Source of the DNA: Geothrix oryzae
GTDB taxonomy: Bacteria > Acidobacteriota > Holophagae > Holophagales > Holophagaceae
DNA length: 64,000 bases
Direction of reading: 5' to 3'
Assembly: GCF_030295385.1 (NCBI RefSeq)
Contig: NZ_AP027079.1
Coordinates: 1,054,001-1,118,000, forward strand
How positions within the stretch are numbered: the first letter of the stretch is position 1; each line of letters begins with the position of its first letter. This document shows, in pieces, positions 1 through 64,000 of the stretch. A model generated the notes under the pieces. That model was not told where the DNA came from and did not search any database. It saw only the letters and a program-made list of their open reading frames with translations. The translations under genes and the position numbers were made by a program.

Positions 1-1226
1 ATGGAGGTGAAGCGGAACGAGTCCATGTAGTCGCGGATGAAGTGCAGGAAGCGTTCCTCGCCCACCTCCCGCTCCAGGGCAGCCACCAGCCGCGCCCCCT
101 TCTCGTAGGGGATGCTGGAGAAGGCGTCATCGGGATCGATGCCTTCCAGGTGCATGCGCAGCACGGTGAGCTGGGGTTCGTTCTTGAAGCGGTCGAGGCT
201 GTCCTCGAGGGCCTTCTGTCCCATGGCCCAGCCGAGGGCGGCGGCGTCGTCGCCGTGGAGGATGCGGAGGATGCGGCGCTCCGCCCACACGGTGAAGCCC
301 TCGTTCAGCCAGAAGTGCTCCATGCTGGCGTTCGTGACGAGGTTGCCGGTCCAGCTGTGGGCCAGCTCGTGGGCGACCACATCCACCAGGCTGCGGTCGC
401 CCGCCAGCAGGGTGGGCGTGAGGAAGGTCATGCGCGGGTTCTCCATGCCGCCGTAGGGGAAGGAGGGGGGCAGCACGAGCATGTCGTAGCGGTCCCACGG
501 GTAGGGGCCGAAGAGGCCTTCCGCCTTCACGATCATGTCCTCCACGCCCGCGAATTCCCAGGCGGCGGCGGTCACGGTCTCCGGCTCGGCCCAGACCCGG
601 GCGCGGGGGCTGAGATCCCGCGATTCCAGCCGTCCCACGGCCAGGGCCAGCAGGTACGAGGGGATGGGCTGGGGCATGGTGAAGCGGTAGACATGACGGC
701 CATCGCCGAGGGCCTCATCCCCGGCGGGGCCCGCCGACATCACGGCGGTGAGTCCCTCGGGCACGGTCACTTCCGCGAGATAGGCCACGCGGGCGATGGG
801 CGTGTCCTGGCAGGGCACCATGGTGCGGGCGTGGATCTGCTGGCACTGGCTGAAGAGGTAGGGGGCGACCTTGCCTTCGGTCTGCTCGGGATCCAGCCAC
901 TGGAGGGCCATGGCCTCGGCGCCCGTCCGGTAGCTGATGGCGACCTCCAGCGCGGCTGCCGGCACCTCCAGGCGCAGCCGCTGGCCGAGGATGGCGTCCG
1001 CCTCGCCCAGTTCCCAGGGGATGGGGCCGTGGCCCGGCACCTGCACGGAGCGGATCTCCAGGCCCTTGGTGTCGAGGTCGAGGGTGCCCGAGACCGCGCT
1101 GCCGAACTCCAGCACCACTTCGCCGTCGATGCGCTTGGCGGCGAAGTCCACCCCCAGCTTCAGGCGCAGGCGCCGGGCCCTTGGCTGGGCGGAATCGTAG
1201 TACGAATGCGGATCCGGGTGACGCAT
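1..1226 (-). CDS. M1 family zinc aminopeptidase, C-terminus cut by window edge
   Basis: Removes N-terminal residues from peptides, using one zinc. The visible 408 codons run from an ATG at 1226 and leave the window without a stop. Seen: a YGGMENP motif (the family GxMEN exopeptidase signature), then HELAHSWTGN with zinc ligands near His286 and His290, and the third ligand Glu309 in WLNEGF, giving the HEXXH-18-E spacing of gluzincins. The order (beta-rich N-domain, then catalytic domain) resembles the leukotriene-A4-hydrolase/cold-active aminopeptidase branch. The start codes MRHPDPHSYY with no signal peptide, so it is probably cytoplasmic. Missing here is the C-terminal helical domain. It lies downstream of the C69 peptidase in the same direction but is separated from it by a strong terminator. 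Confidence 0.9.
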   Translation of the reverse strand, partial: MRHPDPHSYYDSAQPRARRLRLKLGVDFAAKRIDGEVVLEFGSAVSGTLDLDTKGLEIRSVQVPGHGPIPWELGEADAILGQRLRLEVPAAALEVAISYRTGAEAMALQWLDPEQTEGKVAPYLFSQCQQIHARTMVPCQDTPIARVAYLAEVTVPEGLTAVMSAGPAGDEALGDGRHVYRFTMPQPIPSYLLALAVGRLESRDLSPRARVWAEPETVTAAAWEFAGVEDMIVKAEGLFGPYPWDRYDMLVLPPSFPYGGMENPRMTFLTPTLLAGDRSLVDVVAHELAHSWTGNLVTNASMEHFWLNEGFTVWAERRILRILHGDDAAALGWAMGQKALEDSLDRFKNEPQLTVLRMHLEGIDPDDAFSSIPYEKGARLVAALEREVGEERFLHFIRDYMDSFRFTS

Positions 1227-1282
1227 GGGGACCTCGGGGAACCGCACATCATCCCACGGGGCCAGGAACGGCGGGCGTCACA

Positions 1283-1317
1283 AGTAGGAAGGCCCCGCAT
1301 CGCGGGGCCTTCCTACT
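1283..1317 (-). terminator. strong hairpin after the C69 peptidase gene
   Basis: A perfect 16-bp stem (1283-1298 with 1302-1317) with a 3-nt loop lies between the C69 peptidase stop (1344) and the M1 peptidase start (1226). It probably ends the C69 transcript, so the M1 gene needs its own promoter or depends on read-through. Confidence 0.7.
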
Positions 1318-1343
1318 GAAAACCGCAGGCTTTCAGCCTGGGG

Positions 1344-2993
1344 CTATTCCTCGTCGAGGGCCAGCCCCTCGACCTTCTTCACCTTGATGACCTCGCCGTG
1401 GTCCTTGACGATGCAGCGCAGCCAATCCTCGGGGGCCTTGGGATGGGTGACCTCGCCCTTCTCGTTGCGGACATTCCCATCCATGTACTTCCAGATGAGG
1501 AATTCGCCCAGCTTCTTCCAGCGGGCCATGAGCTGTTCGGTCTCCTTGGCGGCGTACTGGGTGAGGTACTCCCGGGCGGCCCCGGGGTTCTGCTTGTAGA
1601 GCTCCAGGGCGGTGCGGTCCACTTCGGCCTGGTCGGCCAGGTAGCGGCCCTCGAACTCGCGCTGCACCTTCTGGACATCGACGATCATGTCGCTCCAGCG
1701 GGTGTAGGTGTAGTTGGAGACGAAATTGAAGGTCCAGTAGGCGCTGTCCCAGTTGAAGGCATCGAAGTTGCCGGTGCCGATGGCGAAGGCCTTGGGCGTC
1801 TCCTTGATGCCGCAGGAGATGGGCACATAGACCGTAGTGTAGGTGTCGTCCACGCCGAACCAGAGCACGCCGCCCACGGGATCAGGCATCCAGGAGCGGG
1901 CCTGGCTCACGAAGGAGAAGCCGGTCTGCTGGGTGCTGATGGCCCGCTCGTGGACATAGTCCTGGCCATCGATCTTGAAGCCCATGGGCCGCCAGCGGTA
2001 GGGCAGCTTGTAGGGGCCGGCGCCGAAGTCCTTGGTCATGTCGAAGTCGGTGCCTTCGTAGTGGTCGCGCATGAGCTCCATGGCATCGCGCACATCGAGC
2101 TTCTGGTCGGGCTTGATGAAGAGGGGCATGGGCTTGGCGCCCTTCTCCGCCTTCACGAAGTCCATGGGGATCTTCTGGCTCTTGGCGGCCCGGTTGAAGA
2201 TGCTCCAGACCCGGGCCTCGCAGCCGCGGAGGGCGCCGAAGGTCAGGGGCGCGTAGGTGTCGGCGAAGCTGAAGCTCTTGTCTTCGCCCTTGAACCAGCC
2301 CTTTTCGCGGGCGAAGGGGATCAGATCCTTGCTGTAGATCGCGGTCTTGGGATCGTTCTGGGGGAACTGCCGGATGCGGGCCTGGTTGGCGTGGGCGCTG
2401 ATGGTGCCGTCGGGCAGCTTGTAGGCGACCCACAGCGAGCCCTTCTGGCCCTTGCCCTTGCCGATCATCTCGAGGATCCACACCTCGTTGGGGTCGGCGA
2501 TGGAGAAACTCTCGCCGGAGCTGGCGTAGCCGAACTCCTCCGTCAGCTTCGTCATGACCTCGATGGCCTCGCGGGCGGTCTTGGCGCGTTCCAGAGCGAT
2601 GTAGATGAGGCTGCCGTAGTCGATGATGCCGCTGGGGCCCGCCAGGTCCTTCCGGCCCCCGAAGGTGGTCTCGGCGATGGTGAGCTGGTGTTCGTTCATG
2701 TTCCCGACGCGGGTGTAGGTCACGGGCGCTTCGGGGATCTGGCCCAGCAGCTTGCCGGTGTCGAAGGTGTAGCCGCCGTCCCATTCGCGGATGTCCCGCT
2801 TCTCGCCGGGCAGGTGCCGGCCGCCGCGCTTGAAGTAGAGCTCGCCGTAGAGCGTGTGGCTGTCGGCGGCGTAGGTGATCATGGTGGAGCCATCCTTGCT
2901 CGCGCCCTTGGTCACGAGCAGGTTGGTGCAGGCCTCCAGGGCCGCGCCGGCGGCCAGGAGGGTGGTGAGGAGGACCAAGGGACGGATGCGCAT
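1344..2993 (-). CDS. C69/U34 family dipeptidase (PepD-like), secreted
   Basis: Ntn-hydrolase dipeptidase of 549 aa. The start is the ATG at 2993, preceded by AAGGAT, because the open frame upstream of it has no protein-like character. Residues 1-21 form a signal peptide (MRIRPLVLLTTLLAAGAALE), and Cys22 in ACTNLLVTKGAS is the expected catalytic N-terminal nucleophile after processing. Further family features seen are the VGNMNEHQLTIAETTFGG stretch and GIIDYGSL. Length and order match the PepD/secernin family. The neighbours are other exported peptidases and a barrel protein, which suggests a peptide-scavenging block, though each has its own spacing. Whether the enzyme stays periplasmic or is released cannot be seen. 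Confidence 0.92.
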   Translation of the reverse strand: MRIRPLVLLTTLLAAGAALEACTNLLVTKGASKDGSTMITYAADSHTLYGELYFKRGGRHLPGEKRDIREWDGGYTFDTGKLLGQIPEAPVTYTRVGNMNEHQLTIAETTFGGRKDLAGPSGIIDYGSLIYIALERAKTAREAIEVMTKLTEEFGYASSGESFSIADPNEVWILEMIGKGKGQKGSLWVAYKLPDGTISAHANQARIRQFPQNDPKTAIYSKDLIPFAREKGWFKGEDKSFSFADTYAPLTFGALRGCEARVWSIFNRAAKSQKIPMDFVKAEKGAKPMPLFIKPDQKLDVRDAMELMRDHYEGTDFDMTKDFGAGPYKLPYRWRPMGFKIDGQDYVHERAISTQQTGFSFVSQARSWMPDPVGGVLWFGVDDTYTTVYVPISCGIKETPKAFAIGTGNFDAFNWDSAYWTFNFVSNYTYTRWSDMIVDVQKVQREFEGRYLADQAEVDRTALELYKQNPGAAREYLTQYAAKETEQLMARWKKLGEFLIWKYMDGNVRNEKGEVTHPKAPEDWLRCIVKDHGEVIKVKKVEGLALDEE

Positions 2994-3016
2994 GGGGATC
3001 CTTGTGGAAGAGGGAT

Positions 3017-3631
3017 TCAGAAGCGGAGGCTGGTGCCGAAGGCCAGGTAGGAGCGGGTCGAGCCGTAGCGATGGTGGCCGTTGAAGGAGAGGTCGGTGTT
3101 CACGAACCGGGCCTCCAGGGCGGCGTGGGGGTTGAATCTCCAACCCGCGCCGGCGCTGAGGGTGAAGCCCAGGTCGGAATCGGTGTAGGTGCCAGGGTAG
3201 GTGGTGATGTTCCGCCGGGTTTCATTCCACAGCGTACCGCCCATGCCAAAGATGCCATACAGGCCGCTGCGGCTGTGGCCTTCCAGGTGGGGCAGCCACT
3301 CGTAGGCCACTGAATAGCCTTCCATCCGGCTGTCGGCCAGCTGGGGGGTGGGGACATAGGCGGTGCCGTTCCAGATTCCCCAGACCCCGACCTGGACGGG
3401 GTGGTTCGTGTCGGACTGCAGGTAGTCGATGCGGAGGCGGCCCAGGTGGCGGCTCTCCCGGTTGAAGTGGATCTGGAGTCCGGCCTGGAAGCCCGTGGCG
3501 AAGGAGGAGCCCCAGGTGCCGACCGGCGCCACCGCGGACAGGCCGATGCCCATGCGGTTGCCGTCAGGGCTGTCCTGGGCGGCGAGACCGGGGCTGGCCA
3601 GGATAGCGAGGCCGACGAGAAGGGGTTTCAT
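3017..3631 (-). CDS. outer-membrane beta-barrel protein
   Basis: A 204-aa protein with an N-terminal signal peptide (MKPLLVGLAILASPGLAAQD). It has alternating hydrophobic/polar stretches rich in Gly and aromatics, and a C-terminal Phe (GTSLRF), the classic last strand read by the BAM machinery. The middle (SGLYGIFGMGGTLWNE, GFTLSAGAGWRF) looks like the paired strands of an OmpA/OmpW-sized 8-stranded barrel. I do not recognise a specific family and no substrate can be inferred. It lies 23 bp upstream of the C69 dipeptidase and 7 bp downstream of an M13 peptidase, so the three are probably co-transcribed. Confidence 0.75.
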   Translation of the reverse strand: MKPLLVGLAILASPGLAAQDSPDGNRMGIGLSAVAPVGTWGSSFATGFQAGLQIHFNRESRHLGRLRIDYLQSDTNHPVQVGVWGIWNGTAYVPTPQLADSRMEGYSVAYEWLPHLEGHSRSGLYGIFGMGGTLWNETRRNITTYPGTYTDSDLGFTLSAGAGWRFNPHAALEARFVNTDLSFNGHHRYGSTRSYLAFGTSLRF

Positions 3632-3638
3632 CCCCGCC

Positions 3639-5675
3639 TCACCAGATGGCCGTGGCGGCCTGGCCGGTGGGGGCCGCCTCGCACTGGAAGGCCTGGCGGA
3701 ACTCGGGGAAATCCGCCACGGGTCCCAGCACGCGCCACTTCACGGGCGAATGCACATCCGTGGTCACCTGCAGCTTGAGCTGCTCGGTGCGCTGGTTGGT
3801 GCGCCAGCCCTGGGCGAAGGCGATGAAGAACCGCTGGTCCGGCGTGAAGCCGTCCACCGACTTCAGAGCCTTGCCCTTGGTGGCCAGCTTGAAGGCCTCG
3901 TAGGACACGCGCAGCCCACCAATGTCGGCGATGTTCTCACCGAGGGTCAGCTTGCCGTTGATGTGCAGCCCCGGCAGCACCTCGAAGGCGTCGTACTGCT
4001 TCACGATGTGGTTGGCGCGGGCCTCGAAGCGCTTGGCGTCTTCAGCGGTCCACCAGTCCTTCAGGTTGCCCTGCCAGTCGTACTGCCGGCCCTGGTCGTC
4101 GAAGCCGTGGGTCAGCTCGTGGCCGATGGTGGAGGCCAGGGCACCGTAGTTGGAGGCGTCATCGGCCTTCTCGTCGAAGAAGGGGGGCTGGAGGATGCCG
4201 GCCGGGAAGCACATCTCGTTCTGGCTGGGGTCGTAGTAGGCGTTGTTGGTCTGCGGCGTCATGTGCCACTCGTTCCGGTCCACCGGCTTGCCGAGCTTGG
4301 CCATGCGGCGCTGGAAATCAAAGACGGCCGCGGCCTGGACATTCAGGACATAGGGCCGGCGCGAGACCTGGAGGCTGCCGTAGTCGCGCCAGCGGTCGGG
4401 GTAGCCCACCTTGCTGCGCATGGTGTCGAGCTTCTTGAGGGCCTGGGCCTTGGTGGCCTCGACCATCCAGTCGGCGGCCAGGATGCGGGCCCGCATGGCC
4501 TCCTTGTGGAAGTGGACCATCTGGAGGGCGCGGTCCTTGGCGGCCGGGCTGAAGGCGGTCTTCACGAAGAGCTGGCCGAGGTCTTCACCCAGGGCGCGAT
4601 CCGCGGCGGCGAGGACGCGCTTCCAGCGGGGGCGCAGTTCGGTGGTGCCCGAGAGCGTCTTCCCGTAGAAGGCGAAGTTCTCGTTGACGAAGGCGGATCC
4701 CAGGAAGGGCGAGGCGCTCCGCAGGACATGCCAGCGGAGGTAGACCTGCCAGGTCCCCATCGGCTCGGAGCCGAGGAGGCCGCCCAGGGTCTTGAAGAAC
4801 TCGGGCTGGCCAACCAGCACATGGGTTTCCCCGGCGGGAAGGGCCACGGTGGCGAAATAGGCCTTCCAGTCCAGGGGGGCCGTGGCCGCGAGGTCCTTGC
4901 GGGCCAGCTTGTGGTAGTTGGCCTGGGGATCCCGCAGGGCCACGAGGGTGCGGGAGGCCTGGGCCAGCTTCGTCTCCAGGGCCATGACCGTCCGGGCCGC
5001 GGCGCGGGCGGCCTCGGCGCCGTCTCCGGCCAGTGTGAAGATCCGGGCCACATGGCCTTCATAGGCCTGGCGGATGGTCTCGGCCTCCTTCCCAGGGCGC
5101 AGGTAGTAGTCGCGCTCGGGCAGCCCGAGACCGCCCTGCCAGAAGCTGGCGATCATGGCGCTGCTGTCCTTGTCGTCGACCTGGACGCCGAAGCTGAACC
5201 CGGCGTGGATGCCGAGGGCATGGAGCCGGCCCAGTTGGGCCACGAGGCCCTGGGGGGTCTTCACGGCCTGGATGGCGGCGAAGAGGGGCGCCAGGGGGGC
5301 GAGGCCCTCCTTCTCGATGAGGGCCTCGTCCATGCCGGAGGCGTAGAAGTCGCCCACGCGCTGGGGAATGCTGCCCTTGGGGCCACCCGTCTGGGCGGAG
5401 GTTTCGAGGATGCCCTTCAGGATCGCGAAGTTGCGCTCATCGATCTCCTGGTTCACACCGTAGGAGGCGTACTCGCCGGGGATCGCCACCTTGTCGAAGG
5501 CGCCGTTGGCATAGGCGTAGAAGTCCTTGCAGGGGGAGGCGGCCGCGTGGATGTGGGCGGGATCGACCCCGAGGATGGGCCGGGCCTCCGGGCGGGCGGG
5601 CGTTTCCGCCATGAGCGACGCCACCAGCGTCGGGACGAGCCATGCAGATCGAAGGTTCAACGCAGTTCCTTTCAT
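3639..5675 (-). CDS. M13 family zinc endopeptidase (neprilysin/PepO-like)
   Basis: Zinc endopeptidase of 678 aa that cleaves short peptides. A signal peptide covers about residues 1-23. PCKDFYAYANGAF near 49-60 is the N-terminal M13 signature, HELTH at 519-523 carries two zinc ligands and the catalytic Glu520, and GENIADIGG near 579-587 supplies the third ligand Glu580. NNAYYDPSQNEMCFPAGIL is the substrate-binding stretch. It ends in IW, close to the CxxW-type end of eukaryotic members but without the Cys. A second M13 gene starts 42 bp upstream in the same direction; the two share all motifs but diverge widely, suggesting an old tandem duplication. Confidence 0.95.
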   Translation of the reverse strand: MKGTALNLRSAWLVPTLVASLMAETPARPEARPILGVDPAHIHAAASPCKDFYAYANGAFDKVAIPGEYASYGVNQEIDERNFAILKGILETSAQTGGPKGSIPQRVGDFYASGMDEALIEKEGLAPLAPLFAAIQAVKTPQGLVAQLGRLHALGIHAGFSFGVQVDDKDSSAMIASFWQGGLGLPERDYYLRPGKEAETIRQAYEGHVARIFTLAGDGAEAARAAARTVMALETKLAQASRTLVALRDPQANYHKLARKDLAATAPLDWKAYFATVALPAGETHVLVGQPEFFKTLGGLLGSEPMGTWQVYLRWHVLRSASPFLGSAFVNENFAFYGKTLSGTTELRPRWKRVLAAADRALGEDLGQLFVKTAFSPAAKDRALQMVHFHKEAMRARILAADWMVEATKAQALKKLDTMRSKVGYPDRWRDYGSLQVSRRPYVLNVQAAAVFDFQRRMAKLGKPVDRNEWHMTPQTNNAYYDPSQNEMCFPAGILQPPFFDEKADDASNYGALASTIGHELTHGFDDQGRQYDWQGNLKDWWTAEDAKRFEARANHIVKQYDAFEVLPGLHINGKLTLGENIADIGGLRVSYEAFKLATKGKALKSVDGFTPDQRFFIAFAQGWRTNQRTEQLKLQVTTDVHSPVKWRVLGPVADFPEFRQAFQCEAAPTGQAATAIW

Positions 5676-5716
5676 CTAGCTCCGGGAGGCGGGGCCTCCC
5701 GGAGTCGTGGAGCGGA

Positions 5717-7741
5717 TTACCAGATGGCCGGACGCACCTTCGCGTCCCGCTTCATGGCCTGGCCATCGGCGCAGCCGAACGCCTCGTAGAACTCGGGCAG
5801 GTTGGAGAGGGGGCCATTGACCCGCTCGCGGCCGGGGCTGTGGGGATCGGTCTTGAGGCGCACGGAGAGCGCGGCCTCGCGGATGTGGTTGCGCCACACG
5901 GTGGCGGCGCCGAGGAAGAAGCGCTGGGGACCGGTGAAGCCGTCGATGGGGGCGGGGACGGCCTTGCCCTTCAGGCTGTTCTGGTAGGCGGCGAAGGCGA
6001 TCTTGAGGCCGCCGATGTCGGCGATGTTCTCGCCCAGCGTGAGCTTGCCGTTCACATGCTCGCCCTTGATGGGCTCATAGGCGTCGTACTGCTTGACCAC
6101 CAGGTCGGTGCGGGAGGCATAGGCCTTCTTGTCCGCGTCGGTCCACCAGTTCTTGAGGTTGCCCTCCGCATCGAATTGGCTGCCGCTGTCGTCGAAGCCG
6201 TGGGTCATCTCGTGACCAATGACGAAGCCCAGAGCGCCGTAGTTCACGGCGTCATCGGCCTTGGGATCGAAGAAGGGCGGCTGGAGGATGCCCGCGGGGA
6301 AGACGATCTCGTTCATCGTGGGGCTGTAGTAGGCGTTCACGGTGGGCGGCGTCATGCCCCACTCGCTGCGGTCGATGGGCTTGCCGAGCTTGGCCAGGTT
6401 CTCCTGGATGCGGAAGGCCGCCGCCCGGCGCACATTGCCGAAGTAGTCGTCGCGCTTGACCTCGAAGGCGTAGGTCTTCCACTTGTCGGGATAGCCGATC
6501 TTCACGCCGAAGGCATTGAGCTTCTTGAGGGCCTGCTGCTTGGTGTCGGCGCCCATCCAGTCCAGGTTGGTGATGCGCTCGCGCAGGGCCACCCGGAGGT
6601 TCTCCACCATGTCGAGCACCCGCTTCTTCGATTCGGGCGGGAAGGCGGTCTTCACATACAGCTGGCCCAGGGCCTCGCCCAGCATGCCGTCGGTGCTGGC
6701 CTCGATGCGCTTGGCGCGGGGTTCACGCTCGGGCGTGCCGTTCAGGACCTTGCCGTGGAAGGCGAAGGACTCCTCGCCGAAGGCCTTGGGCAGCAGGTTG
6801 GCGGTGGCGCTGAGAGCCTGCCAGCGGAGGTAGGTGCGCCACTGGGGGGCGGGCACCTCGGCGGCGAGCTTGCCGAAGGCGTGGAAGAAGGACGGCTGGG
6901 TGAGGTTCAGGTCCGCCTGCTTCACACCCCGGGCCTGAAAGTAGCCTTTCCAGTCGAAGCCGGGCACTTCGGAGACCAGCTTGTCCAGGGTCCGCTTGTT
7001 GTAGGTCATCTGCGGGTTCCGCATCTCCACGCGGGTCCACTGGGCCTGGGCCATGCGGGTCTCGAGGTCCAGGACCACCTTGGCGCGGGCCCGGGCGAGG
7101 CCGGGGGCATCGCCCGCCAGCTCCAGCATCCTGGCGATGTGGGCCTCGTACTTGGCGCGGATGTCCCGGCTACGGGCGTCATCCTTCAGGTAGTAGTCTC
7201 GGTCGGGGAGGCCCGTGCCCCCCTGATTGAGATAGCCCAGGTAGTGGGTGGATTCCTTGGCATCCTGGCGCACGAAGAAGCCGAAGCCGCCGGGCAGGCC
7301 CTGGTTGTGCAGCTTCGCCAGGAGGAGGGGGAGCTGCTTCGCGTCCTTCAGTCCATCGATGGTGGCCAACACCGGCTTCAGCGGCGTCAGGCCCCGCTTC
7401 TCGATGGCGGCCTCGTTCATGCCGGAGGCGTAGAAGTCGCCCAGCTTCTGCTGGACGCTGCCCTTGGCCCAGGCGGTCTTGGCGCTGGTCTCCTCCAGGA
7501 TCTGCTTGAGGATGGCGCGATTGCGCTCGCTCAGTTCCTCCATGGTGCCGTACCGGGATTTGTCCGCCGGGAGGCTGTGCGCTTTGAGCCAGCCGCCGTT
7601 GGCGTAGGCGTAGAAGTCGTCGCAGGGCTTCACGGTGGTGTCGAGGTTCGCGGGGTCGACCCCCGGCTTGGGCTGGGCCACCAGGGAGAAGGCCGCCAGG
7701 CCCAGGCAGAGGCAGAGGGATGCGCGCAGGGGGGTTGCCAT
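5717..7741 (-). CDS. M13 family zinc endopeptidase, second tandem copy
   Basis: A 674-aa paralogue of the downstream M13 gene. Signal peptide about residues 1-22 (ending SLVAQ). N-terminal signature KPCDDFYAYANGGW near 39-51; zinc site HEMTH at 510-514 with catalytic Glu511; third ligand in GENIADIGG near 571. NAYYSPTMNEIVFPAGIL matches the substrate-binding region. Length is normal for bacterial PepO. Compared with its neighbour, this copy is closer to the typical bacterial pattern (VNAYY, FDDSGSQFD). Both are likely periplasmic or surface enzymes in peptide degradation. Confidence 0.95.
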   Translation of the reverse strand: MATPLRASLCLCLGLAAFSLVAQPKPGVDPANLDTTVKPCDDFYAYANGGWLKAHSLPADKSRYGTMEELSERNRAILKQILEETSAKTAWAKGSVQQKLGDFYASGMNEAAIEKRGLTPLKPVLATIDGLKDAKQLPLLLAKLHNQGLPGGFGFFVRQDAKESTHYLGYLNQGGTGLPDRDYYLKDDARSRDIRAKYEAHIARMLELAGDAPGLARARAKVVLDLETRMAQAQWTRVEMRNPQMTYNKRTLDKLVSEVPGFDWKGYFQARGVKQADLNLTQPSFFHAFGKLAAEVPAPQWRTYLRWQALSATANLLPKAFGEESFAFHGKVLNGTPEREPRAKRIEASTDGMLGEALGQLYVKTAFPPESKKRVLDMVENLRVALRERITNLDWMGADTKQQALKKLNAFGVKIGYPDKWKTYAFEVKRDDYFGNVRRAAAFRIQENLAKLGKPIDRSEWGMTPPTVNAYYSPTMNEIVFPAGILQPPFFDPKADDAVNYGALGFVIGHEMTHGFDDSGSQFDAEGNLKNWWTDADKKAYASRTDLVVKQYDAYEPIKGEHVNGKLTLGENIADIGGLKIAFAAYQNSLKGKAVPAPIDGFTGPQRFFLGAATVWRNHIREAALSVRLKTDPHSPGRERVNGPLSNLPEFYEAFGCADGQAMKRDAKVRPAIW

Positions 7742-7773
7742 TAATGACCTCGTAAGATGAGGCTAAAAGCCTA

Positions 7774-8235
7774 TCAGGAAGGAATTCGAAGGGATATGTG
7801 AACCACTTTCTGGATTTCCGCATGGACGACGCCATCGGCGTCCCGCAGGTCCACCGCATAGGTGCGGTCCACCTTGGGTTGCTCACGGAGCAGTCGGCGG
7901 ATCTCCGCCACCTCGACCTCGTCCACCCGGAAGGTGGCGCTCAGCGTGCTGCGCCCCGGCTTGCGGAACCGGATGGAGGCGGCCTTGTCCCACACGACGA
8001 ACTCGGGGCCGAGCCGGTGGATCAGCATAAGCATGTAGAAGGGATCCACCCCGGCGTACAGGCTGCCGCCGAAGATGGTGCCCACATAGTTGCGGGTCCG
8101 CCAGGAGAGGGGGAGGCGGACCCGGATCTCGGACCAGTCGGCGGCGATGAAGGCCACCCGCGTGCCCGTGCCGCGGAAGCAGGGCCACAGGTTGAAGGCC
8201 CAGCGGAAGAGGCGGGTGCGGAGGGATTCACGCAA
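7774..8235 (-). CDS. DUF4442 hotdog-fold protein (thioesterase-like)
   Basis: A protein of about 153 aa with the DUF4442 pattern: an amphipathic N-terminus, then a hotdog core with RNYVGTIFGGSLYAGVDPF, which corresponds to the helix and turn around the active-site region of PaaI-like thioesterases. Substrate unknown. The only plausible start is a TTG at 8235; the reading frame is closed 12 nt upstream by the glpX stop at 8245-8247, in the same frame. No Shine-Dalgarno is visible, so translation probably depends on ribosomes finishing glpX. A second DUF4442 gene occurs at 15894-16379 with the same kind of arrangement behind rimM. Confidence 0.8.
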   Translation of the reverse strand: MRESLRTRLFRWAFNLWPCFRGTGTRVAFIAADWSEIRVRLPLSWRTRNYVGTIFGGSLYAGVDPFYMLMLIHRLGPEFVVWDKAASIRFRKPGRSTLSATFRVDEVEVAEIRRLLREQPKVDRTYAVDLRDADGVVHAEIQKVVHISLRIPS

Positions 8236-8244
8236 GGCCAGGGC

Positions 8245-9225
8245 CTAGAAGCGCACCGTCACGGTCTCGCCGTCCTTGATGTGGACGGTGTCGATGAAGC
8301 GCACCTGGCGGCTGCCGTAGGTGAGGATGAGGCTGGAGGTGCGGGAGCCGTGGCCGAAGTGGCGCACGCCCTGCAGCAGGTTGCCGTGGGTCACGCCGCA
8401 GGCGGCGAACACCACCTGCTTGCCGGGGCAGAGGTCGTCGGTGCGGTAGATGCGGTTGAAGTCCACGCCCATGGCTTCGGCCTTTTCGCGGCTGGCGGTG
8501 TTGGTGTCCACCTTGAGGCGGCCCAGGATCTCGCCATTGAGGCACTTCAGGGCGGCGGCGGACAGCACGCCCTCGGGGGCCCCGCCGGTGCCCATCACCG
8601 CATGGATGCCCGTGCCGCTCACGGCGGCGCTGATGGCGGCGCTGAGGTCCCCATCGCCGATGAGCTGGATGCGGGCGCCGGCCTTGCGGATGTCGGCGAT
8701 GAGCTGGGCGTGGCGGTCGCGGTCGAGGACGCTGACGGTGATCTCGGAGACCTGGCGGTCCAGGGACTTGGCGATGATGTCGAGGGTCTCCTGCACCGGG
8801 GCGTCGAGGCTCACCTTGCCCTTGGCGGCCGGGCCCACCACGAGCTTCTCCATGTAGAGGTCCGGCGCGTGGAGCAGGCCGCCCTTTTCCGTGGCCGCCA
8901 GGACGGCGATGGCATTGGAGGCGCCCGTGGCGCAGAGGTTCGTCCCTTCCAGCGGATCCACGGCGATGTCCACCGCCGGGTGGTCCCCGTCCAGATCCGC
9001 CCCCATGCCCACCTTCTCGCCGATGTAGAGCATGGGCGCCTCGTCCCGCTCGCCTTCGCCGATGACGATGGTCCCATCCATGCGGACAGTCTCCATGGCC
9101 TTCCGCATGGCCTCCACGGCGAGCTTGTCGCTGTGCTTGCGGCGGCCATGGCCGATGGAGGTGGCGCAGGCGAGGGCAGCCTCTTCGACCACCCGCAGGA
9201 ATTCGAGGGACAGGGTATGTTCCAT
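8245..9225 (-). CDS. glpX: class II fructose-1,6-bisphosphatase
   Basis: Hydrolyses fructose-1,6-bisphosphate to fructose-6-phosphate in gluconeogenesis. The 326-aa product shows the GlpX metal and substrate motifs of the Li-sensitive phosphatase superfamily: [12 protein letters not shown], then [12 protein letters not shown] (the DPxxGT metal site), and [10 protein letters not shown] followed by [14 protein letters not shown]. Length matches E. coli GlpX. The start ATG at 9225 follows GGGAG at good spacing. A malic enzyme elsewhere in the window fits growth on organic acids with gluconeogenesis. The DUF4442 gene follows at once and is probably coupled. Confidence 0.96.
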
Positions 9226-9272
9226 GGGGGTACTCCCGGGTAGACGGCGTCGTGGTCGAGGGCGGGGCCGGG

Positions 9273-9599
9273 TCAGGCCAGCCGGTTCACGCTCTGGCGG
9301 ATCCAGTCGAGGAAGGGCTCGGAGCCTTCTTCGACCGGGAACATCAGAATTTCGGGGACCTCATAGGTGTGCAGGTCCGTGATCACTTCCGAGACCTGGG
9401 GGAAGAGCTCCCGGGTGGTCTTGATGATCAGCATGACCTCTTCATCCAGGTGGGTCTCACCCTTGAAGTAGTAGTAGCTCTTGATGCTGGGGACGATGTT
9501 CACGCAGGCCGCGTACGCCTGGTCCACCAGGGCCGCCGCAATGGTCAGGGCGGTTTCCTCGCTGCCGCAAGTGGTGAAGATGGTGCAGGCATCGGTCAT
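9273..9599 (-). CDS. cutA: divalent cation tolerance protein CutA
   Basis: A small trimeric cytoplasmic protein of 108 aa, normal for CutA. Seen: [11 protein letters not shown] at the N-terminus, [18 protein letters not shown] in the centre (family pattern CVNI-P-SYYWWG), EVMLIIKTT, and the C-terminal [22 protein letters not shown]. The family was named for copper tolerance, but its real role is still unclear; signal-transduction and metal-binding roles have both been proposed. It is transcribed with glpX, 47 bp upstream of it. Confidence 0.95.
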
Positions 9600-9727
9600 C
9601 GAGTGGGCTCCCCGTCCGGCGGGCGGAACCGATCATTGTAGCCCGGGAGACGGGAAGCCGCGGATCACGAAAGGCGAGAATGGACCTGCGCGTGGTCTGA
9701 CCACGCGCTTGAAGCACGCCTCGGCTG

Positions 9728-9902
9728 GTCCCACTCGGAGGTTGGTCGCTGGCCCTTCTGGGGCTCGGCCCAGCCAGGCCGGGCTTCGAACGCACCCGGC
9801 TGCGCCGTGTGCCGGTCCCGCTCGGAGGCTGGTCGCTGGCCCTTCTGGGGGCTCGGCCCATCCAGGCTGGGCTTCGAACGCATCCGGCTGCGCCGTGTGC
9901 CG
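9728..9902. repeat. two tandem copies of an 87/88-bp intergenic repeat
   Basis: Copy one is 9728-9814 and copy two 9815-9902. They share long identical blocks (for example TGGTCGCTGGCCCTTCTGGG and CGGCTGCGCCGTGTGCC) with scattered substitutions and one inserted G in copy two, so neither strand keeps a common reading frame across both. A shortened third piece (GGCCCCGCTTCGGCGTGCC) follows at about 9903-9921, and the first bases of the unit (GGTCCCACTCGGAGGTT) recur near 10002-10018. I see no coding signal here. It may be a species-specific intergenic repeat family. Confidence 0.75.
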
Positions 9903-10034
9903 GCCCCGCTTCGGCGTGCCAGAGGCTCCACCTCCGCGAGCGAAGCGAGTGGGAGCATCCTCCCGCGGAGGATGCGTCAGGTGGAGAGGCACGCCTCGGG
10001 CGGTCCCACTCGGAGGTTCGAATCATCGGCTTTT
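9903..10034. other. gene-free stretch between the repeat and the tRNA terminator
   Basis: Together with 9600-9727 and the repeat, this makes about 435 bp without a credible gene between cutA and the terminator of tRNA-Pro. It contains the short inverted pieces CTCCACCTCCGCGAG and CTCCCGCGGAGGATG near 9928-9973. A 13-mer, GGAGGTTCGAATC, at 10013-10025 equals the T-arm core of the nearby tRNA-Pro but lies in the opposite orientation. ORFs crossing it in several frames are all compositional. Confidence 0.5.
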
Positions 10035-10150
<116 letters not shown>

Positions 10151-10197
10151 CGAAGGTTTGACTGTACTGGAAACGGACGGGGGCGTCCAGCATGCAG

Positions 10198-10593
10198 CTA
10201 TTCGGACTCCAGGCCGAGGCGGATGCGCTCTTTGCGGCGGGCTTCGAGCAGGCGCAGGGCGCGGCGGAGGGGATCGGGGTCCTTGGGGGCGGCGGGCGTT
10301 TCCACCGGGGGGTCGCAGGGCACGACCTGGAGGCCGGAGAGGTTGAGCCCGAGCGCCCGGCGGATGCGGTCGCGGATCTGGGGCCAGACGGCGGCCGCGG
10401 CTTCACGCAGGGGGCCGATGCGGGCCAGCTCCCAGCAGCCCATGACGAGGATATCGCGCTCCACGCGCAGAGGGCGCGTGCGGTCCGCCAGGGCGGGCCC
10501 CACAACGAAGGGCCAGGCTTGGCGCAGCCGGGCTTCCGCCTTCTGGTTGGGCAGGCGGGCCCCCAAGGGGACGAGGCGCGGGGTGCGCTTCAT
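10198..10593 (-). CDS. DUF721 / DciA-like protein
   Basis: A 131-aa protein with the DUF721 pattern: AWPFVVGPALADRTRPLRVERDILVMGC near residues 28-55 matches the W-x-x-x-V-G--A-T-P-----G-L-V core of the family. DciA of this family loads or handles the replicative helicase DnaB in bacteria that lack DnaC; whether this copy does so is inference. The start ATG at 10593 overlaps the CoA-transferase stop as ATGA, which fixes it over the longer alternative at 10626. A basic, charged C-terminus follows (RLLEARRKERIRLGLE). Confidence 0.75.
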   Translation of the reverse strand: MKRTPRLVPLGARLPNQKAEARLRQAWPFVVGPALADRTRPLRVERDILVMGCWELARIGPLREAAAAVWPQIRDRIRRALGLNLSGLQVVPCDPPVETPAAPKDPDPLRRALRLLEARRKERIRLGLESE

Positions 10594-11708
10594 GGCTTCC
10601 AGCGGGGCGGGGGAAGGGCGGCGCACGCGCGCTCACCGTTGAGCAGCACCGGCGAGGCCAGGGTGGGGATCATGGTGTTGGTCTCCGCCTCGAAGAGGGG
10701 CTGCAGCAGGTTATGCAGCTCGCCGCCCTTGCGGAAGAGCACCTCGTCCACGCTCCGCACCCGGCTGGCGGGAATGGCGTTGGCTTCGCACATGGCGAGC
10801 ACGCTTTCCACGGTGCTGGCCAGGGTGCGGGTCTCGATGAGGGCCACGAGCTCCGCCCGGTCCTTCACGCGGCCCCGGTTCTGCTTCCATTCGGGGCGGG
10901 CCTCCAGGTCCAGGTCCAGCCACATGGCGAGCACCTCGAACTGGCGGTCGCTGCCCACGCCGATGGCCACATCGCCGTCGCTGCACCGGAAGGACTGGTA
11001 GGGCACGATCTGGGGATGGGCATTGCCCCAGCGCTGCGGGGGCTTCCCGGTCATGAGGGCGCCCGCCGCGACATTCACCAGGCCCGCCAGGGCGGCCTCC
11101 ATCAGGGGCACCTCGATGTGGAGGGCCTCCCCGGTGCGTTCGCGGTGGAGCAGGGCGGACTGGATGCCGTTGGCGCAGTAGAGCCCCGCCAGGACATCCA
11201 CCAGGGCCACGCCCACCTTCATGGGGCGGCCCTCCTGCTCGCCGGTGATGGCCATCCAGCCGCTTTCGGCCTGGATGATGAAATCGTAGCCCGCGCGGCG
11301 CGAGGCGGTGACATCCGAGGCGAACCCCCGGATGGAGGCCAGGATGAGCTTGGGGAACTTGGCGTGGAGCCGCTTCCAGCCGAGCCCCAGGCGGTCCGCG
11401 GAGTCGGCCCGGAAGTTCTCCACGAGCACATCGGCGTCCTTCAGCAGGTCGAAGAGGTCGGTCCGGCCCTCTTCTGTGTGCAGGTCGATGGGACGGCTGC
11501 GCTTGCCCCGGTTGGCGCAGCGGAAATAGGCGCTCTCGCCCGACTCGCCGTGCTCGAAAGGGGGGCCCCAGCCGCGGGTGGGATCACCTTCCGGAGGCTC
11601 CAGCTTCTGCACCTCGGCGCCGAAATCCGCCAGCAGCTGGGTGGAGAACGGGCCGGCAAGCACGCAGGACAGATCCACGATCTTGAAGTGGGACAGGGGC
11701 TTGGGCAT
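10590..11708 (-). CDS. CaiB/BaiF family (class III) CoA-transferase
   Basis: Moves CoA between carboxylic acids in the cytoplasm. The 372-aa product begins LSHFKIVDLSCVLAGPFSTQ (family: VLDLSRVLAGPxxxQ), has DLKxxxG-like DLHTEEGR, ADVLVENFRAD, RAGYDFIIQAESG, and VGVALVDVLAGLYCANG, in which Asp172 is the expected nucleophile. Slightly shorter than formyl-CoA transferase (about 415-430 aa). The acid substrate cannot be told from sequence. It is coupled to the DUF721 gene through an ATGA overlap, which says nothing obvious about function. Confidence 0.9.
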   Translation of the reverse strand: MPKPLSHFKIVDLSCVLAGPFSTQLLADFGAEVQKLEPPEGDPTRGWGPPFEHGESGESAYFRCANRGKRSRPIDLHTEEGRTDLFDLLKDADVLVENFRADSADRLGLGWKRLHAKFPKLILASIRGFASDVTASRRAGYDFIIQAESGWMAITGEQEGRPMKVGVALVDVLAGLYCANGIQSALLHRERTGEALHIEVPLMEAALAGLVNVAAGALMTGKPPQRWGNAHPQIVPYQSFRCSDGDVAIGVGSDRQFEVLAMWLDLDLEARPEWKQNRGRVKDRAELVALIETRTLASTVESVLAMCEANAIPASRVRSVDEVLFRKGGELHNLLQPLFEAETNTMIPTLASPVLLNGERACAALPPPRWKP

Positions 11709-11751
11709 CGGGTTCTCCGACGCCCAGCCTACTTCAAGTCCCGGGATGGAA

Positions 11752-12180
11752 TCAGCTGGCGGCCACGGTCCGGCGGTAGGCGGCCGTCAGCGTGGCCGCG
11801 ATCTCCTCGGGGCTGTGGCCCAGGAAATCCTGGCGCTGCATGAGGTGGACGAGCTGGCCGTCCTTGAGGATGGCGGCCTGGGGGCTGGTGGGCATGGCGC
11901 CCTCGAAGTACTCGCGGGCCCGGGCGGTGGCCTCCTTCTCCATGCCGGCGAAGACGGTCACGAGGTGGTCGAAGCGCAGGTTCTGGGTCCGCAGGGCCTC
12001 CGTAACGCCGGGCCGGGCCCCGGCCGCCGCGCAGCCGCAGACGCTGTTCACCACCAGCAGCGTGGTGCCGGGCGCCTGCAGCGCCGCGTCCACCTGGGCC
12101 GGCGTCAGCAGTTGCTGGAAGCCCACCTGGATCAGTTCCTCGCGCATCGGGGCGACCATGTATTCGGGATAGTTCGACAT
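11752..12180 (-). CDS. BrxA/BrxB-type bacilliredoxin (YphP/YqiW family)
   Basis: 142-aa thioredoxin-fold protein. The motif VNSVCGCAAAGARPG near residues 44-58 has Cys48-Gly-Cys50, the CGC active site by which bacilliredoxins remove bacillithiol or related thiol adducts from proteins. FAGMEKEATARAREYF and SPQAAILKDGQLVHLMQR are family-typical. Whether this organism makes bacillithiol cannot be judged from the window. It is divergent from an NADPH-dependent FMN reductase across an 83-bp spacer holding a 26-bp dyad, so the two redox genes may share control. Confidence 0.92.
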   Translation of the reverse strand: MSNYPEYMVAPMREELIQVGFQQLLTPAQVDAALQAPGTTLLVVNSVCGCAAAGARPGVTEALRTQNLRFDHLVTVFAGMEKEATARAREYFEGAMPTSPQAAILKDGQLVHLMQRQDFLGHSPEEIAATLTAAYRRTVAAS

Positions 12181-12217
12181 GAGGTTCTCCGTCCAAGCAA
12201 AAAGTTTACCAATCGAG

Positions 12218-12243
12218 TCAAGATTGATCTAGATCACACTTGA
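12218..12243. promoter_or_regulatory. 26-bp dyad, CRP/FNR-like operator between divergent redox genes
   Basis: The core TTGATCTAGATCAC (12224-12237) matches the FNR pattern TTGAT-N4-ATCAA except for the last base, and also fits CRP as TTGA-N6-TCAC. The perfect inner palindrome TGATCTAGATCA is flanked by inverted TCAAG and CTTGA, extending symmetry to 26 bp. It sits 38 bp from the bacilliredoxin start and 21 bp from the FMN reductase start, so it could control both. Binding by a CRP/FNR-family regulator is inference. Confidence 0.55.
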
Positions 12244-12263
12244 TCCCATCCAAGGGAGGACCC

Positions 12264-12806
12264 ATGAAGCTGGCACTGGTGGGCGGAAGTCTCCGCGCCG
12301 GATCGCTCAATGCCCGCCTGCTGCACCACCTCGCCCGGGCGTTGGAGGCCCGGGGCCACGAGGTGGCGGCCTTCACGGGGGAGGCGCTGCGCCTGCCGCT
12401 CTACGAGGAGGGGGCCGCGCCCTCAGCTGAAGCCCAGACCCTGCATGGCGCCCTCCGGGAGGCCCAGGGGCTGGTCATCGTGTCGCCGGAGTACAACTCG
12501 GGCATCCCGGGTCACCTGAAGAACGCCGTGGACTGGCTCAGCACCATGAAGCCCAGCCCCTGGCCCGACCTGCCGGTGCTGCTCTGCAGCGCGAGTCCCG
12601 GGGCCTTCGGCGGCGCCCGCGGCCTGGTGGCCTGGCGGGCCACCCTCGCCAACATGGGTGCGCTGGCCCTGCCGGAAGCCATCACGGTGCCCCACGCGGA
12701 CCAGCAGCTGGATGCGGAGGGCGCACCCACCGATCCCCGCACCGCCGCCTCGGTCCCGAGGGTCCTGGAGAAGTTCCTCACCCTGGCGGCGCGGCTCCAT
12801 CCATGA
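12264..12806 (+). CDS. NADPH-dependent FMN reductase family flavoprotein
   Basis: 180-aa flavodoxin-like protein. N-terminal LVGGSLRAGSLNARLL is the phosphate-binding loop for FMN, SPEYNSGIPGHLKNAVDWLS near residues 77-96 is the family signature (PEYN-S-P--LKNAIDW), and SASPGAFGGARG follows. Members reduce quinones, azo compounds, chromate or flavins with NAD(P)H; the substrate here is unknown. The start is the ATG at 12264, after AAGGGAGGA. It shares a 26-bp dyad-bearing control region with the divergent bacilliredoxin. Confidence 0.93.
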   Translation: MKLALVGGSLRAGSLNARLLHHLARALEARGHEVAAFTGEALRLPLYEEGAAPSAEAQTLHGALREAQGLVIVSPEYNSGIPGHLKNAVDWLSTMKPSPWPDLPVLLCSASPGAFGGARGLVAWRATLANMGALALPEAITVPHADQQLDAEGAPTDPRTAASVPRVLEKFLTLAARLHP

Positions 12807-12862
12807 GCCTCGGCCACCGGGGCGCGTTCGTGCGATCCTGAACGACCTTTCCGGAGCCCGTC

Positions 12863-14635
12863 ATGAAGGACTTCTTCAAGAGTTTCTTCGCCGCCCTGCT
12901 GGCCCTGATGGTGGCTGGCGGGTTGGCCGTCTTCCTGTTCTTCGGCCTGCTGGCGGCTGTCGGCTCCTCCGGCAAGCCCACGGTTCCGACCAAGGCCGTG
13001 CTGATCTTCGACCTGGATACCAGCCTGTCGGACGGCGACCGCGATCCTGAACCCAGCGAGGCTCTCAGCGAGGCCCTGGGCGGCGCCGGGAGCCACAGCC
13101 AGGCGCTTCCGGCGGCCATCGAGGCCCTGGACCGGGCGGCCGCCGACAGCCGCATCACGGCCCTGTTCCTCACGGGGAACCTGCAGGGCGCGGGCCCCGC
13201 CCAGCTGCGGGAGCTGCGGGAAGCCATCCAGCGGTTCAAGGCGAAGAAGCCCGTGCTGGCCTACAACCTGGGCTGGGCGAAGCGGGACTTCTACCTGGCC
13301 GCCGGTGCCACGACCGTGTTCATGAACCCCTTCGGCGAGATGGAGCTGAACGGCCTGGCCAGCGAGCCCATGTTCTTCGGCGAGGCCTTCAAGAAGTACG
13401 GCGTGGAGGTTCAGGTCACCCGCGTGGGCAAGTACAAGAGCGCGGTGGAGCCCTTCATCACCGACCGCATGAGCGAACCCAACCGCGAACAGGTGCAGAA
13501 GCTGCTCGACGACATCTGGTCCGAATGGAAGGAGACGGTCGCCAAGGACCGGAAGAAGGCTCCGGCGGATCTGCAGGCCATCGCGGACGAACGGGGCCTG
13601 ATCGAAGCGGACGAGGCGAAGAAGCTGGGCCTGATCGACCGCATCGCGCCCTATGACGAAGTGCTCGACGAGCTGAAGAAGCTGGCCGGGAAGCAGTCCA
13701 AGGACAAGGATTTCCCCCAGATCACCCTGGCGACCTACGCCGGCATCCCTGGCGAGGCGAAGACCGGCAAGACCCGCATCGCCGTGGTCGTGGCCGAGGG
13801 CGAGATCGTGGATGGCGAAGGCAAGTCCACCCAGGTGGGCGGCGAACGCCTCAGCCGGGAGCTGCGCCGCCTGCGCCTCGACGAGCGCGTCAAGGCCGTG
13901 GTGCTACGCGTGAACAGCCCCGGCGGCAGCGCTTCCGCCTCGGAGCTCATCCAGCGGGAAGTCATCCTCACGAAGAAGGTGAAGCCCCTGGTGGTGTCCA
14001 TGGGCCACCTCGCGGCCTCCGGCGGCTACTGGATCAGCACCTACGGGGACCGCATCTTCGCCGAACCCAGCACCATCACGGGTTCCATCGGCGTCTTCGG
14101 CCTGCTGCCCAATGTGAAGAAGCTGGCCAACGAGCACGGCATCACCTGGGACAGCGTGCAGACCGCGAAGTTGGCCAATCCCATGACCCTGACGCGGCCC
14201 AAGAACGACCTGGAGCTGACGCGCATCCAGGGCCTGGTGGACCGCATCTACGAGCAGTTCGTGGCCAAGGTGGCCGACAGCCGGAAGATGAAGAAGGAAG
14301 CCGTCCATGAGATCGCGCAGGGGCGCGTGTGGTCCGGCCAGGAGGCCCTCAAACTGGGTCTGGTGGACGAGATCGGCGGGCTCGGCGCGGCGGTGAAGCA
14401 CGCGGCGACCATGGCCAAGGCGGACGGGGACTACTACCTGGTCGGCCCCGAGCGGGAGCAGGACACGCTCAAGGAGTTGCTTAAGAGCCTGGGCGGCAAA
14501 CCCCGGAAGCTGGCGAAGCCGGGCCCCGTGGATGCGCTGGCGGGAGGCCTCCTACGGCAGGTGGACCTGCTGACCTCGCTGAACGATCCCAGGGGCGTCT
14601 ACGCCAGGCTGCCCTTCGACCTCGACCTGAAATAG
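12863..14635 (+). CDS. sppA: signal peptide peptidase SppA, 67-kDa type
   Basis: Membrane-bound serine protease that degrades signal peptides left after secretion. The 590-aa product has one N-terminal membrane helix (about 8-34) and the two tandem SppA domains of the long Gram-negative form. The catalytic Lys192 lies in GKYKSAVEPF of the first domain and the nucleophile Ser386 in AASGGYW of the second, the split Lys/Ser dyad known from E. coli SppA. NSPGGSASASELI and ITGSIGVFG are the oxyanion and dimer motifs. Start ATG 12863 follows CCGGAG. MarC begins 4 bp after the stop. Confidence 0.96.
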   Translation: MKDFFKSFFAALLALMVAGGLAVFLFFGLLAAVGSSGKPTVPTKAVLIFDLDTSLSDGDRDPEPSEALSEALGGAGSHSQALPAAIEALDRAAADSRITALFLTGNLQGAGPAQLRELREAIQRFKAKKPVLAYNLGWAKRDFYLAAGATTVFMNPFGEMELNGLASEPMFFGEAFKKYGVEVQVTRVGKYKSAVEPFITDRMSEPNREQVQKLLDDIWSEWKETVAKDRKKAPADLQAIADERGLIEADEAKKLGLIDRIAPYDEVLDELKKLAGKQSKDKDFPQITLATYAGIPGEAKTGKTRIAVVVAEGEIVDGEGKSTQVGGERLSRELRRLRLDERVKAVVLRVNSPGGSASASELIQREVILTKKVKPLVVSMGHLAASGGYWISTYGDRIFAEPSTITGSIGVFGLLPNVKKLANEHGITWDSVQTAKLANPMTLTRPKNDLELTRIQGLVDRIYEQFVAKVADSRKMKKEAVHEIAQGRVWSGQEALKLGLVDEIGGLGAAVKHAATMAKADGDYYLVGPEREQDTLKELLKSLGGKPRKLAKPGPVDALAGGLLRQVDLLTSLNDPRGVYARLPFDLDLK

Positions 14636-14639
14636 CTTC

Positions 14640-15257
14640 ATGGATTCCTCCTCCTTCATCTCCGCGGTCGTGCTGCTGGTGCTGGTGACCGATCCCCTGG
14701 GCAACATCCCGCTCTTCATCGGGCTGTTGCGCCAGGTGGATCCGGCCCGGCGGCAGCGGATCATCGTCCGCGAGGTGCTGTTCGCCTTCGCCATCCTGCT
14801 CTTCTTCGCGTTCTTCGGGCAGAAGGTGCTGCGCCTCATGCACCTCACGGACACCTCGCTCGGCATCGCCGGCGGCGTGATCCTCTTCCTCATCGCGTTG
14901 AAGATGGTCTTTCCGCATCCCGAGGGCCGGGGGGCCGACCACCCCATCCACGGGGAACCCTTCCTCGTGCCCCTGGCCATCCCCTTCATCGCCGGCCCGT
15001 CGGCCATCGCCACCGTGCTGCTGCTGGTCAGCCGCGAGCCGCACCGGCTCTGGGAATGGCTGGGCGCCCTGTCCGTGGCCATGGCGATCTCGGCCGTGGT
15101 GCTGGGTTTCGCGGAGAAGATCGCGGATTTCCTGGGGGAGCAGGTCACCTTGGCCTTCGAGCGGCTCATGGGTCTGGTGCTGACCGCCATCGCCATCGAG
15201 ATGCTGCTGGCGGGCATCGAGAAATTCGTGCACCAGATCCGCCTCGCGGGAGCCTGA
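14640..15257 (+). CDS. MarC/YhgN family integral membrane protein
   Basis: 205-aa membrane protein with six predicted helices in two repeats. Family motifs: LVLVTDPLGNIPLF near residues 13-26, LGIAGGVILFLIALKM near 73-88, and PLAIPFIAGPSAIAT in the second half. Members were once linked to multiple antibiotic resistance, which was later not confirmed; the transport role remains open. The gene starts 4 bp after sppA and was probably transcribed with it. Confidence 0.9.
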   Translation: MDSSSFISAVVLLVLVTDPLGNIPLFIGLLRQVDPARRQRIIVREVLFAFAILLFFAFFGQKVLRLMHLTDTSLGIAGGVILFLIALKMVFPHPEGRGADHPIHGEPFLVPLAIPFIAGPSAIATVLLLVSREPHRLWEWLGALSVAMAISAVVLGFAEKIADFLGEQVTLAFERLMGLVLTAIAIEMLLAGIEKFVHQIRLAGA

Positions 15258-15312
15258 CCAGCCCCCTCAAGATGCGCCTGATCCTTCCGATAGGAGGTAC
15301 AGGAGCAGATGA

Positions 15313-15885
15313 ATGAGGGTTCGTGCGTGCCTGCCAATGGGCCTGATGCTGCTCATGGTGGCTTCCACCGGATGTGAGCGGAGCGAGACCCGGCGGGCCC
15401 GCCAGGTCATGGATCTGGTCCGGACGATGGAGACCGAGCTGCAAACCACGGCCAAGCAGGCCGCGGGGGCCTTCTCGCGGCGGGCGGATTTCGAGGACCT
15501 GCGGATGGCCTTCGGGGATGAGCGCTTCGATGCGGGCACGCCGCTGGGGCCCGACTTCCAGGGAAACCTCGCGGCGATGATCCAGGGGTTGCATGCCCAA
15601 TTCGAGAAGGAGCCCAAGGATGCGGGATTCCCGAAGAAGGTGGCCCGCCGGATCAACCAGTTCGGCCAATGGTGGTCGTTCGTCCGGCACTATCTCGAAA
15701 CGAGGCGGGACCAGCTGAACCGGGCCGCGGCCAACGGCGGTGAGCCCGTGAGCCTGCCCGGTGGGCGGACACTCCGCGGGGAGGTCCTCACGACCCTGGG
15801 GGAGGTCATCAAGGTGGTCGAGGCCTTCGAGACCATCACGAACCGCTGCGCCCGGGGGATCGAAGGCATCGTCGCCCGCTCCTGA
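15313..15885 (+). CDS. putative lipoprotein of unknown function
   Basis: 190-aa product with an N-terminal export signal (MRVRACLPMGLMLLMVASTGC). Cys21 could be lipidated, although Ser at -3 makes the lipobox imperfect. The mature part is helical and charged (RRARQVMDLVRTMETELQTT, FEKEPKDAGFPKKVARRINQFGQWW) without a domain I know. AGGAG precedes the ATG. It is followed convergently by the hotdog gene, 8 bp away. Confidence 0.65.
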   Translation: MRVRACLPMGLMLLMVASTGCERSETRRARQVMDLVRTMETELQTTAKQAAGAFSRRADFEDLRMAFGDERFDAGTPLGPDFQGNLAAMIQGLHAQFEKEPKDAGFPKKVARRINQFGQWWSFVRHYLETRRDQLNRAAANGGEPVSLPGGRTLRGEVLTTLGEVIKVVEAFETITNRCARGIEGIVARS

Positions 15886-15893
15886 AGCCGGTT

Positions 15894-16379
15894 TCAGCTC
15901 CGGCGTTTCAGGCTGAGTTCGAGCACGAAAGTCGCCACGGGCTCGAAGGTGCCATCCGGGGTCTTCACCGCCGCCTGGATGGCCATGGGTTCGGTGATGC
16001 GGTCTTCGGAAGCCAAGGTGCGGCGCACCTGGTCGCGGATGGCCTCGCCCTCCTCGCAGATGAAGTAGACATCGGATTCGGGGCGCTTGAGAAAGGTGGC
16101 CTGAAAGGCCTTGAAGACCAGGGACACCGGCTGCCCGGACCGCTTGATCTGATCCATGGCGAGCAGGCCCCCGGCGCAGTCCGCCCCGATGGCCAGGGCG
16201 CCGAAGTACATCGAACCCAGGTGATTGCGCGTCCACCGCCGGAGCGGAACCCGGACCACGCAACGGGTTTCGCTGAGTTCCACGACGCTGGGATGCACGG
16301 AGGCCAGGAGGGGGATCTTCAGCCAGCCGAAGAGGCGCATGCCGAAGGTCTGCTTGAAGCGCTGCAGGGCCCCGGCCAC
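15894..16379 (-). CDS. DUF4442 hotdog-fold protein, second copy
   Basis: 161-aa protein of the same group as 7774-8235: short helical N-terminus, RRWTRNHLGSMYFGALAIGADCAGG at the place of the hotdog active-site helix, then SLVFKAFQATFLKRP. It is probably a thioesterase-like protein; substrate unknown. The start is a GTG at 16379, separated from the rimM stop by a single codon and in the same frame (TGA CCC GTG). In many genomes trmD and rplS follow rimM; here this gene takes the place and transcription then meets a convergent gene. Confidence 0.8.
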   Translation of the reverse strand: MAGALQRFKQTFGMRLFGWLKIPLLASVHPSVVELSETRCVVRVPLRRWTRNHLGSMYFGALAIGADCAGGLLAMDQIKRSGQPVSLVFKAFQATFLKRPESDVYFICEEGEAIRDQVRRTLASEDRITEPMAIQAAVKTPDGTFEPVATFVLELSLKRRS

Positions 16380-16382
16380 GGG

Positions 16383-16934
16383 TCAGTCCCCGACCTGGTT
16401 GACATCCAGCAGGCCCTCGGGCGGATCGAGATCCAGGCGGCGATTCGGCAGGTCCAGCGCCCACCAGGCCTTGATGTAGGGGATGTCCCGCTGGCCGGTG
16501 CGCCCGGGCCGCAGGTCGCGCATCACCACCATGTCGTAGCCGGCGGGGCCGGGGTCAAGGCGCAGCACCTCGCCCACCTTCCGGCCCGCGATGAAGACTT
16601 CGCAACCGATCCACTGGTGCCGGAAGGTCTCGCCCTCGGGGAGTTCGGCGGCGGCCTCGGGCATCCAGAGCGCCCAGCCCTTGAGGGGTTCGGCGGCGGT
16701 GCGGTCGGGGATGTCCTTGAAGGCCAGGCATGGGCGCTCCTGGTGCCAGCGGAAGCTGCGCAGGGCGACGGCGCGGGCGGGCGGGGCCGCCTCGGCGCTT
16801 TCCAGGCTCAGGTGGGGCGGGGCCAGCACGAGGCCCTGGATGTCCTCCAGGCGCCCGGGTTCGTCCATGACCGAATGGAAGAGGAACTCGCCCTTGAGTC
16901 CCTGCACTTTGGCGAGATGGCCCGCGAGGAGCAT
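16383..16934 (-). CDS. rimM: 16S rRNA processing protein RimM
   Basis: Assists maturation of the 30S head and binds ribosomal protein S19. The 183-aa product has the N-terminal beta-barrel (MLLAGHLAKVQGLKGEFLF; family GxIxKxHGLKGE) and the C-terminal PRC barrel (QWIGCEVFIAGRKVGEVLRLDPGPAGYDMVVM, then IPYIKAWWALDLPNRRLDLDPPEGLLD). The pattern IP-----V--VDL is met as IPYIKAWWALDL. Its ATG touches the khpA TAG directly, in the same frame. Confidence 0.92.
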   Translation of the reverse strand: MLLAGHLAKVQGLKGEFLFHSVMDEPGRLEDIQGLVLAPPHLSLESAEAAPPARAVALRSFRWHQERPCLAFKDIPDRTAAEPLKGWALWMPEAAAELPEGETFRHQWIGCEVFIAGRKVGEVLRLDPGPAGYDMVVMRDLRPGRTGQRDIPYIKAWWALDLPNRRLDLDPPEGLLDVNQVGD

Positions 16935-17189
16935 CTAGGCCTCCCGCTCGTCCTCGTCATCGAGTTCGAGGCCCACCACGAGGCCCGCCTTCTCGCCGGC
17001 GGTCTTGCAGAGGGTCCGCAGAGCGGAAATCATGCGCCCGTGCTTGCCGATGATGCGGCCGCGGTCCTTGGGATCGGCGAAGACGAGGGCGTCGCGCTTC
17101 TTCCCCTCGCCGCTGATCTCAATGCGGAGGGCCTCCGGGTGGTCCAGGAGGGGCGTCAGGACATCGCGCAGGAAGGCTTCAAGATTCAT
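16935..17189 (-). CDS. khpA: KH-domain RNA-binding protein KhpA
   Basis: 84-aa single KH domain protein. The GxxG RNA-binding loop is seen in GRIIGKHGRMISALRTL. In other bacteria KhpA binds RNA with KhpB and affects cell elongation and sRNA function. Position between rpsP and rimM is the conserved one, which supports the call. An acidic tail (LELDDEDEREA) ends the protein. Confidence 0.93.
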   Translation of the reverse strand: MNLEAFLRDVLTPLLDHPEALRIEISGEGKKRDALVFADPKDRGRIIGKHGRMISALRTLCKTAGEKAGLVVGLELDDEDEREA

Positions 17190-17210
17190 GGTCGCTCCGC
17201 ATGGAACAAA

Positions 17211-17236
17211 GAAAGCCGGACCTCGGCCCGGCTTTC
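17211..17236 (-). terminator. hairpin between rpsP and khpA
   Basis: GAAAGCCGG (17211-17219) pairs with CCGGCTTTC (17228-17236). On the minus strand it is followed by CTTTGTTCC, a weak T-tract. Its position inside an otherwise tight ribosomal operon suggests partial termination that keeps khpA-rimM below rpsP. Confidence 0.55.
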
Positions 17237-17252
17237 ATGGATCTGAATCGGG

Positions 17253-17495
17253 CTAGATGATCTGGTTCTTCTTGAACAGATCGAGCACGGTCTTGGAGGG
17301 CTGGGCGCCCTTCTGCAGCCAGGACTTGGCCTTCTCGGCGTCGATGCGGACCGCCTCGCCGGAACCGGCGATGGGGTTCACGAAGCCCAGCACTTCCACG
17401 GCGCGGCCAGTGGGGATGCGGTCGTTCTCGGAGACGACGATGTGGTAGAACGGGCGCTTCTTGGCACCATTGCGAGCAAGACGGATCGAAAGCAT
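17253..17495 (-). CDS. rpsP: 30S ribosomal protein S16
   Basis: 80-aa ribosomal protein. MLSIRLARNGAKKRPFYHIV matches the conserved S16 start (xxIRLxRxGxKKxPxYxIV), which decides the ATG at 17495 over the in-frame GTG six bases upstream. AGGGAG lies at the right distance. GFVNPIAGSGEAVRID and WLQKGAQPSKTV are further family blocks. It heads the rpsP-khpA-rimM run, with the TPR gene and ffh upstream. Confidence 0.97.
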   Translation of the reverse strand: MLSIRLARNGAKKRPFYHIVVSENDRIPTGRAVEVLGFVNPIAGSGEAVRIDAEKAKSWLQKGAQPSKTVLDLFKKNQII

Positions 17496-17552
17496 GGGCA
17501 CTCCCTGAGCAGGAAAGTGTATCGCGGAAAGGCGTCCTGCCCAAGCGCAAAT

Positions 17553-19040
17553 TCAGGGGCCGAAGGCCGAGACCGGAAAGCTCCCCTCCAGCACGGCCTG
17601 CCGTTCGCGGATGTTGCGCCGGAGCATGGGCCAGCGGGGGTGGGTCCGCATGCGTTCCAGGAAGGGCGAGTTCTCGAACCAGCGGGCGCAGCTGAAGCCC
17701 TGGACGAAGGCCCGCGTGGCGCAGTCCATGGCCCGGTCGGCATCGCCCAGGAGCGCGTAGGCCTCCGCCTGCTTGAAGGTCAGCTCCCCATCGGGGATCC
17801 GCACCTTGCCACGGATGTCGTCGATGAGCCGGAGCTGGGCCAGCCCCTGCTCCGTGCGGCCCTCCAGGAGGGCGCGGTAGACCCCGCAGAGATTCTGGAA
17901 GGGCCCCGCGCCTTTCAGCTCGCTGCCGGCCTTCATGTGGAGGAGGGCACCCTGGCGATCGCCCTTCAGCAGGGCGAGGTAGCCCTGATAGAACAGGATG
18001 TCGGGTTCGGTGCGGACGGCGCGGGCCTCCTGCAGTTCCTGTTCGAAGGTTGTCCAGTTGCCGAGGTAGAGGTTGGTCGTTCCGACGGTCCAGGCGGAAG
18101 CTCCGCCCAGGGGGGACAGCAGGGCCTTCCGTTGCGCCAGCGCCGAGCTTGCCCCGGCCAGGAGGCCCGCCGTGCGGCCGGCATATGCGAAGCCCTGGTA
18201 GAGGTCCGGGGTGTTCGGTCGGAGCAGCACGGCCTCCCGCAGGACGCCCAGGGCGAGGCTCTGGTTCCCGGTATCGGTGAGCATGAGGGACCAGAGGAAG
18301 GTGGCCCGGGGGTGCCCCGGAACCAGGGCCACGGCTCGTTGGAAGGCTTTGTGGGTAAAGGAGTTGAGGCCGATGCCCGCCTGTTCGGGATTCACCCACA
18401 GGCTGCGGTAGAGGTGGTCGCCCAGGGTGGCCCAGGCCGTGGCGCACTGCGGCTCGTCCTCCACCAGCCGCCGTGAGGCGGGCAGGTGGTCCGTGGCTTC
18501 CTGGTCATTGCGGATGGACATGGCCTGCAGCAGGGACCAGAAGTGGTCCGGGGACCTGGGCAGCAGGTCCGCGCGGAAGCGCTGGGAGGCCTTCAGGGGC
18601 CAGTGCTGGATCCAGGTGTCCAGGGCCTCCCTGGGGTCGAGTGGGGGGAGTGATTCCACGGCCCACGATTGGCCGGCCAGCAGCTGGGCCGCGGTGGTCC
18701 AGGCGGAGGTTAGGGCCAACTGCTGGTTCTCCCGGCGGGCCTGGAAGCGAAACAGCAGCACGCCTCCCGGCATCTGCCGGAGGATGGCCGGATCGGGGAC
18801 TGCCGCGAGATGGGTGACCGCGGCGCCCGCCAGCACCTCGAGGTGATCGGCCATCAGCGTTTCGAGGCCGGGGTCCAGGTCGGCCTGGCCGGAAGAGGGG
18901 GCGATGATGAGCACCCGCAGCACCTTCCGGCTGCCCGTCTTCGCGCGCCAGAGCGCCAGACCGCCCAGCAGCAGGCCCAACAGCACCACCAGGAACAGCC
19001 AGGTCCTGGTCGAACGGGGGCCTGGGCGGAGGGAGGCCAC
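17553..19040 (-). CDS. membrane-anchored TPR-repeat protein
   Basis: 495 aa from a GTG whose G is the last base of the ffh stop (TAGTG). A membrane helix at about 13-32 (TWLFLVVLLGLLLGGLALW) is followed by a domain of mixed strands to about residue 150, then helical tetratricopeptide-like repeats to the end (for example CATAWATLGDHLYRSLW, HPRATFLWSLMLTDTGNQSLALGVLREA, LYQGFAYAGRTAGLL). I do not recognise the family; the shape resembles the C-terminal part of acidobacterial CadC-like or kinase-TPR proteins without the N-terminal signalling domain. Its place between ffh and rpsP is unusual. Confidence 0.7.
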   Translation of the reverse strand: MASLRPGPRSTRTWLFLVVLLGLLLGGLALWRAKTGSRKVLRVLIIAPSSGQADLDPGLETLMADHLEVLAGAAVTHLAAVPDPAILRQMPGGVLLFRFQARRENQQLALTSAWTTAAQLLAGQSWAVESLPPLDPREALDTWIQHWPLKASQRFRADLLPRSPDHFWSLLQAMSIRNDQEATDHLPASRRLVEDEPQCATAWATLGDHLYRSLWVNPEQAGIGLNSFTHKAFQRAVALVPGHPRATFLWSLMLTDTGNQSLALGVLREAVLLRPNTPDLYQGFAYAGRTAGLLAGASSALAQRKALLSPLGGASAWTVGTTNLYLGNWTTFEQELQEARAVRTEPDILFYQGYLALLKGDRQGALLHMKAGSELKGAGPFQNLCGVYRALLEGRTEQGLAQLRLIDDIRGKVRIPDGELTFKQAEAYALLGDADRAMDCATRAFVQGFSCARWFENSPFLERMRTHPRWPMLRRNIRERQAVLEGSFPVSAFGP

Positions 19041-20398
19041 TAGAAGGGCAGGTTGGGCCCGCCGCCCATCTTGGCCATGCGCTGCATGCGGGCCATGAAC
19101 TTGGGATCGTTCATCTGGCCCATCATCTTCTTCGTCTCCACGAACTGCTTGATGAGCTGGTTGATCTCGCTCACGGGCCGGCCGCTGCCCGAGGCGATGC
19201 GGCGCTTGCGCTTGCCGTCCAGCAGGTTGTGGTTGGCGCGCTCGGCGGGCGTCATGGAGTTGATGATGGCCTCCAAGTGCTTGATGCGCTTGTCCGTGGC
19301 CACGCTCGCCAGCTGCTCCTTCATCTGCCCCAGGCCCGGCAGCATGCCAAGGATCTTGTTCATGGAGCCCAGCTTCTGGACCTGCTGGAACTGCTTGCGC
19401 ATGTCCTCCAGCGTGAACTGGTTCTTGGCCAGGCGCTTGGCCATGACCTCCGCTTCCTTCTCGTCGAGCTTGTCCTTGGCGTGCTCGATGAGGCTGAGGA
19501 CATCGCCCATGCCCAGGATGCGCTGGGCCATGCGGTCGGGATGGAAGCGCTGGAAGTCCTCCAGCTTCTCGCCCTCACCCACGAACTTCAGGGGCTGGCC
19601 CGTGGCCTGCTTGATGCTGAAGGCCGCGCCGCCACGGGTGTCGCCATCGGTCTTGGTGAGCACCACGCCCGTGATGCCCAGCTTCTCGTGGAAGGCTGTG
19701 GCGCTGCGGACGGCGTCCTGGCCCGTCATGGCATCGGCCACGAAGAAGATCTCGTCGGGCGAGGTGGCCGTCTTGATGCGGGCCAGCTCCTCCATCAGGG
19801 TTTCGTCGAGATGCAGGCGGCCCGCGGTGTCGAGGATGACCGTGTCCCAGCCCTTCAGCCTCGCTTCGGCCAGGGCCGCGGCGCAGATGGCCACGGGATC
19901 CTTCTCCTCGGTGCGGAAGGAGGGGACGCCGGCATCCTTGGCCACCACATGCAGCTGCTCGATGGCTGCAGGGCGGTAGACATCCGCGGGCACCAGCAGG
20001 GGGGACCGGCCCAGCTTCTTGAGGAAGACCGCCAGCTTGCCGCAGGTGGTGGTCTTGCCCGCACCCTGCAGGCCCACCATCATCACCACCGTCGGCGGCT
20101 TGGCGGCGAAGGCTATGGGGTGTTCCGGCGCCTGGCCGCCCATGATCTCCACCAGTTCCCGGTGGACGATGTCGATGAAGGCCTGGGTGGGGTTGAGGCC
20201 CTGCATGACCTCGGCGCCGAGGGCCTTCTCCTTCACCCGCTGGAGGAAGGTGCGGGCCACGCTCACATGGACATCGGCTTCCAGGAGGGCCATGCGCACT
20301 TCGCGCAGCACGGCTTCGAGGTTGGCTTCCGTCAGCTTGGACTGGCCCCGGAGGGCCTTCATGGCCTGGCTGAGTTTCTGGGTGAGGCTGTCGAACAT
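19040..20398 (-). CDS. ffh: signal recognition particle protein Ffh (SRP54)
   Basis: GTPase that with 4.5S RNA delivers nascent membrane proteins to FtsY. The 452-aa product has the N domain, the G domain with P-loop [15 protein letters not shown] near 107-121, DTAGR, TKTDGD, and the methionine-rich M domain ([24 protein letters not shown], then [23 protein letters not shown], the RNA-binding helix pair). It ends GGGPNLPF. Length is standard. It is divergent from the DUF255 gene. No 4.5S RNA gene was found in the window. Confidence 0.98.
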
Positions 20399-20502
20399 GG
20401 GACCCCGGCATGGACCAAACGGTCATTGTACCGGGCGGGATGCACTTTCCCCTGTTGGAAAAGGGATCCTGGGGCATAATCCTGACAAAAGGAGTCGGGA
20501 TT

Positions 20503-22497
20503 ATGCCCAACCGCCTTTCCGAAAGCCTGAGCCCCTATCTCCTCCAGCACGCCCACAACCCCGTCGACTGGTTTCCCTGGGGCGAAGAGGCCCTGGCGCG
20601 GGCCCGGGGTGAACAGAAACCGATCTTCCTCAGCATCGGCTACAGCGCCTGTCACTGGTGTCATGTCATGGAGCGGGAGAGCTTCGAGAACCCGGCCGTG
20701 GCCGAGGTGCTGAACGCGAACTTCGTGAGCATCAAGGTGGACCGGGAGGAGCGGCCGGACCTGGACGACCTCTACATGGACGCCGTGCAGACGCTCACGG
20801 GCCGGGGCGGCTGGCCCATGAGCGTCTGGCTCACGCCAGAGCTGGAGCCCTTCTATGGCGGCACCTACTTCCCGCCGGAATCGCGCGGGGGCATGCCGGG
20901 CTTTATCCCGCTGCTCACCCGCATTGCCGAGGCCTGGCGGGAGGACCGCCCGGGTGTGCTGACCCAGGCCCGCAGCCTGGCCGGGGAACTGCAACGCCAA
21001 GCCGCCGTCGAGGCCGGGGCGCACCGGCCTGGCGACGAGGTGATCGAGGCGGCGCTCGCCCAGCTCCGGCAGGGCTTCGACGCCCGCTGGGGCGGTTTCG
21101 GCCCGGCCCCGAAGTTCCCCCAGCACATGGCCGTGGAGCTGATCCTGGCGCGGGGCACCGCGGCGGATCAGGCCATGGCGCTCCGCACGCTGGACGCCAT
21201 GTGGGAAGGCGGCATGTACGACCACCTGGGCGGCGGCTTCGCCCGCTACAGCGTGGACGGCCAGTGGCTGGTGCCCCACTTCGAGAAGATGCTCTACGAC
21301 AATGCCCAGCTGGCCGCCTGCTACCTCTCGGCCTTCCAGGCCACCGGCGAGGCCCGCTACGGCCAGGTGGCCCGGGAGACCCTGGACTACCTGCTGCGGG
21401 ACCTGCGCGATCCCAGCGGGGGCTTCCACTCCAGCGAGGATGCGGACAGCGAGGGCGAGGAGGGGAAGTTCTACGCCTTCACGCCGGCGGAGGTGCGCGA
21501 GGCGCTGGGGCCGGAGGATGGCGCGCGGTTCTGCGCGGCCTATGGCATCACGGAGGCCGGGACCTTCGAGCATGGCCGGAGCGTGGTGCATCGCTTCTCC
21601 CGGGCCAAGACGGACGACCTTCCCGAGGACGAGGATCGGGCCCTGCGGGAAGGGCTGCGGCTCTGGCGGGACCGCCGGGTGCGACCGGGCAAGGACGACA
21701 AGATCCTGGCCTCCTGGAATGGCCTCGCCCTGTCGGCGCTGGCCCGGGGTTTCCAGGTGCTGGGCGATCCCCGGTACCTGGAGGCGGCCCAGGCCTGCGC
21801 CGCCTTCCTGCGCCGGGAACTCTGGCGGGAGGGCCGCCTGCTGCGGGTGTGGCGCCAGGGACGGGCGCACACGCCCGGCTTCCTGGAAGACGGCGCCGCC
21901 GTGGTGGAGGGTCTGGTGGATCTCTATGAAGCCGGCTTCGATCCGGCCTGGCTGCGCTGGGCGGAGGCCCTGGCCGAAGAACTGCTGGCCCGCTTCCAGG
22001 ATCCTGCGGAAGGCGGTTTCTTCAGCACCGAAGAAGGCCAGGCCGACCTGATCTTCCGGCAGAAGCCGGGCTTCGACAACGCCGTGCCCAGCGGCAACAC
22101 CCTGGCCGCCCGGGCCTTCCTGCGGTTGTCGCGGCACCTGCAGCGCGAGGATTTTCGCCTGGCGGCCGAGGGCGTCTTCCGCTGCTTCGGTCCCTGGCTG
22201 GCGCGGGCCCCCAGGGCCTTCCTGGGCCTGCTGGGCGCCCTGGACCTGGCCCTGCGGGAAGCCCTGGAGGTGGCCGTGTCCGGAGATCCGGCCAGCGACT
22301 CCGTGCAGGCCCTTCTGGCGGAAGTCCACCGCCGCCATCTTCCCGGCCGGGTGATCTCGGCTTCGTCGGATCAATTGCTGCCCCTCCACGAGGACCGGGG
22401 CTTCCCGGAAGGAACGGCGCTCGCCTTCGTGTGCCGCGGACAGACCTGCGCGGTACCCGTCACGACGCCCCTGGAGCTGGCCACGCTGCTGAGGTGA
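20503..22497 (+). CDS. DUF255 thioredoxin-fold/six-hairpin protein (YyaL/SSP411 family)
   Basis: 664-aa cytoplasmic protein of the YyaL family. N-terminal [21 protein letters not shown] and [16 protein letters not shown], a CxxC thioredoxin-like site, are highly conserved signatures, followed by DREERPDLD and [12 protein letters not shown]. The rest is an (alpha/alpha)6-type toroid as in N-acylglucosamine 2-epimerases ([31 protein letters not shown]). The biochemical role is not established. The start is the ATG at 20503 after AAAGGAG; a CATAAT box lies just upstream, at 20475-20480. Confidence 0.92.
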
Positions 22498-22629
22498 GTG
22501 GTTGCAGGGGTTGTGATCCTGACCCCGCGACAGGGCCGCTACACTGGGTCCCTTCGCGCGGAAATCCGCGGAACCCGGTGCCCGCCTGGCGCCGGCAAGC
22601 GGCGCAGCGATCACGCATAAGGGGCTGCC

Positions 22630-24357
22630 ATGAAGACCTTCGGTTTCAAGATCGACCCGCTGACGGGCGAGGAATACTACGAGGTCTTGGTCCGGGGCCG
22701 CCAGGTCCTGAATGACCCCCATCTGAACAAGGCCTCGGCCTTCACCAAGGAAGAGCGCCTGAGCCTGGGGCTCGACGGCATGCTCCGGCCCGGCATCTCG
22801 ACCCTGGATTCCCAGCTGGACCGTACCTACGAAGCCTTCCAGCGCAAGACTGACGACCTGGAGCGCTACATCTACCTCACGGGCCTCCAGGACCGGAACG
22901 AGGTGCTGTTCTACCGGCTGCTGATGGATCACCTGGACGAGATGGTGCCCATCATCTACACCCCCACCGTGGGCCAGGCCTGCCTCCAGCTGAGCCACAT
23001 CCAGCGGCGCTACCGGGGCATCTACATCACGCCTGAAAACATCGGGAACATCGACCAGATCTTCCAGGGACTCTCCCAGCCGCAGGTGAACCTCATCGTC
23101 GTGACGGATGGCGAGCGCATCCTGGGCCTGGGCGACCTGGGTTCGGACGGCATGGGCATCCCCGTGGGCAAGGTGAGCCTCTATGTGGCCGCGGGCGGCG
23201 TACACCCCGGCGTCTGCCTGCCCGTCACCCTGGATGTGGGCACCAACAACCCCCGCCTGCTGGAGGATCCGCTCTACCTGGGCATCCGCAAGCCCCGCCT
23301 CCGGGGGGCGGAGTACGAAGAGCTGGTGGAGAAGTTCGTCCTGGGCGTGAAGCGCAACTTCCCCGGGGCTCTGCTGCAGTGGGAGGACTTCGCCAAGCAG
23401 ACGGCCTTCAAGAACCTCGACCGCTACCGTGAGCGCATCCTCTCCTTCAACGACGACATCCAGGGCACGGGCTCCACGGCGCTCGCGGCGCTGATGACGG
23501 CCATGCGGATCAAGAAGAGCCGCTTCCAGGACGAGCGCTATGTGATCGTGGGCATGGGCCAGGCCGGGACGGGCATCGCTATGAACATCCGCGCGGCGCT
23601 CAAGGAGGAGGGGCTCTCCGATGCGGAGGCCCGCCAGCGGATCTTCGCGGTGGACATGCAGGGCCTGCTCATTGAGGGCGACCCGCTGCTGGAAGGGCCG
23701 CAGATGCCGCTGGCCCAGTGCCGCTCCGCGGTGGAGGGCTGGCAGTTGGACGATCCCTCCCGCATCGGCCTTCAGGATGTGGTGCGCAACGCCCATCCCT
23801 CCGTGCTCATCGGCGTCACGGCCCAGTCGAATCTCTTCAGTGAGGCCATCCTGGCGGAGACCGCCAAGCACTCGGAACGCCCCATCGTGCTGGCCCTGTC
23901 GAACCCCACCCACAAGTGCGAGTGCTCGCCCGAGGCCGTGTGGAAGGCCACGAACGGCAAGGGCCTGGTGGCCACGGGCAGCCCCTTCGCGCCGGTGGAC
24001 TGGAATGGCCGGATGCTCCAGACCTCCCAGTGCAACAACATGTACATCTTCCCCGGCGTGGGCCTGGGGGCCCTGGTATGCAAGGCCTCGCGGATCACGG
24101 ACGGCATGTTCCTCGCGGCCAGCAAGGCCATCAGCGCCTTCGTGACCCCCGACCAGGAGGCCACGGGCCTGCTGCTGCCGGAAATGAAGGACATCCGGAA
24201 GGTGTCGCTCGCCGTGGCCAAGGCCGTGAGCATCGAGGCTCGCCATGCGGGCCTGGGGCGCCTGCTGGACGATGACCAGCTCGAAGCCATCCTCACCAAA
24301 GCCCAGTGGGAGCCGCACTACACCGCCTACCGGCCCGGAGCCATCGCCCGGAACTAG
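22630..24357 (+). CDS. NAD-dependent malic enzyme (large, SfcA/MaeA type)
   Basis: Oxidatively decarboxylates malate to pyruvate. 575 aa, the length of the large bacterial/eukaryotic class. Seen: IIYTPTVGQACLQLSHIQRR near the N-terminal malate site, VVTDGERILGLGDLGSDGMGI (family TDGxxILGLGDLG), FNDDIQGTGSTALAALMTA (metal and catalytic region), the NAD fold VGMGQAGTGIA, and LSNPTHKCECSPEAVW. A CGCGGA-AA-TCCGCG dyad is in the 132-bp leader. With GlpX it would support gluconeogenic or organic-acid growth. Confidence 0.95.
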   Translation: MKTFGFKIDPLTGEEYYEVLVRGRQVLNDPHLNKASAFTKEERLSLGLDGMLRPGISTLDSQLDRTYEAFQRKTDDLERYIYLTGLQDRNEVLFYRLLMDHLDEMVPIIYTPTVGQACLQLSHIQRRYRGIYITPENIGNIDQIFQGLSQPQVNLIVVTDGERILGLGDLGSDGMGIPVGKVSLYVAAGGVHPGVCLPVTLDVGTNNPRLLEDPLYLGIRKPRLRGAEYEELVEKFVLGVKRNFPGALLQWEDFAKQTAFKNLDRYRERILSFNDDIQGTGSTALAALMTAMRIKKSRFQDERYVIVGMGQAGTGIAMNIRAALKEEGLSDAEARQRIFAVDMQGLLIEGDPLLEGPQMPLAQCRSAVEGWQLDDPSRIGLQDVVRNAHPSVLIGVTAQSNLFSEAILAETAKHSERPIVLALSNPTHKCECSPEAVWKATNGKGLVATGSPFAPVDWNGRMLQTSQCNNMYIFPGVGLGALVCKASRITDGMFLAASKAISAFVTPDQEATGLLLPEMKDIRKVSLAVAKAVSIEARHAGLGRLLDDDQLEAILTKAQWEPHYTAYRPGAIARN

Positions 24358-24408
24358 AACGGCCTCTTTTCCCCTTGAGAGGTTGCAGCCACGGCCTAGC
24401 CTGGGGGC

Positions 24409-24513
24409 GGGAAGAGACTCTCTTTCCTCCCTCGGGGCGACCGTTTTCGCCAGCCCCTTCCGGCCAACGATCCATTCGGCCGAGACTCCTGGGCACCCTT
24501 CGGGGTGCCCTTT
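24409..24513 (+). ncRNA. candidate structured small RNA between malic enzyme and blaI
   Basis: The 300-bp gap 24358-24657 holds no gene. A weak promoter TTGAGA (24375-24380), 16 bp, TAGCCT (24397-24402) is followed by a run of short inverted repeats (GGAAGAGA/TCTTTCC, GGGGC/GCCCC, CGGCC/GGCCG) and ends in a UUCG-loop hairpin with three Ts. Together these look like a transcript of about 105 nt. It does not match 6S, SRP RNA, RNase P or tmRNA patterns I know. It could instead be just the 3' region of the malic enzyme mRNA. Confidence 0.25.
24491..24510 (+). terminator. UUCG-loop terminator hairpin
   Basis: GGGCACCC-TTCG-GGGTGCCC, a perfect 8-bp stem with a stable tetraloop, followed by TTTCC. 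It lies 133 bp after the malic enzyme stop and upstream of the blaI promoter, so it isolates the BlaI unit from upstream transcription. Confidence 0.65.
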
Positions 24514-24600
24514 CCATGCTCCGGGAGGCCTGCGCCCTGATTCGGCCGGGCCAACCGGGGCCTGCCCGGCATTCCTGGTCCCGTCTGGTTTGTTTCTGGA

Positions 24601-24648
24601 TTGACAGCGGGAAGAATCTACACAAAATTGTCTACACCATCTTGTGTA
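24601..24648 (+). promoter_or_regulatory. blaI promoter with two tandem BlaI-type operators
   Basis: A consensus -35 TTGACA is at 24601-24606, with a weak -10 (CAAAAT, 24623-24628) 16 bp on. Two 16-bp dyads with TACA/TGTA-type ends cover the -10 and start region: 24619-24634 (TACACAAAATTGTCTA) and 24633-24648 (TACACCATCTTGTGTA), sharing their junction TA. BlaI/MecI repressors bind such TACA-TGTA dyads, so autorepression of blaI and its coupled peptidase is a strong inference. Confidence 0.75.
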
Positions 24649-24657
24649 AGAGGTCCC

Positions 24658-25032
24658 ATGAAGCGTCCCGTCAAGCCGACTGAAGTGGAGCTCAAGCTCC
24701 TGCGCATCCTGTGGGAGCTGGGCCCGGCCACGGTCAAGGAGGTCCATGCCTACCTGAGCCGCCGGGAGGATTACGCCTACACCGGCGTGCTGCGGATGTT
24801 CCAGGTGATGCTGGAGAAGGGCCTGGTGACCCGGGACGAGAGTCAGCGGAGCCATGTCTATGCGCCTGCCCAGAGCCGGGCGGCCACGGAAGGCGGTCTG
24901 GTGGCGGACCTGACCGAGCGGCTGTTCGGCGGATCGGCCGCGGCGCTAGTGCTCGCGGCCCTCCGCTCCGGATCCGTCAGCCCCGAAGAAAAGAACCGCA
25001 TCCGGGAAATGCTGGGAGGGGAGGAACGATGA
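24658..25032 (+). CDS. BlaI/MecI/CopY family transcriptional repressor
   Basis: 124-aa winged-helix repressor. PTEVELKLLRILWELGPATVKEVHAYL begins the family (xxELxVMxxLWxxGxxTVxEV), followed by YAYTGVLRMFQVMLEKGLVTR (recognition helix and wing; family TTVxTxLxRLxxKGxL) and a helical dimerisation tail. The start is the ATG at 24658 after AAGAGG. The stop overlaps the next gene's start as ATGA, so repressor and membrane peptidase are made together. In the classic system BlaR1 causes BlaI to be cleaved; the partner here is built differently. Confidence 0.93.
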   Translation: MKRPVKPTEVELKLLRILWELGPATVKEVHAYLSRREDYAYTGVLRMFQVMLEKGLVTRDESQRSHVYAPAQSRAATEGGLVADLTERLFGGSAAALVLAALRSGSVSPEEKNRIREMLGGEER

Positions 25033-26774
25033 CCGCCATCATCCAGATCCTGGGCTGGTCCCTCGTCCATTCGCTCTGGCAGGGCTGCCTGCTGGTGCTG
25101 CTGGCGGCGGCCGGCGGCCTCTTCCTGCGGGGCCGTTCGCGGCATGCCTTGAATGGCCTGGTCCTGTTCCTCTGCCTGGCGATGCCGGCGGGCACGGCCT
25201 GGCGGTTCCATCGCCCCGCGCCGAGCGGGCCGGGGCAGGGCGTCAGGGAGCTTCAGATCCTGGAGACGCCCACCGTCCACCGTGCTTCAACGATGGCCGC
25301 GGCCCCTCCGCTGCTGACCCGCCTGGAAGCGGCCCTTCAGCCCCGGCTGCCGGTACTGGTGGCGCTGTGGGCGCTGGGGGCCGGCCTCATGGCCGTGCGC
25401 CTGGGTGGGGGCTTCGCGCTCAGCCTGCGCTGGAGACGGGAGGGAATCCCGGCCCCCCGCGAATGGCAGGGCGTGGTGGAGGCGCTGGCCGAACGGATGG
25501 GCCTGCGGCGCCCCGTCCGCCTGCTCCTGACGAGGCGGGGCGACACGCCCATGGCCCTCGGCCTCTGGAAGCCCGTGGTGCTGGTTCCGGCAGCCCTGCT
25601 CACCAGCCTGCCCCCGGCCTATCTGGAGGCGCTCCTGGCCCATGAGCTGGCCCATGTGCACCGCCTGGACTACCTCGGCAACCTGCTTCAGGGCCTCGCC
25701 GAGACGCTGCTCTTCTTCCATCCCGCCGTCTGGTGGCTTTCGGCCCGGATCCGGGCCGAACGCGAGGAACTCGCCGACGACCTGGCGGCCCGGAGCCTCG
25801 GCGATCCGCGGCGCCTGGCCCTGGCCCTCAATGCGCTGGACGACCTCCAGCCCGCCCTTCCATCCCCGCTGTTCCCGGCCCTCGCGGCCCGAGGAGGACA
25901 TTTGCTCACGCGCATCGAACGGCTGCTCACGCCCAGGCCCGTCACGGGCTTCCATGGGGGGCTTCTCAGCCTCCTTCTGATCCCCTGCGCGGTGGTGGTC
26001 CTGCGGGCGGCCGCCCCGGCGACGCCTCCCATCGGAGCCCCGGCCGAGGTGGTGGCCCAGCTCGATGCCCTTGCGATCCGCGTAGGCGTGGATCCCCAGC
26101 TGCTCCGCAGCATGGCCTGGGTGGAGAGCGGCTTCAATTCAGCGGCCAAAAGCCCGCTGGGGGCCCTGGGCCTGCTCCAGGTCATGCCCGACACCGCCCG
26201 GACCTACGGTGCGAAGGACCTGAACGATCCCGCCCAGGTCATGGCGGCGGGGGCGAATTACCTGCGCTTTCTCCTGGACCGCTACCAGGGGGATGTCGCG
26301 AAGGCCGTGGCGGCCTACAACTGTGGTGAAAGGGCCCTGGAGGAAGGGCGCATCACGGACGAGGCGACCCGCTACCGCGCCCTGGTGATGGATGTGCTGG
26401 CCGCCAAGGCCGTGCAGCCTGAGACGCCGCTGGCGGATGGGGAGGTGCGGGGCGTGATCCGAGGCTTTGGGGGACAGAGGACCCTCTATCTTCGAATCAG
26501 CGGCCGGGGGAACTTGGTCCTGAACATCCTGCCGTCGGAAGGCACCAAGGCCCTGGCGAGCGTTCACATCGGCACGAGGGCCTCGGAGGAGTCGAAGGTT
26601 TCCACCCCATGGTCTGAATCCAGGCCCAATGTCGTGTTCGATGCCTCCCAGGCCGGCGGCAGTCTTTTGATTCGTAGCGAGAACCCGGATTTCAGCTGGA
26701 AGGGCGAAACCCGCGTCCTGCTGGACGCCCCCTGGAAGACCTTCAGCTTCCGGATGGAACCGCCGAAGCCGTGA
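25029..26774 (+). CDS. BlaR1-type M56 membrane metallopeptidase fused to a lytic transglycosylase (SLT) domain
   Basis: 581 aa. Membrane helices near 6-34, 40-56 and 105-135 precede the cytoplasmic zinc site HELAHVHRLDY (His205, Glu206, His209) and EREELADDLA, typical of BlaR1/MecR1 M56 peptidases. A further helix near 310-327 leads outside. There, instead of the beta-lactam-binding transpeptidase domain, residues 340-460 form an SLT domain: RSMAWVESGFNSAA with catalytic-type Glu366, GALGLLQVMPDTA, and VAAYNCGE. About 110 residues of unknown type end the protein. Likely role: sense or cleave peptidoglycan outside and trigger cleavage of BlaI inside. The sensing logic is inference. Confidence 0.88.
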   Translation: MTAIIQILGWSLVHSLWQGCLLVLLAAAGGLFLRGRSRHALNGLVLFLCLAMPAGTAWRFHRPAPSGPGQGVRELQILETPTVHRASTMAAAPPLLTRLEAALQPRLPVLVALWALGAGLMAVRLGGGFALSLRWRREGIPAPREWQGVVEALAERMGLRRPVRLLLTRRGDTPMALGLWKPVVLVPAALLTSLPPAYLEALLAHELAHVHRLDYLGNLLQGLAETLLFFHPAVWWLSARIRAEREELADDLAARSLGDPRRLALALNALDDLQPALPSPLFPALAARGGHLLTRIERLLTPRPVTGFHGGLLSLLLIPCAVVVLRAAAPATPPIGAPAEVVAQLDALAIRVGVDPQLLRSMAWVESGFNSAAKSPLGALGLLQVMPDTARTYGAKDLNDPAQVMAAGANYLRFLLDRYQGDVAKAVAAYNCGERALEEGRITDEATRYRALVMDVLAAKAVQPETPLADGEVRGVIRGFGGQRTLYLRISGRGNLVLNILPSEGTKALASVHIGTRASEESKVSTPWSESRPNVVFDASQAGGSLLIRSENPDFSWKGETRVLLDAPWKTFSFRMEPPKP

Positions 26775-26788
26775 TCTCCGGCCGGTAC

Positions 26789-26821
26789 GCAGAAGGGCCC
26801 GGCGTCGCCGGGCCCTTCTGC
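26789..26821. terminator. bidirectional terminator between convergent genes
   Basis: A perfect inverted repeat of 16 bp on each side of position 26805 (arms 26789-26804 and 26806-26821). It lies between the M56-SLT stop (26774) and the stop of the convergent small gene (26837), so it can serve both. Confidence 0.75.
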
Positions 26822-26836
26822 ATCGAGAGGAAACGA

Positions 26837-27037
26837 TCAGGCCGCGGCGATGCGACGGCTGCGGTGCATCACTTCGGCTTCGAGTTCGGCTTCGAGGGCC
26901 TGGACCTGGCGGAGCACGGCCAGACCGCGCGGCGAGCTGCTCATCTGGTGCTCAAGCTGGTTGAAGACTTCGTGCAGCCGCTCGGCGGTGGTCCAGAAGG
27001 CTGGGTTGTGCTGTCGGGCGGCAGTGTCCATGTGCAT
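26837..27037 (-). CDS. small helical protein of unknown function
   Basis: 66 aa, beginning MHMDTAARQHNPAF, with an ATG at 27037 preceded by GGAG at 6 nt. The rest is almost entirely helical with heptad-like hydrophobics (TTAERLHEVFNQLEHQM, LAVLRQVQALEAELEAEV) and a basic end (HRSRRIAAA), suggesting a small dimeric coiled coil. I recognise no family. Support for it being real: good ribosome site, terminator after its stop, and a dense set of palindromes in front. It is downstream of ruvC in the same direction but separated from it by the 166-bp control region. Confidence 0.6.
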   Translation of the reverse strand: MHMDTAARQHNPAFWTTAERLHEVFNQLEHQMSSSPRGLAVLRQVQALEAELEAEVMHRSRRIAAA

Positions 27038-27093
27038 GGCGGCTCCGTGTGCTTCCTGGACATCATGATCGTCATTGCGGATGACTTAGGCTA

Positions 27094-27184
27094 GTGATGG
27101 ACATCACAAGAAATGTCATGAGTTACGAAGTTTTTTGTCATGAAGTGCATGACAATTTCCGAAGGCCTTGAAAAACATGACATT
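27094..27184. promoter_or_regulatory. palindrome array upstream of the small helical gene
   Basis: Four copies of TGTCATG or its complement CATGACA occur at 27114-27120, 27136-27142, 27148-27154 and 27176-27182. The inner two form a 19-bp dyad (TGTCATG-N5-CATGACA). The outer two extend to AATGTCATG and CATGACATT, giving a nested, nearly concentric arrangement around 27145-27148. Nearer the gene, GTGATGGACATCAC (27094-27107) is a perfect dyad fitting CRP as AGTGA-N6-TCACA. The region is AT-rich compared with its surroundings. I cannot name the TGTCATG-binding factor. Confidence 0.6.
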
Positions 27185-27203
27185 CAGGTCGTTATAGACC
27201 CGG

Positions 27204-27719
27204 TCAGGCCCGTCCCGGAGCTGCCGGCAGACCCCGGGTCGCCAGGAGATGACCGATGGCCACGGCGGCCGCATCCGCCGCATCGGCGGCCAGGGGCTCC
27301 TTCAAGTTCAGCAGGGTCATCACCATTTTCCCCACCTGGCTCTTGTCCGCCCAGCCGTAGCCGCTGACGGCCTTCTTCACCTGCATGGGGTTGTAGTCGC
27401 CCACGGGCAGCCCGTGCAGGGCCGCCGTGAGGAGGATCCCCCCGCGGATCTGGCCCAGCTTCAGGGCGGTGGCGGCGTTCTTCTCCACGAAGGGGGACTC
27501 CACGGCCATGAAGCCGGGGTGGTGGGCGGCGATGGCCTCCGCCAGCCGTTCATGGATGTGCAGGGCCCGTTGGTCGAAATCCGCGCCCCGAGGATTGCGG
27601 ATGACGCCGGCCTCCACCAGGGACATCCGCGAGCCGAAGCGCTCCACCACGGCCCAGCCGCAGGCCAGGGAGCCCGGATCCACGCCCAGACAGCGCACGG
27701 GCGACGGGGCGACGATCAT
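27204..27719 (-). CDS. ruvC: Holliday junction resolvase RuvC
   Basis: 171-aa endonuclease that cuts Holliday junctions in recombinational repair. CLGVDPGSLACGWAVV carries the first catalytic Asp (Asp14), AVESPFVEKNAATALKLGQIRGG the Glu, and ADAADAAAVAIGHL the C-terminal Asp pair. YNPMQVKKAVSGYGWADKSQVGKMV is the DNA-binding stretch. Length is normal. ruvA and ruvB are not in the window. The start overlaps the rnr stop as ATGA. Confidence 0.96.
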   Translation of the reverse strand: MIVAPSPVRCLGVDPGSLACGWAVVERFGSRMSLVEAGVIRNPRGADFDQRALHIHERLAEAIAAHHPGFMAVESPFVEKNAATALKLGQIRGGILLTAALHGLPVGDYNPMQVKKAVSGYGWADKSQVGKMVMTLLNLKEPLAADAADAAAVAIGHLLATRGLPAAPGRA

Positions 27720-30031
27720 CGGCCCTTCCGCTTGGCCCCGCCCCGTGCGCTCCCCCGTACGCTCCCCTTGGGTGCCTTGGGCCTGGCTTCCTTGACCTTG
27801 CCGCTGGCCACGCGGGCCTTCTTGGGTGGACGCCCCTTGGATGCGGTCTCGCGCGGCGGGCGTGTTTCCCGTGTCCGGGAGGCGCCCTTCCGGCGGGGCT
27901 GTTCCAGGTCCCCTTCGCGCAGCACGGCCGGCGCGGCCAGCGTGGGGACGAAGACGCAGCCCTTGCCGTGCGCATCCTGGGCCTTCGCTTCCGTGAGCCA
28001 GGCGCTGATGCGGCGGAGATCCTCGTCCACGGTGGTGATCTCGACCTCCACCGCATCGCCGATGGAGAGCACCACGGTGCCTCGAAGCCCCGTGGCCTTC
28101 ATCCGATGCTCATCCACCCAGAAGTTCCCGCCCAGGGCCGCCAGGGGGACGCCGGCCTCCACGAAGGGCGATTCCAGCGTGATGAACACCACCTTGGCGG
28201 AGAAACCCTGGATGCGGCCCCGGAAGCGCTGGCCGATACGGGACTTCATGAGCAGGCAGGCCTTCCACTTGTCGTTCTCGCGCTCGGCCTCGGTCGCCTT
28301 CTGTTCCGCATCGCTGGCCCCCTTGGCCAGCACGGCCAGGTGGCTGTGGAGGCTCTCGGGCAGCCGCTCGCCCCGCAGGATCTTCTTCAGCAGGCGGTGC
28401 ACGATGAGGTCGGGGTAGCGCCGGATCGGGCTGGTGAAGTGCAGGTAGTCCTGGAGCGCCAGGCCCGAGTGGCCGATGTTGTCGACGCTGTACTCGGCCT
28501 TCTTGAGGCTGCGGAGCAGCAGGTTGTTGATCATGGCCTCCAGCGGCCCGCCCCGGATCTTGTCGAGCATGGCGTTGAGGTGCTCCGGCGTGGGCACTTC
28601 CTTGGGTTTGAGGAGCCCGAAGGCGCGGGCCACTTCGGCGAAGATCTCCAGCTTCAGCGGATCGGGTTCGTCGTGGATGCGGTAGATGGAGGGAATCTTC
28701 TTGCGGGTGAAGAAGCGCGCCACCGTTTCGTTCGCCAGCAGCATGAACTCCTCGATCATGCGGTGGGCGTCATGGCGGGGATAGCGCCGGGCGTCCACGG
28801 GACGACCCTCCTCGTCGAAGATGAACTCCGCCTCTTCGGAATCCAGGTTCATGGCTCCGCGTTCCAGGCGCACCTGGGTCAGGCGCCGGGAGAGCACCAG
28901 GGCCTCGTCCAGGTGGGCGCAGAGGGCTTCGCCCAGCTCGGCCCGCTTGCGGGTCGACAGGTCGATGCAGGCCTCCTTCACCTCGTCGTAGGTGAGGCGC
29001 TTCGCGCTGCGGATGACGCTTTCCGACAGCCGTGTCTCCACGACCTCGAGGTCGGGCGAGATCGTCATCCAGGCCGTCATGGTGAGCCGGTCCACGCCTT
29101 CGCGCAGGCTGCAGAGGTCGCCGCTGAGGCGGTCCGGGATCATGGGGATGGCTTCGTCCGGGAAATAGACCGAGGTGCCGCGCAGGCGGGCCTCCTCGTC
29201 CAGCGGACCGCCCTCCGCGACATAGTGGCTCACATCGGCGATGTGCACGCCCAGCAGCCAGCCGCCGCCCTCGGATCTGGACAGGGCCTCCAGGCTGATG
29301 GCGTCGTCGAAATCCTTCGCGGTGGGCGGATCCACGGTGCAGGTCAGCACCTCGCGGAGATCCTCCCTTCCGCGGATCCACTCGGCCGGAATGCTGGTGG
29401 GGAAGGGGGCCAATTCCTTCATGACGGCATCGGGGAAGGCCGTGCGGAGGTTGAACAGGGCCGCCGTGAGGCGGTTCTCGATCTTCAGGTCGGTCTTCTT
29501 CCCGAGCCGCGCCACCACGGTGCCGCGCAGCTGCTTGGCCTCGGGGTCAGGGTCGAGCTTCACGCTGACGAGCTCGCCATCTTCGGCAAGGTCCGTCGGC
29601 GGGACGGCGATGATCTGGGAGATCCGCGGTTCGAGGGGCACCACCCTCCAGCCCCAGGGCTGCTTCTGCAGGGTTCCGGGCAGGGGGACTTCGCCGCGGC
29701 CCTTGATCTCCAGGATCCGGGCCTTGAGGCGTCCGTCCCAGCCTTCGCCGCTCACCTCGGCCACCACGCGGTCTCCGTGGATGGCGCCGTGGGCATCCCG
29801 CCAGTCCACCAGCAGGTCCGTGCCCGGACCCTTGGGCATGCCGGGGATCCTCAGGAATCCGCCGGTGCCCTCGGGATGGCCGATGAAGGCGGCTTCGAAG
29901 CTTTCGTACGGCCGGAGCGCCGGGCCCTGGGGCCGTGAAGCCTGGGACCTGGGCGTTCCAGGGGACTCCCGTCGGTCAGGAGTGCGCGACGGGGCGCGGA
30001 CGGGGATGCGGGGGGCGGAACGGCGGGCCAT
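27716..30031 (-). CDS. rnr: ribonuclease R
   Basis: 3'-5' exoribonuclease of 771 aa that degrades structured RNA. Order: basic unstructured N-terminus (about 1-45), cold-shock-like domains, the RNB catalytic domain beginning DPPTAKDFDDAISLE near residues 260-274 (metal-binding Asp cluster), EFMLLANETVARFF, HFTSPIRRYPDLIVHRLL, an S1 domain, and a Lys/Arg-rich tail of about 50 residues as in E. coli RNase R. It is translationally coupled to ruvC, an unusual partner. Start ATG at 30031. Confidence 0.96.
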   Translation of the reverse strand: MARRSAPRIPVRAPSRTPDRRESPGTPRSQASRPQGPALRPYESFEAAFIGHPEGTGGFLRIPGMPKGPGTDLLVDWRDAHGAIHGDRVVAEVSGEGWDGRLKARILEIKGRGEVPLPGTLQKQPWGWRVVPLEPRISQIIAVPPTDLAEDGELVSVKLDPDPEAKQLRGTVVARLGKKTDLKIENRLTAALFNLRTAFPDAVMKELAPFPTSIPAEWIRGREDLREVLTCTVDPPTAKDFDDAISLEALSRSEGGGWLLGVHIADVSHYVAEGGPLDEEARLRGTSVYFPDEAIPMIPDRLSGDLCSLREGVDRLTMTAWMTISPDLEVVETRLSESVIRSAKRLTYDEVKEACIDLSTRKRAELGEALCAHLDEALVLSRRLTQVRLERGAMNLDSEEAEFIFDEEGRPVDARRYPRHDAHRMIEEFMLLANETVARFFTRKKIPSIYRIHDEPDPLKLEIFAEVARAFGLLKPKEVPTPEHLNAMLDKIRGGPLEAMINNLLLRSLKKAEYSVDNIGHSGLALQDYLHFTSPIRRYPDLIVHRLLKKILRGERLPESLHSHLAVLAKGASDAEQKATEAERENDKWKACLLMKSRIGQRFRGRIQGFSAKVVFITLESPFVEAGVPLAALGGNFWVDEHRMKATGLRGTVVLSIGDAVEVEITTVDEDLRRISAWLTEAKAQDAHGKGCVFVPTLAAPAVLREGDLEQPRRKGASRTRETRPPRETASKGRPPKKARVASGKVKEARPKAPKGSVRGSARGGAKRKGR

Positions 30032-30057
30032 GCCTCAGGGTACAGCCCCGGAAGGGA

Positions 30058-30936
30058 TCAGCCCTTCTTTCCCTTCTTGGTGGCCTTGGGCGCGGCGGCC
30101 GCGGCCCTGCCGTTCAGGATGTCCAGCTGGTGCTGGACCTTCTTGCTCTCGGGATCCAGGGTCGCGAGACGGTACAGGAAACGCGCCTTGCCGGCCTTGT
30201 CGCCCTGGGCCTCGAGGTAGGCGGGGCTGGACACGACGGCCTCGACCCACTTCGTCTTGTCGCCTTTGCCGCCCTTGTATTCGTTGATCTGGTCCTGCTC
30301 GCCCTGGAGCTTCTTCTCCATGATGGTGACCAGGGGATCGAAGGCTTCGGATTCGCGCTTGGTGACATCCAGGTAGGTCTGGAAGAACTTCACCCACTTG
30401 GCGCTGTCGCCGACTTCCTTCTCCACGCCGAGGGCCAGGTCCAGCTCCTGGCGCTGGCCCGGATCGAGGGTGGTCATGGCCTTCAGTTCCTTGATGCGAT
30501 CGGCGTTCTCCTCAAGCACCTGCTTGGCGCGGACGCCGGAGGCGGTGTAGTAGGTCACGGTCTGGGTGAAGGGTTCCTTCACGGCCGCGTAGCTCTCGAG
30601 GCTCAGGGCCTTGGCCGCCTTCGCGTACTCCAGGGCCTTCTCCCAGGCACCGGCCGCGTCCGCGGTCTCCAGCGCCATGCGGTAGGCCTGACCCAGGTCC
30701 ATGTAGGTGGCACAGCTCTGCACCATGGTCTGGTTGTTGGTCTTGTCGAAGACGGGCTTCTCGGCGGGAAGCAGGGCCTCGGCCCGCTTCTGGGCCTCGG
30801 GGAACTTCAGCTCGGCCAGGAGCTTGTCCACGGCGGGCCGCTCGGCCTTCACGCGGTCTCCCAGGGAAGGGGCCGGCGCCTGGGCCACCAGGGCCGCAGG
30901 AACGAGAAGGGTGGGGATAAGAGCGAATCTGCGCAT
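30058..30936 (-). CDS. exported helical (TPR-like) protein of unknown function
   Basis: 292 aa from the ATG at 30936, which begins a signal peptide (MRRFALIPTLLVPAALVAQA); the open frame further upstream is not protein-like. The mature protein is helical with TPR-like spacing (ATYMDLGQAYRMALETADAAGAWEKALEYAKAA, then YLEAQGDKAGKARFLYRLATLDPESKKVQHQLDIL) and a lysine-rich C-terminus (KATKKGKKG). I recognise no family. It is 26 bp upstream of rnr in the same direction. Probably periplasmic. Confidence 0.7.
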   Translation of the reverse strand: MRRFALIPTLLVPAALVAQAPAPSLGDRVKAERPAVDKLLAELKFPEAQKRAEALLPAEKPVFDKTNNQTMVQSCATYMDLGQAYRMALETADAAGAWEKALEYAKAAKALSLESYAAVKEPFTQTVTYYTASGVRAKQVLEENADRIKELKAMTTLDPGQRQELDLALGVEKEVGDSAKWVKFFQTYLDVTKRESEAFDPLVTIMEKKLQGEQDQINEYKGGKGDKTKWVEAVVSSPAYLEAQGDKAGKARFLYRLATLDPESKKVQHQLDILNGRAAAAAPKATKKGKKG

Positions 30937-31054
30937 CAGCTGAACCTGAGATGAGAAGGGGGGCGACCCCAGGGGGAAACCGCCATTGTCCCGGGATCGC
31001 CGGGCGTTGCCTAGCCCCGCGTTCCGTCCCCGCCAAAGCCCGCGATAACCGTTG

Positions 31055-31143
31055 TCACCCCAGGGCTTCGGACATGCCTCGGATCTCGGCCTTGATGCGG
31101 TCCATTTCCTCGCGGTCGATCCTTCGCGCGGGGACGCTGCCCC
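31055..31143 (-). pseudogene. duplicated 3' end of the neighbouring acyltransferase gene
   Basis: 89 bp that match 31233-31321, the last 29 codons and stop of the acyltransferase, with only 3 mismatches. It still reads (G)SVPARRIDREEMDR... to the same stop, but nothing upstream continues the gene, so it is a remnant or a partial duplication 178 bp away. The rest of the 296-bp gap (30937-31232) shows no gene. Confidence 0.75.
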
Positions 31144-31232
31144 GCGAACCCCGCCGGGTGGCAGAGCAGGCTCCGGGGGAGCCTGCGGAGCCGGGACCCG
31201 GCGAGGGTGAGCATCAGAGACCGTAGGCGGCG

Positions 31233-32054
31233 TCACCCCAGGGCTTCAGACATGCCTCGGATCTCGGCCTTGATACGGTCCATTTCCTCGCGGTCGATCC
31301 TTCGCGCGGGGACGCCGCCCCAGGTCTCCCCGGCCCCGACCCGGCTGCCCGGCAGCACCACGCTCTCCGGGAGGATCGTGGCGTCGTCTCCGATGATCAC
31401 ATCCCCCATGACGCAGCAGGCGAGGCCCAAGGTGGCCCGATGGCCCACCACCACGGGGGCGATGACGAGATTCCCGCCGCCCCCGTAGTGGGCGAAGATG
31501 CGCACGCTGCCGCCGAGGGCCGCGTCGTCGCCCACGGTGATGAGCTGGGGATCGCTGATGTACTCGGTGTTGATGAAGGCATGGCGGCCGATCTTCATGC
31601 CCATGGCCTTGAGGAACCAGACACCGAAGGGCGTGAGGGTGACGAAGGGCAGGAAGGTGAAGCGCACGAGGTAGAAGAGCCCGTTGTGGAGGAACCAGGG
31701 CAGGGCATGCAGGGTGTAGTAGCCGCCTTTGAAGGGCTTCACCCGGGTGGGTAGCGCCCAGTTATAGAAGGGGATCACCACCAGCAGGGCGAGGCCGAAC
31801 AAGAAGAAGCAGAGGGCCAGGGCGAACCCGGACAGGATCCAGGGCAGGGGCCCCGGGAGCCCCGCCGACCAGCGGTGGAAGAAGGGCCAGATCCACAGGG
31901 CCGGGGCCAGGGCCAAGCCCAGCGCGGTGGATGCCAGGGTGTACATCAGTAGGACCGCCAGCCCATAGGCGATGCGGGAGAACCTGCGCAACAGGCGATC
32001 AAGCCAATTCGTGGGCGGGGGGTTCTTGGATTGGTCCTTGGCGAAGGGCTTCAC
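31233..32054 (-). CDS. membrane-attached hexapeptide-repeat acyltransferase
   Basis: 273 aa. Two or three hydrophobic segments (IAYGLAVLLMYTLASTALGLALAPALWIW; ILSGFALALCFFLFGLALLVVIPFY) come first, then a left-handed parallel beta-helix domain near 160-255 (KIGRHAFINTEYISDPQLITVGDDAALGG; VVGHRATLGLACCVMGDVIIGDDATILPESVVLPGSRVGAG; GVPARRI). Such proteins transfer acetyl or acyl groups to sugars or lipids; the acceptor is unknown. The start is the GTG at 32054, with AGGAGG six bases before it (32061-32066). Longer ORFs that reach 32135 read through tandem repeats and are rejected. The last 89 bp are duplicated downstream. Confidence 0.82.
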   Translation of the reverse strand: MKPFAKDQSKNPPPTNWLDRLLRRFSRIAYGLAVLLMYTLASTALGLALAPALWIWPFFHRWSAGLPGPLPWILSGFALALCFFLFGLALLVVIPFYNWALPTRVKPFKGGYYTLHALPWFLHNGLFYLVRFTFLPFVTLTPFGVWFLKAMGMKIGRHAFINTEYISDPQLITVGDDAALGGSVRIFAHYGGGGNLVIAPVVVGHRATLGLACCVMGDVIIGDDATILPESVVLPGSRVGAGETWGGVPARRIDREEMDRIKAEIRGMSEALG

Positions 32055-32300
32055 GCGGCGCCTCCTGTGCCGCGCCCTACGGGCTTCGGCTTCGCCAAAG
32101 TGGCCCTCCGCTCCTGCTGTGGCCTCACGCGGCACCTCCTGTGCCGCGCCCTACGGGCTTCGGCTTCGCCAAAGTGGCCCTCCGCTCCTGCTGCGCCAAA
32201 GTGGCCCTCCGCTCCTGCTGCGGCCTCACGCGGCACCCCCTGTGCCGCGCCCTGCGGGCTTCGGCTCCGCCAAAGTGGCACTTCGCTCCTGCTTCATGCT
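32051..32300. repeat. tandem 74-bp repeat carrying a ribosome-binding site and start codon
   Basis: Units begin TCACGCGGC at 32051, 32125 and 32226. Unit two contains an internal partial duplication (GCGCCAAAGTGGCCCTCCGCTCC repeated near 32193-32220), which lengthens its period to 101 bp. Read on the minus strand each unit contains GTG preceded by AGGAGG (AGGGGG in unit three) at 6 nt, inside a short inverted repeat GCGGCAC/GTGCCGC. Only the first unit leads into a long ORF, the acyltransferase. The others lie between it and the divergent GT9 gene. Confidence 0.8.
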
Positions 32301-32333
32301 CATGCCTCCAGCGTAACGAAATAGGATGGAGGG

Positions 32334-33335
32334 ATGGATCTGGTTCTGCTCCGCCTCTCCGCCCTCGGCGACATCCTCCGCGTCCTGCCCGCCTGGGCGA
32401 ACCTGCGCGAAGCCTTTCCGGAGGCTCGGCTCAGGGCCGTGGTGGAGGATCGCCATGCCTTCCTCCTGGAGCCCCTGCCCTGGCTGGAGCCTGTGCTGGT
32501 GCGGCGGAAGCGGCTGTCGAACCCGCTGGTGGCCCTGGCGGAACTGAAGCGGGTGGCGGGTCTCATCGGAGACGCCGAGGTCAGCCTGGATTTCCACGGC
32601 ATCCTCAAGGCGGCGCTGATCCCGAGGCTCGCCGCCGTGCCTGAGCGCTGGGGCGACGGGGTCACCAAGGAGTTCGCGGGTTCCCTCCAGACCCGCCCGT
32701 TGGCCTTCCGGCACCAGACCCGCTACGACCAGGCGCTGGGGTTGGCGGAGGCCTTCGGCCGGAGCCGGGGCATCCCGGGCCTTGGGCGCTTCCGGCCGGT
32801 CCTGGAGCGGGTGGAACTGCCGGATCCCGGGGCCATCTGGGCGCAAGCTTCAAAACCCCGCCTGGTGCTGGTGCCCGGCGCCTCCCGCCGCGGCGCCATC
32901 AAACGCTGGCCCCTGCGCCATTGGGTCACCCTGGCCCGCCTGCTGAAGGACCGCTGCGACCTGCGCTGGTCGCTGGGGCCCGAGGAGGAGGAACTGCGCG
33001 ACTGGCTACCGGAGGCCACGGGCGTGCCCGCCCTGCCGCGCCTGGGGTTCTGGCAGCTGGCGTCGGCATTGCGCCAGGCGGATCAGGTGGTGGCGCCTGA
33101 CACCGGGCTGCTGCACCTGGCGGTGGTGCTCGGCGTCCCGGCCCTGGGCCTCTACGGCTCCAGCGATCCGGTGGTGGCGGGGTTGCCGGCGGGCGCGGGG
33201 CAGATCCTCCGCACGGGCATCAGCTGCTCGCCCTGCCGCGAACGGGCCTGCCAGCGGCGGCAATGCCTGGAGGAACTGTCGCCGGACCAGGTGGCCGCGG
33301 CGATCGTGCCCAGCCCCAGGCCGCACTGCGATTGA
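32334..33335 (+). CDS. glycosyltransferase family 9 (heptosyltransferase-like)
   Basis: 333-aa cytoplasmic GT-B enzyme. MDLVLLRLSALGDILRVLPAW matches the heptosyltransferase start (ILxxRxxxxGDxxxxxP), and APDTGLLHLAVVLGVPALGLYGSSDP is the C-terminal nucleotide-sugar motif (DTGxxHLAAxxxxPxxxLYG). The Cys-rich end (SCSPCRERACQRRQCLEEL) is common in GT9 proteins. It probably adds a heptose to the lipopolysaccharide core; donor and acceptor are inferred. GGAGG precedes the ATG. A divergent acyltransferase could act on the same envelope sugar. Confidence 0.9.
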   Translation: MDLVLLRLSALGDILRVLPAWANLREAFPEARLRAVVEDRHAFLLEPLPWLEPVLVRRKRLSNPLVALAELKRVAGLIGDAEVSLDFHGILKAALIPRLAAVPERWGDGVTKEFAGSLQTRPLAFRHQTRYDQALGLAEAFGRSRGIPGLGRFRPVLERVELPDPGAIWAQASKPRLVLVPGASRRGAIKRWPLRHWVTLARLLKDRCDLRWSLGPEEEELRDWLPEATGVPALPRLGFWQLASALRQADQVVAPDTGLLHLAVVLGVPALGLYGSSDPVVAGLPAGAGQILRTGISCSPCRERACQRRQCLEELSPDQVAAAIVPSPRPHCD

Positions 33336-33341
33336 GCATCC

Positions 33342-33698
33342 CTACTTCATATTGAATTTGAACTTGCCCTCATGGCATTCGAGACACTTCACCACGGGGG
33401 GCACATGCTGCCGGTGGCACTCGGTGCAGGCGATCTCACCCTCGTGGGAATCGTGGGGATTGGGCTTGGCATCCTTCGTCAGGGCCTTCATGGCCGGATA
33501 GTCCCCGTGGCAGGCCATGCATGACTCTGAGGCCACGGCCTTCTTGGTGGGCTTCTCCTCCTTGTGGCAGTCGAAGCAGTGGACGCCCGCCTTGGTATGG
33601 AGGGGCGTGAGCTTGTGCGTCTTGACCTCCTGGGCCAGCGTGGCCGAGGCCCAGAGGCATCCGAGGAGGAGGGTGGCGAAGAGGCGGGTGCGCGTCAT
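33342..33698 (-). CDS. periplasmic tetraheme cytochrome c (FccA N-domain-like)
   Basis: 118 aa from the ATG at 33698. Signal peptide about 1-22 (ending SATLAQ). Four CXXCH motifs: CFDCH (41-45), CMACH (60-64), CTECH (91-95), CLECH (105-109). Spacing and surrounding residues (CxxCHGDYPAM, PHDSHEGEIACTECHRQH) match the tetraheme domain of flavocytochrome c3 fumarate reductases and the small tetraheme cytochrome, but no flavin domain follows. It likely carries electrons in the periplasm between a quinol dehydrogenase and terminal reductases or extracellular routes. Convergent with the GT9 gene, 6 bp away. Confidence 0.92.
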   Translation of the reverse strand: MTRTRLFATLLLGCLWASATLAQEVKTHKLTPLHTKAGVHCFDCHKEEKPTKKAVASESCMACHGDYPAMKALTKDAKPNPHDSHEGEIACTECHRQHVPPVVKCLECHEGKFKFNMK

Positions 33699-33816
33699 GG
33701 CAGATCCCTTGGGGTCGCTGGATGCGAGAGCCATTCGAAAAGGGGATCCCATCATCCGAGGGATCGCTTTTCGGGACAGCGGAGATGAAGGTGGATTGGT
33801 CTTTTCAGAGGTCCAA

Positions 33817-33830
33817 GTGATCCAGGTCAC
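33817..33830. promoter_or_regulatory. CRP/FNR-like dyad between cytochrome and PstS-like genes
   Basis: GTGATCCAGGTCAC lies in the 291-bp divergent spacer 33699-33989. It fits AGTGA-N6-TCACC, two bases off the CRP consensus, and resembles the dyads at 12224 and 27094. The spacer also has an imperfect 39-bp inverted repeat at 33736-33774 (CGAAAAG...CTTTTCG) and an AT-rich patch near 33866-33895. No gene is seen in it. Confidence 0.4.
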
Positions 33831-33989
33831 CTTTCAGCGGTGGGGGCAGGCGGCCTGGGGGTGGATAGATATTATGACCTATAGGGCATTTATGTTGCAC
33901 CCTTCTCTTCCATCTGCTCCATCGCAAGTTCAGAGGATCGGAAAGCGTGCAGGCTCCGACCATTCTCAATACCTGATCGAGGGATCCCT

Positions 33990-34988
33990 ATGGGAACGAA
34001 CCGCATCCACCTGGCATCGAACCTGATCCTAGCGGCCGGGATGTCCTGCTTCGGATTCTTGCAGGCCCAGTCGGCCCAGACCCGGGCGAAGGTGCCCACC
34101 TCCATTCCCCGCTACCAGCCGGCGGCCGCGGTGAAGGGCCCCGTTGATCTCATTGGCACGGATGCGCTTGCCGACCTTGGAGAAGAGTGGGCCGCCAGTT
34201 TCAAGAAATTCCATCCCGAATCCAACTTGATCTTCCGCCCCAAGCTCACCAAGGATGCGGCGAAGGAATTCGCCGCGGGAACCTCCCTGCTGATCATCAC
34301 GGCCCGGGAGTTCACCCCGGATGAGACCAAGGCGTTCCAGACGAAGTTCGGCTACATGCCCATGCGCATCCCGATCTGTCTGGATTCCAATATCGTGTTC
34401 GTCAACAAGAACAACCCGATCACCTCCATCAGTATGGAGCAGCTGGATGCCATCTATTCCGCCAACCGGCAGGGGGGCGCCAAGGCCCCTGCGGTGGTGT
34501 GGGGGGACCTGGGGCTCAAGGGCGAGTGGGCCAAGCTGCCCATCCATGCCTATACCCGGGAAGCGGGGACGGCCACCCGGGTCTCGATCGCCGAGAAGGT
34601 CCTGCTCAACGGTGAATTCCGCCCTGGAATCCTGGACCGCAACGATGCCTCCTCGCTGGCCGAGGCGGTGATGACCGATCAGAGCGGCATTGCCATCGCC
34701 ACCATGGCGTCCTGGTATTTCGCCAACAAGGTGCTGCCCGTGGTGCCCTACCGCGGGGAGGACGCCCGGCTTCCGACCCAGGAGAATGTGACCACGAGTC
34801 GGTATCCCATGCCCCGCCTCTATTACGCCTACCTGAATCGGGAGCCCGGCAAGCCCCTGCCGCCCGTCACCAACGAGATCATCCACTTCCTGCTCACCCA
34901 GGAAGGGCAGAATGCCGTCGCGGATACGGGCCTGCTGCCCGGCCCGCCGGAATTCATCACCATCGCCCTCCGGCGCCTCAGCCGCTAG
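33990..34988 (+). CDS. PstS-like substrate-binding protein
   Basis: 332-aa exported protein with a signal peptide ending near residue 30 (FLQAQS). GPVDLIGTDALADLGEEWAASFKKFHP resembles the start of PstS-type phosphate-binding proteins, and PICLDSNIVFVNKNNPITSISMEQLDAIYS matches their central block (family: VNxxNPxxxLTxxQLxxIFS), followed by AYTREAGTATRVSI (family: RxxxSGT) and FLLTQEGQNAVADTGLLP at the end. No ABC permease or ATPase genes are next to it, so it may be an orphan binding or sensory protein. AGGGATC precedes the ATG. Confidence 0.82.
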   Translation: MGTNRIHLASNLILAAGMSCFGFLQAQSAQTRAKVPTSIPRYQPAAAVKGPVDLIGTDALADLGEEWAASFKKFHPESNLIFRPKLTKDAAKEFAAGTSLLIITAREFTPDETKAFQTKFGYMPMRIPICLDSNIVFVNKNNPITSISMEQLDAIYSANRQGGAKAPAVVWGDLGLKGEWAKLPIHAYTREAGTATRVSIAEKVLLNGEFRPGILDRNDASSLAEAVMTDQSGIAIATMASWYFANKVLPVVPYRGEDARLPTQENVTTSRYPMPRLYYAYLNREPGKPLPPVTNEIIHFLLTQEGQNAVADTGLLPGPPEFITIALRRLSR

Positions 34989-35007
34989 AGGGGCGGGAGC
35001 CCCAGCC

Positions 35008-35037
35008 CGAAACGGCCCCGATCCCGGGGCCGTTTCG
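35008..35037. terminator. bidirectional terminator between PstS-like gene and cysS
   Basis: CGAAACGGCCCCG (35008-35020) pairs perfectly with CGGGGCCGTTTCG (35025-35037), loop of four. It lies 20 bp from each convergent stop and flanking A/T runs are part of the stem, so it can work for both strands. Confidence 0.75.
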
Positions 35038-35055
35038 CTGGTGGGAAGACCGCCT

Positions 35056-36507
35056 TCAACCCCGGCGCCAGCCCACGGTGCCGTCCTTGCGGTCCTCGAG
35101 GACGATGCCCAGGGCCTTGAGCTGGTCGCGGACGCGGTCGGCTTCGGGCCAGTTCTTCGCGGCCTTGGCGGCGCGGCGGGCCTCGATGAGGGCCTCGACC
35201 TCGGCATCCAGGCTGGCCTCCTCATGGGGCCAGGCGGCGAAGATGGCATCGGTCTCGTCCAGGAAGGCCAGCACGGCGTCGCGCTCCTCCCGGCCGAGGG
35301 CCGCATGGTCGTCGTGGGCATTGAGGTCGCTGATGAGGGTGAAGATGGCCGCCAGGGCCTCGGGGGTATTGAGGTCATCGGCCATGGCCGCCCAGAACTG
35401 TTCGCGGGCCTGACCCAGGCGGGTCGCAGGCTCGATGGCCTCGGCCCAGGGGCCGCCTCCGGGCTGGCCTTCGCCTTCCATGCGCTTGCGGAAGGCCCGG
35501 ATGCGCTTGAGGGAGTTTTCCGCGGCCCGCAGGCCCTCGAAGCTGAAGTTCAGCACCTTGCGGTAGTGGTTGCTCTGGATGGCATAGCGCAGGGCGATGG
35601 GGTCCACGCCCTTGGCCACGAGGTCGCGCAGGGTGAAGAAGTTCCCCAGGCTCTTGGCCATCTTCTGGCCCTCGACCATGAGGAACTCGCCGTGGACCCA
35701 GTGGTTGACCCAGCGGTGCCCGAGGCAGCCTTCGCTCTGGGCGATCTCGTTCTCGTGGTGGGGGAAGATGAGGTCCACCCCACCGCTGTGGATGTCCACG
35801 CGCTCGCCCAGCAGCTCCAGGCCCATGGCCGAGCACTCGATGTGCCAGCCCGGCCGCCCGGGGCCCCAGGGGCTGTCCCACCAGGGTTCGCCGGACTTGG
35901 CCGCCTTCCACAGCACGAAGTCGGTGACGGAGTCGCGCTCGTATTCGTCGGCGTCCACGGAGGCGCCCGCCTGCATGCCCTCGCGGTCCAGGTGGGCCAG
36001 GCAGCCGTACTGGGGCAGTCCGGCGATGCGGTAGTAGACGCTGCCTTCCCTGGGGTAGGCCAGGCCCTTGGCCTCGAGGGCCTGCACCAGCCCGATCATC
36101 TGCGGGATGTAGGCCGTAGCCCGGGGGAGGAAATCCGCCTTCTGGACTTGGAGGGTCTCCAGGTCCTCGAGGAAGATCCCGGTGAAGCGATCCGTGAGGG
36201 CCCTCATGGCCTCATGCCGGGCTTCGTTGGAGGCGTCGGCGGGCAGGGCGCCTTGGGAATCCCGGATGATCTTGTCCTCGACATCCGTGATGTTCATGCA
36301 GTGCCGGACTTCGTGCCCTGCGGCCTGGAAGGTCCGCTTGAGGAGATCCTGGAACAGGAAGGTCCTCAGGTTCCCGATGTGGGCGAAGTTGTAGACGGTG
36401 GGCCCGCAGGTATACAAAGAGACCGTGCCGGGCACCACGGGCACCACGGGCTCGATCCTTCGTGTCAGGGTATTGAACAGGGAGATCTGCCGACGCATCT
36501 TCTTCAT
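35056..36507 (-). CDS. cysS: cysteinyl-tRNA synthetase
   Basis: Charges tRNA-Cys. 483 aa, class I. Seen: VSLYTCGPTVYNFAHIGNLRTF, with the zinc Cys and the HIGH motif as HIGN; GRPGWHIECSAMG (second zinc Cys); GGVDLIFPHHENEIAQSE; and the KMSKS motif as KMAKSLGN. The C-terminal domain ends with the typical EARxxAKxxKxWxxADxxRDxLxxxGIxLED pattern. An alternative start at 36498 (MRRQISL) is possible, but the upstream ATG at 36507 is kept because no better ribosome site distinguishes them. Confidence 0.97.
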   Translation of the reverse strand: MKKMRRQISLFNTLTRRIEPVVPVVPGTVSLYTCGPTVYNFAHIGNLRTFLFQDLLKRTFQAAGHEVRHCMNITDVEDKIIRDSQGALPADASNEARHEAMRALTDRFTGIFLEDLETLQVQKADFLPRATAYIPQMIGLVQALEAKGLAYPREGSVYYRIAGLPQYGCLAHLDREGMQAGASVDADEYERDSVTDFVLWKAAKSGEPWWDSPWGPGRPGWHIECSAMGLELLGERVDIHSGGVDLIFPHHENEIAQSEGCLGHRWVNHWVHGEFLMVEGQKMAKSLGNFFTLRDLVAKGVDPIALRYAIQSNHYRKVLNFSFEGLRAAENSLKRIRAFRKRMEGEGQPGGGPWAEAIEPATRLGQAREQFWAAMADDLNTPEALAAIFTLISDLNAHDDHAALGREERDAVLAFLDETDAIFAAWPHEEASLDAEVEALIEARRAAKAAKNWPEADRVRDQLKALGIVLEDRKDGTVGWRRG

Positions 36508-36559
36508 GGTTCTAGGTAACCATCATTGGCCGTCGCGCCATAGCCCCTCAGGGTTCCAG

Positions 36560-37189
36560 ATGAGTCTCTTCAGCGGAAAATCCAAGGACGATGCGCTGGC
36601 CGAACGGGAGGGCAGGGTGGCCCAGCTGGAGCGCGAGCTCCGGGCCCTCCAGGGGCGGCTGGACAGCACCGAGGAGCTGGTGCGCCACCTGGACGAGGAC
36701 CGGGATCTCCTCCTGGGAGCCCTGGAGCGCCTGCGGCCAGGGCTGACCCCCCTGGAACTCAGCGAGGCCCTCCTGGATGTCTGCTTCAAGCCCCTGGGGT
36801 TGGCCTGCTTCTATGTGGCCCTGGCGGACTGGGAGGGGGATCAGCTGAATTTCGTGCTCTATCACGAGGGAGGGCGGGCCCGTCAGCACCCCTCCCGGCG
36901 CCTGTCGGACCGGGTCGGGCTCTCCGAGCGGGTCCTCGCCAACCGGCGGTCGGTCTACATCCGCACCCTGGAAGAAGGCACGGCCGCCGGCAGCCTGCTC
37001 ACGCCCGCGGAGCAGGCCACAGGGCTCATCCCCCATTCCTGGTACGGCGTGCCCCTGGGCTGGGGGTCCCGGCCGGCGGGCCTGGTGAGCTTCCAGAGCT
37101 TCCAGACGGACGCCTTCAGCGACAGTCGGCGCCGGGTCATGGAGGCCCTGGCGGCCCTGCTGTCCACTTGTCTCGATCAGGGCCGCTGA
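36560..37189 (+). CDS. coiled-coil/GAF-domain protein
   Basis: 209 aa starting at the ATG at 36560. Residues about 8-55 form a charged coiled coil (EREGRVAQLERELRALQGRLDSTEELVRHLDEDRDLLLGALERL). The rest is a GAF-like sensory domain (LDVCFKPLGLACFYVALADWEGDQLNFVLYHEGG, RVGLSERVLANRRSVYI, SWYGVPLGWGSRPAGLVSFQS). No output domain is attached. It could bind a small ligand and act on a partner; none is obvious nearby. Its last 13 bp overlap the convergent thioesterase gene. Confidence 0.8.
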   Translation: MSLFSGKSKDDALAEREGRVAQLERELRALQGRLDSTEELVRHLDEDRDLLLGALERLRPGLTPLELSEALLDVCFKPLGLACFYVALADWEGDQLNFVLYHEGGRARQHPSRRLSDRVGLSERVLANRRSVYIRTLEEGTAAGSLLTPAEQATGLIPHSWYGVPLGWGSRPAGLVSFQSFQTDAFSDSRRRVMEALAALLSTCLDQGR

Positions 37190-37569
37190 ACCAGGGCCAG
37201 CAGGTCCTCGGGCAGCACCCGGGCGCGATTGTCGGAGCCCGCCACCAGGTGGATGCTCTCGCCCTCGGCCAGCAGGACCCCGTCCCGCTCGATGCGGTAC
37301 CCGAACACGATGCGGCGGCGCCCGGTTTCCCGGAGGAAGGTCCGCACCTGCACCAACTCGTCGTAGCGGGCCGGCGCACGGAACCGTACCCGGATCTCGT
37401 TCACCACCAGCCGCACGCCGCGGGCTTCCCATTCGGCATAGCTCTGGCCGAGCTCGCGCAGGAAGTCGCTGCGCCCCAGCTCCATCCACACCGGATAGGT
37501 GGCGTGGTGGACGATGCCCATGGCATCGGTCTCGGCATAGCGCACACGGAGTTCGGTCACGGATTCCAT
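37177..37569 (-). CDS. acyl-CoA thioesterase, YbgC/4HBT type
   Basis: 130-aa hotdog thioesterase. VRYAETDAMGIVHHATYPVWMELGRSDFL carries the catalytic Asp of the 4-hydroxybenzoyl-CoA thioesterase class (D-x-M-x-x-x-x-H-x-x-Y). Standard length for the family. In proteobacteria YbgC sits beside tol-pal genes; not here. Its 3' end overlaps the GAF gene by 13 bp on the opposite strand. Confidence 0.9.
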   Translation of the reverse strand: MESVTELRVRYAETDAMGIVHHATYPVWMELGRSDFLRELGQSYAEWEARGVRLVVNEIRVRFRAPARYDELVQVRTFLRETGRRRIVFGYRIERDGVLLAEGESIHLVAGSDNRARVLPEDLLALVQRP

Positions 37570-37588
37570 GGCTCCAGCCTACACAAAG

Positions 37589-37610
37589 AAGCCCCGCCGG
37601 AGCGGGGCTT
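37589..37610 (-). terminator. terminator after the exported 116-aa protein gene
   Basis: AAGCCCCGC (37589-37597) pairs with GCGGGGCTT (37602-37610), followed on the minus strand by CTTTGTGT. It lies between the stop at 37636 and the start of the thioesterase gene (37569). Confidence 0.7.
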
Positions 37611-37635
37611 GAAGTAGCACGGACCGGGCTCCCGG

Positions 37636-37986
37636 TTACTCGACGGTGACGCGGACGTGATCGCCCTTATCCGTGGTGATTTCCAGGAGCAGGTCGCCGG
37701 CCTTGGCGTCGGACAGCAGCTTCTGGAGCTGTTCGGGTTTCATGCCCTTCCTGGTCTCGCCGTTGACTTTGATCTCGCCTTCGCCGGCCATGTCGAGGAC
37801 GCCCTTGGCCAGGCTGATGGGCATGCGGATGTGGACTTCCGTGGGACCGTCCACGCCCTTCTGCTTGTGGTGGTGCTGCATCATCGTCTTGGAGACGATG
37901 TCCACCTTGATGAACCGCGCGCTCTGCGCGGCCAGAGGAAGGCTGAGGCTGGCCGCCAGGGCCAGCGGAATCATGATGGCGCGCAT
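37636..37986 (-). CDS. small exported protein of unknown function
   Basis: 116 aa with a signal peptide (MRAIMIPLALAASLSLPLAAQS). The mature part has SARFIKVDIVSKTMMQHHHKQKG with a three-His run, then IRMPISLAKGVLDMAGEGEIKVNGETRKGMKPEQLQKLLSDAKAGDLLLEITTDKGDHVRVTVE. The mix of short strands and a helix hints at a small alpha/beta domain. I know no function. AAGGAGG precedes the ATG at ideal spacing, so it should be well translated. Confidence 0.75.
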   Translation of the reverse strand: MRAIMIPLALAASLSLPLAAQSARFIKVDIVSKTMMQHHHKQKGVDGPTEVHIRMPISLAKGVLDMAGEGEIKVNGETRKGMKPEQLQKLLSDAKAGDLLLEITTDKGDHVRVTVE

Positions 37987-38153
37987 GGGCGGCCTCCTTG
38001 GTGGGGATGGGGTTCGGCACTTGCCGGTCGCATGGGATTACGGACCGCCATCCCGGAGGATTAGCCTGGGTATCCTGGTGAGTCGGAACGAAATCCCGGT
38101 TGCCGCCATCCAAACCTCACGCGGCCTGGCCGCCCCTTTCCCGGAGTCCCAGC

Positions 38154-38561
38154 ATGAAGTCCCTCGCCGCCCTCCTGCTCATCGCCGCGCCCCTGGTGGC
38201 CCAGGGTCCCGTGAAGTGGGAGCATGACTACCAGGCTGCCCTGAAGCGCGCCAAGGCCGAAAAGAAGGTCATCTTCATGGACCTCTGGGCCGAGTGGTGC
38301 GGGCCCTGCCAGCACCTGCAGAAGAATGTCTTCCCCAGCGCCGAGGGCGCCGCGGCCCTGGCCAAGGTCGTGCCCTACTCGGCCCTGGTGCAGAAGCGGG
38401 ATGGGACCCCCCTGCCCGAGGGCACCAAGTTGGCCGACCAGTTCAAGCTGAGCGCCTTCCCCACCCTCGTCATCCTCGACGCGAACGGCAAGGAGATCCG
38501 CCGCCAGGTCGGCGCCTTCCGCACCGGCACCGAGTTCGCCGCCTGGCTGGGCAGCAAGTAG
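38154..38561 (+). CDS. exported thioredoxin-fold protein
   Basis: 135 aa. Signal peptide about 1-16 (MKSLAALLLIAAPLVAQ). A thioredoxin-like domain follows: AKAEKKVIFMDLWAEWCGPCQHLQKNVF has the WCGPC active site, and FPTLVILDANGKEI the cis-Pro region (Pro after F). YSALVQKRDGTPLPEGTKLADQF replaces the central helix of classic thioredoxin, as in the thioredoxin_7/DsbD-gamma-like group. It is probably a periplasmic thiol-disulfide exchange protein. The start follows CCGGAG. Confidence 0.88.
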   Translation: MKSLAALLLIAAPLVAQGPVKWEHDYQAALKRAKAEKKVIFMDLWAEWCGPCQHLQKNVFPSAEGAAALAKVVPYSALVQKRDGTPLPEGTKLADQFKLSAFPTLVILDANGKEIRRQVGAFRTGTEFAAWLGSK

Positions 38562-38598
38562 AGTCCCGAGACCATAGACCTGAGGCACTACCCTTGAT

Positions 38599-38650
38599 GC
38601 GGCCCTGCGGGGCCGCGTCTGTATCTAAGGTCGGAGCCGCGTGACCTTAG
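38599..38650. terminator. two hairpins between the thioredoxin gene and batB
   Basis: The first is GCGGCCC (38599-38605) with GGGCCGC (38610-38616). The second is CTAAGGTC (38625-38632) with GACCTTAG (38643-38650). Both lie between convergent stops, so they likely end one or both transcripts. The second has an A/T-containing stem and no T-tract. Confidence 0.45.
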
Positions 38651-38686
38651 GTCGTCCAGATCATTGCCTCCAGACTCCCGTTTTCT

Positions 38687-40207
38687 TTATAAGTCCCTCA
38701 CCCCGCCCGACGACTTCGGCGGCTTGGGCAGGCGCTGCTTGAGCCCCTCCAGTTCGTCCTGCTGGGCGCCCATGCTGGGGCGGGGCGGGGGCGGCGGGGG
38801 CGGTTTCTTGGGATCGGGCGGCGGCGGGGGTGTGGCATCCCGCACGAGGGTCTGCAGATCGTGGATGGCCTCCCGCTGACCCGGTTGTTCCAGGAGCAGC
38901 CGTTCCAGCAGGGCGCGGGCCTCAGCGGGGCGCTGGGCGTCGAGGTGTGCCCGCGCCGCCAGCAGCAGGGCCGGTGCCCGCCAGGCGGGCACCGGGCGCG
39001 GGGCGCCCTGGCCCACCAGGGGGGAGAGGGCTTTCAGGGCGTCCTCGGGAAAGCCGGTCCGCAGGTCGATCTGGGCGGCCAGGAGAACATGGGCGGGCTT
39101 GGCGTCCGAGGGACGCCAGTGCCGGGCTCCCGGCAGGTCGCCTCCCTCGATGGCCCGCTGGGCCAGCCAGGCCTTCACGCTGGCCGGGGCCCAGAGCCGC
39201 CCCGGGGGGCTCTGGGCGCGCAGGGTGGGGGTGGCCAGGGCCAGGGCCAGGAGGAGGATGGGACGCCAGCGGGCCATGGGCTTTCCGGCGAAGGCCAGCC
39301 AGAGGGCCAGGCCGGCCAGGGCCAGCCAGGCTCCGGCCTCGGGATGGGCCGGCTGGAGGGAGCGCCGGGCTGGCAGGGGCAGCTTCCCCGCGGCCAGGGC
39401 CTGAAGTCCCGCGGCGGTGGTTTCGCCATCCTTGAATACCTGGCCGCCCGTGGCCTGGGCGAGGCGGGCGAGGAAGTCGGGATGGGCGGTGCTGACCGCA
39501 GGTTCAGCGCTGGGGACTGCGACCTGGGCGCCGGGTCGGGGGGGCACCGCGTGGGGCTGGCCATCCCCGAAGGCCAGCACACAGACGGGCAACCGGGCCT
39601 TTTTGAGCGCCTCGACGGCTCTGGGCAGGGCTTCCTCCGGCGCCTCCCAGGTCTCTTCGCCATCGCTGAGCAGCAGGATCACGGCGGGGGTGTCCCGGTC
39701 CGCCTGGGCCGCGACCTGGGGCAGACCCCGACCCAGGCTCGTGCCGGGGGATCCGATGTCACCGGGGACCACCGCGCGAAGGGCTTCCCTGAGGAGGGTC
39801 CGGTCCTCGCCGGGGGGCTGGACGGGGATGGCGTCACCCGTGAGCAGGTCCAGGCCCCAGCGGATGCCGGGCTGGGGGTGGGACCAGATGCGATCCAGGG
39901 CCGTGACGGCAGCATCCCACCGGGTCCGTCCCTCCGCATCGGGCGCGGCCATCGACCGGCTGGCGTCCAGCACCACATGGACCGTGAGCCGCGGGAACTC
40001 CGGCAGGCCCCAGCGGGGCTCCGCCAGGCCGAGGCCCAGGCCGGCCAGGATCAAGGCCAGGCCCAGTCCCTGCCAGAGCGGCCGTTGACCCACGACCTGC
40101 ACGCCCAGACCCGGCTGCAGGTGGGCGCGGAGGGCGAGCCCCAGCACCAGCAGGATCGCGAGGCCGAAGGGCGCCAGGAGGCCCGGGTGGGTGAAGGGCA
40201 GGCTCAT
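38687..40207 (-). CDS. BatB-like VWA-domain membrane protein with TPR/proline-rich tail
   Basis: 506 aa. Two N-terminal membrane helices (GLLAPFGLAILLVLGLAL; LWQGLGLALILAGLGLGLAEP) precede a von Willebrand A domain with the MIDAS motif VVLDASRSM and VILLLSDGEETW. After another helix near 310-325 comes an alpha-helical TPR-like region (PAWRAPALLLAARAHLDAQRPAEARALLERLLLEQPG) and a Pro-rich tail (PPPPPDPKKPPPPPPPRPS). The tail probably stands for a fused BatC. Start overlaps the batA stop as ATGA. Bat proteins are membrane VWA proteins linked to stress or envelope processes in Bacteroides and Leptospira. Confidence 0.85.
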   Translation of the reverse strand: MSLPFTHPGLLAPFGLAILLVLGLALRAHLQPGLGVQVVGQRPLWQGLGLALILAGLGLGLAEPRWGLPEFPRLTVHVVLDASRSMAAPDAEGRTRWDAAVTALDRIWSHPQPGIRWGLDLLTGDAIPVQPPGEDRTLLREALRAVVPGDIGSPGTSLGRGLPQVAAQADRDTPAVILLLSDGEETWEAPEEALPRAVEALKKARLPVCVLAFGDGQPHAVPPRPGAQVAVPSAEPAVSTAHPDFLARLAQATGGQVFKDGETTAAGLQALAAGKLPLPARRSLQPAHPEAGAWLALAGLALWLAFAGKPMARWRPILLLALALATPTLRAQSPPGRLWAPASVKAWLAQRAIEGGDLPGARHWRPSDAKPAHVLLAAQIDLRTGFPEDALKALSPLVGQGAPRPVPAWRAPALLLAARAHLDAQRPAEARALLERLLLEQPGQREAIHDLQTLVRDATPPPPPDPKKPPPPPPPRPSMGAQQDELEGLKQRLPKPPKSSGGVRDL

Positions 40208-41160
40208 GGTCCCACCACCCAGGCGGGGCGGGGGCGGCCCCGCTTGAAGGCGAGGTCGAGGGCCAGCGGAAGGGTCAGCAGGGCGGCGGCCAGCAGGCAC
40301 CAGCGGGCCAGGGGCTGGCCTTCGGTCGGCGGATCGACCGGCAGGAGGGTCTTCTCCAATTGATCCACCGCAGCCAGGCTGCGGGCGAGTCCGCCCGGAT
40401 CCTCGGCGCTGAAGGACTCCCCGCCCGTGAGGTGGGCGATCTCCTTGAGCGTGGCGTGGTCCACTTCCACGCGGAGGCGCGCGAAGCCCCCGCCTTCCAG
40501 GGGCACCAGGCTCTCACCGTCGGTGCCCAGGGCCACCGTGTGGATGCGGATGCCATTGCGGTGGGCTTCCTCCGCCGCCTCCTGGGGCGTGACCCGGCCG
40601 CGGTTCTGGACGCCATCGGTGATGAGCAGGATGACCCGGCTCCGGGCGGGGCTGTCCTCCAGGCGGCGCACGGCGGTCATGAGGGCCGAGCCGATGGCCG
40701 TGCCGTCGTCCCGGCTGTCGAGGTCGAGCCGGGCCAGCATCCGCAGCAGACGCGTGTGATCGGAGGTGAGGGGACTCAGGGTCACCGGGTGCGCGCTGAA
40801 GAGCACCAGGGCGAAGCGGTCTTCGGGACGCCGCAGGACGAACTGGGCGAGGGTGCGGCGGGCCGCGTGCCAGCGATCCTCATCCGGCCGGTCGAGGATC
40901 TGCATGCTGCTGCTGCCGTCGAGCACCACCGCGAAGTCCACCACGGGCGCCACGCCGCGCAGGGGGCGCCGCCATTCGGGACCGGCCGCGGCCAAGCCCA
41001 GGGCCAGGGCCACCAGCGGGGGCAGCCAGTGGGAACTGAGCCGCGCCAGGCGGCCCGAGGGGCGCGAGGCGGGGATGCCCCAGCGGTACACCACGCGCCA
41101 GGCCCAGATCACCAGGGGCACGGCCACCAGCAGCAGCAGGGGATGGCGCAGGCCGATCAT
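40204..41160 (-). CDS. BatA-like VWA-domain membrane protein
   Basis: 318 aa from the ATG at 41160, which overlaps the upstream stop as ATGA. N-terminal helices (RHPLLLLVAVPLVIWAWRVVY and WLPPLVALALGLAAA) are followed by a VWA domain with MIDAS motif VVLDGSSSM, FSAHPVTLSPLTSD, GTAIGSAL and VILLITDGVQNRG, then a C-terminal helix (LLAAALLTLPLALDLAF). The arrangement is that of BatA in aerotolerance operons. Partner of the adjacent BatB. Confidence 0.88.
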   Translation of the reverse strand: MIGLRHPLLLLVAVPLVIWAWRVVYRWGIPASRPSGRLARLSSHWLPPLVALALGLAAAGPEWRRPLRGVAPVVDFAVVLDGSSSMQILDRPDEDRWHAARRTLAQFVLRRPEDRFALVLFSAHPVTLSPLTSDHTRLLRMLARLDLDSRDDGTAIGSALMTAVRRLEDSPARSRVILLITDGVQNRGRVTPQEAAEEAHRNGIRIHTVALGTDGESLVPLEGGGFARLRVEVDHATLKEIAHLTGGESFSAEDPGGLARSLAAVDQLEKTLLPVDPPTEGQPLARWCLLAAALLTLPLALDLAFKRGRPRPAWVVGP

Positions 41161-41981
41161 GCGCCGTCCTTTCCACCGCCGCGGGCGTCCAGGGCGGCCA
41201 GCAGGGGGTCGGAGGCGGGGAAGGGCGGTTCCGTGCGGCCGAAGCGCGCCGCGTCGAGGCTCTTCGCCCACTGATCCCAGGGGCCGAGGTTGCGGGCCTG
41301 GAATTCCGCGGGCCCCCAGGCCCGGGCACTCTCCCCGAAGCGGGCGGCCAGCAGGTCCCGACCCAGGCCATGGGCGGCATCCAGGGTTGTCCGGTCCTTG
41401 TCCACGGGCGGCCACTGGCGCCGGAAGCCATGGGCTGCCTGGCGGAGACGGCGCTGGCCGGAACCTTGGCGCCAATGACGGATGCCCCAGGCCAGGAGGG
41501 CCAGGGGCGGCAGCAGCAGCAGGGAGGCCCAGGCCCAGGGGAAGGGGATGGCCGGCAGGCGGTCGTCATTGCCGCCGCCGAACCCCACCCAGGGGCCGCC
41601 AAAGGGGATGGTGCGGGGCACTTCCAGGCGCAGTTCCGGGCTCCGCTTCCCGTTGCCCAGATCCAGTGCGGGAACCACCGCCGGGCCCGGTTCCAGGGCC
41701 TGCACCTGGAACCGCCAGCCGCGGCCATCCGGGAGAGGTTCCATCGCGCGCAGGCGCAGCGGGCCCAGGCGGTCCTCCACCGTGGGGCGAGGCAGGGCGG
41801 GCCGGGTGGGATCCTCCTCCCGCAGCTCCAGCACCTGGAGCTCACCCAGGTTCAGCTGGGCCGGCGCTTTCCACACTGGCGCGGCGGAGGCCGTCAGACT
41901 CGCCACCATCAGGATCGCACTCGGAATTCGCCGGCGAATTCCGAGCAGGGACGAGCCATGGGAGGAACCCCCCGCCTCCAT
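41157..41981 (-). CDS. BatD/DUF4381-like membrane protein
   Basis: 274 aa. A signal or anchor helix lies near 17-36, then a strand-rich periplasmic domain (PAQLNLGELQVLELRE, RFQVQALEPGPAVVPALDLGNG, ELRLEVPRTIPFG), a membrane helix (WASLLLLPPLALLAWGI), and a basic cytoplasmic tail of about 100 residues. The order matches proteins found between DUF58 and BatA in such operons, either BatD fragments or DUF4381; I cannot decide. The ATG shares its A with the DUF58 stop (TGATG). Confidence 0.6.
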   Translation of the reverse strand: MEAGGSSHGSSLLGIRRRIPSAILMVASLTASAAPVWKAPAQLNLGELQVLELREEDPTRPALPRPTVEDRLGPLRLRAMEPLPDGRGWRFQVQALEPGPAVVPALDLGNGKRSPELRLEVPRTIPFGGPWVGFGGGNDDRLPAIPFPWAWASLLLLPPLALLAWGIRHWRQGSGQRRLRQAAHGFRRQWPPVDKDRTTLDAAHGLGRDLLAARFGESARAWGPAEFQARNLGPWDQWAKSLDAARFGRTEPPFPASDPLLAALDARGGGKDGA

Positions 41982-42745
41982 CACGCCCCCCCCGCCCGCA
42001 GCCAAGCATTCAGCTTCACCACGGGATCCTCCAGCAGATCCCAGCGCTGCCGTTCGATGGCGGGGGAGAAGCCCGGATCGGGCCAGGTCATGCCCTGGTG
42101 ATCTTCCTGCGCCTCGGGCTGGAACCACACCAGGCGATGCCGCGTGGCCAGGGGCTTGAGCAGGGGGGCCAGGCCCTGCAACCCCGCTCCGTTGCTGAAG
42201 AGCCAGAGCCGGTGGCCCTTTCCGTGCTGGCCCCAGTGCCCGAGCGCCTCCCGCCAGGCGGCCTCGGTGGGGAGGGAGGGGCCCCGTTCAGCGAGGGTCT
42301 CGAGGATGCGGAGGCCATGGATGCGCCCGCGTTTGGGCGCGATGCGCAGGGCGGGCGTGCGGCCATCCCCGGGGACGATCAGGCCCAGGCGGTCCCCCGT
42401 GGCCTGCAGGGTGGCGAAGGCCGCGCCGCAGAGTTCCAGGGCCCAGCGCAAGGGCGAGACGGGGTCGCCCAGGAACATGGACGGAGAAGGATCCACCACC
42501 AGCCACAGCACCAGGTCGCGGCTGCTTTCGAACCGCTTGAGGATGGGCTCACCCGCCCGGGCCGTCAGGGGCCAGTTGATGAAGCGGGGGTCGTCGCCGG
42601 GCACATAGGGCCGGTTCTCCACGAAGGTGAGGCCGGCCCCCTTGAACCGGGAAGGATGCAGGCCCTCCGTGCCCCCGGCCAGGCGCCCGCGCAGCCGCAA
42701 CGGCAGGCGTCGCAGTCGGGCGAGAAAGCGGGCGGGAAGGGGCAT
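41981..42745 (-). CDS. DUF58 domain protein of the Bat operon
   Basis: 254-aa cytoplasmic protein. The DUF58 signature is seen: GAGLTFVENRPYVPGDDPRFINWPLTARAGEPILKRFESSRDL (family: REYxxGDDxRxIDWxxxAR---L-V---E-ER). The following VVDPSPSMF is a degenerate VWA metal motif. DUF58 proteins usually accompany a MoxR AAA+ ATPase; none is adjacent upstream (a DUF4139 gene is there instead). First gene of the four-gene Bat run. Confidence 0.88.
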   Translation of the reverse strand: MPLPARFLARLRRLPLRLRGRLAGGTEGLHPSRFKGAGLTFVENRPYVPGDDPRFINWPLTARAGEPILKRFESSRDLVLWLVVDPSPSMFLGDPVSPLRWALELCGAAFATLQATGDRLGLIVPGDGRTPALRIAPKRGRIHGLRILETLAERGPSLPTEAAWREALGHWGQHGKGHRLWLFSNGAGLQGLAPLLKPLATRHRLVWFQPEAQEDHQGMTWPDPGFSPAIERQRWDLLEDPVVKLNAWLRAGGA

Positions 42746-42792
42746 GGAAAGTCAGTATGCCGGATTTCAGGCCCTGAGTTCGAAGACCCCTC

Positions 42793-44223
42793 CTACCACT
42801 TCACCCGCACCCGATAGGTCAGCGTGGCGCTGCCCTCGGCGGGCACGGCCACCTTGAACCGGGCGGTTCCAGCGGCTTCTTTGACGGCGGGGTGGCTGCT
42901 CTGCAGGATGTCCCAGTCGCCCGGCAGGGGTTCCAGCACGCTCACGGTGACGGCTTCCTTCTTGGCGTTCTTCAGGACGATCTCGAAGGCGCTTTCGTGG
43001 ACGCTGCCGAACTTCCCCTGGCGGCCCAGGCTCTTGTAGTCGGTCTGCTTGCGCTTGCCTGTCAAGTCGAAGGCCTCGCCCAGTTTCAGGCGCACCAGCT
43101 CGTTCTTGGGCGTGTGGTCCACATTGTCCTCGCCCACGAACTGGGCGCGGCCCTCGCTGTCGCGCTTGTAGACGCGGAGGATGCCCTTGGGCAGGGGCAT
43201 GCCCAGGCGGCTGGATTCCTTGTTGTCGAACTCCACGAACACGCCCACCTTCTGCTTCTCGCCCAGGTCGCCGTAGTTGCCGGAGTAGTAGTAAGTCTGG
43301 CCCTGAAGCAGGTATTCCTTGCGGACCGGCACGCCGCCGGCGCTCAGCAGGGCCACCTGCTTGGTCTGGTTCACGGCCAGGGTGGTGGGGCGGTCCAGGG
43401 TGTAGAGGTGGTATTCGAAGAGGCTTTCCTCGGCCATCTTCGGCGCCGGAGCGACGGCCCTTTCCATCATGGCGCCCACGGCATAGGCCCGGTCGGGGCG
43501 CTGTTTCGCCCGGTTCACATCCCCCGCCACGAGCTGGAGGGTGGCGTTGGGATAGGCGGCCCCGCTCTGGTTGGTGAGGGTCACCCAGCCGCTGAGATCC
43601 AGTGTCTTCTCGTCCGGGGCTAGGTTGGCCACATAGTCGGCGCGCCAGGAGAGGCCGCCCGTCAGGTAGCTCAGCTCCAGCTGCTGGGCCCGGTCGGCGG
43701 CGCTGTTCAGGGTAATGACCAGGGTGGGCCGGGCCCGCAGGTTGCCGGGCACCTTCGGGTAGATGAGGCGGCCGGGAACGCTGGTTTCGATGCGATCCGC
43801 GAACTGCAGCACGGTCCCGTTGTTGGTGGCCAACACCGTGGCCTCCTCGCGCACCTCCTTCGATCCCGCGCCGGAGTCGTTGGGCATGGTGCGCACCACC
43901 GTCACCTTCTCTCCGACATACTTCTCCAGCAGTTTCTGGGGCGTGAGCAAGTCGAAGTCGAAGTTCTGCTCCGCCACCCAGAAATCCTTCGGAGTCGTGA
44001 GGTTGCGCAGCAGGGCCGTCTCGGGCCGGATCTGGGCCGAAACCTCCTGGAAAGCCAGCCGGGCCTCGCCCTTGGACAGCCGCACCTCGCGCAGGTCCTT
44101 CACCAGGGCCAGGTTGTCGTTGTAGATCGTCACCGCCAGGGCCTTCTGATCCTTGAGCGTGGTGATGGTCTCCTGGGCGGCCAGGAGCGACGGCAGGACA
44201 GCGAGCAGCAGGGCGGGGCGCAT
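42793..44223 (-). CDS. exported DUF4139 domain protein
   Basis: 476 aa from the ATG at 44223 (GGAGG at good distance). Signal peptide about 1-16. The N-terminal part (TIYNDNLALVKDLREVRLSKGEARLAFQEV) and the central part (LSYLTGGLSWRADYVANLAPDEKTLDLSGWVTLTNQSGAAYPNATLQLVAGDVN) are the DUF4139 pattern of beta-rich secreted proteins (mucoidy-inhibitor group). Function is unknown. It is 47 bp upstream of the DUF58 gene in the same direction and may be part of that transcript. Confidence 0.85.
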   Translation of the reverse strand: MRPALLLAVLPSLLAAQETITTLKDQKALAVTIYNDNLALVKDLREVRLSKGEARLAFQEVSAQIRPETALLRNLTTPKDFWVAEQNFDFDLLTPQKLLEKYVGEKVTVVRTMPNDSGAGSKEVREEATVLATNNGTVLQFADRIETSVPGRLIYPKVPGNLRARPTLVITLNSAADRAQQLELSYLTGGLSWRADYVANLAPDEKTLDLSGWVTLTNQSGAAYPNATLQLVAGDVNRAKQRPDRAYAVGAMMERAVAPAPKMAEESLFEYHLYTLDRPTTLAVNQTKQVALLSAGGVPVRKEYLLQGQTYYYSGNYGDLGEKQKVGVFVEFDNKESSRLGMPLPKGILRVYKRDSEGRAQFVGEDNVDHTPKNELVRLKLGEAFDLTGKRKQTDYKSLGRQGKFGSVHESAFEIVLKNAKKEAVTVSVLEPLPGDWDILQSSHPAVKEAAGTARFKVAVPAEGSATLTYRVRVKW

Positions 44224-44350
44224 GGAACCTCCGGGAGGGGCGGGCAGGGTGCCCGATATCAGGTCATGCCGTGAGGAAGAACATCCTTTCAAAGAAACAG
44301 CAAAGGATCGCCACCAAGGGGGCAAAAGCCTTCCTTTGGCACTGTTCCAC

Positions 44351-44776
44351 CTAGACCAGCTTCCCTTCGCCGGCCAGCTCCTGGATCCGCGCCAGGGCCG
44401 AGTCGAGCTGGCCCTGCAGCAGCTTTTCGGCGCCCATCATGGCCATCATCATGGGGATGTCGGCCTCGTCCACCAGGCGCAGGGTGCTGCCTTCGCCAGA
44501 TGTCGCGATCTCGAAGCGCAGCTCGTGGTCGAACATCTTCTTCGCGCCGGGCACCAGGCTCACGAGCTGGCCAGGCGTGCGGGTCTTGGCCACCAGTTCC
44601 TGGGGCATCTTCATGCCCATGACCTCGATGACATAGCTGTGCCGGTCGGTCTCCCCCTGGAAGTTCATGGCCGCAGGCTCGAGGAAGGCGCGGTGCTTCG
44701 ATAGGTCGGAGAGGAAGCCGTAGAGCGCGTCGGCGCTGACCGGAAGGGCGGCGGTGGCGGTCTGGATCGTGGTCAT
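44351..44776 (-). CDS. SRPBCC superfamily (START-like) protein
   Basis: 141 aa from the ATG at 44776 after GGAG. The fold of SRPBCC proteins is suggested by an N-terminal strand plus helix (ATAALPVSADALYGFLSDLSKHRAFLE), a set of strands (SYVIEVMGMKMPQELVAKTRTPGQ, LRFEIATSGEGSTLRLVDEAD) and a long C-terminal helix. A Met-rich run (MMMAMMGAE) lies before the helix. Ligand unknown. Confidence 0.7.
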   Translation of the reverse strand: MTTIQTATAALPVSADALYGFLSDLSKHRAFLEPAAMNFQGETDRHSYVIEVMGMKMPQELVAKTRTPGQLVSLVPGAKKMFDHELRFEIATSGEGSTLRLVDEADIPMMMAMMGAEKLLQGQLDSALARIQELAGEGKLV

Positions 44777-44860
44777 CGGGGCTCCGGAGGATGAGAGAGT
44801 CATCCAATCACGAAGCGTCGAAGATCGCGAGGCCTACCTCCGGGAAGGCGGTCGGGCACG

Positions 44861-45526
44861 TCAGTACCGGCGCTCACCGAAGAAGGCCGTGCCGATGCGG
44901 ATCTGGTCGGAACCGGCCTTCACGGCGGCTTCGAGGTCGGCGCTCATGCCCATGCTGAGGCGGAGGGCCAGACCGAGTTCCTGCTGAAGGCGTTCGCGCA
45001 GGCCCGCCAGCTGGGTGAAGGCGGCCTCGTCGTCCGGAGGCGGAATGGCCATGAGGCCGCGGAGGGGGAGGCGCGGATCACCGCCCAGGGCTGCGAGCAG
45101 TTCGGGCAGATCGGTCTCTGCACAACCGCCCAGCTTGGTGGCCTCGCCCCAGAGGTCCACCTGGATCCAGACGGGCCGCACGACGGTGAGCTCTTCGGCC
45201 AGGTGGCGCAGGCGCTCGGCGAGTTCGGGGCGGTCGAGGCTCTGGATCTCCGCGAAGTGCTGAAGGGCCGGCTTGGCCTTGTTCCGCTGGAGGGGCCCCA
45301 GGAGGATGAAGGCGAGGTTCGGCGCCGCGGCGGCCTTGTCGGCGCCTTCCTGCACATAGTTCTCGCCGAAGCGACCGAAGCCGAGGGCCGCGGCCTCCTG
45401 GATCAGAGCCAGGGGTTGTTTCTTGGAGACCGGCAGCAGTTCGACGCTGCCCGGGTCGCGGCCCGCCGCCTCGCAGGCGCGGCGGATGCGGGCCCGCAGC
45501 CCCTCGATGCGCTCGGCCAGGCTCAC
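44861..45526 (-). CDS. YggS/PROSC family PLP-binding protein
   Basis: 221-aa pyridoxal-phosphate homeostasis protein. LLPVSKKQPLALIQEA holds the PLP lysine (Lys35), then GFGRFGENYVQEGADK (family GENxVQE), ILLGPLQRNKAK (HxIGxLQxNK), LRGLMAIPPP (GLMxxP), and LSMGMSADLEAAVKAGSDQIRIGTAFFG (LSMGMSxDxxxAIxxGxTxVRIGxxIFG). The start is a GTG overlapping the zinc-ribbon stop as GTGA, with no clear ribosome site, so translation is coupled. Confidence 0.93.
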   Translation of the reverse strand: MSLAERIEGLRARIRRACEAAGRDPGSVELLPVSKKQPLALIQEAAALGFGRFGENYVQEGADKAAAAPNLAFILLGPLQRNKAKPALQHFAEIQSLDRPELAERLRHLAEELTVVRPVWIQVDLWGEATKLGGCAETDLPELLAALGGDPRLPLRGLMAIPPPDDEAAFTQLAGLRERLQQELGLALRLSMGMSADLEAAVKAGSDQIRIGTAFFGERRY

Positions 45527-46221
45527 GGCAGGAAGAGGATCCGCTGGCAGGACTCGCAGACCACGGCGCCCTTGGCTTCCTTCAGCTGGAAGAGGAAGGG
45601 GCCGCGGAGCTTGACATGGCATCCGGAGCAGGCGCCGTTCTCGACGGGGACGACCACGCGTCCCTGGCGGGCGTGGGCCAGGCGATGGAAACGGGCCACT
45701 TCGGGTGGTGCCAGCTTGGCTTCGAGGGCGGCCTGCTGGGCCTTGAGCTTCTTGCGCCCTTCCACCTGGTTGGCGTGCTCATCGAGGAATACGCCGTGCA
45801 GTTCGTCGAATTGGGCCTGAAGGGTGGTCCGCTCGGCTTCGAGCGCCGCCAGGGCCTGCTCGAGCGCCTTGGCCTCGGTCTCGAGGGCCTTCAGGGGCCG
45901 GGCGATCTGCGAGCGCATGCGCTCCTTCTCGTCCAGCTCGCGGATGGCGGCGGTGTACTGGATCTTCTGGCTGGTGGTCTTGACCGCGGCGCGGGCGCGC
46001 TCTTCGTCCTTCTCGGCCTGGATCAGTTCCTTGGATTTCAGCTGGATGTAGGTCCGGGCGGTGTCGAGGGCCTTGGTCTTGTCGGCGGTCTGTTTTTCGA
46101 TGGCCTTGAGGCGGGCGTCCAGCGTCGCAAGATCCGGAGGCAGGGCCGATAGGTCTCGTTCGATGGTTCGGAGGTAGTCCAGGGTGGCTTGCAGGTCGCG
46201 CAGGGTCGCCAAGTGTTCCAT
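45523..46221 (-). CDS. coiled-coil zinc-ribbon protein (CdsZ/DUF164 type)
   Basis: 232 aa from the ATG at 46221. Residues 1-170 form a long coiled coil (for example YLRTIERDLSALPPDLATLDARLKAIEK), and the C-terminus is a C4 zinc ribbon: NGACSGCHVKLRG near 197 and VVCESCQRILFLP at the end. This is the bacterial C4-type zinc ribbon family found near yggS-like and nif3-like genes; a role in flagellar or secretion regulation has been proposed for relatives. Coupled to the YggS gene. Confidence 0.88.
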   Translation of the reverse strand: MEHLATLRDLQATLDYLRTIERDLSALPPDLATLDARLKAIEKQTADKTKALDTARTYIQLKSKELIQAEKDEERARAAVKTTSQKIQYTAAIRELDEKERMRSQIARPLKALETEAKALEQALAALEAERTTLQAQFDELHGVFLDEHANQVEGRKKLKAQQAALEAKLAPPEVARFHRLAHARQGRVVVPVENGACSGCHVKLRGPFLFQLKEAKGAVVCESCQRILFLP

Positions 46222-46366
46222 GTAATCGAGGCTACACCTCAAACCGGAAACCGAGGCCGATTTCAAGATGTAACTTGAATAAGAAGAAAATATAATATGA
46301 ACAGACTAAGATTTGATCGTTCTCCGCATCTTTCAGTCTTGACCGGGGTTTCGGGGGGTGCCAGAC

Positions 46367-46393
46367 TTGGCACTCGCTGTTGGTGAGTGCTAA
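46367..46393. promoter_or_regulatory. CIRCE operator for groESL
   Basis: TTGGCACTC-N9-GAGTGCTAA differs at one base from the CIRCE consensus TTAGCACTC-N9-GAGTGCTAA, the binding site of heat-shock repressor HrcA. It is 44 bp before the groES ATG. A TTGACC at 46339-46344 could be the -35, placing CIRCE over the start of the transcript. hrcA itself is not in the window. Confidence 0.95.
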
Positions 46394-46437
46394 CAGCTCC
46401 CTTTCGTTCCTTTTCACTTTCTTTCCAAGGAGGTCCC

Positions 46438-46725
46438 ATGGCCATCAAGCCTCTGTCCGACCGCGTGGTGCTCAAGCGCGTCGACGCAGCCGAAACCGTC
46501 AAGGGCGGCATCATCATCCCCGACACCGCCAAGGAGAAGCCCATGGAGGCTGAAGTGGTGGCCGTCGGCGAGGGCAAGATCAACGAGAACGGCACCCGCA
46601 ACCCCATGTCCGTGGCGGCTGGCCAGAAGGTGCTGATCGGCAAGTACAGCGGCACGGAAGTGAAGATCGACGGCGTCGATCATGTGATCGTGCGCGAAGA
46701 CGAGATTCTCGCGATCGTCGGCTAA
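46438..46725 (+). CDS. groES: co-chaperonin GroES
   Basis: 95-aa lid of the GroEL folding chamber. AIKPLSDRVVLKRVDAAE and the mobile loop region KGGIIIPDTAKEKPMEAEVVAVGEG, then GQKVLIGKYSGTEVKIDGVDHVIVREDEILAIV, are textbook GroES blocks. ATG at 46438 follows AAGGAGG. Controlled with groEL by the CIRCE element upstream. Confidence 0.98.
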   Translation: MAIKPLSDRVVLKRVDAAETVKGGIIIPDTAKEKPMEAEVVAVGEGKINENGTRNPMSVAAGQKVLIGKYSGTEVKIDGVDHVIVREDEILAIVG

Positions 46726-48378
<1,653 letters not shown>

Positions 48379-48402
48379 TCAGCCGCGACTGCGGTTCAAT
48401 GG

Positions 48403-48428
48403 AAAGGCCCCGCGGTTGCGGGGCCTTT
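48403..48428 (+). terminator. groESL terminator
   Basis: AAAGGCCCCGC pairs with GCGGGGCCTTT across a GGTT loop, followed by further Ts. It is 24 bp after the groEL stop. Confidence 0.9.
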
Positions 48429-48574
48429 TTTGATGTGCTGAAGGGGGGGTGGGGGGAAATTCTCTGACGGCCGTGATTCGCCTCATGCGGGCTGCGATAT
48501 TCGCGAAGGCGGGATGTGATCGAATCCCGCCGCGGGACTGGGGTACCCTGGCATTTCCTACTTAGGAGTCACTC

Positions 48575-48775
48575 ATGAAGAAGTTGTTTGTTTCGCTCGC
48601 GGTCGCGGCCTTCGCCGTCACGGCCTTCACTCAGGACAAGCCCAAGGAGGCGGCCGCCCCCAAGGCCTGCAAGGAGTGCTGCAAGGCCGATAAGACGACC
48701 TGCAAGGGGGATAAGGCGTGCGAGAAAAAGGCCGACTGCAAGAAGGCCGACTGCCCCAAGGCCAAGAAGGCCTAA
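48575..48775 (+). CDS. tiny exported cysteine/lysine-rich protein
   Basis: 66 aa. Signal peptide MKKLFVSLAVAAFAVTAFTQ; the mature part of about 46 residues holds seven Cys (in KACKECCKAD, TTCKGDKACEK, ADCKKADCPK) and about sixteen Lys, with Ala, Asp and Glu making up most of the rest. TTAGGAG precedes the ATG and a perfect terminator follows, so it is a single-gene unit. The spacing of Cys does not fit CXXCH. A periplasmic metal-binding or thiol-buffer role is a guess; I recognise no family. Confidence 0.7.
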   Translation: MKKLFVSLAVAAFAVTAFTQDKPKEAAAPKACKECCKADKTTCKGDKACEKKADCKKADCPKAKKA

Positions 48776-48790
48776 CTGCCGCTACTCCAG

Positions 48791-48820
48791 ATAAAAGCCC
48801 CGCGATCGCGGGGCTTTTAT
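48791..48820 (+). terminator. terminator after the Cys/Lys-rich gene
   Basis: ATAAAAGCCCCGCG (48791-48804) pairs perfectly with CGCGGGGCTTTTAT (48807-48820), followed by CTTTT. An AT-rich stretch and TTGACT (48863-48868), a possible -35 of the next operon, lie downstream. Confidence 0.85.
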
Positions 48821-48948
48821 CTTTTACACGACAAGATAGTCATTTTTAATTACTACCAAGGGGTTGACTATGCTCCTGGGAGGGTGGATGCTTCCTGTCG
48901 AAACCCTCCGGAATCCCTCCGGAGGAGGTTGATAAGACAGGAGAACCC

Positions 48949-49713
48949 ATGGGCATGGGCCTTCTCTTCGACGCTACGCGCTGCATCGGATGCGGCGCCT
49001 GCAGCTCCGCGTGCAAGGAGCAGAACAAGCTACCGGGCAAGGTAGAGGAGGTGTTGACGGCCTATACCTGGACCACGGTCCAGGAAAAGGAAGGCCTCAA
49101 TGTCCGCCGCATGTGCATGCACTGCGAGGTGCCGACCTGCGCCTCCGTCTGCCCCGTCGCCGCCCTGAAGAAAACGCCCGAGGGGCCGGTGGTCTACGAT
49201 GCCGAGCGCTGCATGGGCTGCCGCTACTGCATGATGGCCTGCCCCTTCGAAATTCCGAAGTACCAGTGGGACCGGCCGGTGCCCGTGGTGGGGAAGTGCA
49301 TCCTGTGCGCGGGGCGCCTGAAGGAGGGCAAACCCACGGCCTGCGCCGAGGCCTGCCCGGCGGAGGCCACCATCTTCGGCAAGAAGGAGGACCTGATCTG
49401 GGAGGCCCGGACGCGCATCCGGCAGAAGCCGGGCGCCTATGTGGACCATATCTACGGGCTCACGGAAGCGGGCGGCACCTCGGTGATGATGATTTCCAGC
49501 GCCCCCTTCGACAAGCTGGGCCTCAAGTCGAACCTGCCCGCCGATCCTCCGGCCATGCGCACCTGGCAGGTGCTCTCCAACATCCCCGATTTCGTGGGCG
49601 TATGGGGCGTCTTCCTCTACGGAGTCCACTGGATCACGGCCCGCCGCGTGGATGTGGCCAAGGCGGAATCCAACGGCAACGGACACAACCACGGTCGGGA
49701 GGACCGGTCATGA
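48949..49713 (+). CDS. HybA/PsrB-type ferredoxin-like subunit with four 4Fe-4S sites
   Basis: 254 aa. Sixteen Cys in four clusters: C12-C15-C18-C22, C56-C59-C64-C68, C88-C91-C94-C98 and C117-C120-C132-C136, the pattern of electron-transfer subunits of molybdopterin oxidoreductases and Hyb-type hydrogenases. Unlike HybA there is no Tat signal peptide, yet a hydrophobic segment near 219-232 (VGVWGVFLYGVHWI) is followed by a His/Asn-rich tail, so the topology is uncertain. AGGAG precedes the ATG. The stop overlaps the NrfD-type gene's ATG. No catalytic subunit is encoded next to it. Confidence 0.9.
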   Translation: MGMGLLFDATRCIGCGACSSACKEQNKLPGKVEEVLTAYTWTTVQEKEGLNVRRMCMHCEVPTCASVCPVAALKKTPEGPVVYDAERCMGCRYCMMACPFEIPKYQWDRPVPVVGKCILCAGRLKEGKPTACAEACPAEATIFGKKEDLIWEARTRIRQKPGAYVDHIYGLTEAGGTSVMMISSAPFDKLGLKSNLPADPPAMRTWQVLSNIPDFVGVWGVFLYGVHWITARRVDVAKAESNGNGHNHGREDRS

Positions 49714-50876
49714 ACACCCTCGCCACGCTCGCCCCCCGTCGGTTCCGTCCCGGTTTCTGGACGGCCGTCTTCGTCGTGCTCTTCCTGGCCTTCTGCGCCG
49801 TCACCGTGATCCGCTTCAGCAAGGGGCTTGGTGCCGTCACGCACCTGAGCGACCAGTTCCCCTGGGGCCTCTGGATCGGCTTCGACCTGCTCTGCGGCGT
49901 GGGCCTCGCCGCCGGCGCCTTCACCCTGACCGCCGTGGTCCACCTCTTCAACCTCAAGCGCTTCGAACCCATCGTGCGGCCGACCATCCTGACGGGCTTC
50001 CTCGGCTACGCCTTCGTGATCGTGGCCCTGCTGCTGGACCTCGGCCAGCCCTGGCGCATCTGGCATGCCATCGTCTATTGGAACCCCCACTCCGTCATGT
50101 TCGAAGTGGCCTGGTGCGTGATGCTCTACACCACCGTGCTGGCCGTGGAGTTCTCCCCGGCGGTCTTCGAGCGATTCGGCTTCCATGCCCCGGCGCGGAT
50201 CATCCACCGGCTCATCACCCCGCTCGTCATCATCGGCGTGATCCTCTCGACCCTGCACCAGTCCTCGCTGGGATCGCTCTACCTCATCGTGCCCAGCAAG
50301 CTCCATCCGCTCTGGTACTCCCCCATGCTGCCCCTCCACTTCTACATCTCCGCCATCGGCGCGGGCATCGGCATGGTGATCCTGGAGTCCTACCTCAGCG
50401 GCCGGGCCTTCCATCGCCACCTGGAGATGGACCTGCTGGAGCCCCTGGCCCGCGGCATGGTCGTGGCCCTGGGCATCTACGGCCTCATGCGCCTGCAGGC
50501 CATTCGCCGCAATCACGCCTTCGGCAGCATCCTGGACTTCGGCTACGAGGGCCAGATGTTCCTGCTCGAGTTCACCCTGGGCGTGATCCTGCCGGTGATC
50601 CTGATGTCCTTCCGTCGTCTGCGCACCAACCCGAACTGGCTGGTGGGCGGGGCTTTCCTGGCGGTGCTGGGCTTCGTCATGAACCGCCTGAATGTCAGCA
50701 TCACGGGCATGGAAGCGGCTTCGGGCACGCGCTACCTGCCCTCGGGCATGGAGATCATCGTCTCGCTGGGCCTGGTGGCCACGGGCATGGCGGTGTTCGC
50801 CTTCGCGGTGCGCAACTTCTCCATCTTCCCCGATGGTCCCGTGACCGATGACCATCGGTCGGAAGAGGGGGCCTGA
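49710..50876 (+). CDS. NrfD/HybB-type membrane quinone-interacting subunit
   Basis: 388 aa with about ten membrane helices (for example FWTAVFVVLFLAFCAVTVIRF, LWIGFDLLCGVGLAAGAFTLTAVVHLF, PTILTGFLGYAFVIVALLLDLGQPWRIWH, ITPLVIIGVILSTLHQSSLGSLYLI). DLGQPWRIWHAIVYWNPHSVMFEV and STLHQSSLGSLY are conserved in the HybB branch of the NrfD/PsrC family, which exchanges electrons between quinone and the ferredoxin-like partner. Coupled to the FeS gene as ATGA and followed 3 bp later by the kinase gene, so it is one operon. Confidence 0.92.
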   Translation: MNTLATLAPRRFRPGFWTAVFVVLFLAFCAVTVIRFSKGLGAVTHLSDQFPWGLWIGFDLLCGVGLAAGAFTLTAVVHLFNLKRFEPIVRPTILTGFLGYAFVIVALLLDLGQPWRIWHAIVYWNPHSVMFEVAWCVMLYTTVLAVEFSPAVFERFGFHAPARIIHRLITPLVIIGVILSTLHQSSLGSLYLIVPSKLHPLWYSPMLPLHFYISAIGAGIGMVILESYLSGRAFHRHLEMDLLEPLARGMVVALGIYGLMRLQAIRRNHAFGSILDFGYEGQMFLLEFTLGVILPVILMSFRRLRTNPNWLVGGAFLAVLGFVMNRLNVSITGMEAASGTRYLPSGMEIIVSLGLVATGMAVFAFAVRNFSIFPDGPVTDDHRSEEGA

Positions 50877-50879
50877 GCC

Positions 50880-52418
50880 ATGCGAACCCGCATCGGCACC
50901 CGTCTGATCCTCGGCGCCGGCCTGTCGACGGCGCTGGTGATCGGCGGCATGGCGGTGGTCATCCTGCGGTCGCATACGGCCCAGCTCCTGGCCGAACGAA
51001 CCCGCAGCGCCGACCAGCTGAGCGAAACGATCAAGAGCGCCACCCACTTCGACATGCTCGAGAACCGCCGGGACAACCTGCACCGGCAGATCCGCTCTGT
51101 GGGCGAGCTCCAGGAGGAGGGCATCCGCAAGGTCCGCGTCTTCAACAAGGAGGGGCGGATCATGTTCTCCTCGGCCAACGAGGAGATCGGCACCAGCCTC
51201 GATATCCGGGGCGAGGCCTGCTACGCCTGCCACGCGGAAGGACGGCCGCTGGAGCGCCTGGAAATCCAGGCCCGCGCCCGGACCTTCCGCGCCCCGGACG
51301 GAACGCGCGTCCTGGGCCTCATCAACCCCATCCCCAACGAACCGACCTGTTCGACGGCGGACTGCCACGCCCACAGCGCCAAGCAGAGCCTGCTGGGCGT
51401 GCTGGATGTGAATGTGTCGCTGGCGGAGGTGGACCGGGAGATCGCCCACAGCCGGACGGTGATCGCCGCTTCGGCCATCCTCGCCATGCTCGTGGGCAGC
51501 TTCATCCTCTGGTGGATGAACCGCCGGCTGGTGGTGGAGCCCGTGGCGGCACTGGTGGCGGGCACGCGACGGGTGGGCGAAGGGGACCTTACGACCACCA
51601 TCCCGGTGAGCGGCCGCCATGAACTGGGCGAGCTGGCCGGGGCCTTCAACACCATGACCCAACGGCTGGCCGAGACCCAGGGGCAGCTGGCGCAGGCCGA
51701 CAAGCTCGCTTCCGTGGGCCGGCTGGCCGCGGGCGTCGCCCATGAGATCAACAACCCGCTGACCGGCGTTCTCAGCTATGCCTCCCTGCTGCGGAAGCGG
51801 ATGGAAGGCGACGCCTCCGCCTGCGAGGATCTCGATGTGATCGTCCGGGAGACGGTGCGCTGCCGGGGGATCATCCGGGGACTCCTGGATTTCGCCCGCC
51901 CCACGGCTCCGGCGCGGAAGCCCATGGACCTCAATGAAGTGGTGCGGCGGTCGGTGTCCGTCGTGATGACGCAGCTGTCGCTGAACCAAGTGGACCTGTC
52001 GCTGGACCTGGCGGCGGAACTGCCCCTGGCCTTCGCCGATGCCAACCAGATCCAGCAGGTGGCCGTGAACCTGCTGCTCAACGCAGGGGATGCCATCGGC
52101 ACCGAGGGCGGGATCATCCGGGCCAGCACGCGGCCGGGGCCCGATGGCTCCATTGAGCTCGTCATCAAGGACAGCGGCCGCGGCATTGCCGCGGAAGACC
52201 TGCCCCGCATCTTCGAGCCCTTCTACACCACCAAGGGCAACCATGGCACGGGGCTGGGGCTCGCGGTCAGCTGGGGCATCGTCGAGGCCCACGGCGGCGC
52301 CCTCGAGGTGCAGAGCGAGCCCGGCCAGGGCACCCAATTCACCCTTCGCATTCCCACGGCAGCCGGATCCAAGGACTCTCCGGACGGCAGCCAGCCCCCC
52401 ATTCCCACCACCACCTAG
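50880..52418 (+). CDS. sensor histidine kinase with c-type haem motifs in the periplasmic domain
   Basis: 512 aa. Membrane helices at about 8-30 and 192-213 bracket a periplasmic sensor of about 160 residues. It contains CYACH (Cys114-His118) in a canonical CXXCH and CSTADCH (Cys157-His163), a CX4CH variant; both could bind haem c covalently. Next come a HAMP region (220-270), the phospho-acceptor His288 in VAHEINNP and a HATPase_c domain (NLLLNAGDAIG, DSGRGI, GTGLGLAVSWGIVEAHGG). The likely signal is redox state or a small ligand at the haem. The likely target is the adjacent response regulator, 9 bp downstream. Confidence 0.93.
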   Translation: MRTRIGTRLILGAGLSTALVIGGMAVVILRSHTAQLLAERTRSADQLSETIKSATHFDMLENRRDNLHRQIRSVGELQEEGIRKVRVFNKEGRIMFSSANEEIGTSLDIRGEACYACHAEGRPLERLEIQARARTFRAPDGTRVLGLINPIPNEPTCSTADCHAHSAKQSLLGVLDVNVSLAEVDREIAHSRTVIAASAILAMLVGSFILWWMNRRLVVEPVAALVAGTRRVGEGDLTTTIPVSGRHELGELAGAFNTMTQRLAETQGQLAQADKLASVGRLAAGVAHEINNPLTGVLSYASLLRKRMEGDASACEDLDVIVRETVRCRGIIRGLLDFARPTAPARKPMDLNEVVRRSVSVVMTQLSLNQVDLSLDLAAELPLAFADANQIQQVAVNLLLNAGDAIGTEGGIIRASTRPGPDGSIELVIKDSGRGIAAEDLPRIFEPFYTTKGNHGTGLGLAVSWGIVEAHGGALEVQSEPGQGTQFTLRIPTAAGSKDSPDGSQPPIPTTT

Positions 52419-52427
52419 GAGGTCCCC

Positions 52428-53555
52428 ATGACCGCCCTTTTGATCATCATCATGTTCGTTGCCTTCGTGGGCATCGACTTCCTGGTGCGTACGAGCCTCC
52501 GCCGCATGCACGAGAAACGGGAGCGCCAGGCCCGCGAAGCGGTCCTGAACACCTCGATCCGCCTGGACTTCACCCACGAGGCCAAGAGCCTCAAGCGCGT
52601 GGAGGTGCCCAATCCCAAGGCCCGGATCATCGCCGTGGACGACGAGGCGGTGGTGCTCGACTCCTTCCGCCGCATCCTGGTCCTGGAGGGCTACAGCGTC
52701 GACACCGTGGAGCATGGGCCGGAGGCCCTGGGCCTGATCCAGCGGAACGACTACGACTTCCTCTTCACCGACCTCAAGATGCCGGACATGGACGGCGTGG
52801 ATGTGGTGAAGGCGGCGAAGCACCTGCGCCCCGATGTGGATGTGGTCGTCATCACCGGCTACGGCAGCATCGAGACCGCGGTCCAGACGCTCCAGCAGGG
52901 CGCCTGCGAGTATGTGCAGAAGCCCTTCACCGCCGACGAACTGGCGGAGTTCGCCAAGAAGCTGCTCATCAAGCGCAACGCGCGCATCGAAGCCCAGCGC
53001 CGTCCCAATGTGCGGGTGGTCGCGCCCGAAATGGCCGAGGTGGTGTCCGCCAGCGAATTCTGCGTGCCTGGCGGCGCCTTCCTGTCGACAGGTCATGCGT
53101 GGGTGCGGATCGAGCCTGAAGGCCAGATCCGCGTGGGCATCGATGATTTCGTGCGCAAGGCCCTGGGTGCCGTGAAGACGGTGGTGCTCCCCGAGCGGGG
53201 CAAGGTCGTGAAGCAGGGCGATCCCCTGTTCACGCTGAAAGGGGCCACGGGCGAAGTCCATGTGGCCGCGCCCCTCAGCGGCCGCATTGAGCATGACAAC
53301 GCGGGCCTGCTCACGGATCCGGGCGAGCTCATGCACAGCCCCTACGACCGGGGCTGGGTCTGCCTGATGACGCCCTCCGACCTGGCCGGGGAACTCCCCG
53401 CCCTGAAGATCGGCCAGCCCGTCATCGACTGGTACCAGGATGAGATCACCCGCCTGCGGACCTCCGACAAGCCCCAGGCCGTCGGCACGGACGCACTGGA
53501 CTGGAAGGCCTTCGAGCAGCAGTTCATGGGCGCGGACGCCCGCGTCCAGGCCTAG
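52428..53555 (+). CDS. membrane-anchored response regulator with C-terminal GcvH-like domain
   Basis: 375 aa. A membrane helix at residues 2-20 (TALLIIIMFVAFVGIDFLV) is followed by a linker and a receiver domain (Asp71, Asp72, phospho-acceptor Asp115 in FTDLKMPD, Thr143, Lys165 in QKPF). Instead of a DNA-binding domain, residues about 210-320 resemble glycine cleavage H protein: HAWVRIEPEGQIRVGIDDFVRKALG, LPERGKVVKQGDPLFTLK, VAAPLSGRIEHDN, and SPYDRGWVCLM. The lipoyl-lysine position seems to be occupied by Thr274 or nearby, so it is probably not lipoylated. TAGGAGG precedes the ATG. Output is unknown, perhaps direct control of the membrane complex. Confidence 0.9.
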   Translation: MTALLIIIMFVAFVGIDFLVRTSLRRMHEKRERQAREAVLNTSIRLDFTHEAKSLKRVEVPNPKARIIAVDDEAVVLDSFRRILVLEGYSVDTVEHGPEALGLIQRNDYDFLFTDLKMPDMDGVDVVKAAKHLRPDVDVVVITGYGSIETAVQTLQQGACEYVQKPFTADELAEFAKKLLIKRNARIEAQRRPNVRVVAPEMAEVVSASEFCVPGGAFLSTGHAWVRIEPEGQIRVGIDDFVRKALGAVKTVVLPERGKVVKQGDPLFTLKGATGEVHVAAPLSGRIEHDNAGLLTDPGELMHSPYDRGWVCLMTPSDLAGELPALKIGQPVIDWYQDEITRLRTSDKPQAVGTDALDWKAFEQQFMGADARVQA

Positions 53556-53571
53556 CTGAACGGAAACCGAC

Positions 53572-53605
53572 GAGGGCCCCGGAAGCTTCGGCTTCCGGGG
53601 CCCTC
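53572..53605 (+). terminator. terminator of the redox-complex/two-component operon
   Basis: A perfect 15-bp stem (53572-53586 with 53591-53605) with a TTCG tetraloop, 17 bp after the response-regulator stop. It defines the end of the 48949-53555 operon. Confidence 0.9.
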
Positions 53606-53692
53606 ATCCTCTGCGGCCTTCGGGCCGATCGCTAAACGCGGGTGATCGCGGGGCGTAGGCCTCGTCTGATTGACCATTCTGCGGAGAGGAAG

Positions 53693-54805
53693 ATGGGCGT
53701 GGCGTTTCGTTCGATGGTCCTTGCGGCGCTGGGGAGCCTTCCGATCCCGCTTCCAGCCGGCCCTGTCGAGGAGCCTCTACCCCTCGTGCGCCTTCAGCAC
53801 CTCGTTCCCGAAGCGGAACGCACCCAGGTCCTGGTGCTCGGGACCTTCCACCTCCGGGAGGTCCAGGCCCGGTTCCAGCCCGCCATGGTGGAGTCGCTCC
53901 TCCAGCGCCTGGAGGCGTTCAGGCCTGATGTGGTGGCCGTGGAGGCGCTCCCCGGGCCCCACATCCACGAGCTGGAGCTGCGATCCAAAGCCACCCCCAT
54001 CCACGAGGTGCTGCTCGACCAGTTCGCCGAGGCGTCTCTGGCGCTGGGCCACGAGGCCCAGGCGCTTCTCCGCTTGGACATGGTGCAGGCCTCCCGGGCC
54101 CTCGTCGCGCAGAAGGGCGTGCCCTCGGAGCCTGCGGCCCTCGCGACTCTGACCCTCCAGCATCTGGCCGCCTACGAATGGCCCAGCGCGCTGCTCGCCT
54201 GGTCGCGGATCCCCGAGGGAAGCCCTGCGCGGGACCGGATACCCGCAGCCCTGGCGGCCAAGCTGGATGCCTACCTCGCCCGCGTCAACGAGATCCAGGC
54301 GGTGGCGATCCCCCTGGCCCGGAAGCTCGGCCACGCGCGGATCGCCTGCGTGGACGAGTTCGAGGCCCCGGAACCGTTGGAACAGGTCATGGCGGCCCTC
54401 GCCGTCTCCCGCAAGGAGGCGCCCCTGCTGGCCGGGACTGCGAAGGCGCCGGTCCACCGGGAGAGCCAGGAGCGCCGGGATGCGGCCGTGGCGGCGGGCG
54501 ACCTGCTGCCCTACCTCCGCCACCTGAACTCGCCGGCCTATGCGGTGGCGGATGTGGACGCCCAGTGGGCCGTGTACCTGCGGACGCACCTGAAGGACGG
54601 CTCGGACCGGGGGCGTCTCGCCCTGTGGGAGAACCGGAACCTGAAGATCGCCGGGCGGATCCGGGCCCTCTCGGCCCTGTACCCGGGGAAGCGGATCGTG
54701 GTGATCTACGGCGCGGCCCACAAGCCGTTCCTGGATGCCTTCCTGGGCCTCTGCAGCGACCTGCGGATCGTCCAACCCGAGGCAGTGCTGAAGGAGGCCC
54801 GCTGA
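53693..54805 (+). CDS. DUF5694 (TraB/TIKI-like) exported protein
   Basis: 370 aa from the ATG at 53693 (GAGAGGAAG ahead). A hydrophobic start (FRSMVLAALGSLPIPLPAG) suggests export. VLVLGTFHLREVQARFQPAMVESLLQRLEAFRPDVVAVEALPGP matches the start of the DUF5694 family (LGTxHF...I..L..xxPxxIxVE), and RIVVIYGAAHKPFLDAFL its end (VVxGxGHxxxL), both also seen in TraB/PrgY/TIKI-type proteins. A hydrolase role is suspected for the superfamily; substrate unknown. Confidence 0.8.
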   Translation: MGVAFRSMVLAALGSLPIPLPAGPVEEPLPLVRLQHLVPEAERTQVLVLGTFHLREVQARFQPAMVESLLQRLEAFRPDVVAVEALPGPHIHELELRSKATPIHEVLLDQFAEASLALGHEAQALLRLDMVQASRALVAQKGVPSEPAALATLTLQHLAAYEWPSALLAWSRIPEGSPARDRIPAALAAKLDAYLARVNEIQAVAIPLARKLGHARIACVDEFEAPEPLEQVMAALAVSRKEAPLLAGTAKAPVHRESQERRDAAVAAGDLLPYLRHLNSPAYAVADVDAQWAVYLRTHLKDGSDRGRLALWENRNLKIAGRIRALSALYPGKRIVVIYGAAHKPFLDAFLGLCSDLRIVQPEAVLKEAR

Positions 54806-54829
54806 TATCCGCCGAGAGGCCCCCGGCCT

Positions 54830-55726
54830 TCAGCCCTTGGCGTTGGCCGCCATGCCTTCGCCGGCGTGATAGCTGGACCGCACCAGGGGGGCGGATTCCA
54901 CGCGCTGGAAGCCCATTTCCAGACCCTTCTGGCGGAACAGGTCGAACTCGGCCGGTTCCACGAAGCGGTGCAGGGGCAGGTGCAGGTCGGAGGGGGGCAG
55001 ATACTGGCCGATGGTGGCGATGTCCACGCGGGAGGCACGCCAGTCGGCCATGAGGGCGAGCACCTGCTCCGGCGTCTCCCCCAGACCCACCATGATGCCG
55101 CTCTTCACCCGCATGGCCGGAGCATGGGCGTCCCGCCAGTCCGCCGTGCGGCGCAAGACCTCCAGGCTCTGGAGGTAGTCAGCATCCGGCCGCACCCGGC
55201 GGTAGAGATGGGGCACGGTCTCCACATTGTGGTTGAGCACCTCGGGCCGGGCCTCCAGCACGGTGAGGAGGTCGGCCTCGCGGCCCCGGAAGTCGGGGAT
55301 GAGCACCTCCACGCCGCAATGGGGCGAGAGGGTGCGGATCCAGCGGATGGTTTCGGCGAAGTGGGCGGCGCCGCCGTCGGGCAGGTCGTCCCGGTTCACG
55401 GAGGTGACCACGGCGAACTTCAGGCCCAGGCGCGCCACGGCCTCGGCCACGCGCTGGGGTTCACCCGGGTCCAGCTCTCCGGGGCGGCCCTTGCCCACAT
55501 TGCAGAAACCGCAATGGCGGGTGCAGATGTCGCCCATGAGCATGAAGGTGGCCGTGCGGTGGATGCCCCAGCACTCGTGCAGGTTCGGGCAGCGGGCCTC
55601 TTCGCAGACGGTCACCAGCCGTTGCTCCCGGATCAGGCCCTCGACCTCCGCCACCACCTCCGGGGCCGGGACGCGGATCTTGAGCCAGTCGGGGCGGGGG
55701 CCAGGGAGGACGGGGGGGCGGGCCAT
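54830..55726 (-). CDS. lipA: lipoyl synthase
   Basis: Radical SAM enzyme of 298 aa that inserts two sulfurs into octanoyl groups on lipoyl domains. Cys41, Cys46 and Cys52 (VCEEARCPNLHECW) bind the auxiliary cluster, and CTRHCGFCNV (Cys68, Cys72, Cys75) the SAM cluster. VRSSYHAGE near the C-terminus contains the conserved RSSYxA motif, whose Ser binds the auxiliary cluster. lipB is not in the window. It is 3'-to-3' with the DUF5694 gene and divergent from scpA. Confidence 0.97.
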   Translation of the reverse strand: MARPPVLPGPRPDWLKIRVPAPEVVAEVEGLIREQRLVTVCEEARCPNLHECWGIHRTATFMLMGDICTRHCGFCNVGKGRPGELDPGEPQRVAEAVARLGLKFAVVTSVNRDDLPDGGAAHFAETIRWIRTLSPHCGVEVLIPDFRGREADLLTVLEARPEVLNHNVETVPHLYRRVRPDADYLQSLEVLRRTADWRDAHAPAMRVKSGIMVGLGETPEQVLALMADWRASRVDIATIGQYLPPSDLHLPLHRFVEPAEFDLFRQKGLEMGFQRVESAPLVRSSYHAGEGMAANAKG

Positions 55727-55874
55727 AGCCCTTCATTGTGAGGGGAATGGCCACGGATAGACACGGATGGACGCTGACAGGGAGAGTGGCGTGTTCTTTA
55801 TCTTTATCTTAATCAATATTTATATATGTTGACCTACGGCTAATTCCTTCGTTTTCTTCCGCTAGAATAAGCCC

Positions 55875-56690
55875 ATGTCCGACACCCCCCAGGAACTCCC
55901 CGAATCCGTGGCTGAAGTCCTGCCCGCCCCGGAGGCCCCTCGAACCTTCGAGCCCCCCAAGGGGTTTGAAACGAAGTTCCGGGGTCTGGCGCTCCACCTG
56001 TCGGCTTTCGATGGCCCCCTGGACCTGCTGCTGCACCTCATCCACGAGCAGAAGCTGGACATCCTGAACCTGCCGATGGCCGATGTCACGCGGCAGTACA
56101 TGGACTACCTGAAGCTCATGGAGGAGCTGAACCTGGAGATCGCGGCGGAATTCGTGGCCATGGCCGCGCAGCTGCTGCAGATCAAATCGCGGCTCATGCT
56201 GCCCCGCTCGCCGCAGGAGACCGGCGAGGAGGATCCCCGCGAGACCCTGGTGCAGCGGCTGCTGGACTACCAGCAGGTGAAGGCAGCCGCCCTGGTGCTG
56301 TCGGATCGCGAGTCCGACTGGCAGAAGATCGCCTTCGCGCCCGGCCTGGATCTCGACGACCACAAGCGCGTGGAGGACGAGCCCATCCGCGCCACGCTCT
56401 TCGACCTTCTGGGCGCCTACCGCGAGGCCCTGAAGCGCCTGCTGCCGCCGCCGCCCGTGGAAGTCCGGACCCAGCCGAAGACGCTGGAGCAGCGGGTGAT
56501 GGAAGTGCTCGGCAGCCTCCAGGACGGCCTGTGGAAACCCTTCGAGGGGCTGCTGGGCCAGGTCCGCACCCGCGAGGAGCTGGTGCTCACCTTCCTGGCG
56601 CTGCTGGAGCTGGTGCGGACCGGCCGCATCGCCCTGGTTCAGGGCGAGACCTTCGGCGAGATCCGGGTCAAGGCCGCCGAGGCCGCGTGA
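55875..56690 (+). CDS. scpA: segregation and condensation protein A
   Basis: 271-aa kleisin that bridges SMC heads in chromosome condensation. FDGPLDLLLHLIHEQKLDILNLPMADVTRQYMDYLKLM is the family signature (FxGPLDLLLxLIxxxxxDIxxIxxxxITxQYLxY), EFVAMAAQLLQIKSRLMLP follows, and the C-terminal winged helix is FLALLELVRTGRIALVQGETFGEI. scpB normally follows but is replaced here by a small membrane protein gene. The 148-bp spacer before it is AT-rich with no clear promoter. Confidence 0.96.
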   Translation: MSDTPQELPESVAEVLPAPEAPRTFEPPKGFETKFRGLALHLSAFDGPLDLLLHLIHEQKLDILNLPMADVTRQYMDYLKLMEELNLEIAAEFVAMAAQLLQIKSRLMLPRSPQETGEEDPRETLVQRLLDYQQVKAAALVLSDRESDWQKIAFAPGLDLDDHKRVEDEPIRATLFDLLGAYREALKRLLPPPPVEVRTQPKTLEQRVMEVLGSLQDGLWKPFEGLLGQVRTREELVLTFLALLELVRTGRIALVQGETFGEIRVKAAEAA

Positions 56691-57160
56691 CGGACGCGCC
56701 GGGCTCCCTGTCTTCCAGCTACCGTCTGGCCCGCCTGGCGGGGTTCGGGATGTGCGTGGGAACCCCGGTCCTGATCGGCGCCCTGGTCCTGTCGGGCCTG
56801 GTCCCGGCCGGGGAGAACCGTCCCGAGGGATCGTTGCTCCAAATCGGCCACGCCTTCACGGGTCTGGTCTTCCTGTCGGCGGCATGGGTGCTCTGGCGCC
56901 GGGGCGTGGTGCTGGGGGCGTTCCACCGGGTTCCCGAGTCCCAGCGGCCCCGGGTGCTGCTGCGGGAATCGCTGCTGTATTCGGCCTTGTTCGAACTGAG
57001 CAGCTTCTACGGGCTGGTCTACTGGCTGTTGGTGGGGCGGTACGCCCTCCGCCATGTGCTGGGCTTCATCCTGCTGGCGCCGCTCCTGTTTCTGGCCTTC
57101 GTCCCCCGGCTCGATCGCTGGGTGAGGGCCTCCAGCGCGGGCCCCGGAGAGGCGACATGA
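56687..57160 (+). CDS. small integral membrane protein of unknown function
   Basis: 157 aa from a GTG that overlaps the scpA stop as GTGA; no other start is compatible with the frame boundary. Four hydrophobic segments (GFGMCVGTPVLIGALVLSGLV, GHAFTGLVFLSAAWVLW, LLYSALFELSSFYGLVYWLLV, HVLGFILLAPLLFLAFV). No family recognised. It is translationally coupled to scpA, where scpB would be expected. Confidence 0.7.
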   Translation: MTDAPGSLSSSYRLARLAGFGMCVGTPVLIGALVLSGLVPAGENRPEGSLLQIGHAFTGLVFLSAAWVLWRRGVVLGAFHRVPESQRPRVLLRESLLYSALFELSSFYGLVYWLLVGRYALRHVLGFILLAPLLFLAFVPRLDRWVRASSAGPGEAT

Positions 57161-57211
57161 CCTTCCGGGGAGTATCCTGGATGAGGATGTCCGTGATCCG
57201 GAGGGGCCCCC

Positions 57212-57850
57212 ATGCATGACCCTGAGCGGCCGGAACCGAACGGCCCCGAAGCTTCTCCCGGCGATACGGTGCGCCTGCCCGCAGGCGCGCCCTCCCTGGA
57301 TCCCCGTGCGACCCAGAAACTGCCCCTCAAAGCCTTGGTGGAGGCCGCGGAGGCGATGAAGGTGACCCCCCCCAGCCCGGATGAGGCCCCGGATCAGACG
57401 CAGAGGCTCATCCTTCCGACGGCCGGTGATCCGCCGATCCGCACTCAGAAGCTGGCTCTTCCCGCCGGAGCGGCCGGGCAGACCGAGTTGCCGCCGCCTC
57501 CATCTCACAAGCCCGAGCCCAGGGGATGGAAGGGCCCTCTCGCCCTGGGGGCGCTGGCGCTGCTGGGTGCTGCGATCTATTTCCTGTTCTCCCGGGGAAC
57601 GACGGTGCCCTCGCCGGCAGCCCCCGCATCGCCGGTGGCCGAAGTCGACCCGCCCGGTGCCCAGGCCTATCTGGAGCAGGCCAAGGCCGGGGATGCGAAC
57701 GCCATGCGGATGCTCGGGGTCATGTACTACTACGGGTTGAATGTCCCGCAGGACCGCGAAAAGGGCCTTGGCTGGTACCGCAAGGCCGCGGAGAAGGGCA
57801 GCGAGGCGGCCCGGGCCGAACTGGCCAAGCTGGACGCCCCCGCGAAATAG
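57212..57850 (+). CDS. single-pass membrane protein with Sel1-like repeat
   Basis: 212 aa. A long Pro-rich, presumably cytoplasmic N-terminus (1-105) is followed by one membrane helix (LALGALALLGAAIYFLF) and a C-terminal Sel1-like TPR repeat (AQAYLEQAKAGDANAMRMLGVMYYYGLNVPQDREKGLGWYRKAAEKGS). Motifs of the form TQKLPL, TQRLIL and TQKLAL recur in the N-terminus, a possible short linear motif. GGAGGGG precedes the ATG. Function unknown. Confidence 0.72.
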   Translation: MHDPERPEPNGPEASPGDTVRLPAGAPSLDPRATQKLPLKALVEAAEAMKVTPPSPDEAPDQTQRLILPTAGDPPIRTQKLALPAGAAGQTELPPPPSHKPEPRGWKGPLALGALALLGAAIYFLFSRGTTVPSPAAPASPVAEVDPPGAQAYLEQAKAGDANAMRMLGVMYYYGLNVPQDREKGLGWYRKAAEKGSEAARAELAKLDAPAK

Positions 57851-57873
57851 GCGCGGCATCGGCGGAAAATCGG

Positions 57874-59688
57874 TCAGCCGGCGCGGCTCCGCCAGGCCAG
57901 AACCTTGCCGGCGGCCGATCGGCCGACGGCTTCCACCAGGGCGGCCTCCTCCGCCTCGCGCACCTGGGCGGCGCTGCCGAAGGCCTGGAGCAATTTCTTC
58001 GCCATGGCGGGACCGATGCCGGGGATCTGCGTCAGCTCGGTCTGGAGGGTGCGCTTCGCCCTCAGGGCCCGGTGGTAGGTGATGGCGAAGCGATGGGCCT
58101 CGTCGCGGATGCGCTGGAGCAGCTGCAGCACCGGCGAGGATTTCGGAATCTTCAGCGGCGTGCTGGAGCCGGGGCGGAACACCAGCTCCTCCTTTTTCGC
58201 CAGGCTCCCCAACTCCAGCTGCTCGATGCCCAGATCCTTCAGGGCCGCTTCCGCCGCGTGGAGCTGGCCGAGACCGCCGTCGATGAGGACCAGGTCCGGG
58301 AACTCCTGACCCTCGTCCCGCATGCGCTGGTAGCGGCGCGTCACGGCCTCGTGCATGTTGGCGAAGTCGTCGTTCTGCTCGTTGGTCATCTTGAAACGGC
58401 GGTAGCGGGCCTTGTCGGGCACGCCGTCGCTGAACACCACGCAGCTGGCCACCACCTCGCGGCCCTGGCCGTGGCTGATGTCGAAGCATTCCAGGCGCCG
58501 GGGCAGGTGGGCCAGGCCCAGGAAGGCCTGCAGGCCCTCCAGCACGGCCTCGTTGAGCCGCGCCGGCTCGAACTTGCGCTCCAGAGCCAGGCGGGCGTTC
58601 TCCTGGGCCATGGCCAGCAGATCCACCTTCTCCCCCTTCTGGGGGATCTGGATGCGGACCTTCGTGCCGCGCAGGTCCGACAGCCAGCTGCGCAGGAGGT
58701 CGCCATCCTCCGGCTCGACCTCCGCGAGGACCTTCGCGGGGGCGGGATCGGCGCTGTAGACGCGCTGGAGCACCTGGGCCAGCACGGCGCCGTCGAAGCT
58801 CTCGACATCATCCAGCAGGTACTCCTGCCGCCCCACCATGCGGCCCTCCCGGAGCAGGAGGCGGTGGACGCAGGCCCGCCCATCCAGCACCGCGCTGCCG
58901 TACACATCGGTGTCGTCGAGGTCGGCGCTGGCGGCCTTCTGCCGGGTGAACCAGGCGTCCACCTGCTGGAGGGCGTCCCGGTGCTGGGCCGCCTGCTCGA
59001 AGGCGGCGGCCTCGGCGGCCTTCCACATGGCGGCCTCCAGCCGCGCCTTCAGCTCATCGCGTTTGCCCTCCAGGAAGAGCCGCGCCTCCTTCGCCTGTTC
59101 GCGGTAGGCCTCCTGGCCCACGGCCGCGATGCAGGGGGCCGTGCAGCGGTGCAGCTGGTACTTCATGCAGGCCCGGCCGCGCTTGCCGTCGATGTCGATG
59201 TCGCAGTCTCGGATCTGGAAGAAGCGGTAGACCAGTTCGGCCGTGCGGTAGGCGGTGCTGGCGGGGAAGAAGGGCCCGAAGTAGAGGCTGCCGTCCTTGC
59301 GGATCTTCCGCGTGACGAAGACCTTCGGGAAGGCTTCCTTCCACGTGAGCTTCACATAGGGGTAGCTCTTGTCGTCCCGCAGCAGGATATTGAAGGGCGG
59401 CAGGTGCTCCTTGATGAGGTTGTTCTCGAGGACCAGGGCCTCGAGTTCCGTCTCGCAGACGATGAGCTCCACATCCCAGATGCGGGCCACCAGGCGGCGG
59501 GTCTTGGCGTCCAACCGCTTCTGCTGGAAGTAGGACTTCACCCGGTTTCGCAGCACCTTGGCCTTGCCCACATAGAGCAGGTTGCCGCCCTCGTCCCGGT
59601 AGAGGTAGCAGCCCGGACGCAGGGGCAGGTCCGATAGCTTGCGCTTCAGGGTGGGGGATTTCTCGAGGTTGGTTCGGACGGCGGCCAC
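57874..59688 (-). CDS. uvrC: excinuclease ABC subunit C
   Basis: 604-aa nuclease that makes both incisions in nucleotide excision repair. N-terminal GIY-YIG domain (GCYLYRDEGGNLLYVGKAKVLRNRVKSYF), a Cys-containing stretch (ACMKYQLHRCTAPC), UVR-type helix, RNase H-like domain (CFDISHGQG, LVLIDGGLGQLHAA) and tandem helix-hairpin-helix (LTQIPGIGPAMAKKLLQAFGSA). The start is probably the GTG at 59688, 7 bp after the DUF1648 gene stop; a longer frame to 59772 would run inside that gene. No strong ribosome site is seen. Confidence 0.95.
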   Translation of the reverse strand: MAAVRTNLEKSPTLKRKLSDLPLRPGCYLYRDEGGNLLYVGKAKVLRNRVKSYFQQKRLDAKTRRLVARIWDVELIVCETELEALVLENNLIKEHLPPFNILLRDDKSYPYVKLTWKEAFPKVFVTRKIRKDGSLYFGPFFPASTAYRTAELVYRFFQIRDCDIDIDGKRGRACMKYQLHRCTAPCIAAVGQEAYREQAKEARLFLEGKRDELKARLEAAMWKAAEAAAFEQAAQHRDALQQVDAWFTRQKAASADLDDTDVYGSAVLDGRACVHRLLLREGRMVGRQEYLLDDVESFDGAVLAQVLQRVYSADPAPAKVLAEVEPEDGDLLRSWLSDLRGTKVRIQIPQKGEKVDLLAMAQENARLALERKFEPARLNEAVLEGLQAFLGLAHLPRRLECFDISHGQGREVVASCVVFSDGVPDKARYRRFKMTNEQNDDFANMHEAVTRRYQRMRDEGQEFPDLVLIDGGLGQLHAAEAALKDLGIEQLELGSLAKKEELVFRPGSSTPLKIPKSSPVLQLLQRIRDEAHRFAITYHRALRAKRTLQTELTQIPGIGPAMAKKLLQAFGSAAQVREAEEAALVEAVGRSAAGKVLAWRSRAG

Positions 59689-59695
59689 GGGCGGC

Positions 59696-60343
59696 TCAGT
59701 GGGTCCGCGTGAGGCTGATGACCAGGGCCACGGGCAGCAGCAACAGGGCGAGGATGATCCAGCTGAGGTCATGGGCGAAATTGAGCGTCCAGCCCAGGCC
59801 GAGCCGCTTGGGCACCCAGAGGGCGGGATCCTCCGGGTTCACATAGAAGAGCCCCCAGCGGTAGTGCTCACTGCGCTTATCATCTCGCAGGGTCTGCTTC
59901 ATCTGCCGTGCCATCAGCAGGATGCCGAGGAGGGCCAGGGCCAGGAAGCCGCCGATCATCCAGACGATCACGCCCTGGCCGTGGCGCGGGATGAAGAGGC
60001 CACCCGCCATCATCCCCAGCAAACCCAGCGTGATCAGGCCCCGCAACGGTGCCATGGCTGAGCTCTTGCGGCCATCCGGATCCTGGTCCGATCCCACGAA
60101 GGCCCGGCCCGTGAGCCAGAGTACGGCCCAAATCGCCGCGGGTAGGCCGAAAGCCAGCCAGGGATAGCCCGCCTGGGAAGTCCAGCCATTGGCGATGCCA
60201 CGGGCATTGAAGTGGGTGGGAATGGGATCAGGTAGGCCGTGCATGAGCCCGGGAAGGGCGAGGGCGAGGGCCAGGGCGCCCACCAGGGGGAGCAGGTCCC
60301 AGGGGGAGAACCAGGCCACTTGAGGGGGATCCACTTGTTCCAT
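59696..60343 (-). CDS. DUF1648/DUF5808 membrane protein
   Basis: 215 aa, five hydrophobic segments. GLPDPIPTHFNARGIANGWTS near residues 36-56 is the DUF1648 signature (LPxxIPxHFNxxGxxDGW) of SdpI-like membrane proteins. The C-terminus DDKRSEHYRWGLFYVNPEDPALWVPKRLGLGWTLNFAH is the DUF5808 pattern, often found with DUF1648. SdpI proteins act in immunity or signalling for peptide toxins in Bacillus; that role is not shown here. It lies just upstream of uvrC. Confidence 0.85.
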   Translation of the reverse strand: MEQVDPPQVAWFSPWDLLPLVGALALALALPGLMHGLPDPIPTHFNARGIANGWTSQAGYPWLAFGLPAAIWAVLWLTGRAFVGSDQDPDGRKSSAMAPLRGLITLGLLGMMAGGLFIPRHGQGVIVWMIGGFLALALLGILLMARQMKQTLRDDKRSEHYRWGLFYVNPEDPALWVPKRLGLGWTLNFAHDLSWIILALLLLPVALVISLTRTH

Positions 60344-60380
60344 GGCCCCAATCTACCGCCGGGTTTGCCACACTGGAACC

Positions 60381-61004
60381 ATGCTGAACCTCGAAACCTT
60401 CCCCGTGGGCCCCCTGGGTTGCAACTGTTCGCTGCTGTGGGATCCGGCCACGGGCCGGGGCGTGGTGATCGATCCCGGCGGAGACGGCGCGAAGATCCGC
60501 AAGCGGGTGGAGGCCCTCGGCTTCCAAGTCACGGCCCTGCTGCACACCCACGCGCATTTCGATCATGTGGGCGCCACCCGGGAGCTGCAGGACTTCTGGC
60601 AGTGTCCGGCCCACCTGCACGGCGATGACACCTTCCTGATCGAGGCGCTGCCCCAGCAGACGGGGATGTTCGGGATGCCGGCGATCCCCCAGCCCGAGAT
60701 GACGGCCCTGAACCCGGGGGACCGGCACCTGGATCTTGCCACCCTGCACACGCCGGGCCACACGCCGGGTTCCTGCTGCTTCCATGGCGCCTTTACCAAG
60801 GGGCAGGTGCTCCTGGCGGGGGATACGCTCTTCCGGGGCGGCGTGGGCCGGACGGACCTCTGGGGGGGCAACTGGGAGGCGCTGGAGCAGAGCATCCGCC
60901 GGGAACTCTATGTTCTCGACGGCGCCACGCTGGTCATTCCCGGTCATGGCCTTCCGACCACCATCGGCGCGGAGGCGGCCAGCAATCCATTCGTGAAGGC
61001 CTAG
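60381..61004 (+). CDS. MBL-fold metallo-hydrolase (glyoxalase II-like)
   Basis: 207-aa cytoplasmic hydrolase. HTHAHFDHVG supplies the metal ligands of the HxHxDH motif (as HTHAHFDH); HTPGHTPGSCCF, AGDTLFRGGVGRTDL and IPGHGLPTT complete the site. This arrangement is that of the YcbL/glyoxalase II group; the thioester substrate is not known. ATG at 60381; no strong ribosome site. A divergent DUF1648 gene starts 37 bp away. Confidence 0.9.
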   Translation: MLNLETFPVGPLGCNCSLLWDPATGRGVVIDPGGDGAKIRKRVEALGFQVTALLHTHAHFDHVGATRELQDFWQCPAHLHGDDTFLIEALPQQTGMFGMPAIPQPEMTALNPGDRHLDLATLHTPGHTPGSCCFHGAFTKGQVLLAGDTLFRGGVGRTDLWGGNWEALEQSIRRELYVLDGATLVIPGHGLPTTIGAEAASNPFVKA

Positions 61005-61054
61005 ACAGGCCCAGACAGGCGTAGACTGGGGCCATCTTTCCCCGGAGGTCCTCA

Positions 61055-61825
61055 ATGGACGCCCTGCTTACGACCTTCGGCTGCTTCGGCCCGGCCGCCA
61101 TCTTCGTGCTGATCTACCTGCTCTCCTGCCTCAAGGTGGTGAACGAGTACGAGCGGCTGGTGATCTTCACCCTGGGCAAGGTGCAGGAGAAGCCCAAGGG
61201 ACCGGGCCTCTGCTTCGTGTGGCGCCCCTTCCAGACCGCCGTCACCGTGAGCTTGCGCACGGTGGTGATGGATGTGCCCAGCCAGGACATCATCACCCGC
61301 GACAATGTGAGCCTGAAGGTGAGCGCCGTCGTCTACTTCAAGGTGCTGGATCCCAAAGCCGCCATCATCGGCGTGGAGAACTACTACTACGCCACCAGCC
61401 AGATGGCCCAGACCACGCTACGGAGCATCCTCGGCGAGGTCACCCTGGACGAGCTGCTGGCGGACCGCGAGAAGCTCAGCCAGCGCCTGCGCGAGATCAT
61501 CGACCGCTCCACCGAGCCCTGGGGCATCGAGGTCACCAGCGTGGAACTCAAGAGCGTGGACCTGCCCGAGCAGATCCAGCGCGCCATGGGCAAGCAGGCC
61601 GAAGCCGAACGGGAGAAGCGGGCGAAGATCATCGCCGCCGAGGGCGAGCTGATGGCCAGCCAGCAGCTGCTGGAAGCCGCCAACAAGATCAGCGAGAACC
61701 CCACGGCCATCCAGATGCGCTACCTGCAGACCCTCGCCGAGATCGCCACGGAGAAGAACAGCACCATCGTCTTCCCGCTGCCCATCGAGTTCATGCGGGC
61801 TTTCGAGAAGCTCAGCGGGAAGTAG
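61055..61825 (+). CDS. slipin (SPFH/band 7 family membrane protein)
   Basis: 256 aa. One N-terminal membrane segment (PAAIFVLIYLLSCLKVV) and a band-7/SPFH domain: NEYERLVIFTLGKVQEKPKGPGLCFV, RTVVMDVPSQDIITRDNVSLKVSAVVYFKV, TTLRSILGEVTLDELLADREKLSQRL, WGIEVTSVELKSVDLPEQIQRAMGKQAEAEREKRAKIIAAEGE. Slipins form membrane-associated oligomers and usually pair with an NfeD-like protein or protease; none is adjacent here. GGAGG precedes the ATG. Its last 14 bp overlap the convergent transglutaminase gene. Confidence 0.94.
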   Translation: MDALLTTFGCFGPAAIFVLIYLLSCLKVVNEYERLVIFTLGKVQEKPKGPGLCFVWRPFQTAVTVSLRTVVMDVPSQDIITRDNVSLKVSAVVYFKVLDPKAAIIGVENYYYATSQMAQTTLRSILGEVTLDELLADREKLSQRLREIIDRSTEPWGIEVTSVELKSVDLPEQIQRAMGKQAEAEREKRAKIIAAEGELMASQQLLEAANKISENPTAIQMRYLQTLAEIATEKNSTIVFPLPIEFMRAFEKLSGK

Positions 61826-63761
61826 GACCTCTCCAACCCCGCCAAATCGCGGCCTCCGCCTTCGCCAGGGTGGAGGCCGCGCTGCTCCGGCCGGCGTAGG
61901 CTTCGGCTTCCACGGCGTCGGCCAGCTTGGTGAGCGGCGTCTTTCGCTCGGGGCGCAGGGCCGCCAGGCGGCCCAGCCAGACCCTGGCCGTCTCGCCGGC
62001 CATCGGCGGGGCGACTCGGCGGGTCCGGGCCAGCAGGGGGTGCAGGGCGCGGATGCGGCCGGGCCCGGGCGGCCGGGGCCGCCACAGGCCCCGCGTGCGC
62101 CACGCCGTCCAGGCCAGGGCGAGCAGCCCCACGCCCCAGGATAGCGCTGCCGGGGGCGCCTTCCAGCGCCATTCCCAGCCCTCGACGCGGCTCTGGATCC
62201 AGGAGAACCCCGCCTGCTGGTCCTGGTCGGAAAATCGGACGATGTACCGGTCCCAGTGATAGGTCAGCGCGTCGAACCAGCGGGAGAGCGTCGAGAGGGC
62301 TTGGCCGCCGGAGGTGGATCCCACCGCCGCCGGAGTGGGATCCGCGCGGTGCCACCGGCCCTGGTCCCAGTACTCCACCCAGCTGTGGGCCTGGTCCTGG
62401 CTTACGCGGAAGTAGCCCCCTTCGGGAATCCAGGGGCCCAGCCGGTAGCCGTTCACCACGCGGGCAGGCACGCCGCGGGCCCGCAGCATCTGGGCCATGG
62501 CCGAGGCGAAGTACTCGCAGTGCCCCGCCTGGGTGCGCTCCAGGAAATCCTCCAGAGGACGGGCGGCTTTGCCGGAGGGATTGTCGAGGGTGTAGCGGAA
62601 ACCGCGCAGGGCCCGCTCCAGCACCCGGGCCAGCTCCGGCGCGGGGAGGATCCCCGGGGCCAGGCGCAGGCTCCAGCGGCGGACCACATCCTGCCCGGGA
62701 CCGAGTTCGACGAGGTGCTCGAGCCTTCGGAGGGACAGCTGCGGTTCCGAAGGCTCCGCCGTTGCAGGGTTCCAGGCCACCTCCATCGGCATGGGACGAA
62801 CCCGGGGGAACCGCCAGCGGAGGCTGCCGCCTTCGGCGCGCCGCAACGGCAGCCCTGCGGGCGACAAACCAGACAGGCCGTAGGGCAGGGCCAGGATGCC
62901 GTGGGTGCTGGGGGTGAACAGGAATTCCGCCTGCAGGGCGCCGGGGCCGCGGCGGGGGACGAAGAAGGCATCGCTCGGGGTGAGCTTGGAGGGGGTCCAG
63001 TGGTCCCCCTCGAGGGACTCCAGCGCCACCCCGTGCAGAAGCTCCAATCCCTGCAGCCGAGATGGATCCGTGCCGGGGGGCGGGGCGATGCGCAGGACGA
63101 CTTCGGGATTGGGGGCGATGGGCCCGCCGCCGGCGAGGTCGAGCTGATCGCTGAGCCCGGCCTGGGCCAGGGCGGCCGTGGAGCCGAGGAAGGGGGGGCG
63201 GAATCCGGTATTCAGGCGGGGGAGCGACAGGAAGAAGCCTGCTCCCAGCAGCAGAGCGCCCGCGAGCCAGAGGGGGACCAGGCCGTAGGGTGGGCGCGAG
63301 AAGGCGCCTCGTCGGAGGCTGGAGGAGACTTCCCAGCTCTGCTGAAGCAGGGCGAGCGCCGCGGCGCCGAACCAGGCCAGGGCCCAGGCCAGAAACGACA
63401 GGCTGGTCGTGCTGACCGCCGCCGTCAGGAGGAGCAGGAACCCCATGAGCACCAGCTGGCGCCGGTGGGAGATCTCCCGGGGCAGGGCGAGCCGCAGGCC
63501 GGCCAGCAGGAAGAGGGTGTGGATGGCGACGGGGAAGACGCCGCGGCCCCGCGCGAGATCGGCCAGGAAGAAGACCAGGGCGCCCACTTCCAGCCAGCGC
63601 TGGTGCCGCCGGAGGTTCCAGCGGAGCAGCTCCACCAGCGCTGCCGCGATCAGGGGCAGCGCCATGCCCACCAGCTCGCCCAGATCATAGAGGCCTGTGG
63701 AAGCGGCGGCCCCCAGGGCCACCCACAGGGGCAGGTGGTCGATCCAGCGCGCCCCCCTCAC
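61812..63761 (-). CDS. DUF3488/transglutaminase-like membrane protein
   Basis: 649 aa from a GTG overlapping the anmK stop as GTGA. About six N-terminal helices (DUF3488/TgpA N-region) precede a periplasmic part with the transglutaminase-like triad: Cys in QAGHCEYFASAMAQMLRARGVPARVVNGY, His in QDQAHSWVEYW and Asp in HRADPTP. One more helix (LSWGVGLLALAWTAW) and a cytoplasmic tail end it. Homologues (TgpA) are linked to envelope processes and often lie next to DUF58/MoxR genes; here the DUF58 gene is about 20 kb away. Confidence 0.92.
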   Translation of the reverse strand: MRGARWIDHLPLWVALGAAASTGLYDLGELVGMALPLIAAALVELLRWNLRRHQRWLEVGALVFFLADLARGRGVFPVAIHTLFLLAGLRLALPREISHRRQLVLMGFLLLLTAAVSTTSLSFLAWALAWFGAAALALLQQSWEVSSSLRRGAFSRPPYGLVPLWLAGALLLGAGFFLSLPRLNTGFRPPFLGSTAALAQAGLSDQLDLAGGGPIAPNPEVVLRIAPPPGTDPSRLQGLELLHGVALESLEGDHWTPSKLTPSDAFFVPRRGPGALQAEFLFTPSTHGILALPYGLSGLSPAGLPLRRAEGGSLRWRFPRVRPMPMEVAWNPATAEPSEPQLSLRRLEHLVELGPGQDVVRRWSLRLAPGILPAPELARVLERALRGFRYTLDNPSGKAARPLEDFLERTQAGHCEYFASAMAQMLRARGVPARVVNGYRLGPWIPEGGYFRVSQDQAHSWVEYWDQGRWHRADPTPAAVGSTSGGQALSTLSRWFDALTYHWDRYIVRFSDQDQQAGFSWIQSRVEGWEWRWKAPPAALSWGVGLLALAWTAWRTRGLWRPRPPGPGRIRALHPLLARTRRVAPPMAGETARVWLGRLAALRPERKTPLTKLADAVEAEAYAGRSSAASTLAKAEAAIWRGWRGPTSR

Positions 63762-64000
63762 GGCCAGACCCAGCTCCCAAGGACCGCAGGATGGCTGGCC
63801 CCGGTCACTTCCGGGAGGTTGCCGGGCACGCCCAGCGCGCTGGCGGCGCCCAGCAGGGCCCAGCTCACGGCCTCCCGCGCCCCGGAGGGGAAGGTCAGGT
63901 CATCTTCGAGCGGCAGCGGCAGGCGGGCGGCCAGTTCCGCTCGCAAACGCCGGTGCCGGGCCCCGCCGCCGCTCACCAGACCCCGCAAGGCGGGAGCCTG
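63758..64000 (-). CDS. anmK: anhydro-N-acetylmuramic acid kinase, 3' end only
   Basis: The last 80 residues of AnmK, which converts anhydro-MurNAc to MurNAc-6-phosphate in peptidoglycan recycling. GLVSGGGARHRRLRAELAARLP (family: GGGARNxxLMxxLxxxLP), then SGAREAVSWALLGAASALGVPGNLPEVTGA (EAxAFAxLAxxxxxGxPxNxPxVTGA) and VLGSWV. The N-terminal ATP-binding half is beyond the window edge. Coupled to the transglutaminase-like gene, so both may act in wall turnover. Confidence 0.92.
   Translation of the reverse strand, partial: QAPALRGLVSGGGARHRRLRAELAARLPLPLEDDLTFPSGAREAVSWALLGAASALGVPGNLPEVTGASHPAVLGSWVWP

Follow-up and report, generated by a model that had tools for sequence, protein, structure and literature searches.

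A conserved Geothrix operon joins an FeS-NrfD redox pair to a heme-motif kinase and a receiver fused to an H-protein fold

On what does a two-component pair act when it is encoded together with a quinone/FeS membrane module and its regulator lacks a DNA-binding domain? The question is raised by a four-gene operon in the window, the whole 64,000-nucleotide stretch of the Geothrix oryzae chromosome analyzed here. All four genes lie on the + strand and encode an FeS protein (48949-49713), an NrfD-like subunit (49710-50876), a histidine kinase (50880-52418) and a response regulator (52428-53555). These coordinates bear out the tight spacing described in the first-pass annotation, namely a 4-base ATGA overlap followed by gaps of 3 bp and 9 bp, and the gene content confirmed its statement that no catalytic reductase or hydrogenase subunit is encoded within the operon. 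The same annotation had closed the operon with a strong terminator. A very stable hairpin with a 15-bp stem and a UUCG loop is indeed present at the operon end (53572-53605, + strand; the 76-nt stretch containing it scores -46 kcal/mol, z -4.7), but it has no T tract on the + strand, and the terminator consensus scan reported it on the - strand only. A consensus scan of the operon found no sigma70-like promoter, and sigma54 promoter motifs in the window were at chance level (25 found vs 27.3 expected).

The first two genes form the redox pair. The 254-aa FeS protein is HmcB/HybA-like, with a weak hydrophobic segment at its C-terminus and no Tat signal; it contains exactly 16 Cys in four groups, in agreement with the 16-Cys ferredoxin-like protein noted previously. 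The second gene encodes an integral membrane quinone subunit of 388 aa and of the NrfD/HybB/HmcC type (Pfam PF03916, E 1.7e-28). Its top NCBIfam model is HmcC (E 5.4e-102, under the model cut-off), followed by the HybB-type PRK10881, which is compatible with the earlier HybB-type assignment. An HmcB-type 16-Cys FeS protein and an HmcC-type NrfD are present together, with HmcB and HmcC as best models, both below the curated cut-offs of 420 and 550. The signs for a cytoplasmic location of the FeS protein conflict: the Tat signal is missing, yet positive charges come after the C-tail, a feature shared with relatives that are exported by Tat. If the FeS protein were exported, the regulator could reach only the NrfD loops. 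A multiheme cytochrome gene lies near 12 of 17 Tat-bearing FeS proteins and 5 of 24 without Tat (Fisher p 0.003, which is too small because the compared rows are related; the 1800-base neighbor rule used for this count overlooked cytochromes at L205 and L207).

The kinase (512 aa) is arranged as TM, sCache-fold periplasmic domain, TM, HAMP, HisKA and HATPase according to Pfam, the structural model and Foldseek, and its best models are AtoS and ZraS. Sensor domains of WalK, CitA and DctB were among the top Foldseek matches of the sensor (model mean pLDDT 79). At E<=0.1, all 19 kinase sensors compared matched PF21563 weakly, the window member falling under the family cut-off, and PF11845 was absent from the 11 families listed for these sensors. 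A PDB sequence search with the sensor gave weak matches only, such as 3b42 (E 0.069), which we take to be GSU0935. Two periplasmic heme motifs are present, as the first-pass annotation had claimed, but they are not two CXXCH motifs: one is CXXCH (CYACH, aa 114-118, 51219-51233) and the other a probable heme c motif of the CX4CH form (CSTADCH, aa 157-163, 51348-51368). The HisKA/HATPase kinase and its receiver partner retain the phospho-acceptor His and Asp.

The regulator (375 aa) consists of an N-terminal membrane helix, a receiver, a domain with the H-protein (GcvH) fold and a C-terminal helix. The predicted membrane helix (52431-52499) is indicated by the sequence, in which positive charges follow it, by helix 2-45 of the model and by a hydrophobic segment in relatives. 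In the receiver (aa 64-192, 52617-53003), the DDE, the FTDLK phospho-Asp and the T and K residues are in place, and the best models are NosR-family, AtoC and NtrC. The H-protein fold without a lipoyl-lysine motif (aa 211-345, 53058-53462) was recognized by Pfam (PF01597, GCV_H), Foldseek and VIA-align; its model superposes on apo-H of E. coli at 1.1 A (VIA-align Z 19.5), and H-protein fits overall ranged from 1.1 to 1.2 A. Pfam found neither an AAA+ sigma54-interaction domain nor an HTH in this protein and listed the H-fold as its sole output domain. The membrane-tethered regulator without a listed DNA-binding domain that was described earlier therefore stands, while an output-less regulator is ruled out by the GCV_H domain. 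The genome also encodes a separate, genuine GcvH.

The four-gene order is conserved beyond chance. Relatives' loci (n=54) were gathered with two patterns specific to Geothrix-like proteins, and their spread covers the phyla reached by that scan and by wider searches. FeS, NrfD, kinase and regulator follow one another at 39 of the 40 loci with at least 4 kb upstream, the 14 truncated loci being left out and the 40th (L088) being a cluster of a sister kind. Within the genus, 35 of 37 genomes contain the regulator, and the same 35 contain the NrfD match. The remaining two, G011 (72% complete) and G017 (93%), have neither, nor do they have a kinase match (kinases were searched in 7 genomes). Conserved synteny, proposed at the outset as a check, is thus borne out, and the scattering of genes that would have spoken against a module was not seen for the window kind, the order differing at a few distant loci (L191, L196). 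Cultured Geothrix strains carry the operon, G. fermentans DSM 14018 (L041) among them.

Two further observations concern how the regulator and the redox pair are associated. In 3 of the 35 genomes (G004, G020 and G029), the operon NrfD is swapped for one that is 46-47% identical, while the kinase and regulator are still about 80% identical; no second NrfD copy was found in these genomes at E<=1e-40. The swapped NrfD of G004 and G029 groups with an orphan copy of the window genome (100/100, tree). The TM-REC-GcvH receivers form one clade (97/97) in a receiver tree that has many weak forks, includes L073 twice and carries one row (L080) that is labeled outgroup but by name and place is the regulator of L080 itself; their NrfDs require at least 4 label changes on the NrfD tree. 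Judged from these trees, the receiver has a single origin, and its FeS-NrfD partner was replaced repeatedly, in one case at an unchanged site inside Geothrix. The second observation is that wider searches yielded two kinds of cluster. In the window kind, the receiver is fused to the H-fold, and all 11 such loci fetched contain FeS, NrfD and a heme-motif kinase. In the sister kind, the H-fold proteins are separate and mostly membrane-tethered, usually with the same FeS-NrfD pair and heme kinase, and are accompanied by a sigma54 NtrC regulator and an archaemetzincin. Among 30 such H-fold-alone loci, FeS was matched at 22, NrfD at 20 and NtrC at 25; FeS, NrfD and heme kinase were all present at 17, and NrfD was missing from the stretch read at 10. 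Because a sigma54 DNA-binding regulator accompanies the separate H-fold proteins, transcription control is likely the output of the sister kind.

Taken together, these observations suggest that the signaling system may act directly on the respiratory complex instead of on genes. The reading that we favor, tentatively and at slightly less than an even chance, is a self-contained redox-signaling module in which phosphorylation acts on the FeS-NrfD module via the H-fold domain. The sCache kinase would read periplasmic redox state or a ligand, presumably through attached heme, and would phosphorylate the membrane-tethered receiver. Phosphorylation would then alter the docking of the fused apo-H-protein-fold domain on the cytoplasmic side of the HmcB/HmcC-like FeS-NrfD pair, and the altered docking might adjust electron flow through the quinone module or the assembly of the module. 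A conserved SPYDRGW stretch and the C-terminal helix are candidate docking surfaces. Gene-fusion logic favors this reading: in the sister kind the H-fold stands beside FeS-NrfD as a protein of its own, and in the window kind it forms one chain with the receiver. If fusion and neighborhood place the domain in the FeS/NrfD machine, phosphorylation would act on that machine. Conserved order, joint presence and absence, and partner exchange point the same way. The post-translational action on the redox module suggested by the first-pass annotation is better grounded by gene fusion and partner exchange and is still a hypothesis. Against it stand the conflicting signs on the side of the FeS protein and the H-fold-alone loci without NrfD. 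Moreover, in the three exchanged genomes, H-fold change relative to receiver change shows no clear excess (mean residual -2.7, sd about 5-6), so this comparison lends contact no co-evolution support.

Alternatively, the redox module could be the sensor input, with FeS-NrfD informing the kinase of the state of the quinone (or of electrons), the H-fold only scaffolding the regulator and coupling phosphate flow, and the effector lying elsewhere. The first-pass annotation had also suggested that the complex itself might feed electrons to the sensor. The core of FeS, NrfD and heme kinase is often retained alongside a sigma54 NtrC output in the sister kind, which makes the input side the more constant part. 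However, the H-fold is the only output domain in the window operon, and all 11 wider REC-GcvH loci lack an NtrC-type regulator, the DNA-binding type looked for. We consider this explanation unlikely. The absence of NtrC at these loci also supports the first-pass reading of a tight module.

Less probable still is an ordinary two-component pair, whose regulator would control an unlinked DNA-binding protein or serve as a phosphate sink, with the H-fold used for oligomerization and the proximity of FeS-NrfD reflecting co-transcription. The sister kind does use the DNA-binding NtrC, and response regulators without DNA-binding domains are common. Nevertheless, the receiver-less H-fold proteins beside FeS-NrfD, and the replacement of one FeS-NrfD pair by another, argue for functional coupling.

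A functional lipoyl-carrier role for the H-fold domain, in which it would shuttle electrons or groups from the FeS module to an enzyme or back, is very improbable. The close fit of the domain to H-protein speaks for such a role, as does lipoyl synthase (lipA, NCBIfam), the convergent downstream neighbor of the regulator at 39 of the 54 Geothrix-pattern loci (one gene intervenes at the window locus); this adjacency fits a lipoylated regulator better than the redox-module reading. The lipoyl Lys lies in an E-S/A-V-K motif in 7/7 true GcvH, whereas the aligned column holds a variety of other residues in 25/29 REC-fused and 49/52 separate H-fold domains (Thr in the window regulator). The Lys found there, including in 4/29 REC-fused domains, is preceded by QG, QN or SG, except at L190, where the motif is present and no NrfD is nearby. 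Members of the genus often have a Lys three residues ahead of the site (FTLK), but Glu or Arg replaces it in some relatives, and lipA was not found in 40 wider-search stretches or at L076-L089.

If the favored reading is true, a kinase-regulator pair would have a piece of respiratory machinery as its effector and would provide fast feedback on electron flow. The H-protein fold without a lipoate site would gain a role as an unrecognized response-regulator output domain, which would account for genes beside NrfD that are expected to bear the label "glycine cleavage system protein H" at present. The broadest version is doubtful: a new class of two-component output in which the apo-H-protein fold is a phosphorylation-gated subunit of a quinone/FeS module, a periplasmic heme sensor throttles electron flow without transcription, and the sister kind drives a sigma54 regulator from the same redox-H-fold core. 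The module is small and occurs in cultured Geothrix, and direct testing is possible.

Among known systems, the Desulfovibrio Hmc complex (HmcA-F with rrf1/rrf2) shares the pair of HmcB-like FeS and HmcC-like NrfD/HybB proteins, and hmc also has regulator genes next to it according to PMC10924467. Unlike Hmc, the window operon lacks the multiheme cytochrome HmcA and HmcD, E and F and has a built-in kinase and REC-H-fold regulator; the only window frame above 80 aa with at least two CXXCH motifs is 15 kb away. The FeS/HybB-like quinol oxidase/cytochrome c modules (PMC10924467) contain a similar pair, and the same paper reports no conserved flanking genes for its FeS-quinol oxidase-cytochrome module. 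In contrast to these modules and Hmc, the window FeS protein lacks a Tat signal, and no neighboring partner carries one. The kinase resembles sCache_heme and Geobacter heme c sensors (GSU0582; PMC12889525) in its sCache fold and covalent-heme motif, but its CXXCH and CX4CH motifs are seemingly placed otherwise by the predicted strands, which are of low confidence there. Fold and Pfam family link the output domain to GcvH, from which it differs in lacking the conserved lipoyl-lysine motif, in its fusion to a receiver and membrane helix, and in its additional C-terminal helix. Kinase and receiver models also place the pair near NtrC/AtoC-type systems, in which AAA+ and HTH domains take the place of the membrane-tethered H-fold. 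No description of FeS-NrfD with a heme kinase and REC-H-fold regulator was found in the literature searched, in which subscription journals were thinly covered. The operon is built of known parts in a new arrangement.

The regulator encoded at the end of the four-gene operon (48949-53555, + strand) had been described in the first-pass annotation as membrane-tethered and without a DNA-binding domain. The membrane helix is indeed present, followed by a receiver with all key residues, but a C-terminal GCV_H domain (PF01597, E 6.7e-16), which has the fold of the glycine-cleavage H-protein (H-fold), had been overlooked. An AlphaFold2 model of the regulator (mean pLDDT 82) matched E. coli apo-H (3a7l) in Foldseek with a TM score of 0.94 by target length and an rmsd of 1.1 Å; VIA-align gave a Z score of 19.5, with rmsd values of 1.1 Å over 128 residues (3a7l) and 1.2 Å over 131 residues (1htp). 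The lipoyl lysine is kept in all seven genuine GcvH proteins aligned alongside and is replaced in 25 of 29 receiver-fused H-fold domains, including that of the window, and in 49 of 52 separate ones. Many different residues occupy this position, Thr in the case of the window, and the rare lysines sit outside the canonical motif, except at locus L190. The window genome holds two GCV_H matches in total, the other being a genuine gcvH, far away. Because the model fits the H-protein, the lipoyl lysine is replaced and a separate genuine gcvH exists elsewhere, we read the C-terminal domain as a putative apo-H-fold output domain.

The neighbouring lipoyl synthase gene counts against the apo-H-fold reading. 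The lipA gene (54830-55726, - strand; NCBIfam PRK05481 and TIGR00510) is convergent with the operon just downstream of the regulator, with one unassigned gene (53642-54805) in between, and in most relatives it lies only tens of bases from the regulator gene on the opposite strand. It was found in 39 of the 54 loci retrieved with two patterns specific to Geothrix-like proteins; the loci lacking it are L076-L089 and L070, where the contig stops within the regulator gene. It was absent from all 40 wider stretches recovered by H-fold profile searches.

The window sits in a complete 3.27-Mb Geothrix-type genome, and the C-terminal part of the regulator is 99% identical to that of Geothrix sp. BP11, the closest named record. 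The tight spacing proposed for the operon was confirmed, as neighbouring genes overlap or sit 3 and 9 bp apart, and the FeS protein encoded by the first gene contains exactly 16 Cys, the number originally counted. The second product, previously called HybB-type, belongs to the NrfD family (PF03916), and its best NCBIfam model is HmcC; for the FeS and NrfD proteins, HmcB and HmcC rank above HybA and HybB, the HmcB and HmcC scores lying under the curated cut-offs of these models. Neither a Tat signal on the FeS protein nor a Tat-bearing partner beside its gene was found, and positive charges follow the FeS C-tail, resembling exported relatives. The presumed strong terminator is a strong hairpin 3′ of the operon that lacks a T tract on the + strand. 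A gene at 48575-48775 (+ strand), located between groEL and the operon and followed by a hairpin identified by eye, encodes an exported protein of only 66 aa that is rich in Cys (7 residues) and Lys and is present in 7 of the 54 loci. A reading frame 15 kb from the operon (33345-33833, - strand) encodes a small cytochrome with four CXXCH motifs, a possible periplasmic electron partner.

The third product is a histidine kinase with HAMP, HisKA and HATPase_c domains. Its periplasmic domain was modelled as an sCache fold resembling WalK and CitA (mean pLDDT 79, about 50-65 around the haem motifs). The periplasmic haem motifs noted earlier are one CXXCH (residue 114) and one CX4CH (residue 157) rather than two CXXCH. 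Both were found in 35 of 38 kinases of the wider set; L201 carries CXXCH twice, the first motif is missing from L210, and for L085 the count was limited to residues 1-420 of a misplaced frame. The 54 loci contain 47 kinase-like frames longer than 450 aa and, under slightly different filters, 46 frames with the motif pair. Among described domains, the haem c sensors of Geobacter and the sCache_heme family come nearest, and PMC12889525 describes covalent haem c and NO-sensor-like properties in members fused to signalling modules; we infer haem attachment in the window kinase. In some kinase relatives (L082:7443-9392, L172:9303-11153), the ATPase domain is interrupted by roughly 130 aa of zinc-ribbon-like sequence with several CPxC/CxxC motifs, which is absent from the window kinase.

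After exclusion of the 14 loci with less than 4 kb of sequence upstream of the regulator, 40 of the 54 remained, and 39 of these keep the FeS-NrfD-kinase-regulator order on one strand, including two Eisenbacteria loci and one MAG titled Deltaproteobacteria; these counts are not independent because many of the loci come from MAGs and their species partly coincide with those of our genus genomes. The fortieth, L088, belongs to a sister kind. The regulator occurs in 35 of 37 genus genomes, and all 35 also have an NrfD match; in the remaining two, which are 72% and 93% complete, there was no regulator, NrfD or kinase match, the kinase search covering 7 of the 37.

In eight genomes, the H-fold profile gave the regulator family scores of at least 193 bits, against at most 77 for other GcvH-like matches. 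At E<=1e-24, it matched 39 of 296 genomes sampled around a Bacteroidales locus and 80 of 296 around L089. The L089 sample appears to be Acidobacteriota because it includes Geothrix genomes; these wider scores descend to 88 bits, and 126-153 aa frames near the threshold may be ordinary GcvH. We read 40 stretches, picked before their neighbours were known and mostly higher-scoring, plus L088; some end at contig ends. Where the receiver is fused to the H-fold, as in the window (kind B), FeS, NrfD and haem-motif kinase genes were present in 11 of 11 loci and NtrC in none, a second receiver-H-fold gene lacking a membrane helix was present in nine, and several carry a multihaem cytochrome c (Pfam Cytochrom_CIII in L172, the one tested). 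The sister kind (kind A) has one to three separate H-fold proteins per locus; in 38 of the 52 proteins a hydrophobic segment precedes the domain. An FeS match is present in 22 of the 30 kind-A loci (that of L190 distant and probably unrelated), NrfD in 20, the haem kinase in 18 and a sigma54 NtrC in 25. By our estimate, five NrfD genes in the 3.27-Mb genome would by chance put one within 7.5 kb of a randomly chosen gene in about 2% of cases; therefore, the link between H-fold and NrfD is far beyond chance. An archaemetzincin gene (Peptidase_M54 in both genes tested) is a conserved partner in 21 of the 25 NtrC-bearing loci, usually directly following the NtrC gene (for example, L175:852-1394, L177:14553, L204:5900-6481 and L088:13691-14236). 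The first gene of the L088 cluster (5965-7698) joins a PBP_like_2 periplasmic-binding-protein domain to an apo-H-fold domain via an apparent membrane helix.

In three of the 35 genomes (G004, G020 and G029), the operon NrfD is just 46-47% identical while the kinase and regulator remain at about 80%, and the displaced FeS of G004 and G029 is also 48-49% identical. A second NrfD copy at E<=1e-40 was absent in all three, so the FeS-NrfD pair was swapped for another at the same site with the signalling pair beside it unchanged. The G004 and G029 NrfDs (rows L057 and L055 of a 49-row tree) group at 100/100 with an orphan NrfD of the window genome (G000:C1:286739-287809), whose FeS-NrfD pair (L211:6743-8598) has no H-fold gene there and no match to the operon kinase in the stretch. 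In a receiver tree, the tethered receiver-H-fold regulators form one clade (97/97) separate from NtrC receivers; the clade contains a single row labelled as outgroup, which its name and position identify as the regulator of L080 itself. The NrfD tree, which printed long-branch warnings, requires at least four changes for kind B on its starred branches. Set against the single receiver clade, these changes make it look, from the sequences, as if one regulator lineage had repeatedly changed its partner, always taking on another FeS-NrfD pair.

Since the H-fold stands separately beside FeS-NrfD in kind A and is receiver-fused in kind B, the arrangement suggests that it is a component of the redox machinery, on which the regulator would act. 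Phosphorylation of the receiver would then control docking of the H-fold domain onto FeS-NrfD, a sequence-based proposal to which we give slightly less than an even chance. Our literature search, with most subscription journals outside its coverage, found no description of this gene combination. Among described systems, Hmc and the FeS/HybB-like modules of PMC10924467 come closest; that paper reports no conserved genes flanking these modules. It also describes a signal-less FeS protein of the same type, for which it proposes export in company with a Tat-borne hydrogenase; the window operon has no partner of that sort. All parts of the operon are known families, and their combination and the H-fold output domain look new.
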